64,000 nt of DNA from the NCBI RefSeq assembly GCF_002929225.1, contig NZ_PISM01000020.1, forward strand, positions 248,001 through 312,000, in the 5' to 3' direction. The notes beneath the pieces are model-generated. The model made no database searches. It was not told the DNA's origin and saw nothing but the letters and a program-made list of their open reading frames with translations. Origin of the DNA: Stutzerimonas kunmingensis (GTDB taxonomy: Bacteria; Pseudomonadota; Gammaproteobacteria; Pseudomonadales; Pseudomonadaceae). This document shows, in pieces, positions 1 to 64,000 of the stretch; position 1 is the first letter of the stretch, and each line of letters begins with the position of its first letter. Both the position numbers and the translations under genes were made by a program.

Positions 1-1
1 G

Positions 2-325
2 CCGGATCAGGCCAAGGTCACCGTGGCCAAGGGCGACATCAAGGCCGTCGCCGCCGCGCTGGACATGTACAAGCTGGACAACTTCGCCTACCCGAGCACC
101 CAGCAGGGGCTGGAGGCACTGGTGAAGAAGCCTTCCGGCAGCCCGCAGCCGAAGAACTGGAACCGCGACGGTTACCTCAAGCGCCTGCCCAAGGACCCGT
201 GGGGCAACGACTACCAGTACCTCTCGCCAGGTACCCAGGGCCAGTTCGACCTCTACTCCTTCGGCGCCGACGGCAAGCCCGGCGGCAGCGACCTCAACGC
301 CGACATCGGTAACTGGGACCTCTAA
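2..325 (+). CDS. gspG: Type II secretion major pseudopilin GspG, 3' part
   Basis: The C-terminal 107 codons of the major pseudopilin of the type II secretion system, which assembles the periplasmic pseudopilus. The prepilin leader and the start of the N-terminal helix lie left of the window. What is visible is the end of the long helix (a KGDIKAVAAALDMYKLDN segment), the family stretch YPSTQQGLEALV, and the PKDPWGNDYQY and FDLYSFGADGKPGG segments that form the calcium-binding C-terminal loop in GspG. The reading frame is open from base 2. It is followed 3 bases later by gspH, so it belongs to the gsp operon. Confidence 0.95.
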   Translation, partial: PDQAKVTVAKGDIKAVAAALDMYKLDNFAYPSTQQGLEALVKKPSGSPQPKNWNRDGYLKRLPKDPWGNDYQYLSPGTQGQFDLYSFGADGKPGGSDLNADIGNWDL

Positions 326-328
326 TCG

Positions 329-898
329 ATGCGGCAGCGCGCCCGCGCCTTCACGCTGATCGAACTGCTGGTGGTGATCGTCCTGCTGGGCATTCTGGTC
401 AGCGTGGCGGTGCTCAGCGTCGGCGGTTCGAGCACCTCGCGCGAGCTGCGTGACGAGGCGCGGCGACTGGCTGCGCTGATCGGCGTGCTCAGCGACGAGG
501 CGGTACTCGACAGTCGCGAATACGGCCTGCTGGTCAACAGCGAGGGCTATCGCGTACTGCGTTACGACGAGGCAGCCACGCGCTGGCTGGAAGTCGAGCG
601 ACGCAAGGTGCACAAGGTGCCGGAGTGGATGCGCCTGGATCTGGAACTGGACGGCACGCCGCTGGAGCTGGTTGCGCCGACGCAACGCGAGGACGACCGC
701 GCCGGGCTGTCGCGCGAAGGCAAGCGAACCGAACGTCGTGCGCCGCGGCTGGAGCCGCAGTTGCTGATTCTTTCCAGCGGCGAGCTGTCGCCGTTCAGCC
801 TGCGCCTGTCCGAACGTAAGCCGCGCGGCGGTGGCTGGCTGGTCACCAGCGACGGCTTCCGTCTGCCTGAGGCAAAAGTCATCGAGGACAGGCGATGA
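329..898 (+). CDS. gspH: Type II secretion minor pseudopilin GspH
   Basis: A 189-residue minor pseudopilin of the type II secretion pseudopilus. A short basic leader is followed by FTLIELLVVIVLLG, the prepilin-peptidase recognition site with the conserved Glu at +5 and the hydrophobic helix. The residue before the cleavage site is Ala (RARA-FTLIE), where Gly is usual in the family. The gene starts 3 bases after gspG and overlaps gspI by 4 bases, as expected for one translationally coupled operon. Identification rests on the N-terminal signature plus gene order G-H-I-J-K-L-M. Confidence 0.9.
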   Translation: MRQRARAFTLIELLVVIVLLGILVSVAVLSVGGSSTSRELRDEARRLAALIGVLSDEAVLDSREYGLLVNSEGYRVLRYDEAATRWLEVERRKVHKVPEWMRLDLELDGTPLELVAPTQREDDRAGLSREGKRTERRAPRLEPQLLILSSGELSPFSLRLSERKPRGGGWLVTSDGFRLPEAKVIEDRR

Positions 899-1314
899 GC
901 AGGCGCCTGGCCAGGGCCGGCCGCGGTTTCACCCTGCTGGAAGTGCTGGTGGCACTGGCGATCTTCGCCAGCGTGTCGGCCGTGGTGCTCACTGCGGCCG
1001 GGCGTAGCCTGACCAACGCCGGGCGGCTGGAGGAACTGACCCTGGCCGGCTGGATCGCCGACAACCGCATCAGCGAACTGCAGTTGCAGCAGACCCCGCC
1101 TGCCATCGGCCGCGAAACCCAGGCGCTGGAATACGGCGGCCGCCAGTGGCAGACCCTCAGCGAAATCGAGGCCAGCGCCGATCCAGGCCTGCTGCGGGTG
1201 ACCGTCTGGGTTGCGCTGCAGACATCGCGTGGCCGCAGCGATCCGGTACCCGAGCGCGCGGTCACCAGCCTCACCGGATTCATCGGTGTCGGCCCGGGAG
1301 CCGCGCGCCAATGA
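895..1314 (+). CDS. gspI: Type II secretion minor pseudopilin GspI
   Basis: A 139-residue minor pseudopilin. The leader ends in Gly and is followed by FTLLEVLVALAIFA, the standard class III signal with Glu at +5. The rest matches the small GspI fold, including the WIADNRISELQL segment after the helix that is typical of GspI. In the family it forms the pseudopilus tip complex with GspJ and GspK. The ATG overlaps the gspH stop by 4 bases, and the stop overlaps the gspJ start, so the three are probably translated in a coupled way. Confidence 0.92.
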   Translation: MSRRLARAGRGFTLLEVLVALAIFASVSAVVLTAAGRSLTNAGRLEELTLAGWIADNRISELQLQQTPPAIGRETQALEYGGRQWQTLSEIEASADPGLLRVTVWVALQTSRGRSDPVPERAVTSLTGFIGVGPGAARQ

Positions 1315-2024
1315 ATGCTCACGCGCGCACCAGCGTCGGTTTCACCCTGCTCGAGCTGTTGATTGCCATCGCCCTGTTCGCGCTGCTTGGCCTCGGCACC
1401 TATCGCATGCTCGAAGCGGTGCTGCAAAGCGATGAGGCGGTGCGTGCCCAGGAGCTGCAGCTGCGCGAGCTGAGCCGCGCGGTGTGGGCCTTCGAGCGTG
1501 ACCTGCAGCAGGTGATCGGGCGGCCGATCCGTGATGAGTTCGGCGACGAGCGCAATGCCTTCATCGGTCAGCTCGATGGCGAAGACGGCGCGCCGGTGCT
1601 GGAGCTGACCCGTGCCGGCTGGCGCAATCCCACCGGGCTGCGTCGCGCCAATCTGCAGCGGGTGCGCTGGCGCCTGGCTGGCGACACGCTCGAGCGCGTC
1701 TACTGGGTGGTGCTGGACCGTGACCTCGACAGCGAGCCGCGCGTGCAGCGGGTACTGGAAGACGTGCAGGGCCTGCAGTTGCGCTACCTGGACGAGGAGG
1801 CGGTGTGGCACGAGGAGTGGCCGCCGTTCGATTTCGGCCGCGGTAGCCCGGAGAATGCCGCCGAGCGCCTGCCAATCGCCCTGGAATTGAATATCGAGCA
1901 CGCCCGCTACGGCCGTATCACTCGTCTGCTGCGCCTGCCCGATGCTGTCGAGCAGGCGACGCAGCAGGCACTGCCCGGCTCCGAAGGCGTGCCCGAGCCG
2001 TTCGAAGGGGAGCTGCCGCAATGA
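1311..2024 (+). CDS. gspJ: Type II secretion minor pseudopilin GspJ
   Basis: A 237-residue minor pseudopilin, part of the tip complex with GspI and GspK. The frame is open further upstream, but the ATG at 1311 is chosen because it overlaps the gspI stop (ATGA) and places a short leader before GFTLLELLIAIALFA. The body has the GspJ-type RAVWAFERDLQQVIGRPIRD segment followed by a beta-rich C-terminal domain. The 3' end overlaps the gspK start by 4 bases. Confidence 0.92.
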   Translation: MNAHARTSVGFTLLELLIAIALFALLGLGTYRMLEAVLQSDEAVRAQELQLRELSRAVWAFERDLQQVIGRPIRDEFGDERNAFIGQLDGEDGAPVLELTRAGWRNPTGLRRANLQRVRWRLAGDTLERVYWVVLDRDLDSEPRVQRVLEDVQGLQLRYLDEEAVWHEEWPPFDFGRGSPENAAERLPIALELNIEHARYGRITRLLRLPDAVEQATQQALPGSEGVPEPFEGELPQ

Positions 2025-3010
2025 GGTGCCAGCGCGGCGTTGCCCTGATTACCGTGCTGCTGGTGGTGGCCATCGTCACCGTGGTCAGCGCGGCGATGGT
2101 GGCGCGTCAGCAGCTCAGCATTCGTGCCAGCAGCAACCAGCTGCAGGCACGCCAGGCTTGGCACTACGCGCTGGGCGGCGAAGCGCTGGCCCAGGCCATG
2201 CTCGCTCGCGATCTGCGGGCTGGCGCGACGGGCGAGACAGGCGCCAATGGTGAGGCCGCGGCCGTCGATCATCTGCTCGAGCCCTGGGCGCAGCCGCTGC
2301 CGGCGTTCGAGATCGATCAGGGCGAGATCCTCGTGCGTATCGAGGATCTCGCCGGACGCTTCAACCTCAACGACCTGCTGCGCGACCAGCAGCCCAACCC
2401 CGCCGCGGTCGAGCAGTTCCGCCGGTTGCTGCTGCGTCTGCAGATCAGCGCGCCCTATGCCGAGCGCCTGCTCGACTGGATCGATCCCGATCAGCAGCCG
2501 AGCGGCGAACTGGGTGCCGAAGACAATGCCTACCTCGGCCTCGATACGCCCTATCGCAGCGCCGGTCGCCGATTGCATGACCTGTCCGAGCTGCGCCTGC
2601 TGCTGGACATGCGTGAAGAGGATTTCCAGCGCCTGGCACCCTATGTCGTCGCGCTGCCGCCGAACGTGCCGCTGAACGTCAATACGGCGAGCGCGATGGT
2701 GCTTTCCAGCCTGAGCGACAACCTCAGTCCCGGTGCGGCCGAGTCGCTGGTGGAGCTGCGCCGCGTCGCACCGTTCCGTAACAGCGCGGCGTTCCTTGCA
2801 CAGCCGGCGCTGGCCGGAACTACGCTGCAGGGCACTGCGCTGGCGGTTGGCAGTCAATTCTTCCAGGCCACTAGCGAAGTGCGCCTGGGCGATCGCCGGC
2901 TGGCGCTGGTCAGTCTGTTGCAACGCGAGCAGGACGGCAGCGTCCGCGTGCTCGCGCGAAATCTCGGTCAGCCTGCCCGGCAGACCCTCCCATCCGACGG
3001 AGAACGCTAG
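2021..3010 (+). CDS. gspK: Type II secretion minor pseudopilin GspK
   Basis: A 329-residue, large minor pseudopilin that caps the pseudopilus tip. The N-terminus is QRG-VALITVLLVVAIVTVV. As usual for GspK, the +5 Glu of other pseudopilins is missing. The family's alpha-helical domain follows (DLAGRFNLNDLL, LLDWIDPD, NAYLGLDTPYRSAGR, VPLNVNTASAMVL), matching the T2SSK/SAM-like region. The ATG overlaps the gspJ stop; the stop is 4 bases before the gspL ATG. Confidence 0.95.
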   Translation: MRCQRGVALITVLLVVAIVTVVSAAMVARQQLSIRASSNQLQARQAWHYALGGEALAQAMLARDLRAGATGETGANGEAAAVDHLLEPWAQPLPAFEIDQGEILVRIEDLAGRFNLNDLLRDQQPNPAAVEQFRRLLLRLQISAPYAERLLDWIDPDQQPSGELGAEDNAYLGLDTPYRSAGRRLHDLSELRLLLDMREEDFQRLAPYVVALPPNVPLNVNTASAMVLSSLSDNLSPGAAESLVELRRVAPFRNSAAFLAQPALAGTTLQGTALAVGSQFFQATSEVRLGDRRLALVSLLQREQDGSVRVLARNLGQPARQTLPSDGER

Positions 3011-3014
3011 ACCC

Positions 3015-4148
3015 ATGGATTGCCTGTTTCTGCCCGCCGACTGCCCGGCCCGGCTCGATGCCGAGACCCGCGTCTACTGGCTGCCAAAGGACGAACCCGG
3101 CCGCTGGCAGCCGCTGGGTGAATGCGCCGCAGGCAACGGCGCGATCAGCCTGATCGTGCCGGCGGAGGTCTGCAGCTTTTTCGCCGTCACCTTGCCGACG
3201 CGCAAGGCGCGCTGGATGCAGCAGGCGCTGGCCTACGCCGCCGAGGAGCTGCTGGCGGAAAACGTCGACGATCTGCATCTGGCCCTCGGCGAAACACTGC
3301 CGGACGGTCGTCTGCGGGTCGTGGCGATCCGCCGCCAGCTGCTGGATGACTGGCTTGCTCCGTTGCGCGAGCTGGGGCTGTTGATCGTGGCGATTCATGT
3401 CGACGCCGATCTGCTGCCGCGGGAGGACACGCAACTGCTGTTCATCGGCGAGCGTGGCTTGCTTGGTGGCGTTGGCGAAACGCGGATGGCCTTCGCCAGC
3501 CAGGATTGGCCACAGCTGGCGGCCCTCTGTCCGGCGCCCTGGCATGCGCAGGGCGATGCGGCCGAACCGCCGGCAGCGGTCGAAGGTTATCGACAGGTGC
3601 AGGACCCCTACGCCTTTCTCGTCAGCCAGCGAGCGGCGGCGGTCAATCTCGCCCAGGGCGATTTCGCCGTGGAGGTCGGTAATACCGGCCTCGGCTATTG
3701 GAAGCCGCTGTTTGCTGTCGCCGGGCTGATCCTGCTGGTGCAGCTGGGCTTCAACCTGAGCCAGGCCTGGTATTTCCAGCGCCAGGGCGATGCCTACGCC
3801 GAGGCCAGTCTGGCGCTGTATCGCGAGCTGTTTCCCGAAGACATCCGCATCGTCAACATGCGCGCGCAGTTCGATGATCATCTGGCCCGCGGCAGCGGTG
3901 GCCAGGCGGGCTTTCTGCGCCTGCTCGACCACGCCGCCGCGGCACTGGAGGACGGCATTCCGGTGACCATCGGCCAGCTCGACTACAACCAGGATCGCGG
4001 CGATCTGGCGCTGCAGGTGCAGGCCATGGACTTTCCCACGCTGGAAACATTGCGCCAACGCCTGGGTGACACCGGTCAGAGCGTGCAGCTGGGCTCGGCC
4101 AGTCGAGAAGGCGATGGCGTCAGCGCGCGCGTGGTGATCGGAGGCTGA
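3015..4148 (+). CDS. gspL: Type II secretion inner-membrane platform protein GspL
   Basis: A 377-residue bitopic inner-membrane protein that links the cytoplasmic ATPase GspE to the platform. The N-terminal actin-like cytoplasmic domain (for example AVTLPTRKARWMQQALAYAA) is followed by one membrane segment near residues 235-255 (PLFAVAGLILLVQLGF) and a ferredoxin-like periplasmic domain. The start at 3015 (MDCLFLPADCPARL) follows directly on gspK; the frame upstream is only an overlap with gspK. The stop overlaps the gspM ATG. Confidence 0.92.
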   Translation: MDCLFLPADCPARLDAETRVYWLPKDEPGRWQPLGECAAGNGAISLIVPAEVCSFFAVTLPTRKARWMQQALAYAAEELLAENVDDLHLALGETLPDGRLRVVAIRRQLLDDWLAPLRELGLLIVAIHVDADLLPREDTQLLFIGERGLLGGVGETRMAFASQDWPQLAALCPAPWHAQGDAAEPPAAVEGYRQVQDPYAFLVSQRAAAVNLAQGDFAVEVGNTGLGYWKPLFAVAGLILLVQLGFNLSQAWYFQRQGDAYAEASLALYRELFPEDIRIVNMRAQFDDHLARGSGGQAGFLRLLDHAAAALEDGIPVTIGQLDYNQDRGDLALQVQAMDFPTLETLRQRLGDTGQSVQLGSASREGDGVSARVVIGG

Positions 4149-4663
4149 TGATGAATCTCAAGCAACAACTGGCCGTGCGCCTCGCCGATTCGCCGCTGTG
4201 GCAGCGCTGGCAGCGTCTGGCGCCCCGCGAGCGCACCTCGCTGAGCCTGCTCGGCGCCTTTCTGCTCGCCGTGCTGTTCTATCTCTGGCTGTGGCTGCCG
4301 GCGCAACGCCAGGCAGCCGACGCTCGCGAGTATTACCAGGCGCAGCGCGAACTGCATGCCTACATGGAGCAGAACACCGAACTGGCGCGGCAGATGGAGC
4401 GCAGCAACCAGGTCGAGCTGGCGCCGGAGCAGCTGCAGGGGGTGATCACCGAAAGCGCGCAGCAGGGCAACCTGCGAATCGAGAGCTTCGACAATGGCAG
4501 CGACGGCAGCGTGCAGGTGAGCCTGCCGGGGGCATCGTACGCATTGCTGTTGCGCTGGTTCGACACCCTGCAGGGGCAGGGCGTGAGCATTGCTGACGTC
4601 AGCCTGGAGCGCGCCGGTGAAGGGCTGGTGAATGCGCGGGTGAGCTTTCGCGCGGGGAGTTGA
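4148..4663 (+). CDS. gspM: Type II secretion inner-membrane protein GspM
   Basis: A 171-residue GspM: a short cytoplasmic N-terminus, one transmembrane helix (about residues 35-52, LSLLGAFLLAVLFYLWLWLP), a coiled region, and a small ferredoxin-like periplasmic domain. It pairs with GspL in the assembly platform. Two adjacent ATGs (4148 and 4151) are possible; the first overlaps the gspL stop. No gspN follows, so the operon ends here. Confidence 0.9.
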   Translation: MMNLKQQLAVRLADSPLWQRWQRLAPRERTSLSLLGAFLLAVLFYLWLWLPAQRQAADAREYYQAQRELHAYMEQNTELARQMERSNQVELAPEQLQGVITESAQQGNLRIESFDNGSDGSVQVSLPGASYALLLRWFDTLQGQGVSIADVSLERAGEGLVNARVSFRAGS

Positions 4664-4720
4664 TGGCGCCCTGATCCATCGCCGGGCCTGCGCGAGGCAT
4701 AGACCCGGCGGCGCGAGCTG

Positions 4721-6124
4721 TCAATGTGGCGAGTTGAACTGCATCGCCAGGGCGCGCAAGGCGGCTTCAGCGGCGAGTACCTTGGCAATCGCGTCGTTGG
4801 CCTTCTCGCGGGTGATACCCAGGCGATCGAACAGCTCCTGCGGCACTTCGGCGTCCGGTCCGCTGCCGATACCGCGGTTGCGCAGCATGCGTACCGCCAG
4901 GCAGACCAGGTTCGGATAGGCCGCATCCTCACCGTCGTAGCCCGGATCGTTCTGGAAGCGCAGGGCGGCGGCCAGTTCCTCGGGCATGCCCCACAGACGC
5001 ATCAGCCAGGCGCCGATCTGCTCACGGGTGATGCCCAGCAGATGCTGTTCGACGTGGCTGTGCGACAGATGCGGGTTGGCTTCCACATGTCGGCAAATCA
5101 GCGAGAAGTGCGGCGGGAAGACGTGCGCCAACACTAGGTAGCCGAAGTTGTGCAGCAGCCCGGCGAGGTAGCTCAGGCCGGGCTCCGGGCGCTGCTCGCG
5201 CGGGATGGCGCGGGTCAGCCCCTCGATCACCGCCGCGGTATAGATCGCCTGCTGCCAGTAAGGGGTGGCGTCCTGCGGCTTGTCGTCGGGCAGGCTGATG
5301 GTCTTGCCCAGCGCCAGGCCGAGGGCGAGGTTGATCACCAGATCGAAACCGAGCACGCGGACGATGGCGTCTTCCACCGAGCGGATACGCCCAGGCGCGG
5401 CGTAGTAGGGCGAGGCCGCCCAGCTGATCACCTGCGCCGCCAGCGCCGGGTCGGTTTCCACTACGCCGGTGATGTCGTCGACGGTGGCTTCGGGATTGAC
5501 CCGCAGCTTGATGATCTTCTGCGCGGTGTGCGGCAGCGGCGGAATCTCGATGGTTTCTTCCAGGCGCTTCTGGATGCGCCGCGCGGTGAAGCTCTGCACC
5601 GCCTGGGTGATTTCCGCACGGTCGTCGTTCGGGCGGTCAAGATTGGGTCGGATAGTGCTCAGCGGCACGGCGAAGCTGCCCGCCGTGGCTTTGCTCAGCA
5701 TGCGCTTGAATTCGCTACCGACAACCTCGACCAGCAGGCCCGGCTGACCGGACTCCACCAGCAGGCGCGGTTGCTGCAGCAGCTGCTCCTCGTACAGGCA
5801 GGGTGAACTGGTCAACGGCGGCAGGCCAGGCAGGCGGGTCAGCTCGTGCTTGGCGAGCATGCGCGCCAGCCGCTCCGGCTTGACTGCGGCCAGCTCGCGG
5901 CCGGTGAGTTCGGCCAGGCGTGCAAGGTCGAGCAGATGATCCTGCGGGAAGAGCACCAGCATCGCGCCGATGCTGTCGTCCAGGAGCACCGCCTGCACCC
6001 GCTGCGCAGCGGGAATGTTGGGGCGATCGCGCTGGATCTGGTAACTCACACCGAGGTCTTTCAACAGCTTGGTGATCAGGAGGGGCAGTTCGGAGCAGCT
6101 TTCGGTGTCGACAGCAGAATTCAT
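4721..6124 (-). CDS. YbaK-like domain fused to HDOD domain, signalling protein
   Basis: A 467-residue protein with two parts. Residues about 1-150 resemble a YbaK/prolyl-tRNA deacylase fold (LLITKLLKDLGVSYQIQ, then LAELTGRELAAVKPERLARM). Residues about 190-400 form an HDOD domain (EIPPLPHTAQKIIKLRVNP, TDPALAAQVISWA, IRSVEDAIVRVLGFDLV). HDOD domains resemble HD domains without dependable catalytic residues and usually act as signalling or scaffold modules. The deacylase-like part may be regulatory and not enzymatic. The start was placed at 6124 (MNSAVDTES); a longer form from 6175 is possible. It stands alone and converges with the gsp operon. Confidence 0.8.
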   Translation of the reverse strand: MNSAVDTESCSELPLLITKLLKDLGVSYQIQRDRPNIPAAQRVQAVLLDDSIGAMLVLFPQDHLLDLARLAELTGRELAAVKPERLARMLAKHELTRLPGLPPLTSSPCLYEEQLLQQPRLLVESGQPGLLVEVVGSEFKRMLSKATAGSFAVPLSTIRPNLDRPNDDRAEITQAVQSFTARRIQKRLEETIEIPPLPHTAQKIIKLRVNPEATVDDITGVVETDPALAAQVISWAASPYYAAPGRIRSVEDAIVRVLGFDLVINLALGLALGKTISLPDDKPQDATPYWQQAIYTAAVIEGLTRAIPREQRPEPGLSYLAGLLHNFGYLVLAHVFPPHFSLICRHVEANPHLSHSHVEQHLLGITREQIGAWLMRLWGMPEELAAALRFQNDPGYDGEDAAYPNLVCLAVRMLRNRGIGSGPDAEVPQELFDRLGITREKANDAIAKVLAAEAALRALAMQFNSPH

Positions 6125-6199
6125 GAGCGGACCCGTTGTAGTGACCTGCCGGAGTATAGCGAAGCCGTCAGCCACGGATGATGTGGCGACGGATGGTTG

Positions 6200-8272
6200 T
6201 CATACCTGGCCGTATTCCTGGCCATGACGCAGCCAACGCTCGAGCAGCGGGCTGACGTGCTGCGGCCAGCGCGCCAGCAACTCCTGGGCGGCATCGCGCA
6301 CCGCCGGGAGCAGCTCGGCATCGCGCATCAGATCGGCGACCTTGAACTGCAAGAGGCCGGTCTGGCGGGTGCCGAGCATCTCGCCGGGGCCGCGCAGTTC
6401 CAGATCCTTTTCGGCAATCAGGAAGCCGTCGCAGGTTTCGCGCATGATCGCCAGCCGCTCGCGGCCCAGTTGCGACAGCGGCGGATGGTACAGCAGCACG
6501 CAATGACTTGCCGCACTGCCACGGCCGACCCGCCCGCGCAGCTGGTGCAGCTGGGCCAGGCCCAGGCGCTCCGGGTTTTCGATGATCATCAGGCTGGCGT
6601 TGGGCACGTCGACGCCCACTTCGATGACGGTGGTGGCGACCAGCAGTTGCAGCTCGCCACGCTTGAACTGCTCCATCACCGCGGCTTTCTCGGCCGGTTT
6701 CATGCGCCCGTGGATCAGCCCGACGCGCAGCCCGACCAGCGCCGCCGAGAGGTCTTCGAAGGTGGTTTCTGCCGCTTGGCAGGTCAGCTCCTCGGATTCC
6801 TCGATCAGGGTGCACACCCAGTACGCCTGGCGCCCCTCGTTGCAGGCGATGCGCACCCGCTCGATCACCTCCAGACGCCGGCTATCGGCGATTACCAGGG
6901 TGTTCACCGGCGTACGGCCTGGCGGGAGTTCGTCGAGGATCGAGGTATCGAGATCGGCGTAGGCGCTCATCGCCAGGGTGCGAGGGATGGGCGTGGCGGT
7001 CATGATCAGCTGGTGCGGGCAGAGTCGACCGTCGATGCCTTTCTGGCGCAGGGCCAGGCGCTGCTGCACGCCGAAGCGGTGCTGCTCGTCGATGATTACC
7101 AGCGCCAGGCGCTTGAACACCACCTCGTCCTGAAACAGCGCGTGGGTGCCGACCACCATCGGGCAGCCGCCGGCGATCTGTTCCAGCGATGCGGCACGGG
7201 CCTTGCCCTTGAGCTTGCCGGCGAGCCAGGCGACCTCGATGCCGAGCGGTTCGAGCCACTTGCTGAAGTTGAGAAAATGCTGCTCGGCGAGGATTTCCGT
7301 CGGCGCCATCAGCGCCACCTGGTAACCGGCCTCCAGCGCCTGCAGGGCGGCGAGGGCGGCGACCACCGTCTTGCCGGCGCCAACATCACCCTGCACCAGG
7401 CGCAGCATGGGCTCGTCCTGGGCCAGGTCATAGGCGATCTCTGCACCGACGCGCTGCTGCGCGCCGGTTGGGGCGAAGCCGAGGTTGGCGAGAAAGCGCT
7501 GCGGCAAGGCTTTTGCTGCTGGCAGCGCCGGTGCCTGCTGGGCGCGAACCCGCTCGCGCAGGCGCTGCAGCGAAAGCTGATGGGTCAGCAGTTCCTCGAA
7601 AGCCAGGCGATGCTGGGCCCAGTGGCGGCCTTCGGCGAGTTCTTCCAGATTGGCGTCGGCCGGCGGCCGGTGCAGGTAGCGCAACGCCTGATCCAGTGGG
7701 CCGAGCCGGTACTCGCGGGCCAGCTCGGCGGGCAGCCAGTCCGGCAGGCTGTGCGGGCCGAGCCGCGCCAGCGCCTGCTCGCTGAGGTTGCGCAGGCGCT
7801 GCTGGGTCAGGCCTTCGGTGGTCGGGTAGATCGGCGTCAGGGTCTGTTCCACCGGTGCCGGCTCGCCGGTCAGTGCGCGGTATTCCGGGTGGTAGATCTC
7901 CAGCCCCGAGGCACCGGGACGCGCCTCGCCGTAGCAGCGCAGCTGGGTGCCGCGCTTCATGGCTTCCTTCTGCGCCTGGCTGAAATGGTAGAAGCGCAGG
8001 CTCAGGGTGCCGCTGCCGTCCTGCAGGCGCACCAGCAGGCTGCGGCGGCGACCCATGACGATATCGGCGCCGGACACCACGCCTTCGATCACCGCGTCCT
8101 GCCCTGGGCGCAACGCGCCAATGGGCACCACGCGGGTGCGGTCCTGGTAGCGCAGCGGCAGGTGGAAGAGCACGTCCTGCAGGGTTTCCAGGCCGACCCT
8201 GGCGAGCTTCTCGGCCAGCGCGGCGCCGACGCCCTTGAGTGCGGTGACCGGAACGGTCGCCAGTTCGCTCAT
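6200..8272 (-). CDS. recG: ATP-dependent DNA helicase RecG
   Basis: A 690-residue branch-migrating helicase that remodels stalled forks and Holliday junctions. The N-terminal wedge/OB domain covers about residues 1-150. The motor shows Walker A GDVGAGKT at 295-302, APTEILAEQH, the DEQH box at 395-398 followed by RFGVQQR, TATPIPRTLAM, and the C-terminal GRVGRG motif. Length matches the family. It starts 4 bases after the oxyR stop; this oxyR-recG pairing is known from Pseudomonas and links the helicase to oxidative stress control. Confidence 0.98.
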   Translation of the reverse strand: MSELATVPVTALKGVGAALAEKLARVGLETLQDVLFHLPLRYQDRTRVVPIGALRPGQDAVIEGVVSGADIVMGRRRSLLVRLQDGSGTLSLRFYHFSQAQKEAMKRGTQLRCYGEARPGASGLEIYHPEYRALTGEPAPVEQTLTPIYPTTEGLTQQRLRNLSEQALARLGPHSLPDWLPAELAREYRLGPLDQALRYLHRPPADANLEELAEGRHWAQHRLAFEELLTHQLSLQRLRERVRAQQAPALPAAKALPQRFLANLGFAPTGAQQRVGAEIAYDLAQDEPMLRLVQGDVGAGKTVVAALAALQALEAGYQVALMAPTEILAEQHFLNFSKWLEPLGIEVAWLAGKLKGKARAASLEQIAGGCPMVVGTHALFQDEVVFKRLALVIIDEQHRFGVQQRLALRQKGIDGRLCPHQLIMTATPIPRTLAMSAYADLDTSILDELPPGRTPVNTLVIADSRRLEVIERVRIACNEGRQAYWVCTLIEESEELTCQAAETTFEDLSAALVGLRVGLIHGRMKPAEKAAVMEQFKRGELQLLVATTVIEVGVDVPNASLMIIENPERLGLAQLHQLRGRVGRGSAASHCVLLYHPPLSQLGRERLAIMRETCDGFLIAEKDLELRGPGEMLGTRQTGLLQFKVADLMRDAELLPAVRDAAQELLARWPQHVSPLLERWLRHGQEYGQV

Positions 8273-8276
8273 GGCC

Positions 8277-9197
8277 TCAGGCTTTCGCCGATGGCGGCTT
8301 GCCTACCGAACACAGGCGGATCGAGTCAGCGAGGATCTCGATGGCCTTGGGCCGCGGAAAGCTGGCGCGCCAGGCGATCGCCACGGTGCGGAACGGCACC
8401 GGCGGCGTCAGCGGGCGGGTCTCCAGCACACCGGGGGAGTAGTGGTGGCTCTCCACCGCCGACAGCGGCAGGATCGACACGCCCAGGCCCGAGGCGACCA
8501 TGTGGCGGATGGTTTCCAGCGAGCTGGATTCCACCGTGGTGTGGCTCGGTGCCTCGCCCTTGCGGGTGGTCGGACAGGCTTCGAGCACCTGATCGCGGAA
8601 GCAGTGGCCTTCACCGAGCAGCAGCAGGCTCTTTTCGTTGAGCATCTCGGCGTCGATGGTTTCCTTTGCCGTCCACGGATGGTCGGCCGGCATCAGTACG
8701 TAGAACGGCTCGTCGTAGAGCGGCTTGGTCAGCACGTCGGCTTCCTGGAACGGCAGCGCGACGATGATCGCGTCCAGTTCGCCGGTGCGCAGCTTGTCGC
8801 GCAGGATGTGGGTGAAGTTCTCTTCGATGTACAGCGGCATGTCCGGCGCCACACGATGCAGCTGCGGAATCAGGTGCGGGAACATGTAAGGGCCGACGGT
8901 GTAGATGGCGCCGACCTTCAGCGGTGCGGCCAGCTGATTCTTGCCGAGCTGGGCCAGCTCGCGAATGCTCTGTGCCTGCTCCAGCACCTTCTGCGCCTGG
9001 GTGACGATGCCTTCGCCGACGGGGGTCAGGCGCACTGCGCTTTTGGTCCGCTCGAAGATCAGCACACCGAGCTCGTCCTCGAGCTTCTTCACACCGACCG
9101 AAAGGGTCGGCTGACTGACGTGGCAGCGTTCAGCGGCGCGGCCGAAGTGCTGTTCCTGGGCAAGGGTCACGATGTAGCGCAATTCGGTCAGAGTCAT
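8277..9197 (-). CDS. oxyR: Hydrogen peroxide-sensing regulator OxyR
   Basis: A 306-residue LysR-family regulator. The winged helix-turn-helix occupies residues 1-60 (HFGRAAERCHVSQPTLSVGV). The redox pair C199 (GEGHCFRD) and C208 (LEACPTTR) stands at the positions described for OxyR, so peroxide sensing by disulfide formation is expected. The start MTLTELRYIV at 9197 is preferred over a start 9 bases upstream because it matches the family N-terminus. In this family it activates catalase and peroxidase genes. It is likely co-transcribed with recG. Confidence 0.96.
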   Translation of the reverse strand: MTLTELRYIVTLAQEQHFGRAAERCHVSQPTLSVGVKKLEDELGVLIFERTKSAVRLTPVGEGIVTQAQKVLEQAQSIRELAQLGKNQLAAPLKVGAIYTVGPYMFPHLIPQLHRVAPDMPLYIEENFTHILRDKLRTGELDAIIVALPFQEADVLTKPLYDEPFYVLMPADHPWTAKETIDAEMLNEKSLLLLGEGHCFRDQVLEACPTTRKGEAPSHTTVESSSLETIRHMVASGLGVSILPLSAVESHHYSPGVLETRPLTPPVPFRTVAIAWRASFPRPKAIEILADSIRLCSVGKPPSAKA

Positions 9198-9333
9198 AGT
9201 CAGCATCCATCAATGTGCCGGCAAGCATAGCCTTTTGCGCAGCGCAGAACCAACCGGTCGGCCAGGCTTCGAAAGTCGGTACACTGCGGTTTCGTGCGGC
9301 CCGCGCGGCGGGTTACAACTGAGGGAGCAGAAC

Positions 9334-10194
9334 ATGGGCAAGCGCCTTAGCGTATTGATCGCAGGCTGTGGCGACCTTGGCAGTCGTCTCGGTCTGCAAC
9401 TGAGTCGGGATGGCTGGACGGTGTACGGCCTGCGGCGCAACGCCGCCCAGCTGGCAGTGCCGATCCTGCCGGTCAACGGCGACCTTTCCGAGCCGACCTG
9501 TCCGCGCTGCTGGCCCAACGGCTCGCTGGACTATCTGGTCTATGCCGCATCCGCCACCGAACATGACGAAGCCGGCTATCGCCAGGCCTATGTCGAAGGC
9601 CTGCGCAATGTGCTCGGTTGGTTACAGCAGCGCGGCCAGCGCCCTCGGCGGCTGCTGTTCGTTTCCAGCACCGGTGTGTACGCCCAGCGCGACGGCGAGT
9701 GGATCGACGAGGACTCGGCCACCGAGCCCGGCGGCTTCACCGGTCGGGTGATGCTCGAGGCCGAACAGCTGGCGCTCGACAGCGCCCTGCCGGTAACGCG
9801 GGTGCGTCTGGGTGGGCTGTACGACCCGAAGCGCCCCTGGCTGCAGAATCAGGTGCGCGCCGGTTTGCGTGTCGAGCGCGATCCGCCGCAGTACAGCAAC
9901 CGCATCCATCGCGACGACGCCGCCGGGCTGCTGGCGTTTCTGCTGCAGAGCGACGCCAGTGGTGCTGCCCTGGAAGATTGCTATCTGGGCGTCGACGATG
10001 ACCCGGCACCGTTGCACGAGGTGGTCGACTGGCTGCGCGAACGCCTGGGCGTCACCCACTGGGCCGAGCAGAGCATGACCCGCCGCGCCGGCAGCAAGCG
10101 CTGCAGCAATGCCCGCGCCCGTGCGCTGGGGTGGAAACCCAGGTACCCCAGCTATCGCGATGGCTACGCTTCGCTGGATCGCAATCGACACTAA
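9334..10194 (+). CDS. NAD(P)-binding SDR/epimerase-like protein (YeeZ type)
   Basis: A 286-residue extended short-chain dehydrogenase-like protein. The N-terminal nucleotide-binding glycine motif is GCGDLGSRLG at about residues 10-19, then LDYLVYAASAT, LLFVSSTGVYAQ and RVRLGGLYDPKRPWL. These match the YeeZ-like NAD-dependent epimerase group, whose substrate is unknown. The Tyr-x3-Lys catalytic pair is not evident: the VYAQ tyrosine is not followed by Lys. A GAGGGAG ribosome-binding site precedes the ATG. It stands alone, divergent from oxyR. Confidence 0.8.
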   Translation: MGKRLSVLIAGCGDLGSRLGLQLSRDGWTVYGLRRNAAQLAVPILPVNGDLSEPTCPRCWPNGSLDYLVYAASATEHDEAGYRQAYVEGLRNVLGWLQQRGQRPRRLLFVSSTGVYAQRDGEWIDEDSATEPGGFTGRVMLEAEQLALDSALPVTRVRLGGLYDPKRPWLQNQVRAGLRVERDPPQYSNRIHRDDAAGLLAFLLQSDASGAALEDCYLGVDDDPAPLHEVVDWLRERLGVTHWAEQSMTRRAGSKRCSNARARALGWKPRYPSYRDGYASLDRNRH

Positions 10195-10226
10195 CCATGC
10201 AGCCCGTCGGTAACCGGGCAACTCTG

Positions 10227-10266
10227 GTGCGGCGCTGCTTACTAAAACCCTGACAGCACGCCGCAC
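10227..10266 (+). terminator. Hairpin between epimerase and alcohol dehydrogenase genes
   Basis: GTGCGGCG plus TGCT (one bulged C) can pair with AGCA plus CGCCGCAC across a 15-base loop, a 12-bp stem. No T-run follows, so it may be a weak terminator for the upstream gene or a leader hairpin of the next one. Confidence 0.35.
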
Positions 10267-10342
10267 CGACAGAGGAGCAACAGCGAGGCAGCGAAGGAGA
10301 ATCACCGAGACGGCGTTTCCGAAACCCGACAGGAGATTGTCC

Positions 10343-11515
10343 ATGAGAGCCCTCCGCTGGCACGGCAAGCACGACATCCGCTGCGACAACCACGTCCCCG
10401 ATCCCACCATCGAAGACCCTCGCGACGCCATCATCAAGGTGTCGTCCTGCGCCATCTGCGGCTCCGACCTGCACCTGTACGACGGCTTCATGCCCGGCAT
10501 GCAGCACGGCGACATCATGGGCCACGAGTTCATGGGCGAGGTGATGGAGGTCGGCTCGGCGAACAAGAAGCTCAAGGTTGGCGACCGCGTGGTGGTGCCC
10601 TTCACCATTGTCTGCGGCGAGTGCGACCAGTGTCGGCGCGGCAATTTCTCGGTGTGCGAGCGAACCAACCGCAACAAGGACGTGGCTGACAAAGTCTTCG
10701 GCCACACCACCGCCGGCCTCTATGGCTACACCCACCTCACCGGCGGTTATGCCGGTGGTCAGGCTGAATACGTCCGCGTGCCCTACGCCGATGTCGGTCC
10801 CGTGGTGATCCCCAATGGTCTGACTGACGAGCAGGTATTGTTCCTCGGCGACATCCTGCCCACCGGCTGGCAGGCCGCGGCGCAATGCGACATCCAGCCC
10901 ACCGACACCGTGGCAGTCTGGGGGGCCGGGCCGGTCGGCCAGTTCGCCGTCCGCAGCGCGGTGATGATGGGCGCCGAGCAGGTCATCTGTATCGACAACG
11001 TGCCCGAGCGCCTGTCCATGGCCCGCGCCGGCGGCGCCATCACCATCAACTTCGATGAGGAAAGCGTGCTCGAACGCCTCAAGGAGCTGACCCGCGGCAA
11101 AGGCCCGGAGAAGTGCATCGACTCGGTGGGCATGGAGGCGCACGCGGCGCGTTCGATCGATTCGATGTACGACCGCGCCAAGCAGGCGCTGATGCTCGAG
11201 AGCGACCGCCCGCACGTGCTGCGCGAGATGATCTACGTCTGCCGCCCGGCCGGCATCATTTCGATTCCTGGCGTCTACGGCGGGCTGATCGACAAGATCC
11301 CGTTCGGCGCGGCGATGAACAAGGGCCTGACCTTCCGCATGGGCCAGACCCACGTCAATCGCTGGACCGACGACCTGCTGCGGCGCATTCAGGAAGGCGA
11401 GATCGATCCGAGCTTCGTCATTACCCACAGCGTCAGCCTCGAGCAGGGTCCGGAGATGTACAAGACCTTCCGCGACAAGCATGACGGCTGCATCAAGGTC
11501 GTTCTGAAACCCTGA
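10343..11515 (+). CDS. Zinc-dependent alcohol dehydrogenase (MDR family)
   Basis: A 390-residue medium-chain dehydrogenase. Catalytic zinc ligands are C39 (CAICGSDLH) and H61/E62 (GHEF). The structural zinc site is C91, C94, C97, C105 ([15 protein letters not shown]). The nucleotide-binding motif is [14 protein letters not shown]. The length and the insertion before the C-terminus resemble the glutathione-independent formaldehyde dehydrogenase/threonine dehydrogenase branch, but the substrate cannot be told from sequence. AGGAG stands 7 bases before this ATG; a TTG 6 bases upstream is less likely. A small membrane protein follows 66 bases later and may be co-transcribed. Confidence 0.88.
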
Positions 11516-11530
11516 AGCCTGCAGATCGCC

Positions 11531-11549
11531 GATCCCTAAAGTAGGGATC
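11531..11549. repeat. Perfect inverted repeat in the ADH-to-hypothetical gap
   Basis: GATCCCTA, 3 bases, TAGGGATC: an 8-bp perfect palindrome between the dehydrogenase stop and the next gene. There is no T-run, so it could be an operator or an intra-operon hairpin that tunes the downstream message. Confidence 0.5.
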
Positions 11550-11581
11550 AGCCGAGCCACGTTATCGAGCGAGGAGTCTTC

Positions 11582-12100
11582 ATGAGCATTCCACGTCAAG
11601 TCACCCGGCCCAACCATTCCGCGCGCACGCTGGCGCGGGGGCTGGGCTGGTTCAGTATCGGTCTGGGCGTCGTCCAGTTGGTGGCGCCGCGGCAGGTCGC
11701 TCGCTTTATCGGCATGTCCGGCAGCGAAGGGGTGGTCCGTGCCTGCGGGCTGCGCGAGATCGCCACGGGTGTCGGCATCCTGCTGGCGGATGATCCGAAA
11801 CCCTGGATCTACGGCCGTATCGGCGGCGATGCGCTGGATCTGGCCGGTCTCGGCTGGAGCATCGAGCACGGCAACGAGCCGGCCAATGCCGCCATCGCCG
11901 CCGGCGCGGTGGCCGGTATCACCGCGCTGGACCTGAGCTGCGCCAAGGGTCTGGATGCCGAGCAGGTGCCGGTGGTCGAATGGGACTACAGCGACCGCAG
12001 CGGTTTCCCCGGTGGCACTGCGCAAATGCGTGGCAGCGTCGAAGCGGAGTTCGCCGCCGCGCGGGCCGAGCCCAACGGTTATTCGCCCTCGCTTCATTGA
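11582..12100 (+). CDS. Hypothetical small membrane-associated protein
   Basis: A 172-residue protein of unknown function. Residues about 15-40 (ARGLGWFSIGLGVVQLVAPR), 55-75 and 100-120 (AAIAAGAVAGITALDL) are hydrophobic and could be membrane helices; the remaining C-terminus is polar. Similar stretches occur at the N-terminus of some cyclase/dehydrase-annotated proteins, but no START-like domain is present here. A GAGGAG ribosome-binding site precedes the ATG. Its position just after the alcohol dehydrogenase suggests a shared transcript and perhaps a stress-related role, which is inference only. Confidence 0.7.
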   Translation: MSIPRQVTRPNHSARTLARGLGWFSIGLGVVQLVAPRQVARFIGMSGSEGVVRACGLREIATGVGILLADDPKPWIYGRIGGDALDLAGLGWSIEHGNEPANAAIAAGAVAGITALDLSCAKGLDAEQVPVVEWDYSDRSGFPGGTAQMRGSVEAEFAAARAEPNGYSPSLH

Positions 12101-12229
12101 GCTGAAACCCAGGGTCGGCTGGGTAGTGCCTGGTCGACTCTGAGCGCGACGATCCGCCGCATTTGCTATGGTGGCCGGCCGTTTCGGTCGTGGCCCTGCG
12201 CCGCGCCGCCAGCTTGCAGATGAGAGTCC

Positions 12230-13162
12230 ATGTCTTCGGTCGTCAATGTCGTCCTGCCCGTCTTTGCGCTGATCCTGCTCGGTTACCTGTGCCGCCGTAG
12301 CGGCCGGATGGGGCCGACCGGCGCCTCCGAACTCAATCGGTTCGTGGTCTGGCTGGGCCTGCCGGCGCTGCTGTTCAGCGTCGTTGCCACCTCGACCTGG
12401 GAGCAGCTCTGGCAACCCGGCTTTATCGCCGCTTTCGCCATCGGCAGCCTTGGCGTGTTCGCCTTCACTCTTGCGTATCGCATGTTGCAGAAGCAGCCGC
12501 TGGTCGACGCCAGCCTGGACGCGCTGGGTGCGTCCTACGCCAACACCGGCTATGTCGGGATTCCGCTGTGCATGCTGGTGCTGGGCGACGAGGCGCTGCA
12601 GCCGGCGATGGTCGCCTCGATCGTGGTGGTCTGTGTGCTGTTCGCCATCGCCCTGGCCTGCGTCGAGACCGGCCTGCATGCCGGGCAGGGCGTGTTGCGC
12701 ACGCTGGGCAAAGTCAGTAGTGCGCTGGTACGCAATCCACTGGTGATCGCGCCGCTGCTCGGTGCGCTCTGGGCGGCGAGCGGCCTGCAATTGCCGGTGC
12801 CGCTGGCGACATTGCTCAAGCTGCTGGGCGCGGCGGCGGCGCCCTGCGCACTGGTGTCGCTGGGGCTGTTCCTCGCCCAGCCACAGCCCGGAGGACGGGT
12901 GCAGGGGGTGTGGCCGCTGGTGGGGCTGAAGCTGGTGGTGCAGCCGCTGATTACCTGGTATCTGGCTTTTCAGGTATTCGAGCTGCCGACGCTGTGGGCC
13001 TATTCGGCGTTGCTGCTCAGCGCGTTACCCACCGGGACCGGGCCGTACATGCTCGCGGAATTTTATGGACGCGAAGGCTCGCGGGTGTCGCGGGTGGTGC
13101 TGCTGTCGACGCTGGGTTCGCTGATCACTCTGTCACTGATCTTGGTGCTATTTCCGGTCTGA
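12230..13162 (+). CDS. AEC-family transporter (auxin efflux carrier/malonate-like permease)
   Basis: A 310-residue integral membrane protein with about ten hydrophobic helices in two repeats, the layout of AEC (PIN-like) carriers. Family signatures include the N-terminal VVLPVFALILLGYL, the ALGASYANTGYVGIPL segment in the first half and LLSALPTGTGPYMLAEFYG in the second. Members export or import small organic anions; the substrate is not predictable. It stands alone and is followed by a REP-like palindrome. Confidence 0.88.
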   Translation: MSSVVNVVLPVFALILLGYLCRRSGRMGPTGASELNRFVVWLGLPALLFSVVATSTWEQLWQPGFIAAFAIGSLGVFAFTLAYRMLQKQPLVDASLDALGASYANTGYVGIPLCMLVLGDEALQPAMVASIVVVCVLFAIALACVETGLHAGQGVLRTLGKVSSALVRNPLVIAPLLGALWAASGLQLPVPLATLLKLLGAAAAPCALVSLGLFLAQPQPGGRVQGVWPLVGLKLVVQPLITWYLAFQVFELPTLWAYSALLLSALPTGTGPYMLAEFYGREGSRVSRVVLLSTLGSLITLSLILVLFPV

Positions 13163-13181
13163 TAAGCGCGCTCACTTGCGC

Positions 13182-13207
13182 GTGGATAAGCCTGCGGCGT
13201 TATCCAC
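13182..13207. repeat. REP-like palindrome
   Basis: GTGGATAA, 10 bases, TTATCCAC, followed by CCTACG. This palindrome type is scattered between genes in Pseudomonas stutzeri-group chromosomes. It lies between two convergent genes and may serve as a transcript-end stabiliser. Confidence 0.6.
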
Positions 13208-13275
13208 CCTACGCCTGGCCGGTCGTTTGGGGGAAAACCGCGAAGCGTTTTCCTCGGGCGAACCTCCCCCTACTG

Positions 13276-14223
13276 TCAGCCCATCGCCCGCGTCACTTCC
13301 AGCACCACGGCAGCAATGCGATCGCACTGGGTATAGGCCCCGCCAAGCAGCTCCTCGCCGAATACGTCCGGGTCGATCTCACGGTAGCCCCACTGCAGGT
13401 CGGTACGCTCCAGGCGTTGGCGCACCTCGGCCAGGAAGGGGTCCTGGTTGTCGATCATGGCGACCCCGGTATACAGCAGTAGCGTGCCGCCCGGCGCCAG
13501 GCGGCCGAGCGCGGCATCCAGAATCGCCAGCGACAGCCCGGCACCGAGCGGTCCGCCGCCGTGGCGATAGGCGCGCTGGTCGGTATCGACCAGATAAGGA
13601 GGATTGGCCAGCACCAGATCGAACTCGCCTTGTGCGTTGCTCAGCAGGTCGCTGCGTTCGGCGCGCAGGTTGTTCGCCCCAGCCAGCGCTGCGTTGATAC
13701 GCGTCAAGCGCAGCGCTTCCGGATTGATATCCACCGCCAGCACTTCGGCTTGCGGTCGCGCCAGGGCAGTGAGAATGGCGCCGGCGCCCGAGCCACAGCC
13801 GATGTCCACCACGCGGCGGATCTCGCCGGTATGCTGGTTGAGATGGCAGCAGATGGCGCTGGCGAAACGGTAGGTGTCCGGGCCGAAGAACACCGCGTCG
13901 GTGGCTTCGGTGGGAAAGGCCGAATGCAGGAACAGCTGCCCGTCGAGGCTGGACAGCCGCACCTTGGAGCGCCAGCGCGAGCCATAGGGTTCCAGCACGT
14001 CAGCCTGATCCATCAGGCTGAACAGCGGTGGTGGCAGCAGTTCGTGCTGGAACGGGCGGCTCCAGCCGAAAACCCCCGGCAGGTCATCGGCGAGCGCATT
14101 TTCCGGGCGCTGATTGACTCGTTCATGGGTCAGCGGCGTGGGGGTGATGAAGTGATAGCCGCGATCCCGCAGGGCCTGGCCCAGGTGCAGCAGCGCGAGG
14201 TCCTGCGCATTGTCCATGATCAT
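13276..14223 (-). CDS. Class I SAM-dependent methyltransferase (N5-Gln/N6-A type)
   Basis: A 315-residue methyltransferase. The SAM-binding motif VVDIGCGSGAG covers residues 138-148, acidic motif VLAVDIN follows at 161-167, and the catalytic NPPY stands at 207-210 (VLANPPYLVD). NPPY marks enzymes that methylate amide or exocyclic amino nitrogens, such as PrmB/PrmC or RsmC types. The N-terminal 120 residues are not those of PrmB or PrmC, so the substrate is open. The start at 14223 has AAGGA 8 bases upstream. It lies 22 bases after a haem-oxygenase-like gene on the same strand, suggesting an operon. Confidence 0.85.
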   Translation of the reverse strand: MIMDNAQDLALLHLGQALRDRGYHFITPTPLTHERVNQRPENALADDLPGVFGWSRPFQHELLPPPLFSLMDQADVLEPYGSRWRSKVRLSSLDGQLFLHSAFPTEATDAVFFGPDTYRFASAICCHLNQHTGEIRRVVDIGCGSGAGAILTALARPQAEVLAVDINPEALRLTRINAALAGANNLRAERSDLLSNAQGEFDLVLANPPYLVDTDQRAYRHGGGPLGAGLSLAILDAALGRLAPGGTLLLYTGVAMIDNQDPFLAEVRQRLERTDLQWGYREIDPDVFGEELLGGAYTQCDRIAAVVLEVTRAMG

Positions 14224-14245
14224 CGTCGCGTTCCTTGGTGTGCCT

Positions 14246-15667
14246 TCAGTTGAACAGTCCGTTGAACAGCCGCGTGGCCAGCAGGCCGGCGGCAGTGTGG
14301 TGGCGTTGCGGGGCGAGAAGCGGCAGCAGCAGGCGCATGCGCGCGGCGCGATCGGGCAGGCGTGCAATCTGCTGCTCGAGCAGCTGCAGTTCCTCGTCGA
14401 AATCGTTGCCGCTGACGCTTTCCGCCGGTTGCAGCGCACCCGGCTCCTGCGGCACACGCCGGGCGTTGAACAGCGCTTGGCGCTGCAGCAACGCACCGCG
14501 CGGGCTGCGCTTGCTGTCGGCCTGCCAGTCGCCAGCGATCCAGTCATGGATCATCTGCTGCTCGTAAGCGCTGAAGACGCCGAACATCGGCGCCTGTTCG
14601 CCGGCGATCAGCTGCCAGAAGCGGCTTTCCTGCGGGTCATGGCCGCGCTTGATCCAGCCGCGCTTGTCCAGCACGGAGAGAAACTGTTCGACGTCCTCGG
14701 CCAGCCACTGATTGACCGTGCGGCCTTCGAAACGGCAGTAGTCGGAGTGTACGAACTGGCCGACCGCCGCCTTCTTCTCGAGGATGCGCTGCACCTCCCG
14801 GGACAGATCGAAGTCGCCGATCACCGAGACGGTGCTGGCGCCGAGGTCGTTGAGCCGGTAGCCGTTGCGCACCCGTCGATAGAACTCCGCGCTGTCGCCG
14901 ACCTGCGGCAAGGCATCCAGCACGCCCTGCACGGCTTTCTTGGCGTGGCCGTTGTCGGCGTTGTCGACGGTGACATGCAGGGTGAAGTAGTAGGGATCGA
15001 TGCCCAGCTCGGTCAGCTCGTAGGAGGTGATCAGCAGGTGCAGCGGCAACTGTTCGTAGCCCAGGTTGAAGCCGATCACTTCCGGCAGGAACTGCTCGGC
15101 ATGCTCGGCCAGTGCCAGCTGGATGGCCCCCTGGACGAAGTGCTCGTCGTCCAGCTCCTGCCAGTCATCGCAGCCTTGGCTGGCCAGCAGCTTGCGGTAG
15201 AGCACCACATGGTTCTTCTCCGGCAGGCCTTCGCCGAGCTCCTCCAGATAGGTCTGGATCAGCGCGGTGAAGCGCGCATCATCCCAGCGCTGCAGCAGGC
15301 CATAGAGCCAGGCGCCATCGACCAGCTTGGTCGGCGCCACCCCGCGCAGGAAATGCAGTGCATGGGCCTTGCTGGCGAAATAGCGGCGCGGACCGCCGGC
15401 ACGGCGCTGGTCCAGGTAAGCCTGATACTGGCGTCCGACCACTTCGGTGCGCCGCATGACCCAGGCTTCCAGGCTGGCCGGGTCCTCCGGCAGGTCGGAC
15501 GGCAGCGCAGCGGCGGCCTCGAGCTGCGCACGCAGGTACTCCGCAGCGCTGTCGCGTGATTGCGCGTCGACCTCGCGGGCAAGGGCGAAGTACAGCGCCC
15601 GTGAGGGCTGATCCTGCTCCGGGTGAAGGGCAGGAGTGATCGGCAGGCTGCGAGAAGTCAGTTGCAT
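14246..15667 (-). CDS. Iron-containing redox enzyme family protein (haem-oxygenase-like fold)
   Basis: A 473-residue mostly helical protein. The core (about residues 80-320, with QYLAYL-like helices, LAEHAEQFLPEVIGFNLGYE, LTELGIDPYYFTLHVTVD and NADNGHAKKAV) looks like the haem-oxygenase-like di-iron oxidase group annotated as iron-containing redox enzymes. Members of this fold hydroxylate or cleave small molecules in specialised metabolism. The Glu/His pattern in EHAEQ and TLHVTVDNADNGH is compatible with metal ligands. The first 80 and last 130 residues are extensions I do not recognise. The downstream methyltransferase is probably in the same transcript. Confidence 0.75.
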   Translation of the reverse strand: MQLTSRSLPITPALHPEQDQPSRALYFALAREVDAQSRDSAAEYLRAQLEAAAALPSDLPEDPASLEAWVMRRTEVVGRQYQAYLDQRRAGGPRRYFASKAHALHFLRGVAPTKLVDGAWLYGLLQRWDDARFTALIQTYLEELGEGLPEKNHVVLYRKLLASQGCDDWQELDDEHFVQGAIQLALAEHAEQFLPEVIGFNLGYEQLPLHLLITSYELTELGIDPYYFTLHVTVDNADNGHAKKAVQGVLDALPQVGDSAEFYRRVRNGYRLNDLGASTVSVIGDFDLSREVQRILEKKAAVGQFVHSDYCRFEGRTVNQWLAEDVEQFLSVLDKRGWIKRGHDPQESRFWQLIAGEQAPMFGVFSAYEQQMIHDWIAGDWQADSKRSPRGALLQRQALFNARRVPQEPGALQPAESVSGNDFDEELQLLEQQIARLPDRAARMRLLLPLLAPQRHHTAAGLLATRLFNGLFN

Positions 15668-15857
15668 GATTCTGTTCTATGGCAGTTCTAGTCCAGTTTT
15701 GGCTGCCGGGCCTGTGGTTTAGTTCAGCTGCACCGCCGAGCGGCCATCGGTCCAGAAAAGCGCCGTTACGCTGCAACTTCCGCCGCCACGTCTCCTCCCA
15801 ATCGATAGAGCCACCCGGACGGGCCGGGCATGGCCACAGGTACGCGAGGAGCAGCTG

Positions 15858-16070
15858 ATGAGTCAGAACGACCAGGGTCGCGAGAGCATCGAGTCCATCG
15901 ACCAGAGCGGCGACGCCCACGAGCAGAATCCGGAAACCACGTCCACCCAGGGCGAGGTCGCCGGTGGTGACGAAGCCGACGTACCCGGCGGCGCCTACAA
16001 CGTGCCGCCGGGCCTGGCCGAGGAGGTGAGCGAAGAGGACGCCTCGCGCGAGTCGCAACGCAAGCCTTGA
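15858..16070 (+). CDS. Small acidic hypothetical protein
   Basis: A 70-residue, strongly polar and acidic protein with no hydrophobic segment and many Glu, Asp, Gln, Ser and Gly residues, probably disordered. The ORF is supported by GAGGAG 8 bases before the ATG and by its place between divergent and convergent neighbours. The composition resembles small stress or desiccation-type proteins, but no family is recognised. Confidence 0.6.
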   Translation: MSQNDQGRESIESIDQSGDAHEQNPETTSTQGEVAGGDEADVPGGAYNVPPGLAEEVSEEDASRESQRKP

Positions 16071-16092
16071 CTGTGAGCGCCGATGTCAGGCT

Positions 16093-16114
16093 CAGCCGGC
16101 ACGCGGTCCGGCTG
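16093..16114. terminator. Hairpin between convergent genes
   Basis: CAGCCGG, 8 bases, CCGGCTG: a 7-bp GC-rich stem between the small acidic gene (+) and the lactonase-like gene (-). It is placed where a bidirectional terminator would be expected, but lacks a T-run. Confidence 0.4.
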
Positions 16115-16141
16115 GCCTGCTGCTAGTACCGCCGCTCGGCT

Positions 16142-17335
16142 TCAGGGTTTGGCAAGAAACTTGATGTCCGACGGGCGCTCGACCGGCAGGGTCTGCAGCG
16201 TCTCGCCGAGCTTTCCGCTGTCCGGATCGCGCCCGATCACCACCACGTCATCGCTCAGCTGATTGGCGATCAGCAGGAAACGCCCGTCTGGGGCGATGGC
16301 GAATTCTCGTGGTTCGCGGCCTTCAGTGGGGCGGCGCTGGATTTCCCGCAGGGCGCCGTCGCTGTCGATAGCGAAGACGATGATGTGGTTGTAGTCGCCG
16401 CGGTCGCTGACATAGAGGAAACGGCCATCGGCCGAGGTGTGGATCGCCCCCGGTGAATGACGCACCTCGCTAGCGGCATCCTTCAGGTCCAGCAGTTGCC
16501 GGCGGATCAGGGTGCCGTCCGTGTAGTCGAAGCTCGCCACTTGGGCGCTCAGCTCGAGGGCGAGATAGGCGTGCTTGCCATTGGGGTGGAAGACCAGATG
16601 GCGCGGGCCGCTGCCCGCTGGCAGCTCGATGCTGGCGGGTTCGTCAGGTTGCAGGGGACGTTCGGCATTGCGCGGGTCGTAGCGGTAGACGAATACATGA
16701 TCGGCGCCCAGGTCGCTGACCAGCAGGCGCTTGTCGTCCGGGCTCGGTACGGCGGAGTGCACATGCGCCGCCTGCTGCCTCTCGGGGTGCACGCCGCTCG
16801 ACTGATGCGCGAGAAGCTGCGTGACCGGCAGTGGCCGGCCATCCTCGGCCAGCGGCATCACCGCCAGGCTGCCGCCCGGGTTCGGTCGCGCCCCGTAATT
16901 GCTGATGAACAGGTAGCGCCCGTCATGGCTGAGGCTGGCATGGGTCGGTTCGTCGCCCAGGCTGATGTTCTGCCCGATCAGCTGGTGCTCGCCGCTGCTG
17001 TCGAGTTGCCAGGCGCTGACACGACCGACCGGGTCGGCGTGCGTTGGGCTGTTCTCGTTGGTGGCATAGAGGCGCCCGCGCTGCTCGTCCAGCACCAGCC
17101 AGGAGGGATTGTGGCTGGCGAGGGTCTGCAGCGGTTGCGGGTCGATCCAACCTTTCGCCGGATCGAAGCGCTGGCGCAGAACGCCCGGGCTGTGGCTGTC
17201 GTGCGTGTAGCTGCCGATCAGGATGTGCATGTCGTCGGTCTCGGCTCGCGCGCCGGCAGACAGGGTCGCGCCGATCAGCAGAGCGAGAGCGAGGCGAAGC
17301 AGTACGGGGCGTTTGCGCGTGGTCATTGATGTCAT
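16142..17335 (-). CDS. Exported lactonase-family beta-propeller protein
   Basis: About 397 residues. A basic N-terminus and hydrophobic stretch (TTRKRPVLLRLALALLIGA) ending near AGARA suggests Sec export to the periplasm. The mature part is a seven-bladed propeller of the Pgl-like lactonase family: ILIGSYTHDSHSPGV, LFISNYGARPNPGGSLAV, GSGPRHLVFHPNGKHAYL, HTSADGRFLYVSDRG. Family members include 6-phosphogluconolactonase, but an exported copy more likely handles other lactones. Start candidates at 17326, 17335 and 17362 lack a clear ribosome-binding site; 17335 is a compromise. Confidence 0.8.
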   Translation of the reverse strand: MTSMTTRKRPVLLRLALALLIGATLSAGARAETDDMHILIGSYTHDSHSPGVLRQRFDPAKGWIDPQPLQTLASHNPSWLVLDEQRGRLYATNENSPTHADPVGRVSAWQLDSSGEHQLIGQNISLGDEPTHASLSHDGRYLFISNYGARPNPGGSLAVMPLAEDGRPLPVTQLLAHQSSGVHPERQQAAHVHSAVPSPDDKRLLVSDLGADHVFVYRYDPRNAERPLQPDEPASIELPAGSGPRHLVFHPNGKHAYLALELSAQVASFDYTDGTLIRRQLLDLKDAASEVRHSPGAIHTSADGRFLYVSDRGDYNHIIVFAIDSDGALREIQRRPTEGREPREFAIAPDGRFLLIANQLSDDVVVIGRDPDSGKLGETLQTLPVERPSDIKFLAKP

Positions 17336-17455
17336 GCCACTATGACCACCGTGGGCGCCCAACGCTCCCGAAGACGTTGTTCGAACAATACCTGACTGTC
17401 AGGGTCTGATATGCACCTGGGCGGACGCCAGCCACCCGCGAATTCAGGAAGATTC

Positions 17456-18613
17456 ATGGACCACTTGCTACCCGTTCAGCTCGTCGAATTGCAAAACGTC
17501 GCCGCCGATCTGGCTGAAACCGTCATTGCGCCGCTGGCGGCCGAGGTCGATGCCGACTGCCGCTGGCCCGCCCATTCGCTGCGAGCACTTGGCGATGCCG
17601 GGCTGCTCGGGCTGCAGGTGCCGAGCGAACTGGGCGGCCTGGGGCAGGGGCTGCTGGGCTTGTGCGTGATTACCGAAACCATCGCCCGCGCCTGCCCGTC
17701 GTCGGCGCTGTGCTACGGCATGCATTGCGTGGCGACCGCGGTGATCGCGGCCAAGGCCACCGAGCATCAGCGCGAACACTACCTGCGGGAGATCGCCGCG
17801 GGACAGCACATCACCACGCTGGCGCTCTCCGAGCGGGGCACTGGCGCGCATTTCTACCTGCCGGAAACCCATCTGGATGCCGACGGCGAAGATTTCCTGG
17901 TCGACGGTACCAAGCAGTTCGTTACCAACGGCGACCATGCTGACTCCTACGTCGTGTCCACCGTCGCGGCGGGCGCCGAGGCGGGGGATTTCAGCTGCCT
18001 GATCGTCGACCAGGGCAGTGCCGGCATGAACTGGCTCGAGCCCTGGGCCGGCTTTGGCATGCGTGGCAATTCCTCGCGGCCGTTGCAGCTCGATCGCGTC
18101 CGGGTACCGGCGCGCAACCTGCTCGGCGAGCCGGGCGATCAGGTCTGGTACGTGTTCGAGGTGGTCGCGCCGTTCTTCCTCATGGCCATGGCCGGCACCT
18201 ATCTGGGCGTTGCCCAGGCGGCGCTGGACGAGGCGAGCCTGCATCTGCGCTCGCGGCATTACAGCCATTCCGGCGAGTCGCTGCGGGATGTGGAAAGCCT
18301 GCAGATCCGCTATGGCGAACTCTGGACCGAGCTGGTCAAGACCCGCGCGCTGGTGCGCGAAGCCGCACGCCGGGGCGATGGCGCCCACCCCGAAGCGTTG
18401 TCGTTCATTCTGGCGTGCAAGGCCGATGCGGCGGAGACCGCAGTGCGTCTGGCCAACGAGGCGATGACTCTTTGCGGCGGCGCGGCCTATCGCGAGAACA
18501 GTCGTGTCGCCCGTCTGCTGCGTGACGCGCGGGCCGCGCACGTGATGACCCCCACCACCGGCCTGCTCAAGCTCTGGACCGGTCGCAGCCTGCTGGGGCT
18601 GCCGCTGCTATGA
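17456..18613 (+). CDS. Acyl-CoA dehydrogenase family protein
   Basis: A 385-residue flavoprotein with the acyl-CoA dehydrogenase layout: an N-terminal helical domain, a central beta domain (ITTLALSERGTGAHF, then DGTKQFVTNGDHADSYVV) and a C-terminal four-helix domain ending in LCGGAAYRENSRVARLLRD. The family usually oxidises acyl-CoA with FAD and passes electrons to ETF. The substrate is unknown; some members act as monooxygenases or desulfurisation enzymes. The ATG at 17456 with AGGAA upstream is preferred over one at 17411. The stop overlaps the next gene's ATG by 4 bases, coupling it to a sensor kinase. Confidence 0.88.
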   Translation: MDHLLPVQLVELQNVAADLAETVIAPLAAEVDADCRWPAHSLRALGDAGLLGLQVPSELGGLGQGLLGLCVITETIARACPSSALCYGMHCVATAVIAAKATEHQREHYLREIAAGQHITTLALSERGTGAHFYLPETHLDADGEDFLVDGTKQFVTNGDHADSYVVSTVAAGAEAGDFSCLIVDQGSAGMNWLEPWAGFGMRGNSSRPLQLDRVRVPARNLLGEPGDQVWYVFEVVAPFFLMAMAGTYLGVAQAALDEASLHLRSRHYSHSGESLRDVESLQIRYGELWTELVKTRALVREAARRGDGAHPEALSFILACKADAAETAVRLANEAMTLCGGAAYRENSRVARLLRDARAAHVMTPTTGLLKLWTGRSLLGLPLL

Positions 18614-21396
18614 GCGAGCTGCTGCTCGATCAGATCGCGCTGCTGGAGGCAGGCGATGCCGCGTTGCGCGAGCAGATCGACAGCTGGGCGACAGCCCACG
18701 GTCTGCAGGTGCGCAGCCTTGATCCAGGCGCGTTGCTGCCCGATGAGAACGAGCCGGCGCTGGTGCTGCTGGCGCCCGGTCTGCAACGCCCGGTGGCGCA
18801 GGCCCGGCAGCTGCGCAGTCGCTGGAAGGCCACCCAGTTGCTGTTCCTCAGCGATGAGGCGGGCGTCGACTCGCTGCACCGCGAGCTGGGCCCGGCGCCG
18901 TTGCTCGGGCCTCACTGGTCGATCGTCACCCTCGGCGCCAGCGCGCTGGCGCAGCTTGATCAGGCCTTGGCCAGCGTGCGGCGGCGGTCGCGCCTGCGCA
19001 CCACGTTGGCGCAGGCCAACGCGATGGTCGATGGCGGGCAGTTGAGCAAGCGTTCGTCACTCACCGCAGAGCTCTACCTGCATCATTTCATCGACGCGGC
19101 GCGCGACGCCATCGTCGGTCTCGACCGCGCCGGGGCGGTGCTCTACTGGAGCGCCGGTGCCGCCGAGATGTTCGGCCTTGGCCGTGGCGAGGTGCTACGC
19201 CGTGCGGCGAGCGGGCTGCCGTTCTGGAGCGACGAGCTGGGCCAGGCCCTGGCGCAGGTCCAGGATTGCGACACGACGCTGACCCTGCAGCATGAAGATG
19301 CGGCTAACGGGCGAACGCTGGAGATCGTCGTCGCCGCCGTGTGTTCTGCGGATGGCGCAGTGGTGGGCGCGGCACTGACCTTGCGCGATGTCTCGGCGCT
19401 GGTCGCGGAGCGTCGCGCCAACGAGCTGCATGGTCGTCAGCTCAGCGAGGAGCGCGCCCACCTGCAACGGCTGTTCGACCAGGCGCCGGGCTTCATCGCC
19501 ATCACCGAAGGGCCGCAGCACGAGCTGAAGATCGCCAATCGCGCCTTCCACCAGCTGGTCGGCGCCCGCGAGCTGCTCGGGCGTCCGGCGCTCAAGGCGT
19601 TTCCGCAACTGGAAAGCCGCGCGCTCTCCGATTTGCTACAGCAGGTCTATGTCACCGGGCGGCCCTATATCGGCCGCGACATCGCCGTGCGCGTGCGCCC
19701 GCAGGCCGGCGGCAAGGCCGAGCGTCACTATGTGAATTTCATTTTCCAGCCGGTGTTCAGCGAGGACGAGCAGGTCAGCGGCATCTTCTGCCAGGGCCAT
19801 GATGTCACCGCCCAGGTGCTGGCGCAGCAGGCGCTGCAGCGCTCCAGCGAGCAGCTGCAGGAGCTGGTCGAGGAGCGCACCCGCGAGCTGGAACTCAGCC
19901 GCCAGGCTCTGTATCAGTCGCAGAAGCTCGAAGCCATCGGCAAGCTCACCGGCGGCGTGGCACACGACTTCAACAACGTGCTGCAGGTGATCGCCGGCAA
20001 TCTGCAATTGCTGCAGCCGCTGGTGGAGGCCAACCGTGGCGCGGCGAAGCGGGTCGATGCGGCCAGCTCCGCCGTCGAGCGCGGTGCCAAGCTGGCGCGG
20101 CAACTGCTGGCCTTCGCCCGTCGGCAGCCGCTGCGCCCGCAGCCGACCAACCTTAGCCGGCTTTTGCGCGACCTCGACGAGCTGCTGCGCCAGGCGTTGG
20201 GCGAGCGCATCGAAATCGAAACCGTGGTGGCGGGCGGGCTGTGGACGACGATGGTCGACCCGAACCAGCTCGAACAGGTGGTGCTGAACCTGGCGATCAA
20301 TGCCCGCGATGCCATGCCTGATGGGGGCAAGCTCACCCTGGAGCTGGGCAACGCCATGCTCGACGAGCACTACACCGGTACCCAGATCGACGTCGCGCCA
20401 GGGCAATACGTGTTGCTGGCGGTGTCGGACACAGGCGTTGGCATGCCCGCCAACATTATCGAACAGGCCTTCGAACCGTTCTTCACCACCAAGCCAGAAG
20501 GGCAGGGCACCGGGCTGGGGCTGAGCATGGCCTACGGCTTCGCCAAGCAGAGCGGTGGGCATATCCGCCTGTACAGCGAACCGGGCGCCGGCACGAGCGT
20601 AAAGCTCTACCTGCCGCGCACCGAGCAACCCGAGGTACAGGCGCAGCCATCCACCGTCGGGCCGGTTGTGGGCGGCAGCGAAACCATCCTGGTGGTCGAG
20701 GACGATCTGCCGGTGCAGGCCACGGTGATCGAGCTGCTCACCGGCCTCGGCTATTCGGTGCTGCGCGCCAACGATGCGCAGAGCGCCCTGAGCATCCTGC
20801 AGAGCGGCCTTTCCATCGACCTGCTGTTCACCGATGTGGTCATGCCGGGGCCGCTCAGCAGCACCGAACTGGCGCGCCAGGCTCGCGTGTTGCTGCCGGA
20901 TATCGCCGTGCTGTTCACCTCCGGCTACACGCGCAATGCCATCGTGCATGGCGGGCGCCTCGATCCGGGCGTGGAGTTGCTGAGCAAGCCCTATCGGCAG
21001 GAAGACCTGGCGCGCAAGGTGCGCCAGTTGCTGGGCACGCAGCACAGCGACGACAAACCCGTCGAGCAGCAGTGGGTGATGGTGGTGGAGGACCAGCCGC
21101 AACTGCTGGTGCTGGCCTGCGAGATGGTCGAGGAGCTGGGCTACCGCGCCTGCGGCTATCCGAATGCTGAAGCGGCCGCGCAGGGGCTGCACGAACAGCG
21201 CTTCGATCACCTGTTGCTGGACGTCAATCTGCCGGGCCGATCAGGCCCCGACTTCGCTGCCGAGGCCTTGCGAACCCAGCCATGGTTGCGGCTGGTATTC
21301 GTCTCCGGTGAAGGGCGTATCGAAAGCAACCTGCCGGCGCGCTCGCTGCCCAAGCCGTTCAGCTTCGACCAGCTCGCCGAGATCCTGCAGGGGTAA
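18610..21396 (+). CDS. Hybrid sensor histidine kinase with two PAS and two receiver domains
   Basis: A 928-residue cytoplasmic hybrid kinase without membrane segments. Order: an N-terminal receiver-like region (1-125) without a clear phospho-acceptor; PAS at about 150-260 (DAIVGLDRAGAVLYWSAGAA); PAS at about 290-410; a coiled linker; HisKA with H452 (GGVAHDFNN); HATPase with NARDAMPDGGKL and GTGLGLSMAYGF; receiver 1 with D742 (LLFTDVVMPG); receiver 2 with D871 (LLLDVNLPG). No DNA-binding output is fused, so signalling passes to a partner outside this locus. The ATG overlaps the acyl-CoA dehydrogenase stop, suggesting the kinase responds to that reaction or controls it. Confidence 0.93.
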   Translation: MSELLLDQIALLEAGDAALREQIDSWATAHGLQVRSLDPGALLPDENEPALVLLAPGLQRPVAQARQLRSRWKATQLLFLSDEAGVDSLHRELGPAPLLGPHWSIVTLGASALAQLDQALASVRRRSRLRTTLAQANAMVDGGQLSKRSSLTAELYLHHFIDAARDAIVGLDRAGAVLYWSAGAAEMFGLGRGEVLRRAASGLPFWSDELGQALAQVQDCDTTLTLQHEDAANGRTLEIVVAAVCSADGAVVGAALTLRDVSALVAERRANELHGRQLSEERAHLQRLFDQAPGFIAITEGPQHELKIANRAFHQLVGARELLGRPALKAFPQLESRALSDLLQQVYVTGRPYIGRDIAVRVRPQAGGKAERHYVNFIFQPVFSEDEQVSGIFCQGHDVTAQVLAQQALQRSSEQLQELVEERTRELELSRQALYQSQKLEAIGKLTGGVAHDFNNVLQVIAGNLQLLQPLVEANRGAAKRVDAASSAVERGAKLARQLLAFARRQPLRPQPTNLSRLLRDLDELLRQALGERIEIETVVAGGLWTTMVDPNQLEQVVLNLAINARDAMPDGGKLTLELGNAMLDEHYTGTQIDVAPGQYVLLAVSDTGVGMPANIIEQAFEPFFTTKPEGQGTGLGLSMAYGFAKQSGGHIRLYSEPGAGTSVKLYLPRTEQPEVQAQPSTVGPVVGGSETILVVEDDLPVQATVIELLTGLGYSVLRANDAQSALSILQSGLSIDLLFTDVVMPGPLSSTELARQARVLLPDIAVLFTSGYTRNAIVHGGRLDPGVELLSKPYRQEDLARKVRQLLGTQHSDDKPVEQQWVMVVEDQPQLLVLACEMVEELGYRACGYPNAEAAAQGLHEQRFDHLLLDVNLPGRSGPDFAAEALRTQPWLRLVFVSGEGRIESNLPARSLPKPFSFDQLAEILQG

Positions 21397-21580
21397 GGGC
21401 CTCGCCGCGTGCCTGGGGGCGGGCGCCGCTGCGCGACAAGCCATGCAGGCCGATGGCGACGGGCGCCGCCAGGGCCAGCCAGCTCAGCCAATCGCCCGCG
21501 CCTTCGGACAGCAGCCCGGCGATCAGCCCGAGCGTGGACAGCACGCCGATCAGCACCGGCCAGAACCAGATGCGCATCAT
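21359..21580 (-). CDS. Small membrane protein of the siderophore-uptake operon
   Basis: A 73-residue protein with two hydrophobic helices (WFWPVLIGVLSTLGLIAGLL and WLSWLALAAPVAIGLHGL) and a basic tail. Its ATGATG start overlaps the stop of the upstream PepSY gene, so it is probably translated by coupling. Small membrane proteins often follow TonB receptor-PepSY pairs in Pseudomonas, with unknown role. Its last 38 bases run antisense into the end of the hybrid kinase gene, so the two converge with overlap. Confidence 0.7.
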   Translation of the reverse strand: MMRIWFWPVLIGVLSTLGLIAGLLSEGAGDWLSWLALAAPVAIGLHGLSRSGARPQARGEALTPAGSRRAGRS

Positions 21581-22705
21581 GAGCGCACCTCAGTCGCGCC
21601 GCGCTTGATCCACAGGTATAGGCCGCTGCCGAGCACGACGATGGTGAGGATATCCAACAACGCCCAGAGGACCTTCAGCGGCAAGCCGCCGTAGTCACCG
21701 AAGTGCAAGGGTTCTGAGAGCTGCAGCGCAGTGACGTACCACGGCCGCGCGCCGGCTTCGAGCACCTCGCCATTGGCCGGGTCGACCAGCAGCGCCTGGG
21801 TCAGGCGCGAGGTCAGCGGCGTGTCGCCGCGCAGGATCACCGCGACGTGCTCAGGCGTGGCGCGCAGCGTGCCGGGGTAGGCAATCATCGACACCGCCAT
21901 GTCCGGCGCCGCAGCCAGCACGCGATCGACCGCAGTCTGCAAGGAGCCATCAGCGGCTGGCGCGTCACTGGCATTGGTGGCCAGCAGTACCCGCGTTTCA
22001 CCGGCCTGCAACGCGGCGATCTGTTCGGCCTGCCAGGCCTGGAAGATCAGGTCCGCCCAGGTATTGATCACTCCGGTGAAGCCCACCGCCAGGGCCCACA
22101 CCAGGGTGACGATGCCGAGCAGGTTGTGCAGGTCCAGCCAGCGGGTGCGCGGCGTGCGTTCCTGGCGCACCTCGCCGAAGCGCAGCTTGCGCATGAAGGG
22201 CGCGTAAAGCACCACGCCGGAGACGATCGCCACCATCAGCAGCAGGCCCATGAAGCCGAGAAACAGCTTGCCGGCCAGCCCCGCGTAAAGGTCGACGTGC
22301 AGGCGGTACATCACGCTCATGAAGCCTTCGTCGAAGTTCGGCGCGCCGAGTACCTCGGCGGTGCGGGCATCGGAGAGGATCAGGGTCGATTCGCTTTCAT
22401 CGGTGTCCACGCGGGTATCGAGCTTGACATACCAGACGTCCGGCGCGTCTTCCTCGGCGAAAAAGTACAACGGCACGAGGCCCGGATAGGCCTTCACAGC
22501 TTCGGCCGCAACCCGGTCGACCGCAGCGCGCGGCGTGCCCTCGGGCATCGCCGGCGCCTCGATCTCGTTGCCGGTGAGGTGATCGATCTCGTGGGAGAAG
22601 ATCAGCGGCAGGCCGGTCAGGCACAGCATCAGGATGAACAGCGTAGAGACGAGACTGGACCACTTGTGGACCCAGCCCCCACCGCCGCAGGGTGACTGCC
22701 TGCAT
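21577..22705 (-). pseudogene. PepSY-domain iron-uptake membrane protein, frameshifted
   Basis: A PepSY-associated membrane protein expected to have 375 residues and several transmembrane helices (FLGFMGLLLMVAIVSGVVLY, LLGIVTLVWALAVGFTGVI, LLDILTIVVLGSGLYLWIK). Such proteins accompany siderophore receptors and may reduce or release iron from the siderophore. The natural start is the ATG at 22705, which overlaps the receptor stop. A run of five C at 22676-22680 (five G in the gene) throws the frame after about 10 codons; with four G the sequence reads RRWGWVHKWSSLVSTLFILM and joins the open frame. As it stands only an internal start near 22629 gives a product, without the first helix. This is either a real inactivating change or a sequencing error. 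Confidence 0.82.
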
Positions 22706-24946
22706 CAGAAATCGACCGTAGCGCTGACCGAGAGCGTGCGTGGGGCGCCGAGGACGAGGTAGTTCGAGCCTGGATAGCCACCTGTGGAGGCCCAGTAGTC
22801 ACGGCCAGTGGCGTTGTCGAGACGGGCGCGGAGCGTAACGTCGCGGTCCTGCACTTTCATCTCGTAGCGCGCACCGAGGTCCAGACGCGTCCAGGACGGG
22901 ATTTCTCGGTTATTGTCGATATCGGTGTACTGGCTGCTGGTATAGACGACGCGACTGGTCAGCGTGAGGCCGGCAAGCCGAGGCACATCCCATTCTCCGC
23001 CAATGTTGGCTTGGGTCTTGGGCACGCCAATAGCGTGGTTCCCGTCGTAATCGCCATTATCGGTGTCGCTTAGCTCGGTATCGAGCAGGGTCACGCCGCC
23101 CAGCAGACGCATTCCGGGGGCCGGTTCGCCGAACAGCGACAGTTCTATCCCGCGATTGAGCTGATCGCCTCCTTCGCGGAAGACGCCGTCGGTCACTACG
23201 CCGATAGGGCGTTCGGTGCGGAACACCGCCAGGCTGCCGCCCAGATTAATGCCGTCGTACTTCAAGCCGATCTCGGTTTGCTTGGCGATGTGTGGCGCCA
23301 GTGTTTGCCCGGCATTGCTGACTGCCTCGGTCGTTCCATCGGGCCGCCTGGTGGTCCATGGGGCGCTGTCACCCTTGGCAAGCCCCTCGATGTAGTTGGC
23401 ATAGATTGATACGTCATCGGTCAGCTTATAGAGCACGCCGCCAACAGGAGTGGTCTCGTAGCGGTTGATCCGTGACGCGCGATCTCCGGTCGCCGCAGAG
23501 TAGTTCCTGGTCTCGATCCCTTGTCGACGTGCGCCCAGGGTTACAAGTAGCCGATCATCCATGAACCCAAGCGTGTCTGCGATCGCCAGGCTCCGAGTGG
23601 AGGTGCGGCCGATCACATTAGGATCGGAAAGCGAACCGCTGATGTTTTTCGGCAGCAAGTCGGGGATAGGGATGTCGTACGGGTTATCGAGGCTACCGGC
23701 TAAGAGGTTGTCATAATCTGATCCACCGAACGCATTGCGTTCCTCGGCCCGAAAGGTCGCGGCAGACATTACCCATTGATGTGAGACCTGCCCGGTCAAT
23801 GCACGGCCGCGCAGGCCAATTTCACCTGTAGATATTTCTTCCTTGCGTCGGTTATCGAAGCGATATGCAGTCGTGGTGTCGGATCCGGTGTAAGTCGGAT
23901 TAGCCAAGCGGTTTTCTTCTTCGCCACGGCGTGCGCCGATGGCTAGCCAGCCCGTGATCGAGTCAGAAAAGTCGTATTCGCCCCGGGCGGTGCCGAACGT
24001 CTGCTTTTCCTTGGAGAACGTCCAAGATTGAGCAACGTTGTCTTCGGCATCCGGTGCACTTGGCAGGTCTATGCCGTCTTCGATGTAAACGCTTGGCCGC
24101 GGCGCATCGATGAAGTGGTACTGATGGCCGATATCGGCGGACAGACGGACGTTGTCGCCCTGGTAGTCCAGGCCGAGCGCAAACATATCCAACGTACTGT
24201 CTTCGTTGTCGACCGGCGTTTCGCCGGCATGCTTGGCGGCGTTGAGGCGTACACCGAAGCGCTCGCCTTCGCCGAAGCGGCGGCCCAAATCTACAGCTAC
24301 CGAACCTTGACCGCCGCTTTCGGCGCCTAAAGTTAGGCGGGTCAACGGCTCATTGGGTGCGCGTTTGGGCACCAGGTTGATCATTGCCACCCACACCTGA
24401 GCCGCCTGGAGCCGCGCCATTAAGGAATGCACTTGCACCGCGAAAGACTTCCGCGCGCTCGATGAACTCAGCGGCTACGTATTGGCGCGGCAACAAGCCG
24501 TATAAACCGTTGTATGAGATGTCGTCCGAGAACAGGCGGAAGCCCCGGACCATGTACAGCTCCTGCATGTTGCCGAAGCCCCGGGCCACGCGTACCGAAG
24601 GATCGTTCTGCACGATGTCCGACACGCTGCGCGCCTGCTGATCCTGAATCAGCTGCGAGGTGTAGGAGGTCGAGGTGAACGGGGTTTCCATGTAGTCGCG
24701 ATTGCCCAGAATCCCTACTCGCCCACCACGTGCAACCTGTTCGCCGGCGTAGGGCTGGGTCAGGCCATCGGCCGAGGCGTCGGCGCTGGCGGTGATCTCT
24801 ACCGATTGCAGTTCGACCGGCTCGGCAGCACTGCCTTGAGACTGATCTTCGAGTTGCTCCTGAGCCATGAGCGGCGAGCCAGCGAAGCTGGCGGCAAGGC
24901 AAACGGGCAGCAGTGCGGTTTTACGCGGGAAGCGAAGAGTGGGCAT
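22705..24946 (-). pseudogene. TonB-dependent siderophore receptor, frameshifted
   Basis: An outer-membrane ferric-siderophore receptor expected to have 746 residues. It has a signal peptide (MPTLRFPRKTALLPVCLAAS, cleavage near MAQ), then a plug with ETPFTSTSYTSQLIQDQQ and ELYMVRGFRLFSDDISYNG. A 22-stranded barrel follows, ending in the C-terminal aromatic signature LSVSATVDF. Frame is lost at 24384-24385, where AA stands in GGCAATGATC; with a single A the protein reads GVGGMINLVPKRAP and runs on. The first frame stops soon after the plug motif GGSGVGG. A receptor cut there would not form a barrel. The codon-level conservation on both sides suggests a very recent change or a sequencing error. 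A Fur-like box lies upstream. Confidence 0.87.
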
Positions 24947-25038
24947 ACGGACCTGACCGGACGTTGAGCTGTGAGGGTGTCGGATGATGGCGCGATGGGC
25001 AGTTGAGAGTCTGTGCCATCTGAGAGCCACTATCATAT

Positions 25039-25057
25039 TTCAATGCTAATAATTCGC
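25039..25057. promoter_or_regulatory. Candidate Fur box upstream of the siderophore receptor
   Basis: The 19-base site TTCAATGCTAATAATTCGC matches 12 of 19 positions of the GATAATGATAATCATTATC consensus. It lies about 95 bases upstream of the receptor start in an AT-rich patch. Iron repression of the operon would fit its genes. The match is moderate. Confidence 0.45.
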
Positions 25058-25223
25058 AACCGTATTCCGTCCGATGGAGCCGCGGCATGCTCGCGCGCCG
25101 CCGGCGCAGGGCGTCTGGCATGCGGGCCGCGCCTGCGTAGAAAAAAATGATTGGGTCTGTCGATTCGGGAATACACCAGACGACTAGCTGGTGAACCCGT
25201 TCATCCGATCAGAGGAAAAGGAC

Positions 25224-25682
25224 ATGAATAGCCAGAACAGCCAGGTCGAGAGCGCCATTCGCCAGCTGCACGAAACGTTCGAACAGGCCACCAAGGCCAA
25301 GGATCTCGACCGGATCATGGCGCAATACGCCGCCGACGTAGTCGCCTTCGATGCGGTCGGCGCACTGCAATTCAAGGGCGTTGAAGAATACCGGGTGCAC
25401 TGGCAGCGCTGCTTCGAGTTCTGCCAGGGCGAAGGTTTCTTCGAGACCCATGAGCTGCATGTGGATGTCGGTGGGGAGCTGACCTGCAGCCGCATGCTTA
25501 CCCACTGTGGCGGACCCAATGCCGAAGGCGAGATGCAAACGGCCTGGATGCGCGGCACGCGGGTCTGGGCGCGGCGCAACGGTGAGTGGAAGGTGATCCA
25601 CGAGCACTTTTCGATGCCCTTCGACATGCAGACCGGCCAGGTATGCATGGATCACGCACCGTCGCAGCAACAGACCGGTTGA
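25224..25682 (+). CDS. NTF2-like (SnoaL/YybH-type) protein
   Basis: A 152-residue protein of the NTF2/SnoaL-like fold. It has a helix pair with LHETFEQATKAKDLDRIMAQ, a strand YAADVVAFDAVGALQFKG, and the closing strands TRVWARRNGEWKVIHEHFS that are typical of YybH-like members. Members bind or convert small hydrophobic ligands; no function can be assigned. The start at 25224 has AGGAAAAGG just upstream; an upstream start at 25191 is less likely. It precedes the DGPF-ECF pair by about 90 bases and may be a target or partner of that sigma factor. Confidence 0.8.
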   Translation: MNSQNSQVESAIRQLHETFEQATKAKDLDRIMAQYAADVVAFDAVGALQFKGVEEYRVHWQRCFEFCQGEGFFETHELHVDVGGELTCSRMLTHCGGPNAEGEMQTAWMRGTRVWARRNGEWKVIHEHFSMPFDMQTGQVCMDHAPSQQQTG

Positions 25683-25770
25683 GGCTGGCCCGCGGTCTTC
25701 GTCGCGCGATCGGGCGAGGTCGTTCAATGGCTGCTAGCTTTGCTGCGTTGCCGGCAGACGGAGCCCCGCC

Positions 25771-26127
25771 ATGAACTACCTGTGCCTGATCTATTACGAC
25801 GAACAGCGTGTGGATGCGATGACCGACGAGCAGTGGCATGCGCTGGTCGCGCGTTGCGTGAGTTGCGGCGAGGAGCTGCGCGCCAGCGGCCACATGCTCG
25901 CCGGCGAACCGCTGCAGTCGGTGCGCACTGCTCGCACGGTGCGCGTGCGTGATGGCGTCACCTCGGTGGTCGACGGCCCCTTCGCCGAAACCCGCGAGCA
26001 GCTGGCGGGCTTCTACCTGATCGAGGCGGCGGACCAGCTGGAGGCCGAGGCCATCGCGGCGAAGATCCCGCCGGCCAGCCTTGGCTGCGTTGAGGTCCGG
26101 CCGTTGCGCCAGCTGCCGCAGCGCTGA
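25771..26127 (+). CDS. YCII/DGPF-domain protein
   Basis: A 118-residue YCII-related protein (ferredoxin-like dimeric fold). The start MNYLCLIYYDE and the DGPF motif at residues 68-71 (VVDGPFAETREQL) identify the DGPF subfamily. These proteins are encoded next to ECF42-group sigma factors in many bacteria, as here. Their biochemical role is not settled. The stop is followed after 2 bases by the sigma factor start, so the pair is one transcript. Confidence 0.92.
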   Translation: MNYLCLIYYDEQRVDAMTDEQWHALVARCVSCGEELRASGHMLAGEPLQSVRTARTVRVRDGVTSVVDGPFAETREQLAGFYLIEAADQLEAEAIAAKIPPASLGCVEVRPLRQLPQR

Positions 26128-26129
26128 GC

Positions 26130-27371
26130 ATGCCGCTGACCGGACATTTCACGGCGGCGCGGGTCGAGGCGGTCTATCGCAGCGAGTCGCGGCGCGTGTT
26201 GGCCACGCTGATCCGTCTGCTGGGCGACTTCGATCGCGCCGAAGAGGCCTTGCATGACGCCTTTGCCGCGGCCCTGCAGCAGTGGCCGCGCGATGGGATT
26301 CCGGACAATCCGCGTGCCTGGCTGGTTTCCGCCGGCCGCTTCAAGGCCATTGATGTCCTGCGCCGCCGTGCGCGTTTCGATGCCTCGTTGCGGCTGCTGG
26401 CCGAACAGCTGGAAGACGCGGCGCAGGCAGTGGAGGTCGATGAGATGGAAGACGACCGTCTGCGGCTGATCTTCACCTGCTGCCACCCGGCCCTGCCGGC
26501 CGATGGCCGCGTGGCGCTGACCCTGCGTGAAGTCTGCGACCTGACCACCGAGGAGATCGCCCGCGCCTTTCTCGCTCCACCGGCCACCATTGCCCAGCGC
26601 ATCGTGCGCGCCAAGGCGAAGATCCGTGACGCCCGGTTGCCGTATCGGATGCCCGAGCGCGACGAGCTGCCGGCGCGGCTGGAGAGCGTGCTGCGGGTGG
26701 TCTATCTGGTGTTCAACGAGGGCTACACCGCATCGGCCGGCGCCGAGCTGACCCGTGCCGACCTCTGTGCCGAGGCGATTCGCCTGGGCCGACTGCTCCT
26801 CGAGCTGCTGCCCAACGCCGAGGTGATGGGGCTGCTGGCGCTGATGCTGCTGCACGATGCCCGCCGGGCTGCGCGTACCGATGCTACCGGTGAGCTGGTG
26901 CGGCTGGATGAGCAGGACCGCAGCCAGTGGAGCCGCCAGCAGATCGCCGAAGGATCGCAGCTGGTGCAGCTGGCGTTGACCAGTCGCGCGTTCGGCCCCT
27001 ATTCGTTGCAGGCCGCCATCGTCGCGGTGCATGCCGAGGCGCCGAGCGCCGCGCAGACCGATTGGCCGCAGATCGTCCGGCTCTACGATGTGCTGCTGCA
27101 GTTGAGCCCGTCGCCGGTGGTGGAACTGAACCGCGCGGTGGCCGTGGCCATGCGCGACGGGCCCGAGGCCGGCCTGCTGTTGGTGGATGAACTCCTCGGG
27201 CGCGGCGATCTGCAGGACTACCACCTCAGCCACGCCACCCGCGCCGATCTGTTGCGCCGGCTGGCGCGTATCGACGAGGCTCGCGAGGCCTATCGCAGCG
27301 CGCTGCGCCTGGCGCAGCTGGAGCCCGAACGGCGTTTCCTGCAGCGGCAGCTGGATGAGTTGGGCGACTGA
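26130..27371 (+). CDS. ECF42-type RNA polymerase sigma factor
   Basis: A 413-residue extracytoplasmic-function sigma factor. Sigma region 2 is at about residues 10-80 (LIRLLGDFDRAEEALHDAF, then NPRAWLVSAGRFKAIDVLRR). Region 4 is at about 110-165 (VALTLREVCDLTTEEIARAF, then ATIAQRIVRAKAKIRDA). A long helical C-terminal extension (LPARLESVLRVVYLVFNEGY to the end, TPR-like) is characteristic of ECF42. There is no anti-sigma gene next to it; in this group the extension is thought to regulate activity. It is preceded by its DGPF partner with a 2-base gap. Confidence 0.92.
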   Translation: MPLTGHFTAARVEAVYRSESRRVLATLIRLLGDFDRAEEALHDAFAAALQQWPRDGIPDNPRAWLVSAGRFKAIDVLRRRARFDASLRLLAEQLEDAAQAVEVDEMEDDRLRLIFTCCHPALPADGRVALTLREVCDLTTEEIARAFLAPPATIAQRIVRAKAKIRDARLPYRMPERDELPARLESVLRVVYLVFNEGYTASAGAELTRADLCAEAIRLGRLLLELLPNAEVMGLLALMLLHDARRAARTDATGELVRLDEQDRSQWSRQQIAEGSQLVQLALTSRAFGPYSLQAAIVAVHAEAPSAAQTDWPQIVRLYDVLLQLSPSPVVELNRAVAVAMRDGPEAGLLLVDELLGRGDLQDYHLSHATRADLLRRLARIDEAREAYRSALRLAQLEPERRFLQRQLDELGD

Positions 27372-27390
27372 CCGTACCCAGAAACCTTTT

Positions 27391-27475
27391 GTGGGAGCGG
27401 TCTCGACCGCGAAAGGCGACCGGTGCGCTGATCCCATGCTCTAGCCCGCCGGGCGGCGGCACAAAAGCTTCGCGG
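27391..27475. repeat. REP-like element
   Basis: The text GTGGGAGCGGTCTCGACCGC contains the palindrome GCGGTC-TC-GACCGC and has the GTGGGAGCGG-CCGCGAA form of Pseudomonas REP sequences. A second, inverted partial copy (CTTCGCGGCCAAGG) follows about 60 bases downstream. Otherwise nothing recognisable stands in the 279 bases between the sigma factor and dctD. Confidence 0.6.
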
Positions 27476-27650
27476 CCAAGGTTGCCCTAGGGTTTGTTCG
27501 GGGTGCGAGCTGGATGCTGATGTTCAATGCCGCTAAGCCTTGAATGGCCTGGCGACGAAGCCTGCGGGTCAGCTGCGGTGCGGCGTTCGAGGCGCTCGTT
27601 GCACGTTGCGCGGGGACCTCTGCCGGAAGTTCTGCAGCTCGGCTAACTGC

Positions 27651-28994
27651 TCAGCTATCCGTGCTGCCCGCCGGCAAATAGTCGCTGCGGCTCAGGCCGT
27701 GGCGCTGCATCTTCTCGTTGAGGGTGCGCCGTGGCAGCTGCAGCTGGGTCATGACCTCGGTGATGTTGCCTTTGCATTGCTGCAGGGCGTTGTGCAGGCA
27801 TTGCGCCTCGAAGGCTTCCATCTGCTCGGCCAGCGACTGGCCGCCGCTGCTCGCCGGGGCCGGCGCGCTGAGGCCGAGGGCGTGGCGTTCGGCGGCGTTG
27901 ATCAGCTCGCGCACGTTGCCCGGCCAGTCATGGGCGAGCAGTTGCGTCAGCTCGCCAGGCGTCACCGGCGGGGCGGCGCGGCCGTGGCGCTGGGCGGCCT
28001 GGCTGGCGAAGTGTTCGAACAGCAGCGGAATGTCCTCGCGACGCTCGCGCAATGGCGGGATGTGCAGCTCGGCGACGTTCAGCCGGTACAGCAGGTCCTC
28101 GCGGAAGCGGCCGCCGCGCACCTCTTCCAGCAGGTCCGGCTTGGCCGCGCTGATCACCCGCAGGTCGACCTCGATGCTGCGGTTCGAACCCAGGCGTTCC
28201 AGGGTCTTTTCCTGCAGCACGCGCAGCAGCTTGACCTGCTGGGCCAGCGGCATGCTTTCAATCTCGTCGAGGAACAGCGTGCCGCCGGCGGCGTGTTCGA
28301 TGCGGCCGATGCGTTTGCCCTGAGCGCCGGTGAAGGCGCCGCTCTCGTGGCCGAACAGCTCGCTCTCGAAGATGGTTTCCGGGATCGCCGCGCAGTTCAG
28401 CGCCACGAACGGCCCGCCGGCGCGAGGGCTGAAGTCATGCAGGCAGCGTGCGACCTGTTCCTTGCCGCTGCCGGTCTCGCCACGGATCAGCACGTTGACG
28501 TCGGTACCGGCCAGCTCCAGCACCTGCCGGCGCAGGTTGACCATCGCCCGTGATACGCCGAGCAGCTGCGATTCGATACGCCCCTTGCGGGCGAACTGCT
28601 CGCGCAGCTGGCGGTTCTCGCAGACCAGCCGACGCTTGTCCATGGCACGGCGCACGCTGTCGAGCAGGCGTTCCGGGGTGAAGGGTTTTTCGATGAAGTC
28701 GTAGGCGCCCTGACGCAGCGCCTGCACCGCCATGGGCACGTCGCCGTGCCCGGTGACCATGATCACCGGCAGGTCGGCGTCCAGCGCCACCAGCTGTTCG
28801 AGCAGGCCGAGGCCGTCGAGATCGGGCATGCGCACGTCGCTGATCAGCACCCCGGGAAAGTCGCGATCCAGCGCCGCCAGCGCCTCGCGAGCGCGTGAGA
28901 AGGTGCGCACCTGGAAGCCGGACAGCTCCAGCCACTGCTGCACGGCCTGGCGGATCGCCGCCTCGTCGTCGATGAAGATTACCTGCCCGCTCAT
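27651..28994 (-). CDS. dctD: Sigma-54-dependent response regulator DctD
   Basis: A 447-residue NtrC-class activator. The receiver has phospho-acceptor D53 ([11 protein letters not shown]). The AAA+ domain has Walker A GETGSGKE at 172-179, the sigma-54 contact loop GAFTGA at 219-224, and an arginine-finger region ([11 protein letters not shown]). The C-terminal helix-turn-helix is [20 protein letters not shown]. It starts at 28994 with GAGGAGC upstream. With DctB it normally turns on C4-dicarboxylate transport genes from sigma-54 promoters. No dicarboxylate transporter is adjacent, so the target lies elsewhere. Confidence 0.93.
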
Positions 28995-29175
28995 TGCCTG
29001 CTCCTCGCGGTCGCGTCGCGGCAGTTTACTCGGCGACGTGCCCTTCGGGGCAGCTGGTAAAAGATCGGCGAGACAGCCAGGGCAAGGCAAAAGCAGGGGG
29101 GAAAGCGCAGTTCACGAGGTGTAAACCAGCATGTCGAGTCTGCATTTAACGCGGCGTTGACAGCGTAGATGGTTG

Positions 29176-30933
29176 CTAACGCTGCTCCTCGGCAGCCGGC
29201 AGCGTCAGGGTGAACACCGCGCCCTGTTCATCGTTGCTGACTTCCAGCGTGCCGCCCATCTCACGGACGATGCCGTAGGACACCGCCAGCCCGAGACCGA
29301 GGCCCTGGCCGACCGGCTTGGTGGTGAAGAAGGGCTCGAACACCTGATCCAGATGTTCGCTGGCAATACCGCCGCCGTTGTCGCCTACGCTGAGCTGCCA
29401 GCGGTCACCGTTGAGCTGACAGAGGATGCGCAGGCGTCGCTGCGGGCGCTCGGCCATGGCATCCAGTGCGTTGTGCAGCAGGTTGATCAGCACTTGCTCG
29501 AGGCGGATGGCGTCGCCGCTGACTGCGGCTTCGGCCGGTACCTGGCGGAACACCTCGACCTGCTCGCTGCGAATGCGCGGCGAGAGCAGCTGCAGGGCCT
29601 GCTCCAGCACCTCGGCCAGGCTCAGACGCTGGCGCAGCCCGACCGGGCTCTTGCGAGCGAAGGTCTTCAGGTGGCCGGTCAGCGCCGCCATGCGTTCGAG
29701 CAGGCCTTCGACATGCCCGAGGCCTTCGCGCACCTCGCCGTCGCGGCCGCTGTCGAGCAGCAGGCGAAGGCTGGCGAGCTGCATGCGCAATGCGGTCAGC
29801 GGCTGGTTGATCTCGTGGGCGAGGGCGGCGGACATCTGCCCCAGGGCGGCCATGCGCGCCGCATGCACCAGTTCGTCCTGGGCGGTGTGCAGCTCACGGG
29901 TGCGCTCGTGCACCAGGCGCTCCAGCTCGCTGCGGCTGCGCTGTTCGACGCGGCGGGTCTTGCCGCGTTGCGCCAGGTAGAGCAGCAGAAAGGCCAGGGT
30001 CATCCACACGCCCGCCGCGGCCAGGCGATAGCTGCGCACGCTGGCGACCACCATCTGTGGGTCGTGCAGCAGGTGCAGAGTCCAGTCGTCTTCCGGCAGC
30101 GCCAGGCGTTGCCAGAGGTATTCGCGGCGGCCGTCCGGGCCATCCACCAGGCGTCGCTCGCTGCCCTCGGCGAGTTGCTGCACGCGGCTGCTCGGCAATG
30201 GCTGCAGCGTCTGTTCGGCGTAGCGCCGGGCATCGATCAGGCGGCTGCGGACCTCGTCGCTCAGCGGGCGCAGATAGCGGAAGCGCCAGGCCGGGCGGTT
30301 GGTGAGGATGACGATATCCAGCGAGTCGGCGATCAGCAGGATGCCCGGCTGGCCGACCCAGTCGCGCTGCATCTCTTCCAGCTCGAGCTTGACTACCAGC
30401 ACGCCGAGCACCTCGCCGTCGGCATTCTTCGCCGAGCTGGAGAGGAAGTAGCCGGGAATGCCGGTGGTGACGCCGACGGCGAAATAGCGGCCGCTGTCGT
30501 TGCTCACCGCATCGCGGAAATACGGGCGGAAGGCGTAGTTGTTGCCGACGAAGCTGCTCCAGTCGCGCCAGTTGCTGGCGGCGATGGTCTCGCCGTCGCG
30601 GTCGAGCAGGTACAGCACCGAGGAGCCGGCTGCGTGGTTCTGCTGTTCCAGGCGCTGGTTGAGCTGGCGGCGCAGCGCGCGGTTGCCCGGTTCGGCGAGC
30701 AGCGCCTGGATGTCGCTGTCCAGCGCCAGTAGGGCCGGCACCGAGCGGAAGCGTTCGACCTGGGTGTGGATCGCCTGGGCATAGAGTTCCAGCTGCCCCT
30801 GCGCTTCCTGGGCACGCTCGGCCCAGGCGCGCTGCTCGGCCAGGCGCCCGGCCCAGTGCATGCTCAGCAGCAGGCCGATGAGGATCAGCGCAACGATCAG
30901 GGTTACCCGCAGGCGGTTGGACAGTGCTGGCAT
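29176..30933 (-). CDS. dctB: C4-dicarboxylate sensor histidine kinase DctB
   Basis: A 585-residue sensor kinase. The first membrane helix is at about 8-26, a periplasmic double-Cache domain at about 30-300 (SSVLYLLDRDGETIAASNW, NNYAFRPYFRDA, GIPGYFLS), and the second helix at 304-321. A coiled linker follows, then HisKA with H373 (LAHEINQPLTALRM) and an HATPase ending in GQGLGLGLAVSYG. The Cache domain with its YFRDA-GIPGYF features is that of dicarboxylate sensors. The start chosen is MPALSNRLRV at 30933. The gap to dctD is 181 bases. Confidence 0.93.
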   Translation of the reverse strand: MPALSNRLRVTLIVALILIGLLLSMHWAGRLAEQRAWAERAQEAQGQLELYAQAIHTQVERFRSVPALLALDSDIQALLAEPGNRALRRQLNQRLEQQNHAAGSSVLYLLDRDGETIAASNWRDWSSFVGNNYAFRPYFRDAVSNDSGRYFAVGVTTGIPGYFLSSSAKNADGEVLGVLVVKLELEEMQRDWVGQPGILLIADSLDIVILTNRPAWRFRYLRPLSDEVRSRLIDARRYAEQTLQPLPSSRVQQLAEGSERRLVDGPDGRREYLWQRLALPEDDWTLHLLHDPQMVVASVRSYRLAAAGVWMTLAFLLLYLAQRGKTRRVEQRSRSELERLVHERTRELHTAQDELVHAARMAALGQMSAALAHEINQPLTALRMQLASLRLLLDSGRDGEVREGLGHVEGLLERMAALTGHLKTFARKSPVGLRQRLSLAEVLEQALQLLSPRIRSEQVEVFRQVPAEAAVSGDAIRLEQVLINLLHNALDAMAERPQRRLRILCQLNGDRWQLSVGDNGGGIASEHLDQVFEPFFTTKPVGQGLGLGLAVSYGIVREMGGTLEVSNDEQGAVFTLTLPAAEEQR

Positions 30934-31134
30934 GACGACGCTCGCGACAGGACGCGACGATGGTAAGCGATAGTCGGCAGCGGTGGCGCATCGCCGAGCC
31001 TCGGCATAGCACCAAAGTCTTGATCTGTCCCAATAGAGGCGCAATGCCATCATCGATATACTGCGGGGAGTTACTTTCAGCTTCAGCAGGGATCGCTAGC
31101 ACGGAACGGCCAGCCGCTCCAGTCGAGGTCCGCC

Positions 31135-32349
31135 TTGCTCAGAAAAATCCTTGTCAGCCAACTCCGCTTCGGCATGTACGTCCATGCACTGGACGGCAGC
31201 TGGTTCGATCATTCCTTCTGGCGCAGCAAATTTCTGCTGACCGACCCCGCCGATTTGCAGGCGCTGCGCAGTAGCGGCGTCAAGGCGCTGTGGATCGATA
31301 CCGGCAAGGGCGTCGATGTCGAAACGGCAACGCCGCCGGCTGCCGAGGCCCCACAGGCTGTCTCCGACGCCATGCCGATTGCGCCTCGACCGACCACAGC
31401 ACCGGCCCAGCAATGCAGCGTCCGGGAAGAAATGCAGCGCGCCGCGCAGGTGCTCAAGCGTTCCAAGCAGCAGGTGACCTCGCTGTTCAACGAGGCGCGG
31501 CTGGGCAAGGCCGTCGACCCGCAGCAGTGCCTGCCACTGGTCGAGCAGATTTCCGCATCCCTGGCGCGCAACGGTTCGGCATTGCTCAGCCTGGCGCGGC
31601 TGAAGACCAAGGACGAGTACACCTACATGCATTCGGTGGCGGTCTGCGCGCTGATGGTCGCGCTGGGCCGGCAGCTGGGCCTGAGCGAACAGGAAGTCCA
31701 GGAAGCCGGCTTTGCCGGGCTGCTGCACGACATCGGCAAGATGGCCATGCCGCTGGATGTGCTGAACAAGCCGGGCAAGCTCAGCGACGACGAATACGCC
31801 GTCATGCGCAGCCACCCCGAGCGTGGCCACGCGATCCTGCTCGGCGCGGGAACGGCCATCTCCGACGCAGTGCTGGACGTCTGCCTGCATCATCACGAGA
31901 AGATGGACGGCACCGGCTATCCGCACCGGCTGGCCGGCGAGCAGATCAGCCGGCTGGCGCGCATGGGCGCGATCTGCGACGTGTATGACGCCATCACCTC
32001 GGATCGCCCGTATAAAACCGCCTGGGATGCCTCGGGCTCGCTGGCGCGCATGGCGCAGTGGCAGGGGCACTTCGATACCCAGATCCTGCATGCCTTCGTG
32101 CGCACGGTGGGCATCTACCCGTTGGGCTCGTTGGTACGGCTGCAGTCCGGGCGGCTCGGCGTGGTCATCGAACACAACGCGCAGCAGCTGACGGCGCCGC
32201 GCCTGAAGCTGTTCTATTCCACCCGCGCCCGCGCGACGATCGTGCCGGTGGAGCTGGACCTCTCCAGCCCGCAATGCAGCGACCGCATCGTCGGCCGCGA
32301 AGACCCCGCCGCCTGGGGCTTCAGCAATCTGGATGCGCTCTGGACCTAG
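31135..32349 (+). CDS. HD-GYP cyclic-di-GMP phosphodiesterase
   Basis: A 404-residue protein: an N-terminal DUF3391 region (ILVSQLRFGMYVHALDGSW at 5-23) and an HD-GYP domain at about 165-350. The HD pair is H198-D199 (GLLHDIGK), and the signature HHEKMDGTGYP stands at 253-263 with intact GYP, so hydrolysis of cyclic di-GMP is expected. The start is a TTG at 31135, supported by the conserved N-terminus and a GAGGTC upstream; no ATG fits. Cytoplasmic, standing alone. Confidence 0.9.
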   Translation: MLRKILVSQLRFGMYVHALDGSWFDHSFWRSKFLLTDPADLQALRSSGVKALWIDTGKGVDVETATPPAAEAPQAVSDAMPIAPRPTTAPAQQCSVREEMQRAAQVLKRSKQQVTSLFNEARLGKAVDPQQCLPLVEQISASLARNGSALLSLARLKTKDEYTYMHSVAVCALMVALGRQLGLSEQEVQEAGFAGLLHDIGKMAMPLDVLNKPGKLSDDEYAVMRSHPERGHAILLGAGTAISDAVLDVCLHHHEKMDGTGYPHRLAGEQISRLARMGAICDVYDAITSDRPYKTAWDASGSLARMAQWQGHFDTQILHAFVRTVGIYPLGSLVRLQSGRLGVVIEHNAQQLTAPRLKLFYSTRARATIVPVELDLSSPQCSDRIVGREDPAAWGFSNLDALWT

Positions 32350-32640
32350 ATTGGCGGTCGTAAACGGGGGGCGATGCGACTAGAATGTCGCCCCCGAATG
32401 CGATTCGCCCGGCGAGTCGCTCAGAGAAGAGCTCGTAATGCCCATGACCTGGCTGCCTAGTCCGCCATAGCGCTGCGCCCCCTCGCGTCACTTTGCGACT
32501 GCCTGTCATGGGGTGGTCGTGCGCTGCTGTCCGTGCGTTTCGTCGACTGACAGCCGAATCAATCACACCAAAAAACTCGCCTTGTATCGCTGCCGGCCGC
32601 CCGTGGTCTGCATGGTGGTGCTTTTGCTCTGGATAGTCCG
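32350..32640 (+). other. 291-base gap before the SulP gene with strong hairpins
   Basis: No convincing gene. GGGGGCGA (32367-32374) pairs perfectly with TCGCCCCC (32388-32395) over a 13-base loop. CGATTCG pairs with CGAGTCG at 32400-32418 (one G-T pair). More GC-rich inverted pairs follow. This could be the terminator of the HD-GYP gene followed by a structured leader of the SulP transporter. It matches no riboswitch consensus I can recall with certainty. Confidence 0.4.
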
Positions 32641-34128
32641 ATGCTGCAAACGATCAAACAAAACTGGTTCTCCAACGTCCGTGGCGATGTGCTGTCCGGC
32701 CTCGTCGTCGCGCTGGCGCTGATTCCCGAAGCCATCGCCTTCTCCATCATCGCCGGGGTCGATCCGCGGGTCGGCCTCTACGCCTCCTTCTGTATCGCCG
32801 TGGTGATCGCCTTCGTCGGCGGCCGCCCGGGTATGATCTCTGCCGCCACCGGCGCCATGGCACTGCTGATGGTGACGCTGGTGCGCGAGCACGGCCTGCA
32901 GTACCTGCTGGCGGCGACGCTGCTCTGCGGCCTGTTGCAGATCGGCGCCGGCTACCTGCGCCTGGGTTCGCTGATGCGCTTTGTCTCGCGTTCGGTGGTT
33001 ACCGGTTTCGTCAACGCGCTGGCCATCCTGATCTTCATGGCCCAGCTGCCGGAACTGACGAACGTCACCTGGCACGTCTACGCCATGACCGCCGCGGGCC
33101 TCGGCATCATCTACCTGTTCCCCTATGTGCCGAAGCTCGGCAAGGTCATCCCGTCGCCACTGGTGTGCATTCTCAGCCTGACCGCCGTGGCCATGTACCT
33201 GGGCCTGGATATCCGCACCGTCGCCGACATGGGTGACCTGCCCGACACCCTACCGGTCTTCCTCTGGCCGGAAGTGCCGCTGACCTTCGAAACCCTGGCG
33301 ATCATCTTCCCGTATTCCGCCGCGCTCGCCGTGGTAGGCCTGCTGGAATCGCTGATGACCGCGACCATCGTCGACGACCTCACCGACACCGGCAGCGACA
33401 AGAACCGCGAATGCAAAGGGCAGGGCGTTTCCAACATCGTCTCCGGCCTGTTCGGCGGCATGGCCGGCTGCGCGATGATCGGCCAGTCGGTGATCAACGT
33501 GAAATCCGGCGGCCGTACCCGGCTGTCGACGCTGATCGCCGGCGTGGTGCTGCTGCTGATGGTGGTGTTCTTGAGTGACTGGGTCGGGCAGATCCCCATG
33601 GCCGCGCTGGTGGCGGTGATGATCATGGTGTCGATCGGCACCTTCAGCTGGGATTCGCTGCGCAACCTCAAGCGCTACCCGCTTTCCACCAACATCGTCA
33701 TGGTCGTCACCGTGGTGGTGGTGGTCTTCACCCACAACCTGGCCTACGGTGTTCTGGCGGGCGTGCTGCTAGCGGCGATGTTCTTCGCCAACAAGGTCGG
33801 CCACTACCTGCACATCGGTTCGGAGCTGGATGCCGCCGGCAATCAGCGCACCTACAGGGTGGTCGGGCAGGTATTCTTCAGCTCATCGGACAAATTCACC
33901 GGTGCGTTCGATTTCAAGGAAGCGCTCGGCAAGGTCACCATCGACCTGTCCCGCGCACATTTCTGGGACATCACCGCCGTGGCGGCGCTGGACAAGGTGG
34001 TCATCAAGTTCCGCCGCGAAGGCACCGAGGTCGAGGTGCTGGGTCTGAACCAAGCCAGCGCGACCATCGTTGACCGCTTCGGTGTGCATGACAAACCCGA
34101 GGCCATCGACAAGCTCATGAGCCACTGA
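32641..34128 (+). CDS. SulP-family anion transporter with STAS domain
   Basis: A 495-residue inner-membrane transporter. The membrane part (about 1-390) shows family stretches [42 protein letters not shown], and [22 protein letters not shown]-terminal STAS domain (about 400-490, [20 protein letters not shown]) follows. SulP proteins move sulfate, bicarbonate or dicarboxylates; the short form with a clear STAS and a neighbouring universal stress protein resembles bicarbonate-type members, but the ion is not certain. The next gene is 14 bases downstream, so the two are likely co-transcribed. Confidence 0.92.
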
Positions 34129-34142
34129 CCAGGAGAACGACA

Positions 34143-34994
34143 ATGACCCACGTAATGGCTTGTATCGACGGATCACCGCAGGCCGCGGCGGTTTGCGACT
34201 GTTCGGCCTGGGCCAGCAAGCGCCTGGATGCGCCCCTGACGCTGCTGCATGTGCTCGACCGCCAGCAGTATCCGGTGTCGGGCGACCTGAGCGGCATCAT
34301 CGGCCTCGGCAGCCGCGAATTCCTCCTGCAGGAGCTGGCCACGCTGGACGAGAAACGCGCCAAGCTGGCGCTGGAGGAGGGCCGCATGATGCTCGATTCG
34401 GCACGTCAGCGGGCGATCTCCGCCGGCGTCGCGCAGCCGGAGTGCCGGCAGCGGCATGGCGATCTGGTCGAGACGCTGCATGAACTGCAGGACGAGACCC
34501 GCCTGCTGGTGATCGGCCGGCAGGGCGAGGACAGCGGCGACGCCATCCAGCACATCGGCAGCCAGCTCGAGAGCGTGATCCGCGCCCTGCACCGGCCGAT
34601 CCTCGTCACCCCTGGCCGTTTCGCCGCACCGCAGAGCCTGATGCTGGCTTTCGACGGCAGTGCCACCAGCCGCAAGGGTGTCGAGCTGCTGACTGGCAGC
34701 CCGTTATTCAGGGATATGCCGATCCATCTGGTAATGGTCGGCAGCGAGACCGGGGACGCTCAGGCCCAGCTCGAAGCCGCGCGCGACAGGTTGAGCGCCA
34801 GCGGTTTCGAGGTGCACATCGCGGTCCGCAACGGGGACGTGGAGCCGACACTGCATGGCTATCAGGCCGAGCACGGCATCGATCTGCTGGTGATGGGCGC
34901 CTACGGCCATTCGCGCATTCGCCAGTTCTTCGTCGGCAGTACCACTACCAGCATGATCCGCACCACCAGCACGCCGCTACTGTTGCTGCGCTGA
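34143..34994 (+). CDS. Tandem universal stress protein
   Basis: A 283-residue protein with two USP domains (about 1-150 and 158-283). The second has VMGAYGHSRIRQFFVGSTT, matching the nucleotide-binding G-x2-G-x9-G-S/T pattern of ATP-binding USPs. The first has LVIGRQGED in that place, so it is probably degenerate. AGGAGA precedes the ATG. Location after the SulP gene suggests that it regulates or responds to transport; this pairing recurs in Proteobacteria. Confidence 0.9.
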   Translation: MTHVMACIDGSPQAAAVCDCSAWASKRLDAPLTLLHVLDRQQYPVSGDLSGIIGLGSREFLLQELATLDEKRAKLALEEGRMMLDSARQRAISAGVAQPECRQRHGDLVETLHELQDETRLLVIGRQGEDSGDAIQHIGSQLESVIRALHRPILVTPGRFAAPQSLMLAFDGSATSRKGVELLTGSPLFRDMPIHLVMVGSETGDAQAQLEAARDRLSASGFEVHIAVRNGDVEPTLHGYQAEHGIDLLVMGAYGHSRIRQFFVGSTTTSMIRTTSTPLLLLR

Positions 34995-35000
34995 ACGATC

Positions 35001-35033
35001 GGGCCCCGTAGCGCACTCGCCGGCGCGGGGCCC
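35001..35033. terminator. GC-rich hairpin between convergent usp and cfa genes
   Basis: GGGCCCCG (35001-35008) pairs perfectly with CGGGGCCC (35026-35033). It sits 7 bases after the USP stop and just beyond the cfa stop on the other strand, a likely two-way terminator without a long T-run. Confidence 0.55.
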
Positions 35034-35040
35034 GCCGGGT

Positions 35041-36222
35041 TCAGCCATACAGGTCGGCGCGGGTCCAGGGCAGCTCGTGGGAACCGTCCGGCAGCGGTTT
35101 GCTGGCGAGGACCTGGTGCAGGTCGATCCAGTCGCGGCGGAAGCCATAGGCGCAGCCGGCCAGGTACATCCGCCAGATTCGCAAGGCGCGCTCGGGAACC
35201 AACTGCCGGGCCTGCTCCAGATGCGCCTCCAGGCGTTCGCTCCACAGCTGCAACGTGCGGGCGTAGTGCAGGCGCAGGCTTTCCACGTCGACGATTTCCA
35301 GCCCCGACTCGCTGATGCAGGCGCTGATCTTCACCAGATGCGGTAGCTCGCCGTGGGGGAATACGTAGCGGTCGATGAACTCGCCCGCCCCATGGCCGAC
35401 CGGCCGGCCATCCAGATGCCGCGAGGTGATGCCGTGGTTGAGCACCAGCCCGCCCGGGCGCACTACGCCGAACAGCTGCTGGCAGTACAGCGGCAGGTTG
35501 GCATGGCCGACATGTTCGAACATGCCGACGCTCACCACCTTGTCGAAGCGGCCGTCCTGCGGCAGGTCGCGGTAATCCATCAGCTCCAGCCGCACCTGGT
35601 CCTGCAGCCCCTCGGCGACCACGCGCTCGCGGCCCAGCGCCAGCTGCTCGCGGCTGAGGGTGATGCCGAACACCTCGGCGCCGAATTCGCGTGCGGCAAA
35701 GCGCGCCAGCCCGCCCCAGCCGCAGCCGACATCGAGCAACCGGTCGCCTGGCTTGAGCCGCAGCTTGCGGCAGATCAGGCGCAGCTTGGCCTGCTGCGCC
35801 TGATCGAGGGCCTCATGGCCGGTTTCGAAGTAGGCGCAGGAATAGACCATGTCCTGGTCCAGCCAGAGTCGGTAGAAGTCGTTGGACAGGTCGTAGTGGT
35901 AGGAGATCGCCTCGGCATCGGTGGCCTTGTCATGCGCTTCGCGCGCGGGCGGGGGGAAATTGTCCTCGCCCAGCGCGCGACTCATCTCGTCACCGATGCG
36001 GATGACCTCTTCGAGAGGCCCCAGCAGGTCGATCCGCCCTTCGACGTAGGCTGCGCCGAGCAGATCCAGGCTGGGGTGCGCCAGCTGGGTTATCAGGTTG
36101 GGGTCTTTGATGACCAGCGTGACATAAGGGGAGGGCCCGATGTCGATTTCATTGCCATCCCACAAACGCAGTTTCAGCGGCAAGGCAAGTTCTTTAAGGG
36201 CCGGTAGCAATGTCGCCAACAT
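35041..36222 (-). CDS. cfa: Cyclopropane-fatty-acyl-phospholipid synthase
   Basis: A 393-residue SAM-dependent enzyme that converts cis double bonds in phospholipid acyl chains to cyclopropane rings at the inner membrane. The catalytic domain shows AISYHYDLSNDFYRLWLD, MVYSCAYF, SAM motif LLDVGCGWGG at 162-171 and GMFEHVGHANLPLYC. Length is near the usual 380-420. In Proteobacteria cfa is often RpoS-dependent; the AT-rich 148-base upstream gap leaves room for this. It stands alone. Confidence 0.93.
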   Translation of the reverse strand: MLATLLPALKELALPLKLRLWDGNEIDIGPSPYVTLVIKDPNLITQLAHPSLDLLGAAYVEGRIDLLGPLEEVIRIGDEMSRALGEDNFPPPAREAHDKATDAEAISYHYDLSNDFYRLWLDQDMVYSCAYFETGHEALDQAQQAKLRLICRKLRLKPGDRLLDVGCGWGGLARFAAREFGAEVFGITLSREQLALGRERVVAEGLQDQVRLELMDYRDLPQDGRFDKVVSVGMFEHVGHANLPLYCQQLFGVVRPGGLVLNHGITSRHLDGRPVGHGAGEFIDRYVFPHGELPHLVKISACISESGLEIVDVESLRLHYARTLQLWSERLEAHLEQARQLVPERALRIWRMYLAGCAYGFRRDWIDLHQVLASKPLPDGSHELPWTRADLYG

Positions 36223-36267
36223 GCTCGATCTCCTTTCAATTCATCGTAGGAATCCTAGACCATGAAT

Positions 36268-36296
36268 TTGAAAACTGTAGGCTATTGTATTGATAG
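36268..36296 (+). promoter_or_regulatory. Candidate sigma-70 promoter for the dsrE-lipoyl carrier pair
   Basis: TTGAAA, 17 bases, TGATAG, in an AT-rich patch 75 bases before the dsrE-like start. The spacing is ideal and the boxes are moderately good. Confidence 0.4.
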
Positions 36297-36370
36297 TTTC
36301 CTCCTATGAGTAAATGGCATCGCCTGGGCGCCAACGTAGCGGCGATCCATGATTTTCACGGAGAATCCAC

Positions 36371-36745
36371 GTGACAGAACCAACCCCACAGCGCGTGCTG
36401 ATCCTGGTGGTCAGCGGCCCCAGCACGCCGGCGCGCTGCGCGGCACCCTTTCATATCGCCACGTTGCTGGCCTGCATGGATGCCGAAGTGACCCTCTACC
36501 TCACCGGCGAAGGCACGCAACTGGCGCGCCGCGAAGTGGCCGAGTCACTCCGCGCAGTGGATGGCGGCGAGCCCTTGCTGCATTTCATCCGCAACGCCAG
36601 GCAGGCCGGCGCGCGGCTGCTGATGTGTCGCCAGCCCGGTGTCCAGCTCGACCCCACGGCACTGATCGCCGAGCTGGATGAAATCTCCAGCGGCGGCGAG
36701 CTGGCGCAGATGATCCTCGAATACGAACGGGTGCTGACCCTATGA
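36371..36745 (+). CDS. DsrE-family protein
   Basis: A 124-residue protein of the DsrE/DsrF fold: the opening strand VLILVVSGPS, an AAPFHIATLLACMDAEVTLYL segment and a late cysteine C86 (LLMCRQPG). DsrE-like proteins carry persulfide sulfur in sulfur relay systems. A Cys at this position is compatible with that, though the flanking motif is not identical to known DsrE. The stop overlaps the ATG of a lipoyl-carrier-like gene, so the two probably work together. Confidence 0.82.
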   Translation: MTEPTPQRVLILVVSGPSTPARCAAPFHIATLLACMDAEVTLYLTGEGTQLARREVAESLRAVDGGEPLLHFIRNARQAGARLLMCRQPGVQLDPTALIAELDEISSGGELAQMILEYERVLTL

Positions 36746-37206
36746 ATCTGCACGGCCTGGAGTTCCCCGACTCGCTGCGCTACGCCCCGGAGCACAGCCT
36801 GTGGTTGCGCGAAGAGGCCGACGGCAGCGTCACCCTTGGCCTGACCGCTTACGGTTGCGCGCTCTATGGTGAGATCTTCGCCTTCACCCCCAAGCGCGTC
36901 GGCGCCCGCATCGAGCGTGAGCGCAGCTTCGGCGTGGTCGAGTTCGCCAAGGCTGCGTCCTCGGCGCGTAGCCCGGTCAGCGGCGAGCTGCTGGCAGTGA
37001 ACGAAGCGCTACTCGAGCGACCGGCGCTGATCAATCAGGACTGCTACGGCGATGGCTGGATGGTCCGCCTGAAGCCGGAGGGCTGGGCCACCGTGCGCGA
37101 GGAGTTCCCGCTGGGCAAGGCAGCCGAAGCCGCCATCGACGAACGCATGCGCCTGGACAACTTCGACCCGGCCAACGCCCATGTGCAGGCGCTGCAGTGG
37201 AAATAA
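36742..37206 (+). CDS. GcvH-like lipoyl carrier protein
   Basis: A 154-residue GcvH-fold protein. The candidate lipoylated lysine is K70 in GVVEFAKAASSARSPVSG, matching the GcvH pattern VE-x-KA-x-S-x-SPVSG. An N-terminal YAPEHSLWLREEADGS and YGEIFAFTPKRVGARI agree. The C-terminus is about 25 residues longer than in a normal GcvH. The rest of the glycine cleavage system is absent here and the upstream partner is DsrE-like. That setting is closer to the lipoate-binding (LbpA) proteins of sulfur oxidation than to glycine cleavage. The assignment to either is inference. Confidence 0.82.
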   Translation: MNLHGLEFPDSLRYAPEHSLWLREEADGSVTLGLTAYGCALYGEIFAFTPKRVGARIERERSFGVVEFAKAASSARSPVSGELLAVNEALLERPALINQDCYGDGWMVRLKPEGWATVREEFPLGKAAEAAIDERMRLDNFDPANAHVQALQWK

Positions 37207-37290
37207 AGGTGCTGCAGCCTCGGTAGCCTGGGCTTCGGCCCACATCCCAACAAGATGCCGAGGTGCGATCCGATTGCGCCGCGATAGCGC

Positions 37291-37608
37291 TCAGGATTTG
37301 TCCGGCGTCGAACTGTCCAGCACCTTGTCACAGCTTCGCTTGATCGCGTGGTCCAGCTGCCGAATGCAGATATCGATCGCCAGATCGCGGGTGCGCTTGT
37401 TCGCCCACTCCAGCTCGGCCAGCGTCTCGATCAGATCCTGATGGCCGTTCTCGTTGAGCAGCATGCCGTGCTGAACGATCAGCGTCCTGCCCTGAAAACT
37501 CAGCTGCACCGGATCGCGCCCCACAAGGGATGCGCCAGCAGCCAGCAGACAATCGATATGGTCCCGTAGCGCATGCAATGCACGACGCTCATCGATCCGG
37601 TCACCCAA
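37291..37608 (-). CDS. Conserved hypothetical protein
   Basis: A 105-residue helical protein of unknown function (RALHALRDHIDCLLAAGAS, ETLAELEWANKRTRDLAIDI). The frame is open further upstream, but a TTG at 37608 has AGGAGA 6 bases before it and is the best start. No motif is recognised. It stands alone, convergent with the lipoyl carrier gene. Confidence 0.6.
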   Translation of the reverse strand: MGDRIDERRALHALRDHIDCLLAAGASLVGRDPVQLSFQGRTLIVQHGMLLNENGHQDLIETLAELEWANKRTRDLAIDICIRQLDHAIKRSCDKVLDSSTPDKS

Positions 37609-37919
37609 GACGTCTCTCCTGTCCCTGGAAAGAAAAGCCGCGATTGTGACGCGCTTCGCACGATATGACGATAGCGTTTTGATATCGCCTGATAGGTCAG
37701 ACTGTCGCATTTCGAACTGGAAGCTGGCGACGCAGGACAACGGCAGAAGAGGTGAGGTGGTTGGCGGCAGGCAGAGAGAGCCAGGCGTCGGACACTGATT
37801 CAGCTGAACGACGCGCGCTATGCTTCGGCGCAGCAGGGGGTTCCGGACAAAGGACACGTAGTTTTTTAGGAAAGCCCTGCAGGTGACCGCCCATACTCCC
37901 TCTACCCGAGGAGACTGCC
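37609..37919. other. 311-base gap between divergent genes
   Basis: Upstream space for the hypothetical gene (-) and the SDR gene (+). A GAGGAG site stands just before the SDR start. An extension of the minus-strand frame through here looks non-coding. Nothing else was recognised. Confidence 0.4.
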
Positions 37920-38688
37920 ATGTATCGCCCCGAAGATTTTCGTCTTGATGGTCAGGTTGCGGTCGTTACCGGTGCCGGTGCGGGGATCGGCCAGGCGATC
38001 GCGCAAACGTTTGCCGCCGCAGGTGCGGCAGTGCTGGTCAGCGATTTGTCGTTAGCAGCTGCCGAAGGGGTGCGTGACGAGATCGTCGCTGCCGGTGGTC
38101 AGGCCGCCGCCTGCGCCTGCGACGTCACCGACGAGACCCAGCTTGCGCAACTGGTCGAGCACTGCGTGGACGACTTCGGCAAGCTCACCTTGCTCGTCAG
38201 CAACGCCGGTGGCGGCGGCCCGAAGGCCTTCGACATGCCGATGGCAGATTTCCGTCGAGCCTACGAGCTGAACGTGTTTTTCTCTGTTTCGCCTGGCGCA
38301 GTTGGCGGCTCCGCATATGGAGCAGGCCGGTGGCGGAGCGATGCTGGCGATCACCTCGATGGCCGGCGAGAACCGCAACCAGCACATGGCCTCCTACGGC
38401 TCTTCCAAGGCCGCGGCCAATCACCTGATCCGCAACATCGCTTTCGACCTGGGACCGCGCGGAATCCGCGTTAACGGCATCGCCCCAGGCGCAACACTCA
38501 CCCATGCGCTTAAAGGCGTGCTCACCGAAGACATCGAACGCCAAATGCTGGCGCATACGCCCCTTCAGCGTTTGGGTGACCCCCAGGATATGGCCAACGC
38601 GGCGCTGTTTCTCTGTTCACCTGCGGCGGCCTGGATCAGCGGCCAGATCCTCACGGTCTCCGGCGGTGGGGTGCAGGAGCTGGGCTGA
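37920..38688 (+). pseudogene. Short-chain dehydrogenase/reductase, frameshifted
   Basis: A classical SDR expected to have 255 residues. The cofactor motif is VVTGAGAGIGQA, the structural motif LVSNAGGGGP, and the catalytic Tyr and Lys stand in ASYGSSKAAANHL (YxxxK). RGIRVNGIAPGATLT and the C-terminal WISGQILTVSGGG agree. It resembles 7-alpha-hydroxysteroid dehydrogenase-type enzymes; the true substrate is unknown. Five T at 38277-38281 break the frame after YELNVF. With four T it reads ELNVFSLFRLAQLAAPHMEQ and joins the second half. As written the first frame ends at 38474 without the active site. Confidence 0.85.
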
Positions 38689-38791
38689 ATACTCCCGGAG
38701 GCGGGCCGGCCATCATCAAGCCCAACCGGGGCCTTCAGGCCGAGCATCTTCATCGCAGCCGACAACGTTAGCGCCCGCGAGCTCTCTTTGA

Positions 38792-38811
38792 GAAAAGGGG
38801 GGCAGATTTAT
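38792..38811 (+). repeat. GAAAAGGGG-CAGATTTAT motif, left copy
   Basis: GAAAAGGGGGGCAGATTTAT, similar to GAAAAGGGGACAGATTTAT at 40804-40822. Motifs of this form, as I recall, recur around REP-associated tyrosine transposases and other mobile segments in Proteobacteria. Here one copy stands just outside each end of the island cargo. Confidence 0.6.
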
Positions 38812-38834
38812 CTGGTTAGCCTTCTGGTGTGAAT

Positions 38835-38861
38835 TGGCGGAAGGCAGTGAGAGTCGAACTC
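38835..38861 (-). repeat. 27-bp duplicate of the selC 3' end (distal attachment site)
   Basis: These 27 bases are identical to 40854-40880, the 3' end of the selenocysteine tRNA gene including CCA. The fragment has no other tRNA sequence beside it. A duplicated tRNA 3' end bordering foreign DNA is the footprint of site-specific integration by a tyrosine integrase. Confidence 0.88.
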
Positions 38862-39044
38862 GTTTTTTTGGCTTGCAGTGACTGGCTGTCTTCGGCTTTC
38901 CTACGTCGGCATCGTTAGCTGGGCCGCATTACTCTGCTCTCACTGGCAGTGATTTCGACAGTTTTTCGACATGCCGACCTTCGCATTATCGACTGTCCAA
39001 ATCTACGCGGCGTTAATAAATATGCGCGAGAAGGAAGTGCTCTT

Positions 39045-40055
39045 GTGGAAAAGCGATACCAGGTTTTTGTTAGCTCTACCTATGCCGACTTGAAAGAGGA
39101 AAGGCAACATGTCACTCAGGCGCTTATGGAAATGGACTGTATCCCTGCAGGCATGGAGCTATTTCCTGCTGCTGACGAGGAGCAATGGGAGTTCATAAAG
39201 CGGGTAATTGACGACTGCGATTACTATCTTCTGATAGTTGGAGGGCGTTATGGATCAACCACAGAAGAAGGAATAAGTTATACCGAAAAAGAGTATGAGT
39301 ACGCCGTAAAAATAGGATTAAAAGTGGTCGCGCTCTTGCATGGGAAACCAGAAAACATACCCGTAGGAAAATCTGATGTTACGCCAGAGTTGAGAGCTAA
39401 GCTTGATAGTTTTAGAGAAAAGGTATCTAAAAGTCGGCTAGTTAGGTTTTGGAGCGAGCCCGCAGAGCTGCCTGGTTTGGTCGCATTAAGCCTGTCAAAA
39501 ACTATTAAAATGTTTCCCGCAATTGGGTGGGTGCGGGCAAAGGCGATTTCCAATGAGGAGCTTTTGGTTGAGCTGAACGAGTTGCGAAAAGAGAATAGTT
39601 CATTAAAAGCTGATTTGTCTAAGATTCCTAAGCCTACGGAGGCCTATGCAATAGAAGACATAGCTGGCTTAGACGATGAGTTTGAGCTTTCGGGAACTTA
39701 CTTTAATGAGTACGGAAAACGAGAATGGATTTGTTCAATTTCATGGAAAGAAATATTTTCCATAATCTCGCCGTATCTCTCGCAGACCCCTAATCAAGAA
39801 TATGTGAAGGAGGTCCTTAGGAAAGAGGTTGTTTTCCGAAACGGTATAAGCGAGAGATCAAACACACTGAATGACCAGGTCTTTCAAACAATTGCAGTAC
39901 AGCTAAAAGCGTTAGGGCTTATTGAAACAAGATACACCCAGACAGTGAAGGGGGGTATGGCAATGTTTTGGAGCTTTACACCCGAAGGTGAGCGTCTAAT
40001 GGTACAGCTACGTTCCGTAAGAAAAAGTAATAGCAGCAAAGACTGCGCGTCGTGA
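39045..40055 (+). CDS. DUF4062 (TIR-like) protein
   Basis: A 336-residue protein. Residues about 4-105 are a DUF4062 domain: [19 protein letters not shown], then [16 protein letters not shown], then [14 protein letters not shown]. This domain is related in fold to TIR/nucleoside-binding modules and occurs in predicted immune proteins. A short coiled coil follows (about 170-200, [20 protein letters not shown]), then a C-terminal region (about 235-325) that looks like a winged helix ([20 protein letters not shown]). The GTG at 39045 with AAGGA upstream is preferred; an ATG at 38949 would add 32 poorly supported residues. AT-rich codon use marks it as acquired. A HEPN-motif gene follows 32 bases later. 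Confidence 0.8.
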
Positions 40056-40087
40056 ATCTAAGTTAGCTGTCACTCAGGTCGTAATTA

Positions 40088-40795
40088 ATGCGAAAGATTA
40101 ACCCGCAAGATGTTAAAGCTCAATTCTCGGCTTTTGTAAGCGAACGATTGGCGTACTTCAATCGTGTCGAAACGGCATTAAATGGCACGCCACATGAAAA
40201 GCGAGATATCAGCGTTTTAGCTGAAACGACTCTTCACTCAACATATGTGGCTTTCGAGTGCTTCGTCTCTGACTTGATCGTTGCATATATAAATAGAGAT
40301 TTCTCTCAGTACCAAAGAGTGCTAGCGACTAGAATATCTCAATCTATAGATAGCAAGTTTGGTGGGTGGGCAAGGTCGCGCACGCCATTTAATGCGGTAA
40401 AACATATCAGGATTGATGATCTAGAGAGGATGCTGGATCCTGAAAATTATAATCTAACTTTTAAGAGTGTCGAGGTTCTTAAGCAGCGGTGCAATGAGTG
40501 GATTGCTGCACCTTATAAAGATGGCATCATGAACCTGACTGAGGCGGATTCAAGGTTTATTGATACAGTGCACTCTGTTCGGAATTTTATTGCCCATCAA
40601 AGCAAAAATTCGAAGGCTCTAATGAATGACAATCTTATGACCGTAGTGACGGGACCAAATTGTCCTAATCTGGGGCTAGGGCGTGGGGTACGTGATGTAC
40701 ATGACGTAGGCGCGTTCCTTAAGTCAGCTTTTTCCGGCAGTAGGCGAATAACGACTTATATTCGTCGGCTAGACAATATAGCTCAAACTTTGTAA
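40088..40795 (+). CDS. HEPN-motif protein, putative RNase
   Basis: A 235-residue mostly helical protein. Near residue 165 it has RNFIAH (R165-x4-H170) inside DTVHSVRNFIAHQSKNS, the R-x4-6-H catalytic signature of HEPN ribonucleases, preceded by helices such as LHSTYVAFECFVSDLIVAYI. HEPN proteins act as toxins or effectors in antiphage and toxin-antitoxin systems. The partner here is a DUF4062 protein, not a MNT nucleotidyltransferase. Like its neighbour it is AT-rich. It ends 58 bases before the selC 3' end. I do not recognise a published system with this pair. Confidence 0.72.
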   Translation: MRKINPQDVKAQFSAFVSERLAYFNRVETALNGTPHEKRDISVLAETTLHSTYVAFECFVSDLIVAYINRDFSQYQRVLATRISQSIDSKFGGWARSRTPFNAVKHIRIDDLERMLDPENYNLTFKSVEVLKQRCNEWIAAPYKDGIMNLTEADSRFIDTVHSVRNFIAHQSKNSKALMNDNLMTVVTGPNCPNLGLGRGVRDVHDVGAFLKSAFSGSRRITTYIRRLDNIAQTL

Positions 40796-40803
40796 TTACA
40801 TTG

Positions 40804-40822
40804 GAAAAGGGGACAGATTTAT
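40804..40822 (+). repeat. GAAAAGGGG-CAGATTTAT motif, right copy
   Basis: GAAAAGGGGACAGATTTAT, the partner of the copy at 38792-38811, standing 31 bases from the selC 3' end. Confidence 0.6.
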
Positions 40823-40853
40823 TTTCCGAGGCGGGGGCCGTCCGTAGCCAAAA

Positions 40854-40949
40854 TGGCGGAAGGCAGTGAGAGTCGAACTCACCCGGGAACGGCTGCCGTC
40901 CCCAACCGGGTTTGAAGCCCGGCCGCACCACCGGGTGCGATTGCCTTCC
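40854..40949 (-). tRNA. selC: tRNA-Sec (anticodon UCA)
   Basis: A 96-base gene with encoded CCA. The 8-bp acceptor stem is GGAAGGCA/TGCCTTCC. The anticodon arm is CCGGGCTTCAAACCCGG with anticodon TCA at 40913-40915. A long variable arm (TTGGGGACGGCAGCCGTTCCCG) and the T arm GTGAGTTCGACTCTCAC follow. The long acceptor and variable arms are those of selenocysteine tRNA. It lies 39 bases downstream of selB on the same strand and provides the UGA decoder for fdnG. Its 3' end is the attachment site of the neighbouring island. Confidence 0.97.
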
Positions 40950-40988
40950 TTATCTGGACTTGATGTGGGAAAGGAAGCGGCGACCAGC

Positions 40989-42905
40989 CTACCCCAGGCC
41001 TGACTGGATCGCCAAGACGCTGTCCTGGCGGACTTTGCGTTCGTTGCCGAAGCGGCGGGTGAGGCCGATGCGGTCGAAGTGTTCGAGCAGCTGGATGCTG
41101 CGTTTGCGGCCGAGCTGGATGCGGTCGCGGAAGGCGGCGGCGCGGATCACGCCGCTTTGCGCTTCCAGTTGCAGTACATGCCCCGCGAGTTGGCGAATGG
41201 TGAACTCGGGGTAGAACAAATCTTTCACCACCTGTTGCAGCAGGCCGAGACGGGAGAGCTTGCGTAGCAGGTTGCGCATCTGCGTTTCGTCGACACCGAG
41301 GTCGCGGGCCAGGTCGCGGACCCAGGGCGGGTCGAAGTGGCCGGCTTCGAGCAGTGGCCACAGGCGCGCTTTCAAATCTTCTTCCGCATCGCTCAGGCGC
41401 ACCCGGTGATCGGGGCGGTGCAGCCAGGGACCGCTGGTTTCGATGTGGCCGGCGGCCAGTGCCTGTTCCAGCAAGGCGATGAACACCGGCCGCTCCAGCT
41501 GCGGCAGAGCGTAGCGACGCAGGCGGTCGCGGTCGGGCCCAAGTTCGTCGGGTTGTTCTTCGTGAAAACGCTGAAGTGAGTCGAGCAGCGCGATTTCGAG
41601 TTCGCGCCAGCGGGCCTGGTCGAACAGCCGTGGGCCCAGCCGTGTGCTGATCTCCAATACGCCTTGCGGCAGCTGCCAACCTTGGCGCGGGCGGTTGAAT
41701 TGGCGTTCCAGGCTTTGCGGATCGATGCCATTGGTGGCGCTGGCGAGCAGCGGCGGCAATGCATGCTCCAGGCTTGGCTGGTCCAGCGCTCGCAATTGCT
41801 CCAGTCGCGCGACGCGGCGGCGATTGCGCGGTGGTGCGTACGGGTCGAGCACGCGGCCGCCGCCGAGGGTGCGCTGGGCGGACTGATCGCGCAGGACGAT
41901 GCGGTCGCCATGTACCGCGTGGCTCGGTGCGTTGAGCAGTAACTGGGCGAAGGCGCGTTCGCCCGGCGCCAGGCTCGTGCCTTCGAGCAGGGCGACGCGG
42001 GCGGTGACGTCCTGGGCGCCGAGGTGCACGTGCACGGGCGTCCAGTGCTTGAGTTCGTAGGCTTCGCCGGGCAGCAGCTGGAAGTCGACGTCGATGCGTT
42101 GGGTCGGCGCGTGCAACAGTGGGTGGAGCAGCCAGTCGCCACGGTGGATCTGCTCCACTGCCAGCCGCTCGCCGGCAAGATTCAGGGCCACGCGCTGGCC
42201 AGCATGGGCTTCGTCCGCTTCGCGGTTCTGCGCGTGCAGGCCGCGGACGCGCACGCGTTTGCCGGCGGGGCCGAGAAGCAGTTCGTCGCCGATTCGCACG
42301 CGCCCGGCAAACGCGGTGCCGGTGACCACCACGCCGGCGCCGGTGACGCTGAAGGCGCGGTCGATGGCCAGGCGGAAGTGGCCGCTGTCGCTGCGGGCGG
42401 CGGTGCGCGCGGCTTCGTCGATCAGCGCGGCGCGCAGGGCGTAAATGCCATCGCCGCGGATGCTGGAAACCGGAAAGATCGGCGCACTGGCCAGTGCTCC
42501 GGCGGCCAGCAGGTCTTCGATCTGCTGCTCGACTTCGGCGATGCGCGCCGGCTCGACGCGATCGATCTTGGTCAGCGCTACCAGCGCGCGACGGATGCCG
42601 AGCAGCTCGACGATGGCCAGGTGTTCGCGGGTCTGCGGCATCACGCCGTCATCGGCAGCCACCACCAGCAGTACGCAGTCGATGCCGCTGGCGCCGGCCA
42701 GCATGTTGTGCACGAAGCGCTCGTGGCCCGGCACGTCGATAAAACCGGTGAGGCTGCCCTCGCCGAGGTCGGCGTAGAGGTAGCCGAGGTCGATGGTGAT
42801 GCCACGCTCGCGCTCCTCGCGGCGGCGGTCGCCCTGTTGCCCGGTGAGGGCGTGGAGCAGTGCGGTCTTGCCATGGTCGATATGGCCGGCGGTCCCGACG
42901 ATCAA
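40989..42905 (-). CDS. selB: Selenocysteine-specific elongation factor SelB
   Basis: A 638-residue GTPase that brings Sec-tRNA to UGA codons. G1 motif GHIDHGKT at 7-14, then [23 protein letters not shown] and ALTKIDRV; the C-terminal half holds winged-helix domains that bind the SECIS hairpin. The start is a TTG at 42905 ([14 protein letters not shown]), which overlaps the selA stop; the frame upstream lies inside selA. selC follows. Confidence 0.95.
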
Positions 42906-44311
42906 CGGGCCAGCTCCTCTTGCAGGTGCGCCAGTTGCTGGAGGAAGGCCGGCTCGTCGTCCAGTTGGCGCAGGTCGAGCCAGAGGGCGTCGTCGTCGAT
43001 GCGCCCAAGGACCGGAATCGGCAGGCAGCGCAGCGCTTCTTCCAGCTGACGCAGGCTGCGGCCGCGCAGGCGCTTGGGCTGCTGCGGACGGATGCACAGG
43101 GCGGCGCTGGGCAGACGGGCCACCGGCTGCGCGCCGCTGCCGATCATACCCAGGGCATCGGTTACTGCGACTTGCCAGGTTTCGCCGAGCACGGCGGCCA
43201 GCGCCGGAGCGATGCGTTCAGCCTGGGTGCGGATCTCCGCCTGCGGGCGGCTGAGCAGGCGCAGGCTGGTGAGGCGTTCGGCCAGGCGGTCGGGGTCGCG
43301 ATAGAGGTTGAGCACCGCTTCCAGCGCGGCAAGGGTCAGCTTGTCGACGCGCAGGGCGCGCTTGAGCGGGTTCTTCTTGATCTTCTGGATCAGCGCCTTG
43401 CTGCCGACGATCAGCCCGGCCTGCGGGCCGCCGAGCAGCTTGTCGCCGCTGAAGGTGACGATGTCGGCGCCGTCGCGCAGCGCTTCCTGCACCGTCGGCT
43501 CCTTGGGCAGGCCCCAGCGCGAGAGGTCGAGCAGGCTGCCGCTGCCCAGATCCTCCAGCAACGGCAGGTCGCGGGCATGGGCGATGCGCGCCAGCTCGGC
43601 GGTGGCGACGCTGGCAGTGAAACCCTGCACGCTGTAGTTGCTGGTATGCACGCGCATCAACAGCCCTGAGCGCGAGTTGATGGCCGCTTCGTAATCCTTG
43701 GCGTGGGTGCGGTTGGTGGTACCGACTTCATGCAGCTTCACGCCGGCGCGGGCCATGATGTCCGGGATGCGGAAGGCGCCACCGATCTCGATCAGCTCGC
43801 CACGGGAAATGATGCCTTCCTTGCGTGCGCCGAGGCTGTTCAAGGCCAGCAGCACGGCGGCGGCGTTGTTGTTCACCACGGTGACCGCCTCGGCGCCGGT
43901 CAGCTCGCGGATCAGTCCTTCGATGAGGTCGTCGCGATCGCCGCGCTTGCCGGTGGCGAGATCGAATTCCAGGTTGAGTGGATAGCGCGCCGCAAGGGTG
44001 ATCGCCTCGATGGCTTCATCCGGCAACAGGGCGCGACCGAGGTTGGTGTGCAGCACCGTGCCGGTGAGGTTGAACACTCGGCGCACGCGGCTCTTGTGCT
44101 GGCTGGCCAGGCGTTCGCCGGCGCGCCCGGCGAGCACCGCTTCGGACAGCTCCAGCGCGGCCAGCTGGCCGCGGCGAGCCGGTTCGCGCAGTTCGTCGAG
44201 CAGGTCGCGCAGTGTCGCCAGCAGCGCCTGACGACCATAGCGCTGCTGCAGCGGCTGACAGGCCGGATCGCGCAGCAGCTTGTCCACCGAGGGCAGATGG
44301 CTGCTGCTCAT
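42902..44311 (-). CDS. selA: L-seryl-tRNA(Sec) selenium transferase SelA
   Basis: A 469-residue PLP enzyme that turns Ser-tRNA(Sec) into Sec-tRNA(Sec). Hallmarks: the N-terminal [41 protein letters not shown], and the PLP lysine K291 in [14 protein letters not shown]. Length fits the family (463-470). The start overlaps the fdhE stop and the stop overlaps the selB TTG, so fdhE-selA-selB are translationally coupled. Confidence 0.97.
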
Positions 44312-45225
44312 GCCTCGTTCCCCGGTGCCAGCAGCAGGTTGGGTGCCTGGCGGTTGTAGCCCTGATCGGCCAGCAGCAGGTCGAGGTCCAGCGTCGCCAG
44401 GTCGGCGGACAGGCTTTCGCCATCCGGTGCCAGCTCCAGATAGAGCTGCTTGAGGTAGCCGTTGCATTCGGGGCAGGCCTCGGCCTTGATGCCCTGGGGC
44501 GAGCCTTCGAAGTGCAGGTAGTCGAGCTTCTTGGTGCTGCGGCAGTGGCTGCATTTCAGGCGCACGTAGTGCCATTCGCAGGCGCACAGGGAGCAGACCA
44601 GGTAGCGCAGGCCGTTGAGCTGCCCGCGGTGGCGAATCACCCCGGCCATGGGTGGCGCGCCGCAGCAGGGGCAGAGGGTCTGGTCTTCGCGCTCGCGCAT
44701 GTCGGAGAGGTCGAGCTGCAGCAGCCAGTGGCTCCAGGCCAGCTGCAGGGCGGCGCCGAGGAAGGGCACCAGTGCTGGCGGCAGGCTGTCGTACTGGCCA
44801 CTGACCAGTGCCACGGCCCATGCCTTGCGCTGGCCGCTTTCGGCCTCGCGCAGTTGCTCGATGGCAGCCACTACCGCGGGGCTTTCCGGCGCCACGAAGG
44901 CATCCAGCCAGGCATCCAGCATTGTCAGCCAGGCATCGTCGCGCACCAGAGTATCGGCAGCCAGTGGCGGCAGGTTGTGCCTGAGACTTTCGCGGGTGCG
45001 GTGTTCGTCCAGCGGCGCGATTGTCGGCGGGTTGTCCAGCACCTGCTGTTGCGCCTGGCACACCGCTGCCAGCAGGCGCAGGTAGTCGGCGAACGGATGG
45101 CCTTCGGCGAGCCTGGTCAGGCGCTCGCTGCGCAGGGCGAACAGGTTGCGCGGTGGCAGGTTGAGGAAGGGTGGTTTGCTGGCAGCGGCTTCGATCTGCC
45201 CGGGTTCGAGAATGGTGCCTGCCAC
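44308..45225 (-). CDS. fdhE: Formate dehydrogenase accessory protein FdhE
   Basis: A 305-residue protein needed for formate dehydrogenase activity. Four C-x2-C pairs ([36 protein letters not shown]) form the metal-binding part, as in FdhE. The start is a GTG at 45225 with AAGGAG 6 bases before it; a longer frame upstream lacks such a site. The gap to fdnI is 131 bases. Confidence 0.93.
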
Positions 45226-45356
45226 GCAGGACTCCTTATTCTTGTGGTTGTGCCGAACAGCATAGTCCGTCACCGGCTGTCGCTCGGCTTTCGATGGTGC
45301 GCGGGGCTGAAGATTCCCGCGCGTGTGCAGGGAATCTTCGGCTTACAGCGGTGTGC

Positions 45357-45980
45357 TTATTTGCGCTCGGTGATCTCCCGATACCAGGCCGGGTGGTGCT
45401 TGCGCGCCCAGGCGCGGCTGACAGTGCCGTAGAGCATGGCGCCCATCGAGCCCTTGAGCCAGATGGCGGCGTAGATGTGCACGATGATGCTGACGATCAG
45501 CACGAACGCGGCGATGGCGTGCAGCAGGCTGGCCCAGCGCAGCGAGACGATGCCGAAGAAGCTGCTGAAGTACTCGCGCCAGATGACGATGCCGCTGAGC
45601 AGCAACACCAGCATGCTGAGGATCAGCACCCAGAACAGCACCTTCTGCCCGGCGTTGTAGCGGCCGACTTCCGGCAGTTTTTCCTCACGGTTATGCACCA
45701 CGTCGTTGATCTGCCTGAGCCACTGGCGGTCGCGTGCTTCGATGCGGTTATGCCCGGCGAAGCGGATCGCCAGCCAGAGGAAGAAGACGAACATCGCGAC
45801 CCCGATGAAGGGGTGCAGGATGCGCGTCCAGGTGCCGCCGCCGAACAGCCCGGAGAGGCCGAACAGCGCCGGATGGAACAGCGCCAGGCCGGACAGCGCG
45901 GCGAGTACGAAGAGGATGGCAACGATCCAGTGATTGGTCCGCTGCGAGGGGTTGTAGCGTTCGATGTCGTTGTTATTCAT
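45357..45980 (-). CDS. fdnI: Formate dehydrogenase cytochrome b subunit FdnI
   Basis: A 207-residue gamma subunit with four membrane helices. Histidines in TNHWIVAILFVLAALSG, WTRILHPFIGVAMFVFF, LLHAIAAFVLIVSIIVHIYA are the expected haem b ligands. It anchors the dehydrogenase in the inner membrane and passes electrons to the quinone pool. It starts 57 bases after fdnH; a GC hairpin stands in the gap. Confidence 0.95.
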   Translation of the reverse strand: MNNNDIERYNPSQRTNHWIVAILFVLAALSGLALFHPALFGLSGLFGGGTWTRILHPFIGVAMFVFFLWLAIRFAGHNRIEARDRQWLRQINDVVHNREEKLPEVGRYNAGQKVLFWVLILSMLVLLLSGIVIWREYFSSFFGIVSLRWASLLHAIAAFVLIVSIIVHIYAAIWLKGSMGAMLYGTVSRAWARKHHPAWYREITERK

Positions 45981-46012
45981 CGTTGGCTCCTTGAGCGATC
46001 GACTCCGAGGAT

Positions 46013-46030
46013 GGCCCCGCGAACGGGGCC
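46013..46030 (-). promoter_or_regulatory. Intra-operon GC hairpin between fdnH and fdnI
   Basis: GGCCCCG-CGAA-CGGGGCC on the + strand, a perfect 7-bp stem with a tetraloop (TTCG on the transcribed minus strand, an unusually stable loop) in the 57-base gap. There is no T-run, so RNA processing or subunit dosage control is more likely than termination. Confidence 0.5.
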
Positions 46031-46037
46031 GCCGGAT

Positions 46038-46979
46038 TCAGGGTCGCGGCTCCTTGGGGTCGACCACATGCACCGAAGGATCGACCTGGTGCACCACGGG
46101 CTCGCTGAGTTCGGCCTTCTCGTCCTCTTCCTCGACGCGAACAGGACCCACCCGCGTGTAGTGGAAGAACCCGGCCAGCACCGCCGCGCCCATGCCCAGC
46201 AGAGCGAGGGGCTTGGTCACGCCCTTCCACAGGCCGACCAGTGGACTGATGGTCGGCTCGTTCGGCAGGTCGTTGTACAGCGAGGGCTGATCGGCATGGT
46301 GCAGCACGTACATCACGTGCGTACCGCCGACGCCATCGGGGTCGTACAGGCCGGCCTGGTCGAAACCGCGTTCCTTCAGATCGGCGATACGCCCGGCCGC
46401 GTGCTCCTTCATATCGTCCTTGCTACCGAAGACAATTGCCCCGGTGGGGCAGGTCTTCACGCAGGCCGGTTCAAGCCCGACCGACACGCGGTCGGAACAG
46501 AGCGTGCACTTGTAGGCCTTCTTGTCCTTCTCGGAGATGCGCGGGATGTCGAACGGGCAGCCGGTGATGCAGTAGCCGCAGCCGATGCAGTGGTCCTGGT
46601 TGAAGTCGACGATGCCGTTGGCGTACTTCACGATGGCCCCCGGCGCCGGGCAGGCCTTGAGGCAGCCAGGGTCCGCGCAGTGCATGCAGCCGTCCTTGCG
46701 GATCAGCCACTCGAGGTTGCCGCTGCCGGGGTTCTCGTACTCGGCGAACTTCATCACCGTCCAGGATTCGGCGGTGAGGTCGATCGGGTTGTCGTAGGTC
46801 CCGTTGCTGGTGCCGACTTCATCACGCAGGTCGTTCCATTCCGAACACGCCACCTGGCAGGCCTTGCAGCCGATGCACTTGGAGACGTCGATCAGTTTCG
46901 CCACCTCGCCGATCTCGCGGATCGACGGCCGCTCGGTGGTCGTGGCGGAGCGGGCAATCACGTCTTGAGTAGCCATCAT
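46038..46979 (-). CDS. fdnH: Formate dehydrogenase iron-sulfur subunit FdnH
   Basis: A 313-residue beta subunit with four [4Fe-4S] cysteine clusters ([61 protein letters not shown]) and a C-terminal membrane helix ([19 protein letters not shown]). It carries electrons from FdnG to FdnI across the periplasmic face. The start ATGATG overlaps the fdnG stop. Confidence 0.96.
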
Positions 46980-49900
46980 GCCTTCTCCACGTTGACCAGG
47001 AACGACTTGAACTCCGGCGTCTGGGTGTTGGCGTCACCGACGAACGGCGTCAGCGTGTTGGTCAGGTAACCGTTGCGCGCCACCCCGGCGAAGCCCCAGT
47101 GCAGCGGGATGCCGATGTGATGAACGGTCTGGCCGTCCACCGTCAGCGGCTTGATGCGCTTGGTCACCACCGCCACCGCCTTGATGTAGCCGCGGTTGGA
47201 CGACACCTTGACCCGCTCGCCGGCCTTGATGCCCAGCTCGTTGGCCAGCACCTCGCCGATCTCGACGAACTGCTCGGGCTGGGTGATCGCGTTGAGCCGG
47301 CAATGTTTGGTCCAGAAGTGGAAGTGCTCCGTCAGCCGGTAGGTGGTGGCCGCGTAGGGGAAGTCCTCCGCGGTGCCGAACAGCTCCATGTCGTTCTTGA
47401 ACACCCGCGCGGCCGGATTGCTGATGGCCTGGACGTTATCCGGGTGCATGGGATTGCGCCCGATGGGCGTCTCGAACGGCTCGTAATGCTCGGGGAATGG
47501 CCCCTCGTTCATCTTGTCCACGGCGAACAGCCGCGCCACCCCTTCGGGGTTCATGATGAACGGGTTCATGCCTTCCTCTGGGCGCGAGTCGACCTTGAAG
47601 TCCGGCACGTCGGTGCCGCCCCACTTGGTGCCGTCCCACCAGACCAGGCGTTTCTTCTGCGGGTCCCACGGGTCGCCGGCCGGGTCGGCCGAAGCGCGGT
47701 TGTAGAGGATGCGCCGGTTGGCTGGCCAGGCCCATGCCCAGCCCAGCGTCTGGCCCATGCCGTAGGGGTCGGCATTGTCGCGTCGGGCCATCTGGTTGCC
47801 GGCCTGGGTCCAGGAGCCACACCAGATCCAGCAGCCGCTGGAGGTGGTGCCGTCGGCACGCAGCAGACCGAAGCCTGGCAGCAGCTCGCCGGCCTTGGCC
47901 ACCTGCGCTCCGGTCTGCAGGTCGAACACATCGCTCAGGGCCTTTCCGTTGTACTCTTGGGCGATTTCCTCGGCGGTCGGTTCTTCCGGCTGGCGATAGC
48001 CCCAGTCGATGTTGAGCAGCGGCTCTGCGTAGGCCCCGCCCTCCTTGCGATACAGCTCACGCAGGCGATGGAACAGCCCGCCCATGATCACCACGTCGGT
48101 CTGCGCCTGGCCCGGCGGCTCGGCGGCCTTCCAGTGCCATTGCAGCCAGCGCCCGCTGTTGACCAGCGAGCCGTCCTCCTCGGCGAAACAGGTGGTCGGC
48201 AGGCGGAACACCGTGGTCTGGATGCTGGCGGTGTCGACGTCGTTGTACTCGCCGGCGTTGCGCCAGAACTCCGAGGTCTCGGTGGCCAGCGGGTCCATGA
48301 TCACCAGGTACTTGAGCTTGGCCAGCGCGGCGCTGACCTTGGCCTTGTTGGGGAACGAGGCGATGGGGTTGAAGCCCTGGCAGAAATAGCCGTTGACCTG
48401 CCCCTGGTACATCATGTCGAACACCTTGAGCACGTCGTAGCCGGGGATATCCAGCTTCGGCAGCCAGTCGTAGCCCCAGTTGTTCTCCGCGGTGGCGTTC
48501 TTGCCGTACCAGGCCTTCATCAGGCTGACGTGGAATTTCTCGTAGTGCTGCCAGTAGGACAGCTGCCCCGGGCGCAGCGGCTTGGCGGTGCGCTTGGCGA
48601 TGTAGGCCGCGTAGTCCTGCTCGGCTTCCAGCGGCAGCGTCATGTAGCCCGGCAGCAGGTTGGAGAGCAGGCCGAGATCGGTCAGGCCCTGGATATTGGA
48701 GTGCCCGCGCAGCGCGTTCATCCCGCCGCCAGGCATGCCGATGTTGCCGAGCAGCAGCTGCACCATGGCGCCAGTGCGGATCATCTGCGAACCGACCGAA
48801 TGCTGCGTCCAGCCCAGGGCGTACATGATGGTCATGACCTTGCCCGGTGCCGAGGTTTCGGCGATGGTCTCCCACACCTGCAGCATCTTGTCCTGCGGTG
48901 TGCCGCAGATGTTGCTGACCACTTCCGGCGTGTAACGGCTGTAGTGCTGCTTGAGCAGATTAAACACGCAGCGTGGGTGGGTCAGGCTCTTGTCGACGCG
49001 GGCGAAGCCTTCATCGTCCAGCTCGTAGCTCCAGCTGGCCTTGTCCGTATAGGTACGCCGATCGCCGTCGTAGCCGTTGAACAGACCATTCTCGAAGCCG
49101 AAGCCTTCCTTCACGATGAACGAGACGTCGGTGTAGTTGACCACGTACTCGTGCTGGATCTTGTCGTTTTCCAGCAGGTAGTTGATCAGCCCGCCGAGGA
49201 AGGCGATGTCGGTGCCGGTGCGGATCGGCGCATACATGTCGGCCACCGAGGCCGAACGGGTGAAGCGCGGATCGACCACCACCAGCCGCGCCTTGTTGCG
49301 AGCCTTGGCCTCGGTGACCCATTTGAAGCCGCACGGGTGCGCTTCGGCGGCGTTACCGCCCATGATCAGGACCAGGTCAGCGTTCTGGATATCGGACCAG
49401 TGATTGGTCATGGCTCCACGGCCAAACGTCGGGGCAAGACTTGCCACCGTCGGGCCGTGTCAGACACGTGCCTGGTTATCGAATCCCAGAATGCCGAGTG
49501 AACGCACCACCTTGTGGGTGATGTAACCCGCCTCGTTGGATGACGCCGAGGCGGCGAGGAAACCGGTGCTCAGCCAGCGGTTGACCGTCTGACCCTCTTC
49601 GTTGCGTTCGACGAAGTTGGCGTCGCGGTCGTCCTTCATCAGCCGCGCGATGCGGTCGAGGGCGTCGCTCCACTCGATGCGCTTCCACTCGTTGCTGCCG
49701 GTTTCGCGGACTTCCGGGTGGGTCAGGCGGTTGGGGCTGTGAACGAAGTCGAGCAGGCCGGCGCCTTTCGGGCACAGGGTGCCGCGGTTGACCGGGTGAT
49801 CGGAGTCGCCTTCGATGTGGATGATGTTCTGTGCGACGTTCTTGCCGCCGCTGCCCTGGCTGTAGATGATCAGCCCGCAACCGACGGAGCAGTAGGGGCA

Positions 49901-50050
49901 GGTGTTGCGAGTCTCGCGCGTGTTGGTCAGTTTGAAATGCCGGATCGACTCGGCATACGCCGTCGGCGGGGCCATACCCAATGCCGCCATGCTCGACGCC
50001 CCAAGGCCCACACCGCAGACCTTGAAGAACTGTCGACGGTTCATATCCAT
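46976..50050 (-). CDS. fdnG: Formate dehydrogenase alpha subunit, selenoprotein (FdnG)
   Basis: A 1024-residue molybdo/tungsto-bis-MGD selenoprotein oxidising formate to CO2. It has a twin-arginine signal ([14 protein letters not shown]) for Tat export, then a [4Fe-4S] site ([12 protein letters not shown]) and [12 protein letters not shown]. An in-frame TGA at 49460-49462 is codon 197 in the context DNQARV[13 protein letters not shown], the place of the catalytic selenocysteine in FdnG. Downstream motifs ([40 protein letters not shown]) continue the family. AAGGAG stands 8 bases before the ATG. An ordinary ORF caller splits it in two. It opens the fdnGHI-fdhE-selAB-selC array. Confidence 0.97.
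49417..49462 (-). promoter_or_regulatory. SECIS hairpin after the fdnG UGA
   Basis: Directly after the TGA the message has CACGGCC, which pairs perfectly with GGCCGTG 30 bases on, and inside it an apical hairpin GGCAA-GTC-TTGCC. This is the size, place and apical-loop type of bacterial SECIS elements bound by SelB. Confidence 0.88.
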
Positions 50051-50200
50051 CGGAGGTTCTCCTTCTTATCAGGCTGGTACGCCGATGCTTTGCCGGCGTC
50101 TGCTAAGCAGCTTAGTCAAGAATGGACAAAGTAAAGGACTAATTCCGAGCTCCGCTGCCTCGCGGCGTACCGATGAACGAGCCTTGATCGGGGCGGGCAT

Positions 50201-51037
50201 TCAGGCATCGGCGGCCATGGCCAGCTGCTTTTTCCAATCCCTGGGCGATTGCCCGGTGTGCGCCTTGAAAGCCCGGGAGAATGCGGCTTCGCTGCCGTAG
50301 CCCACTTCGATCGCGATCACCTTGATCGGCCGTCCGCGACGCAGGGCCTTCTGCGCCAGGCGGACGCGCCAGCCCTGCAGATACTGGCCCGGCGTGGTGC
50401 CGACGGTTTCGCGGAAGGCCGTGGCGAACACGCTGCGCGACATCCCGGCAACGCTGGCCAGCTCCTCGAGCGTCCAGTCCTGCGCCGGCGCCTCGTGCAT
50501 CGCCACCAGAGCATTGCGCAGGCGCGGGTGCGCCAGCCCGGACAGCAGCCCGCCATTCACCTCGTCGCTTTCCATCAGCTGGCGCAGAACCTGGATCATC
50601 ACCACTTCGAGCAACCGCTCGACCAGTGCCACGCGCCCGCAGCGTTGCTCGAAGGCCTCCTCGAACAGCAGCGAGAGGATCGGCTCGGCGCCCCAGACCT
50701 GATCCAGCGGCAGGCAGACGACATCGGCCAGCGCCGAGGCGATCGGGTTGCTGGTGCCGCCTTCGAACGACAGGTTTGCGCAGACCATGTCCGCGTTCTG
50801 CCCGGGCGCGATGATGAAACGGTGCGTCAGCGGGCGCGGAAACAGCAGCAGGCTCGGTCGCTCGACCTGCAGCGATTCCCTGCCATAGCGCACCTCCAGC
50901 GTGCCGCTGCGCACCAAGTGCAGCTGTCCGTGCACGCCATCGCTTTGCAGGGTGTTGATGCCGCACAGGGGGCCGGTATTGAAAACCTGTGCGCTCATCG
51001 GGAAGTGGGTCATCAGCGCAGCGAGCCGGTCGGCCAT
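50201..51037 (-). CDS. AraC-family regulator with cupin-type sensor
   Basis: A 278-residue regulator. The N-terminal half (about 20-120) is a cupin_6-like ligand domain (GQLHLVRSGTLEVRYG, LLLFPRPLTHRFI). The C-terminal half has two helix-turn-helices (TLEELASVAGMSRSVFATAF and IKVIAIEVGYGSEAAFSRAF), the AraC DNA-binding unit. The start at 51037 has AGGAG 7 bases upstream. It is divergent from ohr with a palindrome between, so control of ohr and the hydrolase is likely. The effector is unknown. Confidence 0.88.
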   Translation of the reverse strand: MADRLAALMTHFPMSAQVFNTGPLCGINTLQSDGVHGQLHLVRSGTLEVRYGRESLQVERPSLLLFPRPLTHRFIIAPGQNADMVCANLSFEGGTSNPIASALADVVCLPLDQVWGAEPILSLLFEEAFEQRCGRVALVERLLEVVMIQVLRQLMESDEVNGGLLSGLAHPRLRNALVAMHEAPAQDWTLEELASVAGMSRSVFATAFRETVGTTPGQYLQGWRVRLAQKALRRGRPIKVIAIEVGYGSEAAFSRAFKAHTGQSPRDWKKQLAMAADA

Positions 51038-51072
51038 CTTCGTACTCCTGATCATGTTTTCCGGATTCTACG

Positions 51073-51095
51073 TCACCAATAGTTTTTTCTGGTGA
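51073..51095. promoter_or_regulatory. Candidate operator between araC-like gene and ohr
   Basis: TCACCA, 11 bases containing a T-tract, TGGTGA: a perfect 6-bp inverted repeat in the 119-base divergent promoter region. Its form fits a dimeric regulator site. Confidence 0.5.
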
Positions 51096-51156
51096 GCAGA
51101 ATAGCTCTCACCGGGCAACAACGCCCTGGCCTACCAGCAGAACAGGAACCGTAGCC

Positions 51157-51585
51157 ATGACCATCGAAAAGATTCTCTACACCGCCACTGCAACCGCCAC
51201 CGGCGGACGTGAAGGTCGCGCCAGCTCCTCCGATCAGGCGCTCGACGTGCAGCTGTCCACGCCGCGTGAACTGGGCGGCGCCGGCGGCCCCGGCACCAAC
51301 CCCGAGCAGCTGTTCGCTGCCGGCTACTCGGCCTGCTTTCTCGGCGCGCTGAAGTTCGTCGCCGGCAAGCAGAAGGTCGCCCTGCCAGCCGACACCCGCA
51401 TCACCGGCAAGGTCGGCATCGGCCAGATCCCCACCGGCTTCGGCATCGAAGCCGAGCTGACCATCAGCGCACCCGGCATTGCCCACGACGTGTTGCAGGA
51501 GCTGGTCAACCAGGCCCACGTGGTCTGCCCGTACTCCAATGCCACCCGCGGCAACATCAACGTAACCCTGATCCTCGCCGACTGA
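51157..51585 (+). CDS. ohr: Organic hydroperoxide resistance protein (Ohr/OsmC family)
   Basis: A 142-residue thiol peroxidase. The catalytic pair is C60 ([11 protein letters not shown]) and C124 ([13 protein letters not shown]), with R19 and E50 at the expected places. It reduces organic hydroperoxides with lipoyl-protein electrons in the cytoplasm. Normally it is repressed by OhrR; no OhrR is adjacent, and the divergent regulator is an AraC type. The alpha/beta hydrolase gene follows 38 bases later. Confidence 0.95.
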
Positions 51586-51623
51586 TTCAGCCCACCGTAC
51601 CTAACTAACAGGAGACACACGCC

Positions 51624-52574
51624 ATGAATGCCATCATCCGCACCTTCACCCTCCCGCTGCTGGCCATCGCGATGCAGCCAGTTTTCGCCGCGCAGCCGGA
51701 GCAGACCACGCAACCGACATCCAGTATCGCCAGCGCTCGCACCGCCAGCACCATCACCACGGCCGATGGCGTGCAGCTGTACTACAAGGACTGGGGCCCG
51801 AAGGACGGTCCGGTGGTCACCTTCAGCCATGGCTGGCCGCTCAACTCGGACAGCTGGGAATCACAGATGCTGTTTCTCGCATCCGAGGGCTACCGAGTGG
51901 TCGCTCACGACCGCCGCGGCCATGGCCGCTCCAGCCAGCCGTGGGAAGGCAACGACATGGATCACTATGCCGACGACCTGGCCGCGGTGATCGAGGCGCT
52001 GGACCTGAAGGACGTGACCCTGGTGGGCTTTTCCACCGGTGGCGGCGAGGTGGCGCGCTACATCGGCCGCCACGGCACCGAACGGGTGAAGAAGGCCGTG
52101 CTGGTCAGCGCCGTGCCGCCGATGATGCTGAAAACCGCGGATAACCCGGGTGGGCTGCCGCTGGAAGTCTTCGACGGCATCCGCAAGGCATCGTTGGAGG
52201 ATCGCGCGCAGCTGTACCTCGACCTCGCCTCCGGCCCGTTCTATGGCTTCAATCGTCCGGGGGCTAAGGTTTCCCAGGGGTTGATCGACAACTGGCGTGC
52301 CCAGGGTCTGCAGGCCGGGCACAAGAACACCTATGACTCCATTGCCGCCTTCTCGGCCACCGATTTTCGCGGCGACCTGAAGAAGTTCGATGTGCCGACC
52401 CTGGTGATCCACGGCGACGATGACCAGATCGTGCCACTAGACAGCTCGGGCAAGGCATCCGCAGCGCTGATCAAGGATGCGAAGCTGATCGTCTATCCCG
52501 GCGCGCCGCACGGCCTGACCGACACTCACAAGGAGCGCTTCAACAACGATCTGCTGGCCTTTCTCAAGGAGTGA
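51624..52574 (+). CDS. Exported alpha/beta hydrolase (chloroperoxidase-like)
   Basis: A 316-residue hydrolase with a signal peptide ([20 protein letters not shown], cleavage near FAAQ). The nucleophile is S137 in GFSTGGGE, the acid stands in [12 protein letters not shown], and the histidine in [12 protein letters not shown]. The [10 protein letters not shown] and [10 protein letters not shown] segments are those of cofactor-free haloperoxidases/aryl esterases. The natural substrate is unknown. The short gap after ohr suggests co-transcription under the AraC-like regulator. Confidence 0.88.
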
Positions 52575-52630
52575 TGCGCAGCGGCTTTATCGAGCGGCTC
52601 GCAGCACCGCATCACTTGCCGCTCAGAAAC

Positions 52631-52660
52631 GACAAACCCCGCCAGATGGCGGGGTTTGTC
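52631..52660. terminator. Strong two-way terminator hairpin
   Basis: GACAAACCCCGCC-AGAT-GGCGGGGTTTGTC: a 13-bp perfect stem with a 4-base loop, with A and T runs built into the stem so that it works on both strands. It separates the convergent hydrolase and Tim44-like genes. Confidence 0.88.
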
Positions 52661-52704
52661 TGTGGACTGCGCTAAGGCAGACCAGATTTTCTACACGACG
52701 CCGA

Positions 52705-53547
52705 TCAGGCGTTCTGGCGGATACCAGCGACCAGCCAAGGCTGGTTCTCGCCCTGGGCACGTTCCATGCGCCAGCTTTCGCTGAACGGCTCGCCCTGGTC
52801 GAAGCGCGAAGTCTTCGCGGTGCCGGTGAAGGTCAGGGTCGCGGTGGTCTTCTCGGCATCGTCGTCGACGCCGTCGAGCTGGATTTGCAGATCGTCGATG
52901 TAGGTCGACTGATAGGCATCACCGATCTCGGCGCGCTCCTGCTTGAGGAAGCCCAGCAGCTGGGGGGTGACGAACTCGGAGATCTTGTCCATCTCGTTGG
53001 CGTCCCAGTGCTGCTGCAGCGAGAGGAAATGCTCACGGGCTGCGGCGACGAAGCTCTGCTCGTTGAACCAGGCCGGGGCGTTGATCACCGGGGCGGCGGC
53101 AACCGGGGCGGCGCTGCCACCGAAGATGGAGGTCGACGGCTGCTGAGGCATGTCACGCTGCATCGGCGCATGGCCGGCCATGGCAGGCTGCTGCTGGCGA
53201 CGGCGGGCGGCGAGGAAGCGGAACAGCAGGAACGCGATCACGCCGAAGATCAGGATATCCATGAACTGGATGCCCTCGAAGCCGTCGCCCATGAACATCG
53301 AGGCGAGCAGGCCACCGGCGGCCAGACCGGCCAGCGGGCCGAGCCAGCGCGAGGCACCGCTGGCGGCAGCGGGCGTCTGACGGCCAGCCTGATTCGGAGC
53401 GGCCTGGGTCTGCTGGGGCGCCTGGCGGGTCTGGTGGCTGGGCGCCGAGCCGAAGCTCTTGCCGCCGCCGAAACGCTTGGCGTGGGCGTCGAGCGCGAAG
53501 GTCAGGCTGATACACAGCGCCATGAAGATGCTAAGCACACGTTGCAT
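52705..53547 (-). CDS. Tim44-like domain protein
   Basis: A 280-residue protein. A signal-like N-terminus (MQRVLSIFMALCISLTFALD) is followed by KRFGGGKSFG, a Gln/Ala-rich linker, two hydrophobic stretches (LAGLAAGGLLASMFMG and FMDILIFGVIAFLLFRFLA) and a Tim44-like domain (about 160-280, NEQSFVAAAREHFLSLQQHWDA). Proteins of this form are common in Pseudomonas, and their role is not settled. It stands alone. Confidence 0.88.
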   Translation of the reverse strand: MQRVLSIFMALCISLTFALDAHAKRFGGGKSFGSAPSHQTRQAPQQTQAAPNQAGRQTPAAASGASRWLGPLAGLAAGGLLASMFMGDGFEGIQFMDILIFGVIAFLLFRFLAARRRQQQPAMAGHAPMQRDMPQQPSTSIFGGSAAPVAAAPVINAPAWFNEQSFVAAAREHFLSLQQHWDANEMDKISEFVTPQLLGFLKQERAEIGDAYQSTYIDDLQIQLDGVDDDAEKTTATLTFTGTAKTSRFDQGEPFSESWRMERAQGENQPWLVAGIRQNA

Positions 53548-53721
53548 TGAGTGTTCCCGCTAAAAAGAGTGGAGTACGCGCGCCATCCTGCCGAGGCAGG
53601 CAGGGGTTGGCCAGGGGCAGTATGTTACCGGCTTTTGCTTGCGACCGTTGGTCGCGCCAGGTCAACGCTGGGCGAGGTGCGAAAACGGAGCCTGACGGCT
53701 CCGTTCTGTGCTGCAGCGGGT

Positions 53722-54825
53722 TTAGCGCCAGTTGTACAGCTCCTTCTCGGAGATCTCGTGCATCGGCTTGACCTGTTCCTGGAAGGCTTTCATCGAGGCC
53801 CAGATGCGACCGTTCAGCTCGCTCTGCGCTGCCAGCTCGCCAAGCACCAGCTCCGATTGCTCCTGCATGGCACCGAGTACTTCGTCGGGGAAGCGCTTGA
53901 GCTCCACGCCTTGCTGCTTGAGCTGGTCCAGCGCCAGGGCGTTGTTGTAGACATAGTCATCCATCATGTCGCGGCTGGCCGCACGGGTCGCCTCGGTGAG
54001 GATCGCCTGCAGGTCCTCGGGCAGGGTGTCCATCGCCTTCTGGTTCACTAGCAGCTCCAGCACCGCCTGCGGCTCCTGCCAGCCTGGGTAGTAGTAATAC
54101 TTGGCGGCCTTGTGCAGACCGAAGGCCAGGTCGTTGTACGGGCTGACCCAGTCGGTGGCGTCGATCGCGCCGGTCTGCAGCGCGGTAAACACTTCGCCGC
54201 CGGGCAGATTGACGGTGGTTGCGCCGAGACGCGCCAGCACTTCGCCACCGAGACCCGGCATGCGGATCTTCAGCCCGCGCAGGTCGTCCAGCGAATCGAT
54301 TTCCTTGTTGTACCAGCCGCCCATCTGCATGCCGGTGTTGCCGACCACCATCGGCTTCACGCCGAAAGGTGCATAGGCCTCTTCCCAGAACTTCTGGCCT
54401 TCGCCCTTGCTCAGCCAGGCGTTCATCTCGATGGCGGACAGGCCGAACGGTACCGAGGTGAAGAACTGCGCGGTGGGCACCTTGCCCTTCCAGTAGTAGG
54501 CGGCGCCGTGGCCCATTTCGGCGGTGCCGCGGGAAACGGCATCGAATACTTCCAGCGCCGGGACCAGTTCGCCGGCCGCATAGACCTTGATGGTCAGGCG
54601 GCCGTCGCTCATCACCTTGACGCGATCGGCCAGACGTTCGGCGGCGGTGCCCAGGCCCGGGTAGTTCTTCGGCCAGGCGGTGACCATCTTCCAAGTGTAG
54701 GTCTTGGCGGGTTCGCTGGCGGCCTGCTGGCCTGTGGTTTCGACTTTCTTGTCGTCGTTGCAACCGGCGAGGCCGAGGGTGGCAAGCAAGGCAGCGGCAG
54801 CACCGAACAGATGGCGGCGTTTCAT
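53722..54825 (-). CDS. TRAP transporter solute-binding lipoprotein (DctP type)
   Basis: A 367-residue periplasmic binding protein. The N-terminus MKRRHLFGAAAALLATLGLAGC ends in a lipobox, so it is likely anchored as a lipoprotein. Mature motifs: FDAVSRGTAEMGHGAAYYW, GGWYNKEIDSLDDLRGLKIR, DATDWVSPYNDLAFGLHKAA. These match the TakP/DctP-7 group, which binds 2-oxoacids or dicarboxylates. The start at 54825 has AAGGA upstream. No DctQ or DctM permease genes are adjacent, so it is an orphan. Confidence 0.9.
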   Translation of the reverse strand: MKRRHLFGAAAALLATLGLAGCNDDKKVETTGQQAASEPAKTYTWKMVTAWPKNYPGLGTAAERLADRVKVMSDGRLTIKVYAAGELVPALEVFDAVSRGTAEMGHGAAYYWKGKVPTAQFFTSVPFGLSAIEMNAWLSKGEGQKFWEEAYAPFGVKPMVVGNTGMQMGGWYNKEIDSLDDLRGLKIRMPGLGGEVLARLGATTVNLPGGEVFTALQTGAIDATDWVSPYNDLAFGLHKAAKYYYYPGWQEPQAVLELLVNQKAMDTLPEDLQAILTEATRAASRDMMDDYVYNNALALDQLKQQGVELKRFPDEVLGAMQEQSELVLGELAAQSELNGRIWASMKAFQEQVKPMHEISEKELYNWR

Positions 54826-54898
54826 GGGTCGGTATCCTTGGAAGATTCTTCTTATAGGAATGGCTTGTCGGTATGACGGGTTGACGTTAGCGTCAACC

Positions 54899-57088
54899 TC
54901 ACAGGGCTTCAAGTTTTGCGTAGCTGAGCATCAGCCATTTGCTGCCCTCGTCCTCGAAATTCACCTGCACCCGCGCCTGGGCGCCGGAGCCTTCGAAGTT
55001 GAGGATGGTGCCTTCGCCGAACAGCGAATGGCGTACACGCTGGCCGAGGCTGAACGGCGTTTCCGGCACGCCGGCGCCGTCGAACAGCGACGAGCCGCTC
55101 ATGCTCTTGCCGCTGAACGAGCGCGTCACGGTATTGCTCAGACGTACTTCCTGGATCAGCGCCGGCGGCACTTCGCGGACGAAACGCGAGATCTTGTTAT
55201 AGGTCTCGCTGCCGTACAGCCGGCGCGTTTCGGCGTAGGTGATCACCAGCTGCTGCATGGCGCGGGTGATGCCGACGTAGGCCAGGCGGCGTTCTTCTTC
55301 CAGACGGCCGGATTCCTCCAGGCTCATCTTGTGCGGGAACAGGCCTTCTTCCATGCCGACCAGGAACACCAGCGGGAACTCCAGGCCCTTGGCGCTGTGC
55401 AGGGTCATCAGCTGCACGCTGTCCTCGTGGTCGCCGGCCTGCTGTTCGCCGGCCTCCAGCGAGGCGTGGTCGAGAAAGGCCGCCAGCGGTGACTGGACGT
55501 CGTCGTCCTCTTCGCTGTAGCTGTCGAAGGCGCGCGCGGCGGAGACCAGTTCCTCGAGGTTTTCCACCCGCGCCTGGGCTTTCTCGCCCTTTTCGTCGCG
55601 GTGATAGGCAAGCAGCCCGGACTGCTCGATGACCAGCTGCGCCATGCTGTGCAGCTGCATGCCTTCGACCTTCAGCGCCAGGGTATCGACCAGCTCGACA
55701 AAGGCGTTCAGCGCGCTGGCAGCGCGGCCGGAAACCGCCTTGGTACCGACCGCCTGATGCAGCGCCGCCCACATCGACAGGCCCTGATCACGCGCCAGCT
55801 GGCGCAGTGCTTCGACGGTCTTCTCGCCGATGCCGCGCGCCGGCACGTTGATCACCCGTTCCAGCGCCGCGTCGTTGTCGCGGGTCTGGATCAGGCGCAG
55901 GTAGGCCATGGCGTTCTTGATCTCGGCGCGCTCGAAGAAGCGCTGGCCGCCGTAGATGCGGTAGGGAATCTTCTCGCGCAGCAGCGCCTCTTCCAGCACC
56001 CGCGACTGGGCGTTGGAGCGGTAGAGGATGGCGATCTCGCTGCGGCTCACGCCGTCGCGGATGGCCTTCTCGATGCTCTCGACCACGTAGCGCGCTTCGT
56101 CGTGCTCGTTGAACGCGGCGTACAGGCTGATCGGCTCGCCCTCGCAGCCGGAAGTCCAGAGCTCCTTGCCGAGACGGCCCTGGTTGTTGGCGATCAGCGC
56201 GTTGGCGGCCTTGAGGATGCAGGCGGTGGAGCGGTAGTTCTGCTCCAGGCGGATGGTTTCGGCGTCGGGGAAATCCTGGCTGAACTGGTGCAGGTTTTCG
56301 ATCCGCGCGCCGCGCCAGCCGTAGATCGACTGGTCGTCGTCGCCGACCACCATCAGGCTCTCGCCGCCCTTGGCCAGAAGCCGCAACCAGGCGTACTGCA
56401 CGGCGTTGGTGTCCTGGAATTCGTCCACCAGCACGTGGCGGAAACGCCGCTGGTAGTGATCGAGCAGGCCCGGGTGGTCGCGCCACAGGTCCAGGGCGCG
56501 CAGCAGCAGCTCGGAGAAATCGATCACCCCGGCGCGGGCGCAGGCCTCTTCATAGGCTTCGTAGATCTTCAGCTGGGTGGCGAGGAACAGGTCACCGCCG
56601 GCCTGGATGTTGCGCGGACGCAGGCCTTCGTCCTTCTGCGCGTTGATCCACCACTGCGCCTGGCGCGCCGGCCAGCGTTGCTCGTCGAGGCCGAGTTCGC
56701 GGATCACCCGTTTGACCAGCCGCTGCTGGTCGTCGGAATCGAGGATCTGGAAGTTCTGCGCCAGCTTGGCTTCCTGCCAGTGCGCGCGCAGCAGGCGGTG
56801 GGCCAGGCCGTGAAAGGTGCCCACCCACATGCCCTGCGGGTTCACGTGCAGCAGCTGCTCGATGCGCTGACGCATCTCGGCGGCAGCCTTGTTGGTGAAG
56901 GTCACCGACAGGATCGAGTGCAGCGAGGCGCGCTCGACCTGGTGCAGCCAGGCGATACGGTGCACCAGAACGCGGGTCTTGCCCGAGCCGGCACCAGCCA
57001 ATACCAGCTGGCGGCCAAGCGGCGCGGCCACGGCCTGGCGCTGAGCATCGTTGAGGGAATTCAGGAGGAGAGAGAGATCGTCATGCAT
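54899..57088 (-). CDS. uvrD: DNA helicase II UvrD
   Basis: A 729-residue SF1A helicase for nucleotide-excision and mismatch repair. Walker A AGAGSGKT at 31-38; then SVTFTNKAAAEMRQRI, DEFQDTNAVQY, VGDDDQSIYGWRGA, LEQNYRST, LMTLHSAKGLEFP and EERRLAYVGITRA are the ordered SF1 motifs. The C-terminal Tudor-like end (LGQRVRHSLFGEGTIL) is present. Length matches the family. Confidence 0.97.
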   Translation of the reverse strand: MHDDLSLLLNSLNDAQRQAVAAPLGRQLVLAGAGSGKTRVLVHRIAWLHQVERASLHSILSVTFTNKAAAEMRQRIEQLLHVNPQGMWVGTFHGLAHRLLRAHWQEAKLAQNFQILDSDDQQRLVKRVIRELGLDEQRWPARQAQWWINAQKDEGLRPRNIQAGGDLFLATQLKIYEAYEEACARAGVIDFSELLLRALDLWRDHPGLLDHYQRRFRHVLVDEFQDTNAVQYAWLRLLAKGGESLMVVGDDDQSIYGWRGARIENLHQFSQDFPDAETIRLEQNYRSTACILKAANALIANNQGRLGKELWTSGCEGEPISLYAAFNEHDEARYVVESIEKAIRDGVSRSEIAILYRSNAQSRVLEEALLREKIPYRIYGGQRFFERAEIKNAMAYLRLIQTRDNDAALERVINVPARGIGEKTVEALRQLARDQGLSMWAALHQAVGTKAVSGRAASALNAFVELVDTLALKVEGMQLHSMAQLVIEQSGLLAYHRDEKGEKAQARVENLEELVSAARAFDSYSEEDDDVQSPLAAFLDHASLEAGEQQAGDHEDSVQLMTLHSAKGLEFPLVFLVGMEEGLFPHKMSLEESGRLEEERRLAYVGITRAMQQLVITYAETRRLYGSETYNKISRFVREVPPALIQEVRLSNTVTRSFSGKSMSGSSLFDGAGVPETPFSLGQRVRHSLFGEGTILNFEGSGAQARVQVNFEDEGSKWLMLSYAKLEAL

Positions 57089-57343
57089 CGCGGCATTCTA
57101 TTGGAAATGCCTGCGCTGCGCTCGCCCTGCGGTCCATTCGAAAGCGCAGTCTGCGGCAAACCGGCGCGGGCGCGGTCCTGGTCGATCGCGCCTGGTGGAA
57201 CCTTCCGCTGGTCGGCTGGAGTACCGATCGCCGTTTTTCCGACGCACCATGGTATGACGCGACGCCATCAACGTGCCATTATCGACGGTGGTATGGTTCC
57301 GAGGGAACCTGTTTTAGGTGCAGTTATTACTAGAACAATATTC

Positions 57344-60197
57344 ATGACCGATTCCATCCGAGCTGCCGGCCCGGCATCAACACAGCCATTGTCCCGCGGG
57401 GCGTCGGCGGCCGATCTCGTTGCCGAGCGCACCCGGCTGCTGTATCGAGGTTCGCGCGTACCTGCCTGGCTGTTATTGCTGGCAACGCTGGTTCTCGGCG
57501 TGGTGCTCTGGGGCGAACAGGGGGGTATCGAGCTCGGGCTGTGGCTGGGCTGGATGGGCGCGCTGGCACTGTTGCGCTTGCAGCAGATCTTCGCCTTCAA
57601 TCGGGCCAGCCCTGAGGCGCAAGCCGCGCCGTGCTGGCGCTGGCGCTTTCTGCTCGGCAGTGGCGCGTCTGCGCTGAGCCTGTGCTACGCAATGGTCGTG
57701 CTGGTGCCGGCCGATGTCTTCGTTACCCAGGCGCTGCTGTACGGACTGATCGGTTCGGTCGTTGTGGCCGCCAGCGTCGCTTACGGGGTCTGCCTGCCCG
57801 CCTTCTTCAGTTTCGCCGTGCCCAGCCTATTGCCGACCGGCCTTCTGCTGATGACCAGCAGCCATCCGCTGCAGCAGGGCTGGGGCTTGCTGGCGATGAT
57901 CGTGCTGGCGACCCTCAGCCTGATCGGCTGGCAGATCAGCCGGCTGGTGAACGACGGACTCGAACAGCGGCTTCACAAACAGCAACTGATCGAACGGCTG
58001 GAAACCGCCGGCCGCGAAGCCGACCAGCTCAATCGTCGTCTGGCGTCAGAAGTGGAGCAGCGCCGCCATGCCGAAAAGCAGCTGCGCAGTGCCTACGATG
58101 GCCTCGAACAACGCGTCGCCGAGCGCACCGCAGAACTCGCGCAGCTCGCCGAAGAGCTGGGGGAAAGCGAGGCGCGGCTGAATCTGGCGCTGGACGCCAG
58201 TGGCCTCGGCCTGTGGGACTGGGATCTGCAGAACAACCATGTTCATCATTCCCGTCTGGAGGTGGTGTTCGGCATCGGCCGGCAGCACCGCCACGATGAG
58301 GATGGCTCGCCACTGCCGGACATCCATCCCAAGGATCTGGAAGGCGTGCGCGCCATCCTGATCGCGCACCTGAAGGGCGAAACCGAGCAGTTTGCCGTCG
58401 AATACCGTGCATTGCGCGCCGACGGCAGCGAAATCTGGCTCGAGGACCGTGGCCGGGTGATCCAGCGCGACGACGCTGGCCGCGCCCTGCGGCATGATCG
58501 GCACCCGTCGTGACATCAGCGAGCTGCGCCGCCAGGCCGAACAGCAGCGCCTGGCAGCGACGGTGTTCGAAGCAGCCAGCGAAGGCATGGTGATCATGAA
58601 CGATCACTACCGCGTGCTGGCGGTCAACGACGCCTGCTGCGCGTTGTCCGGCTACAGCCGCGAGGAGCTGCTCGGCCACAGCGTGGCGCGCATCGCCGGC
58701 TCGCCGGAGAGCCAGCGCCAGTACCAGACCATGCGTGAAGCGCTGGAACTGCACGGTCACTGGCAGGGCGAGCTGATCGAGACCCGCAAGAGCGGCGAGG
58801 TCTACCCGCAGTGGGTGCAGCTGCGCGAAGTGCGCGATGCCAACGACAGTGTCACCCATGTGGTCGCGTTCATCTCCGACCTCAGCGTGCGGCGCAAGAT
58901 CGAAGAGCGTCTGCGCTACCTGACCCATTACGACGACCTCACCGGGCTGGCCAACCGCGGCCTGCTCAAGGAGCGTCTGCACGAGGCCTGCCAGCGGGTG
59001 CGCCGCAACGGCCGCAATATGGCGGTGCTCTACATCGATCTGGACCGCTTCAAGCTGCTCAACGAAAGCCTCGGGCACGAGGCCGCCGACGCATTGCTGC
59101 GCGAGATGTCGCGGCGCATCACCCAGACCCTGGCCGATGCTGACACCATCGCGCGGCTATCCGGCGACGAGTTCGTCGTGCTGTTCGACGCCTACGGCAG
59201 CCTCAGCAGCCTGGCGCATCTGGGCAGCCGGCTGCTGCAGCGAATCCGCAAGCCGCTGATCATCGATGAGCAGGAGCTGGTCATCAGCGCCTCCATCGGT
59301 GTCAGCCTGATGCCTGACAACAGCCGTGACGCGGAAGTGCTGCTGCGCCAGGCGAACATGGCCATGCAGCAGGCCAAGCATCTGGGCGGCAACACGCTGC
59401 AGTTCTTCACCGACCGGCCGCAGGCGTCGAGCATGCAGTACCTGCAGCTGGAGAATCAGCTGCGCAAAGCGCTGGAAGTCGGCCAGCTGGAAGTCTTCTA
59501 TCAGCCACGTCTGAGTCTGGCCGACGATGCTCTGGAGGCCGCCGAAGCGCTGGTGCGCTGGCGTCATCCGCAGCGCGGGCTGGTCGCGCCGGCGCACTTC
59601 ATTCCGCTGGCGGAAGAAACCGGTTTGATCATTCCGCTCGGTGAGTTCGTCCTGCGCGAGGCCTGCCGCCAGGCACGCCAGTGGCAGCAGGACGGGCTGG
59701 CGGAGATTCGCGTGTCGGTGAACCTCTCGGTCAAGCAGCTGCGTCAGGGCAATTTCGTCAGCCTGGTGCGCCAGGTACTCGAGGAAACCGGCCTGCCGGC
59801 GACGATGCTGGAGCTGGAGCTGACCGAGAGCCAGTTGCTGGACGATATCGACAATGCCATCAGCATCAGCGAGCAACTTCGAGCGCTAGGGGTCAGGCTG
59901 GCGATCGACGACTTCGGCACCGGCTTCTCGTCGCTGAGTTACCTCAAGCGCTTCCCGGTGGACTACGTGAAGATCGACCGCTCGTTCATCAGTGAGCTGG
60001 AGCATTCCAGTCAGGATGCGGCGATTACCCGGGCGATCATCGCCATGGTCCACAGCCTGGAGCGCAAGGTGGTGGCCGAGGGGGTGGAAACCCAGGCGCA
60101 GATGGATTTCCTCAAGGCCAACCAGTGCGACGAGATTCAGGGCTACCTGCTCAGCCCGCCGGTGCCGGCCGAGCAGTTCGCCGAATTACTGCGCTAG
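57344..60197 (+). pseudogene. Membrane PAS-GGDEF-EAL cyclic-di-GMP protein, frameshifted
   Basis: Expected to have 950 residues. About five to six membrane helices (residues about 35-205, starting VPAWLLLLATLVLGVVLW), a coiled linker, PAS (LNLALDASGLGLWDWDL), second PAS ([19 protein letters not shown]), GGDEF domain with SGDEF in the active-site loop, and EAL domain with intact EAL ([12 protein letters not shown]), [16 protein letters not shown] and IQGYLLSPP. It probably hydrolyses cyclic di-GMP, with the SGDEF half weakly active or regulatory. GG at 58491-58492 breaks the frame after DDAGRALR; with one G it reads [13 protein letters not shown] and continues. The 3' half (from an ATG at 58494) could still be made alone as a soluble PAS-GGDEF-EAL protein. 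Confidence 0.87.
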
Positions 60198-60230
60198 CGG
60201 CGACGCGGTAACGCGCCGCCCGTAGCGGCG

Positions 60231-61604
60231 TCAGCCGCGGGTGGTGCTGCCTTCGAGCTCGCGCATCAGCAGCGCGTAGCGCAGATCGACGTCTTCCGGC
60301 ACCGGCAGGTAGACCGTGTGACCGTCGCCCGGAGCCACCTCGATGGCTTCGCCGCGCTTGTTCTCCAGCTGCTCCAGGCGCAGGTTGAGGTTGCCCTGCG
60401 GCGTCATCAGTTCCAGCCTGTCGCCAACCGCGAAGCGGTTCTTCACCGTCACCTCGGCCAGGCCGTTGCGGCGTTCGCCGGTCAGCTCGCCGACGAACTG
60501 CTGACGCTCGGAGAGCGAGAAGCCGCGCTCGTAGTTCTGGTATTCGTCGTGCACATGGCGGCGCAGGAAGCCCTCGGTGTAGCCGCGGTGGGCCAGCGAT
60601 TCGAGGGTATCCATCAGCGACTTGTCGAATGGCCGGTCGGCGAGGGCGTCGTCAATGGCCTTGCGGTAGACCTGCGCAGTGCGCGCCACGTAGTAGTGGC
60701 TCTTGGTGCGGCCTTCGATCTTCAGCGAGTGCACGCCCATCTGCACCAGGCGCTCGACGTGCTGCACGGCGCGCAGGTCCTTGGAGTTCATGATGTAGGT
60801 GCCGTGCTCGTCCTCGAAGGCGGACATGAATTCGCCCGGACGGCTGCTGTCCTCGAGCAGGAATACCTCATCGGTCGGCGCGCCGATACCGAGGGTTGGG
60901 TCGGGGCTGGGAGTTTGTGCCGGCTGCACGACGATCGGCTCGTACTTGTGCACGATGTCGCCGACTTCGTTCTCCTTCGCCTCATGGGTCTTGTACTCCC
61001 AGCGGCAGGCGTTGGTGCAGCTGCCCTGGTTGGGGTCGCGCTTGTTGATGTAGCCGGACAGCAGGCAGCGGCCGGAATAGGCCATGCACAGCGCGCCGTG
61101 GACGAACACTTCCAGCTCCATGCCTGGCACCTGTTCGCGGATCTCGCCAATCTCCTCCAGCGACAGCTCGCGGGAGAGGATCACGCGGCTGACGCCCTGG
61201 CTCTCCCAGAACTTCACCGTCGCCCAGTTCACCGCATTGGCCTGTACCGAGAGGTGGATGGTCTGCTGCGGGAAGTGTTGGCGCACCAGCATGATCAGCC
61301 CGGGGTCGGACATGATCAGCGCATCCGGTCCCATCGCCACCACCGGCTCCAGGTCCTTGATGAAGGTCTTCAGCTTGGCGTTGTGCGGGGCGATGTTGAC
61401 CACCACGTAGAACTGCTTGCCCAGTGCATGTGCTTCGTCGATGCCAAGCTTGAGGTTGGCATGGTCGAACTCGTTGTTGCGCACGCGCAGGCTGTAGCGC
61501 GGCTGCCCGGCGTACACCGCATCGGCGCCGTAGGCGAAGGCATAGCGCATGGATTTCAGCGTGCCGGCAGGCGACAGCAGCTCGGTGCGGTAGGGGGTGC
61601 TCAT
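60231..61604 (-). CDS. trhP: U32 peptidase-family tRNA hydroxylation protein TrhP (YegQ)
   Basis: A 457-residue U32-family protein. N-terminal ELLSPAGTLKSMRYAFAYGA, the cysteine cluster in GRCLLSGYINKRDPNQGSC followed by TNAC, and KIEGRTKSHYYVA match YegQ/TrhP, which with prephenate-derived chemistry makes 5-hydroxyuridine in tRNA wobble positions. The start MSTPYRTELL at 61604 fits the family; an upstream ATG at 61628 is less likely. Confidence 0.92.
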   Translation of the reverse strand: MSTPYRTELLSPAGTLKSMRYAFAYGADAVYAGQPRYSLRVRNNEFDHANLKLGIDEAHALGKQFYVVVNIAPHNAKLKTFIKDLEPVVAMGPDALIMSDPGLIMLVRQHFPQQTIHLSVQANAVNWATVKFWESQGVSRVILSRELSLEEIGEIREQVPGMELEVFVHGALCMAYSGRCLLSGYINKRDPNQGSCTNACRWEYKTHEAKENEVGDIVHKYEPIVVQPAQTPSPDPTLGIGAPTDEVFLLEDSSRPGEFMSAFEDEHGTYIMNSKDLRAVQHVERLVQMGVHSLKIEGRTKSHYYVARTAQVYRKAIDDALADRPFDKSLMDTLESLAHRGYTEGFLRRHVHDEYQNYERGFSLSERQQFVGELTGERRNGLAEVTVKNRFAVGDRLELMTPQGNLNLRLEQLENKRGEAIEVAPGDGHTVYLPVPEDVDLRYALLMRELEGSTTRG

Positions 61605-61702
61605 GGCGCGGGACTCGCAGGAGGGCATCGAAGAAGCGCGGCATTTTACTGCGCTCGGCGGTCGATTGCGCGTCGTCTGCGATATTCGGGGTGAGGCGCA
61701 AT

Positions 61703-61726
61703 GGCGCCCCGCCTGAGCGGGGCGCC
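61703..61726. terminator. Hairpin downstream of the ydcH-like gene
   Basis: GGCGCCCCGC-CTGA-GCGGGGCGCC, a perfect 10-bp stem 6 bases beyond the stop of the minus-strand ydcH-like gene. There is no T-run, but position and strength suggest termination. Confidence 0.6.
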
Positions 61727-61731
61727 GAGGA

Positions 61732-61950
61732 TCAGGCGGCGGGCGCTTCCTTGAGCATGGCGTAGAGCCGGTCCTTGAGCTGCAGCTTCTCCTTCTTCAG
61801 GGTCTCGACCTCGCTATCGGTGCCCGGGACGATGTGCGCTTCGATGTTCTTGACCCGTTGATCCAGCTCGTTGTGCTCGTCGAACAGGCGGGCAAAGGTC
61901 TTGTTTTCCGCCTTCAGGCGGGTGATCAGGTCGCGGTACTCGGGGAACAT
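61732..61950 (-). CDS. YdcH-family (DUF465) small protein
   Basis: A 72-residue coiled-coil protein: MFPEYRDLITRLKAENKTF, then FDEHNELDQRVKNIE and LKKEKLQLKDRLYAML. This is the DUF465/YdcH family of unknown function. The start at 61950 has CAGGAG upstream; the longer frame to 62019 lacks support. Confidence 0.88.
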   Translation of the reverse strand: MFPEYRDLITRLKAENKTFARLFDEHNELDQRVKNIEAHIVPGTDSEVETLKKEKLQLKDRLYAMLKEAPAA

Positions 61951-62084
61951 GGCAACTCCTGCGGCATGGATGAGCGGGTTGGGCAGATCGGCTCGGGCCG
62001 AGCTGCCTGGTGCTTCCATGGTCGTACCGGTGCTTGCCTGTGGTATTGACCCGCGTCATGCGCCGTCGGGAAGCCGGACAGCAA

Positions 62085-62107
62085 AACGCCGGGACGAGCC
62101 CGGCGTT
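62085..62107 (-). terminator. Intrinsic terminator of ask
   Basis: On the minus strand, AACGCCGGG-CTCGT-CCCGGCGTT is followed by TTG, a 9-bp stem with a short T-tail, 17 bases after the ask stop. Confidence 0.8.
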
Positions 62108-62124
62108 TCGGTCTTGCGCCTGGA

Positions 62125-63555
62125 TCAGGCCGCGGCGATCACGTCGCCGTGGTTTTCCGGCTCGATCAACGCGCGGTGCAGCGCGGCAATGGCGGCGTCG
62201 TAGTCCTCTTCGTTGACCACGCACTGCATCTCCACCTGACGGATCGACTGGTGGATCGCCTGGATGCTGATGCCCGCTTCGGCGAGCGCCGCCACGGTCT
62301 TGGCCAGGATGCCCTTGACCTTGAGGTCCGAACCGATCGCCGAGACGATGGCCAGGTTGTGCACCGTGACCTCGGCCGCGGGGTACTTCTCCTCGATCAA
62401 CTTGGCCGCGCGGTTGATCAGCTTGCGCGAGCCGGAGGCGTAGTAGGTGATGCTGTTGGCATCGGAGTCCTTGTTCACCACGTAGAGCTTGAGCTGCTTG
62501 AGCAGCTTGCTGATTTCCATGTCGTGGCTGATGTCGCCGAGCATGTCCTGGTCGAACACCTCGATGCCGAAGACGTCCTTGCGCCCGGCGATGATTTCCA
62601 CGCAGGGCTTCTCGCTCTTGTAGTCCTGGCTGATCAGCGTGCCGCCGTGCTCGGGCTCGAAGGCATTCTTGATGCGCAGCTCGACACCGGCACGGCGCAG
62701 GGTCTTGGCCGCGCGCGGGTGGATCGCTTCCATGCCGAGGTTCGACAGCTGGTCGGCGACGTCGTAGTTGGTGCGGCCGATGGTCACCACCTTGTCGGCA
62801 CCGACCAGGTTCGGGTCGGCGGAAGAGAGGTGGAATTCCTTGTGGATGATCGCTTCATGCGCGCCGGTGGCGGCGGCGATCTGTGCGAAGGTGATCTCGC
62901 TGTAGCCACGGTCGTAGGTGTTCATCAGGCCTTCGGCGCAATGCGTGTAGCCGGTGGCGACCACCAGTTCGCGGCTCAGGTCGAAGCCGGCGAAATGGCT
63001 GGCGATCATCTCCTCGAACGGCAGCGGCGCTTCCTGCTGCCAGCCGGTGAGGTCGGCCAGGCGCGCGTTGACGCCGCGCTGCTTGAGCGCCAGCACCGAG
63101 TTGAAGGCGCTATGCGCTTCACCGAGGGAGGCGAGCATCTCGCGCACCTTCATCAGATGCTCGGAGAGCTGGAAGTGGCCGTAGGCGCAGAGCTTCTGCA
63201 GGCTGTGCATGCACTCGCTGGCGTCGTCGATGCGCGAATTGATGAACTGGTTGGCGGCGTGCAGCTCGTACTCGGAGCTGAACAGCTCGGCGTTCTTCGC
63301 CAGCATGCGCTGGCGCACGCCTTCCAGCGCCTCGCGCCAGGCGCCTTCGCTCTGGGCATCGGCAAAACGCTGGTAGACGCCGGGCTCGCCGGTCTTTTTG
63401 TGTTCCAACAGCAGATTGGTCATGCCGCTGTAGGCCGAGACGACGAAGACGCGCTGGTACAGCGCTGCGCCTTCCCGGCGGCCGATGAAGATGTTGTCGA
63501 GGACTTCCTCGAAGCGGCTCATCGACGTGCCGCCGATCTTTTCTACGGTATGCAT
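62125..63555 (-). CDS. ask: Aspartate kinase, ectoine-cluster type
   Basis: A 476-residue aspartate kinase. The N-terminal EKIGGTSMSRFEEVL is the Lys/Gly phosphate site; FVVSAYSGMTNLLLEH and a two-ACT C-terminal region (AIVSAIGSDLKVKGILAKT, VEMQCVVNEEDYD) follow. The sequence type and the adjoining ectD make it the specialised kinase (Ask_Ect) that feeds aspartyl phosphate into ectoine synthesis, as known in P. stutzeri. The start MHTVEKIGGTSM at 63555 is chosen over a longer frame. It ends the ect operon. Confidence 0.92.
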   Translation of the reverse strand: MHTVEKIGGTSMSRFEEVLDNIFIGRREGAALYQRVFVVSAYSGMTNLLLEHKKTGEPGVYQRFADAQSEGAWREALEGVRQRMLAKNAELFSSEYELHAANQFINSRIDDASECMHSLQKLCAYGHFQLSEHLMKVREMLASLGEAHSAFNSVLALKQRGVNARLADLTGWQQEAPLPFEEMIASHFAGFDLSRELVVATGYTHCAEGLMNTYDRGYSEITFAQIAAATGAHEAIIHKEFHLSSADPNLVGADKVVTIGRTNYDVADQLSNLGMEAIHPRAAKTLRRAGVELRIKNAFEPEHGGTLISQDYKSEKPCVEIIAGRKDVFGIEVFDQDMLGDISHDMEISKLLKQLKLYVVNKDSDANSITYYASGSRKLINRAAKLIEEKYPAAEVTVHNLAIVSAIGSDLKVKGILAKTVAALAEAGISIQAIHQSIRQVEMQCVVNEEDYDAAIAALHRALIEPENHGDVIAAA

Positions 63556-63709
63556 CTTTTTATTGCGTCCGAATCTGGCAGGCCGTTGACGGGCCCGGCG
63601 CGGCTGGCGCACCTGTCGATCAACGAGCTGGAAGTGAGTTCATCCCTGGGCCAATAAGCGATCGGCCAAGCCGGGGGATCGGGCCCGTCATCAGACGCGC
63701 CCGATCGCC

Positions 63710-64000
63710 TCAGAGATACTGTTGCGGCTGAATGTCCAGCGGCTTGAAGTTTTCGCGCTCGGCGACGAAGGCCGGGCGGGGTTTCTGCTCGCAGAACGGC
63801 GGCTGCACGGCATTATCCACGTGGTTGTAGACGTAGAACAGATTGCTCCGCGCGCTGGGTGTGATGTTTCCGTTGGAGCCGTGCATGGTGTTGCAATCGA
63901 AGAACACAACGCTGCCGGCAGGGCCGGTGGCGCAGTCGATGCCGAAGCGGCTGGCCAACTCGCTCAGGCTGTTCTGGTCGGGCACACCGAACTCCTGCTT
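63710..64000 (-). CDS. ectD: Ectoine hydroxylase EctD, 3' part
   Basis: The C-terminal about 96 codons of a 2-oxoglutarate/Fe(II) dioxygenase that makes 5-hydroxyectoine; the rest lies beyond the right edge. The iron ligand histidine is in CNTMHGSNGNITPSARSNLF, with the Arg that binds 2-oxoglutarate in the same stretch, then VYNHVDNAVQPPF and PAFVAERENFKPL, as in EctD. The ectABC genes would lie to the right on the same strand. Confidence 0.93.
   Translation of the reverse strand, partial: KQEFGVPDQNSLSELASRFGIDCATGPAGSVVFFDCNTMHGSNGNITPSARSNLFYVYNHVDNAVQPPFCEQKPRPAFVAERENFKPLDIQPQQYL

Follow-up and report, generated by a model that had tools for sequence, protein, structure and literature searches.

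A Swarozyc homolog and a HEPN-like gene in an integrase-less cassette at a Stutzerimonas tRNA-Sec gene

A gene pair of Stutzerimonas kunmingensis, flagged in its initial annotation as an undescribed antiphage system in which a DUF4062 sensor serves a HEPN effector, represents a defence already known, packaged in an unusual way, and not a new two-gene system. Here we report an analysis of the 64,000-nucleotide (nt) stretch of DNA that carries the pair (hereafter referred to as the window). As judged by full-length homology, the first protein is closely related to Swarozyc, a recently described bacterial phage defence enzyme of the suicide type, and the second looks HEPN-like. Drawing on the homology, conserved residues and att boundaries that we observe directly, and on a pairing that is not conserved in our sample, we consider it probable that a 2.0-kb integrase-less cargo cassette, likely a remnant of a Pf-like element, occupies this tRNA-Sec site and carries a Swarozyc gene alongside an independent HEPN gene. 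A finding once flagged as undescribed is now assigned to a described system, and protein 1 is predicted to be a portal-triggered, E83-dependent NADase. The integrase-less cassettes are the most novel part of the locus, and the remaining interest lies in this cassette and in the singular neighbourhood of a NADase homolog and a probable RNase.

Overall architecture of the locus

The contig that carries the window is 397.5 kb long and belongs to a genome of 4.9 Mb. Both genes are intact, lie on the same strand and are separated by 32 bp, as initially annotated (Table 1). The G+C content is 0.40–0.45 over the gene pair, against mostly 0.57–0.70 in the nearby flanks, and besides the two genes only open reading frames (ORFs) of 70–91 aa on the opposite strand overlap positions 38836–40880. 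The GTG start of gene 1 at 39045 is preceded by GAAGGAAG at 39030–39037. The frame stays open upstream as far as 38949, so this start is a choice; it is supported by the alignment of residue 3 of KpSwz, the founding Swarozyc protein, with residue 2 of protein 1. On the plus strand, a consensus scan detected neither promoter-like nor terminator-like sites between the genes, and no promoter-like site anywhere in the region, upstream of gene 1 included. Given the 32-bp gap and the lack of such sites between them, the two genes are likely co-transcribed.

Table 1 Coordinates of features at the tRNA-Sec locus (window positions)
Feature	Coordinates	Strand	Remarks
Decayed att-like copy	37763..37788	+	18/26 identical; 54 bp past homology end; third-best match in window
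Neighbouring inserted segment, broken SDR gene	37789..38835	+	ORFs 37920-38474 and 38302-38688 in two frames; outside the pair's cassette
Distal att copy of cassette	38836..38861	+	26 nt identical to tRNA-Sec 3′ end
Left arm	38862..38971	+	With att core, 77-82% identical to elements of G003, G045, G006, G032 and G050
Gene 1 (Swarozyc/Swz homolog)	39045..40055	+	336 aa, GTG start; TIR-like DUF4062 putative NADase domain, stalk helix, HTH/winged auxiliary domain
DUF4062 TIR-like domain	39060..39305	+	Residues 6-87
E83, counterpart of KpSwz catalytic E97	39291..39293	+	Invariant in 9/9 rows of alignment A3 (window row included); deposited KpSwz chain has A there
Stalk helix	39555..39623	+	Residues 171-193; structure model
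C-terminal auxiliary domain	39657..40025	+	About residues 205-327; alignment to KpSwz, structure model
Y219-F220	39699-39704	+	Aligned with KpSwz W238-Y239, the portal-anchor pair
Gene 2 (HEPN-like protein)	40088..40795	+	235 aa
R-x4-H HEPN motif, R165-N166-F-I-A169-H170 (RNFIAH)	40580..40597	+	R, N, A, H invariant in 6/6 rows of alignment A1 and 9/9 of A2 (window in both)
Right end, GGAAAAGGGGACAGATTTATTTTCC...	40803..40854	+	Common to integrase-less element of G003
tRNA-Sec (selC), attachment site	40854..40949	-	att core 40855-40880

Protein 1 as a Swarozyc homolog

Protein 1 carries DUF4062 with certainty: its PF13271 match has E = 1e-31 and 109 bits, where the cut-off is 24.7. A phmmer search of PDB sequences returned KpSwz (PDB 10wc, 11cq and 11cv) as the one match at E ≤ 0.001, with a full-length alignment of residues 2–327 against 3–324 (E = 7e-93), and protein 1 also matches phrog_15411 of PHROGs over its full length (E = 7e-114). 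PADLOC (2023) gave zero matches for protein 1, and NCBIfam yielded nothing above its cut-offs for either protein. Swarozyc was named in a May 2026 preprint, which describes it as a single-gene, portal-activated DUF4062 TIR-like NADase founded on KpSwz (PMC13174449). The HTH/winged auxiliary domain of KpSwz rings the phage portal, NAD+ is depleted in an abortive response, and the protein needs both E97 and the auxiliary domain (PMC13174449).

Protein 1 resembles KpSwz in its DUF4062 domain with a conserved catalytic Glu, its stalk, its HTH/winged auxiliary domain, the aromatic pair at the aligned hairpin tip and its carriage on a mobile element (PMC13174449). By offset from the reported W238–Y239, the Ala that stands opposite E83 in the deposited chain counts to residue 97, from which we infer that it is the reported E97A. 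Whereas KpSwz has W238–Y239 as its aromatic pair, protein 1 has Y219–F220 and, unlike KpSwz, gene 1 precedes a HEPN gene and is hosted by Stutzerimonas.

The AlphaFold model of protein 1 (mean pLDDT 78, pTM 0.47) has an alternating strand–helix N-terminal part, the stalk helix and a helix–strand tail, in which strands 212–221 and 224–233 occupy the place of the hairpin. In a Foldseek search with this model, the best row was an ORC/Cdc6 chain with a low TM-score, the weak matches included plant TIR domains, DNPH1 and PadR-type winged helices, and KpSwz was absent among the 50 matches listed (library to 2026-04-08). The profile match, the full-length relative and the model thus agree with the TIR relationship, coiled coil and winged-helix-like tail originally proposed for this protein.

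Its full-length match to KpSwz and its conserved catalytic Glu suggest that protein 1 likely senses and executes alone, as sensor and effector in one, and is not a sensor for a HEPN effector; portal sensing and NADase activity are predicted for it from KpSwz. At E ≤ 1e-30, protein 1 occurs in two of 56 genus genomes and 11 of 398 phylum genomes, the window's own being counted in both; protein 2 occurs in one of 194 relatives searched, which is the window's own.

Protein 2 as a HEPN-like protein

Protein 2 carries the R-x4-H signature that had prompted its first description as a HEPN protein, and its motif is conserved: the aligned relatives share 27–53% identity with the window's protein, and the R, N, A and H of the motif are still invariant. 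Two loci, L015 (broken in frame) and L017 (split in two ORFs), were left out of the alignments. Members of the HEPN superfamily have a conserved Rx4-6H motif with a polar residue after the R, placed at the end of a long helix (PMC3710099), and Tha, a solo HEPN RNase defence, has RNSIMH (PMC11087260). Protein 2 is alike in having Rx4H with a polar N after the R, at a helix end (PMC11087260, PMC3710099).

The profile matches point the same way. Against Pfam HEPN_RiboL-PSP, protein 2 scores E = 9e-4 and 19.6 bits, below the gathering score of 28.4, and against HEPN_Apea E = 0.01; among its relatives, three of the nine members of A2 and three of the six of A1 match HEPN_RiboL-PSP at E ≤ 0.01, with a best E of 7.7e-8. 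PADLOC (2023) returned only Cas13-ApeA (E = 0.015), PHROGs had no match, and a sequence search of the PDB gave nothing at E < 0.5. In the structure model (pLDDT 82, pTM 0.79), the motif ends a long helix, residues 152–170. VIA-align placed the HEPN toxin 7ae6 on top (Z 7.2, r.m.s.d. 4.4, 133 aligned), at a level that unrelated helical proteins reach: the unrelated Atg23 (Z 6.9) and LGN (Z 6.2) were near-tied, and these Z values are below the level trusted for helical proteins. Lower-ranked HEPN proteins included 7ae8, 7ae9, 3jrt, Csm6 6tug and 5yjc, and Foldseek returned nothing at E ≤ 0.001. Thus, protein 2 looks HEPN-like, a call carried by the motif and the profile matches, with weak support from the fold, and the HEPN motif predicts RNase activity.

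Relatives of protein 2 were found at 19 loci, comprising six plasmid records, eight genome contigs and five viral contigs. Their neighbours vary and include Shedu, DNA methylases, helicases, recombinases and phage-type genes, and three plasmids have the homolog next to or close to Shedu or restriction-modification-type genes. In Cupriavidus, a gene overlaps the HEPN gene by 4 bp and its product has a HEWLH stretch; the L006 version of this product (473 aa) had no match in Pfam at E 0.1 or in PADLOC at E 0.01. Gene 2 shares carriage on mobile elements with solo HEPN RNase defences such as Tha (PMC11087260). It differs from them in its weak HEPN_RiboL-PSP score and its length of 235 aa without a clear sensor domain, and is likened to Tha by its motif. 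Gene 2 probably encodes a separate HEPN endoribonuclease of mobile elements, and probably a second abortive-infection toxin. It points to a HEPN protein family on mobile elements, of which we found no characterised member in the literature searched.

Distribution of the gene pair

The initial annotation had made conserved pairing in other genomes a point for checking and had named its absence as grounds against the proposed system; in our sample it is absent. A HEPN profile built from 14 sequences was positive in two of 29 DUF4062 loci, those of the window and of strain BAL361, and in none of the 27 others (9 viral loci, 10 from phylum-sample genomes and 8 from plasmids), which are 5.0–13.5 kb long, some of them ending near the gene. 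A relative of protein 1 is encoded in 177 plasmid records, eight of which supplied the plasmid neighbourhoods. Similarly, none of the 32 other DUF4062-bearing genomes of the 398-genome phylum sample has a protein-2-like HEPN gene, BAL361 (G195) being the only positive of the 33 searched. In the reverse direction, a search of ORFs of at least 60 aa (E ≤ 0.001), which targeted protein 1 relatives rather than all DUF4062 proteins, found none in the 18 HEPN loci besides that of BAL361 (L008). These loci are partly short (L025, L028 and L029 are below 5 kb, and L009 ends about 0.5 kb past the gene) and partly redundant (L026–L029 have the same HEPN ORF, and L001 and L006 are near-identical).

In the 398-genome sample, DUF4062 occurs at 40 places in 33 genomes and HEPN_RiboL-PSP at 57 places in 53 genomes; seven genomes have both, never on one contig, in assemblies that are partly fragmented. 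Because the HEPN_RiboL-PSP model misses the window's own HEPN protein at threshold, this comparison tests that family rather than the subfamily of protein 2. A Pfam scan of ten proteins (eight neighbours of Swarozyc homologs, one Cupriavidus gene and one prophage cargo gene) found no HEPN domain, and the literature searched contained no paper joining DUF4062 and HEPN.

Among the loci sampled, the only other carrier of the pair is the same-species strain Stutzerimonas stutzeri BAL361 (G195 and L008, treated as one strain), in which it lies inside a recently exchanged block: the window and BAL361 have one difference over positions 36,900–40,953, against 155 in the adjoining 904 alignment columns on the left. 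On the far side of the tRNA, BAL361 carries a prophage, and its selB side is 92.7% identical to the window. Because the identity stems from recent exchange, it is not evidence of selection on the pair. The two genes are not a conserved pair where sampled.

Boundaries of the cassette

The 26-nt att core is perfect at 38836 and at 40855, and the two copies also appear as a 30-nt repeat (D1, 97%); a chance origin of this tandem att was rejected for two 26-nt copies. With at most two mismatches, the core occurs in 54 of 56 genus genomes, eight of which have two copies (those of G050 on two contigs). The 27-nt att core agrees at 25 of 27 positions with the published att of Pf-tRNA-Sec, the filamentous prophages of Pseudomonas aeruginosa that carry accessory genes between their core genes and att (PMC7549136). 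The cassette is alike in this att core. It differs from these prophages in its length of about 2 kb and in lacking an integrase, replication or Zot relative between the att copies.

The left-arm identity spans 136–143 bp from the start of the distal copy, and G002 has only the first 34 bp of the arm in common. The GGAAAAGGGGACAGATTTATTTTCC right end before the tRNA is missing in G045, G006, G032 and G002.

A probable second insertion to the left

The pair had been described as the only cargo of an acquired element at a tRNA gene, and this description stands for the interval between the att copies at tRNA-Sec. The acquired DNA, however, is longer. Chromosomal homology on the left ends near 37,681–37,709; counted from about 37,709, another 1.1 kb, in which an SDR gene is broken, separates the chromosome from the element of the pair. 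A decayed att-like copy stands at 37763, and the broken SDR gene lies in the stretch from there to 38835. In 300 mononucleotide shuffles of positions 37600–38830, a best match of 18 arose in two. Fourteen other genus loci, from 13 genomes, have their first att 31–62 bp past the end of the left-flank homology. Given the shuffle control and this matching spacing, a chance origin of the decayed copy is unlikely, although not impossible.

Elsewhere, the distance from the homology end to the first att is 124 bp in L067/L077 (two views of one genome), 878 bp in L050 and 1,127 bp in the window (L061); in L044 and L055 the att lies 9 bp past the homology end, after a shorter match. The other 14 of the 34 loci had no left-flank match, and most of these held only 1.5 kb of flank, so that a longer insert would be hidden. 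Two cargo insertions thus seem to stand in tandem at this site, with the SDR segment as the older of the two.

Related tRNA-Sec elements in the genus

The left arm has relatives in five genus genomes, two with an integrase, two without and one cut off. Relatives of the BAL361 integrase and of its phrog_1159 protein lie between att copies in G045 and G032 only, and none was found in the window (38836–40880), G003, G006 or G002. The right end of the cassette differs from the arm that adjoins the integrase genes of G045 and G032. The Zot-family protein of BAL361 has no relative in any of the six 3′-side tRNA-Sec elements, including those of the window, G045 and G032, and thus even the integrase-bearing elements may be defective or satellite-like. 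With integrase and phrog_1159 relatives in G045 and G032 but a Zot relative in none of the six, it is less sure that the 3′-side elements stem from whole filamentous prophages.

Integrases are present on the 5′ side of the tRNA in G195, G002 and G194, so that an integrase acting in trans is at hand in the genus. The 5′-side prophage of BAL361 has integrase, Zot-family and phrog_1159 genes and carries an OLD-like AAA ATPase as cargo. Near the distal att, G045 has a putAbiC protein and a DUF2971/PDC-S31 protein, and G006 an M78-type peptidase; the cargo proteins scanned from G003, G032 and G194 matched no Pfam model at E 0.01. Defence-type genes thus turn up in the cargo slot of Stutzerimonas tRNA-Sec elements of the filamentous-phage type, sometimes in cassettes without a phage gene. 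Accessory hotspots of filamentous prophages in Vibrio (PMC11630473) and Pf6 KKP (PMC11341870) likewise place defence-type cargo in small prophages, whereas the window's cargo persists without phage genes.

Proposed mechanism and alternative explanations

In the explanation that we favour, the cassette would be what is left of a Pf-like tRNA-Sec element of the filamentous-phage type, namely its accessory end, after loss of the integrase and replication genes. An incoming tailed phage would make portal protein, to which the C-terminal winged auxiliary domain of protein 1 may bind, and assembly on the portal would bring the TIR-like DUF4062 domains into an active arrangement. The predicted E83-dependent NADase would then drain NAD+, and the infected cell would die before phage release. 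The HEPN protein would be a second effector, an RNase with a trigger of its own.

Genes 1 and 2 might instead form one cooperating defence, either with protein 1 as the sensor and the HEPN protein as its effector or with both as linked effectors (a NADase and an RNase). They share strand and G+C content, lie 32 bp apart as the only evident cargo between the att copies, and have no plus-strand promoter-like or terminator-like site between them (none of the promoter type stands before gene 1 either); some DUF4062 genes stand in operons with diverse enzymes (PMC13174449), and the close spacing could reflect real cooperation in one lineage. However, this HEPN is absent from the other DUF4062 loci (0/27) and genomes (0/32) sampled, relatives of protein 1 are absent from the other HEPN loci (0/18), and the seven genomes with both DUF4062 and HEPN_RiboL-PSP keep them on separate contigs. 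Furthermore, KpSwz expressed as one gene defends (PMC13174449), and the HEPN family has other neighbours, such as the overlapping Cupriavidus gene. We therefore regard cooperation as improbable, and an undescribed system of DUF4062 sensor and HEPN effector, proposed at the outset, does not survive as the leading model: its supposed sensor is a full-length relative of the described KpSwz (PMC13174449), which is reported both to sense the portal and to act as the NADase, and the sampled loci show no conserved pairing. It is rather improbable that, conversely, only the Swarozyc gene matters and gene 2 has no role in defence, its product being a HEPN protein that binds RNA or is inactive, or else a toxin whose partner is gone. 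Such a protein would be consistent with the weak single-sequence HEPN score and with homologs in many mobile contexts that have no fixed partner, but R, N and H do not vary among the aligned relatives, at 27–53% identity to the window's protein, and homologs in three plasmids lie near Shedu or restriction-modification-type genes.

A further possibility, which we find doubtful, is that Stutzerimonas tRNA-Sec hosts a class of att-bounded, integrase-less cassettes of about 1–3 kb, which the integrase of Pf-type filamentous phages would mobilise in trans and which would stack in tandem, the Swarozyc–HEPN cassette being a minimal two-effector (NADase, RNase) defence unit and a parasite of phage integrases. 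The window would then hold two cassettes, the decayed SDR segment and the gene pair, and G003 would hold a further one, alike in its left arm and its GGAAAAGGGGACAGATTTATTTTCC right end but with other cargo.

A repeat at the right end

A repeat, GAAAAGGGGACAGATTTATTTTC, is found at the right ends of both the window and G003 cassettes. With at most one mismatch it occurs in 25 of the 56 genus genomes and is thus not cassette-specific; at both right ends it may be an unrelated repeat. The only copy in G000 is that of the cassette, and G195 and G003 each have the cassette copy as one of two. In G048, where no island was found, a 14-of-19 resemblance to GAAAAGGGGACAGATTTATTTTC stands before the tRNA.

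Sequences flanking the cassette

The 1.1-kb segment lying to the left of the cassette is non-native and differs from its counterpart in BAL361, the strain of the same species with the same gene pair, by a single base. Its beginning is marked by a decayed att-like copy, and it carries an SDR gene broken across two frames (window 37920-38474 and 38302-38688). Within the genus, the two flanks of tRNA-Sec have diverged unevenly, with the left flank (window 34000-37700; mostly 80-85% identity) being less conserved than the selB side (window 40854-44000; 91-93%). The repeat GAAAAGGGGACAGATTTATTTTC, which lies at the right end of the cassette, recurs with at most one mismatch in 25 of the 56 Stutzerimonas genomes, at 1-5 copies each, some arranged as close pairs.

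Elements and repeat at the tRNA-Sec loci
Feature	Location	Size	Position
Non-native segment	window 37763-38835	1.1 kb	between chromosome and cassette
GAAAAGGGGACAGATTTATTTTC	window 40804-40826		cassette right end
Filamentous-type prophage, BAL361 (G195)	L072 7463-18236		5′ side of tRNA-Sec
tRNA-Sec element, G045	L074 2655-9545	5.9-6.9 kb (both elements)	
tRNA-Sec element, G032	L077 3086-8973		

Other tRNA-Sec elements

The BAL361 prophage encodes, at the end opposite its integrase, an OLD-like AAA ATPase (AAA_15/AAA_21), for which the best PADLOC matches are NsnB and AriA. The tRNA-Sec elements of two other Stutzerimonas genomes, G045 and G032, both contain integrase and phrog_1159 genes, and neither contains a relative of the BAL361 Zot protein; they are perhaps satellites or defective prophages. 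As cargo, the G045 element carries a putAbiC protein gene overlapping a DUF2971/PDC-S31 protein gene by 4 bp (L074 2901-4966), a candidate two-gene defence.

Neighbours of HEPN genes and Swz homologs

In three Cupriavidus loci (L001, L002 and L006, near 6705), the next gene downstream overlaps the HEPN gene by 4 bp and is possibly a different HEPN partner. Its product contains a HEWLHYVHN stretch in L001 (458 aa) and L006 (473 aa), and the L006 product has neither Pfam nor PADLOC matches.

Among other loci with Swz homologs, those in L020 (860-3029) and L021 (5127-7139) immediately adjoin a portal-like gene, followed by a terminase-like gene. The portal-like gene resembles a P2-type portal gene. 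Its location is of note because the portal is reported to be the trigger of KpSwz (PMC13174449). In two phage contigs (L016 4776-5876 and L019 4776-5876), the Swz homolog has as its divergent neighbour a gene whose product contains a RelA/SpoT domain (PF04607, with an E-value of 2.5e-21 in L016).
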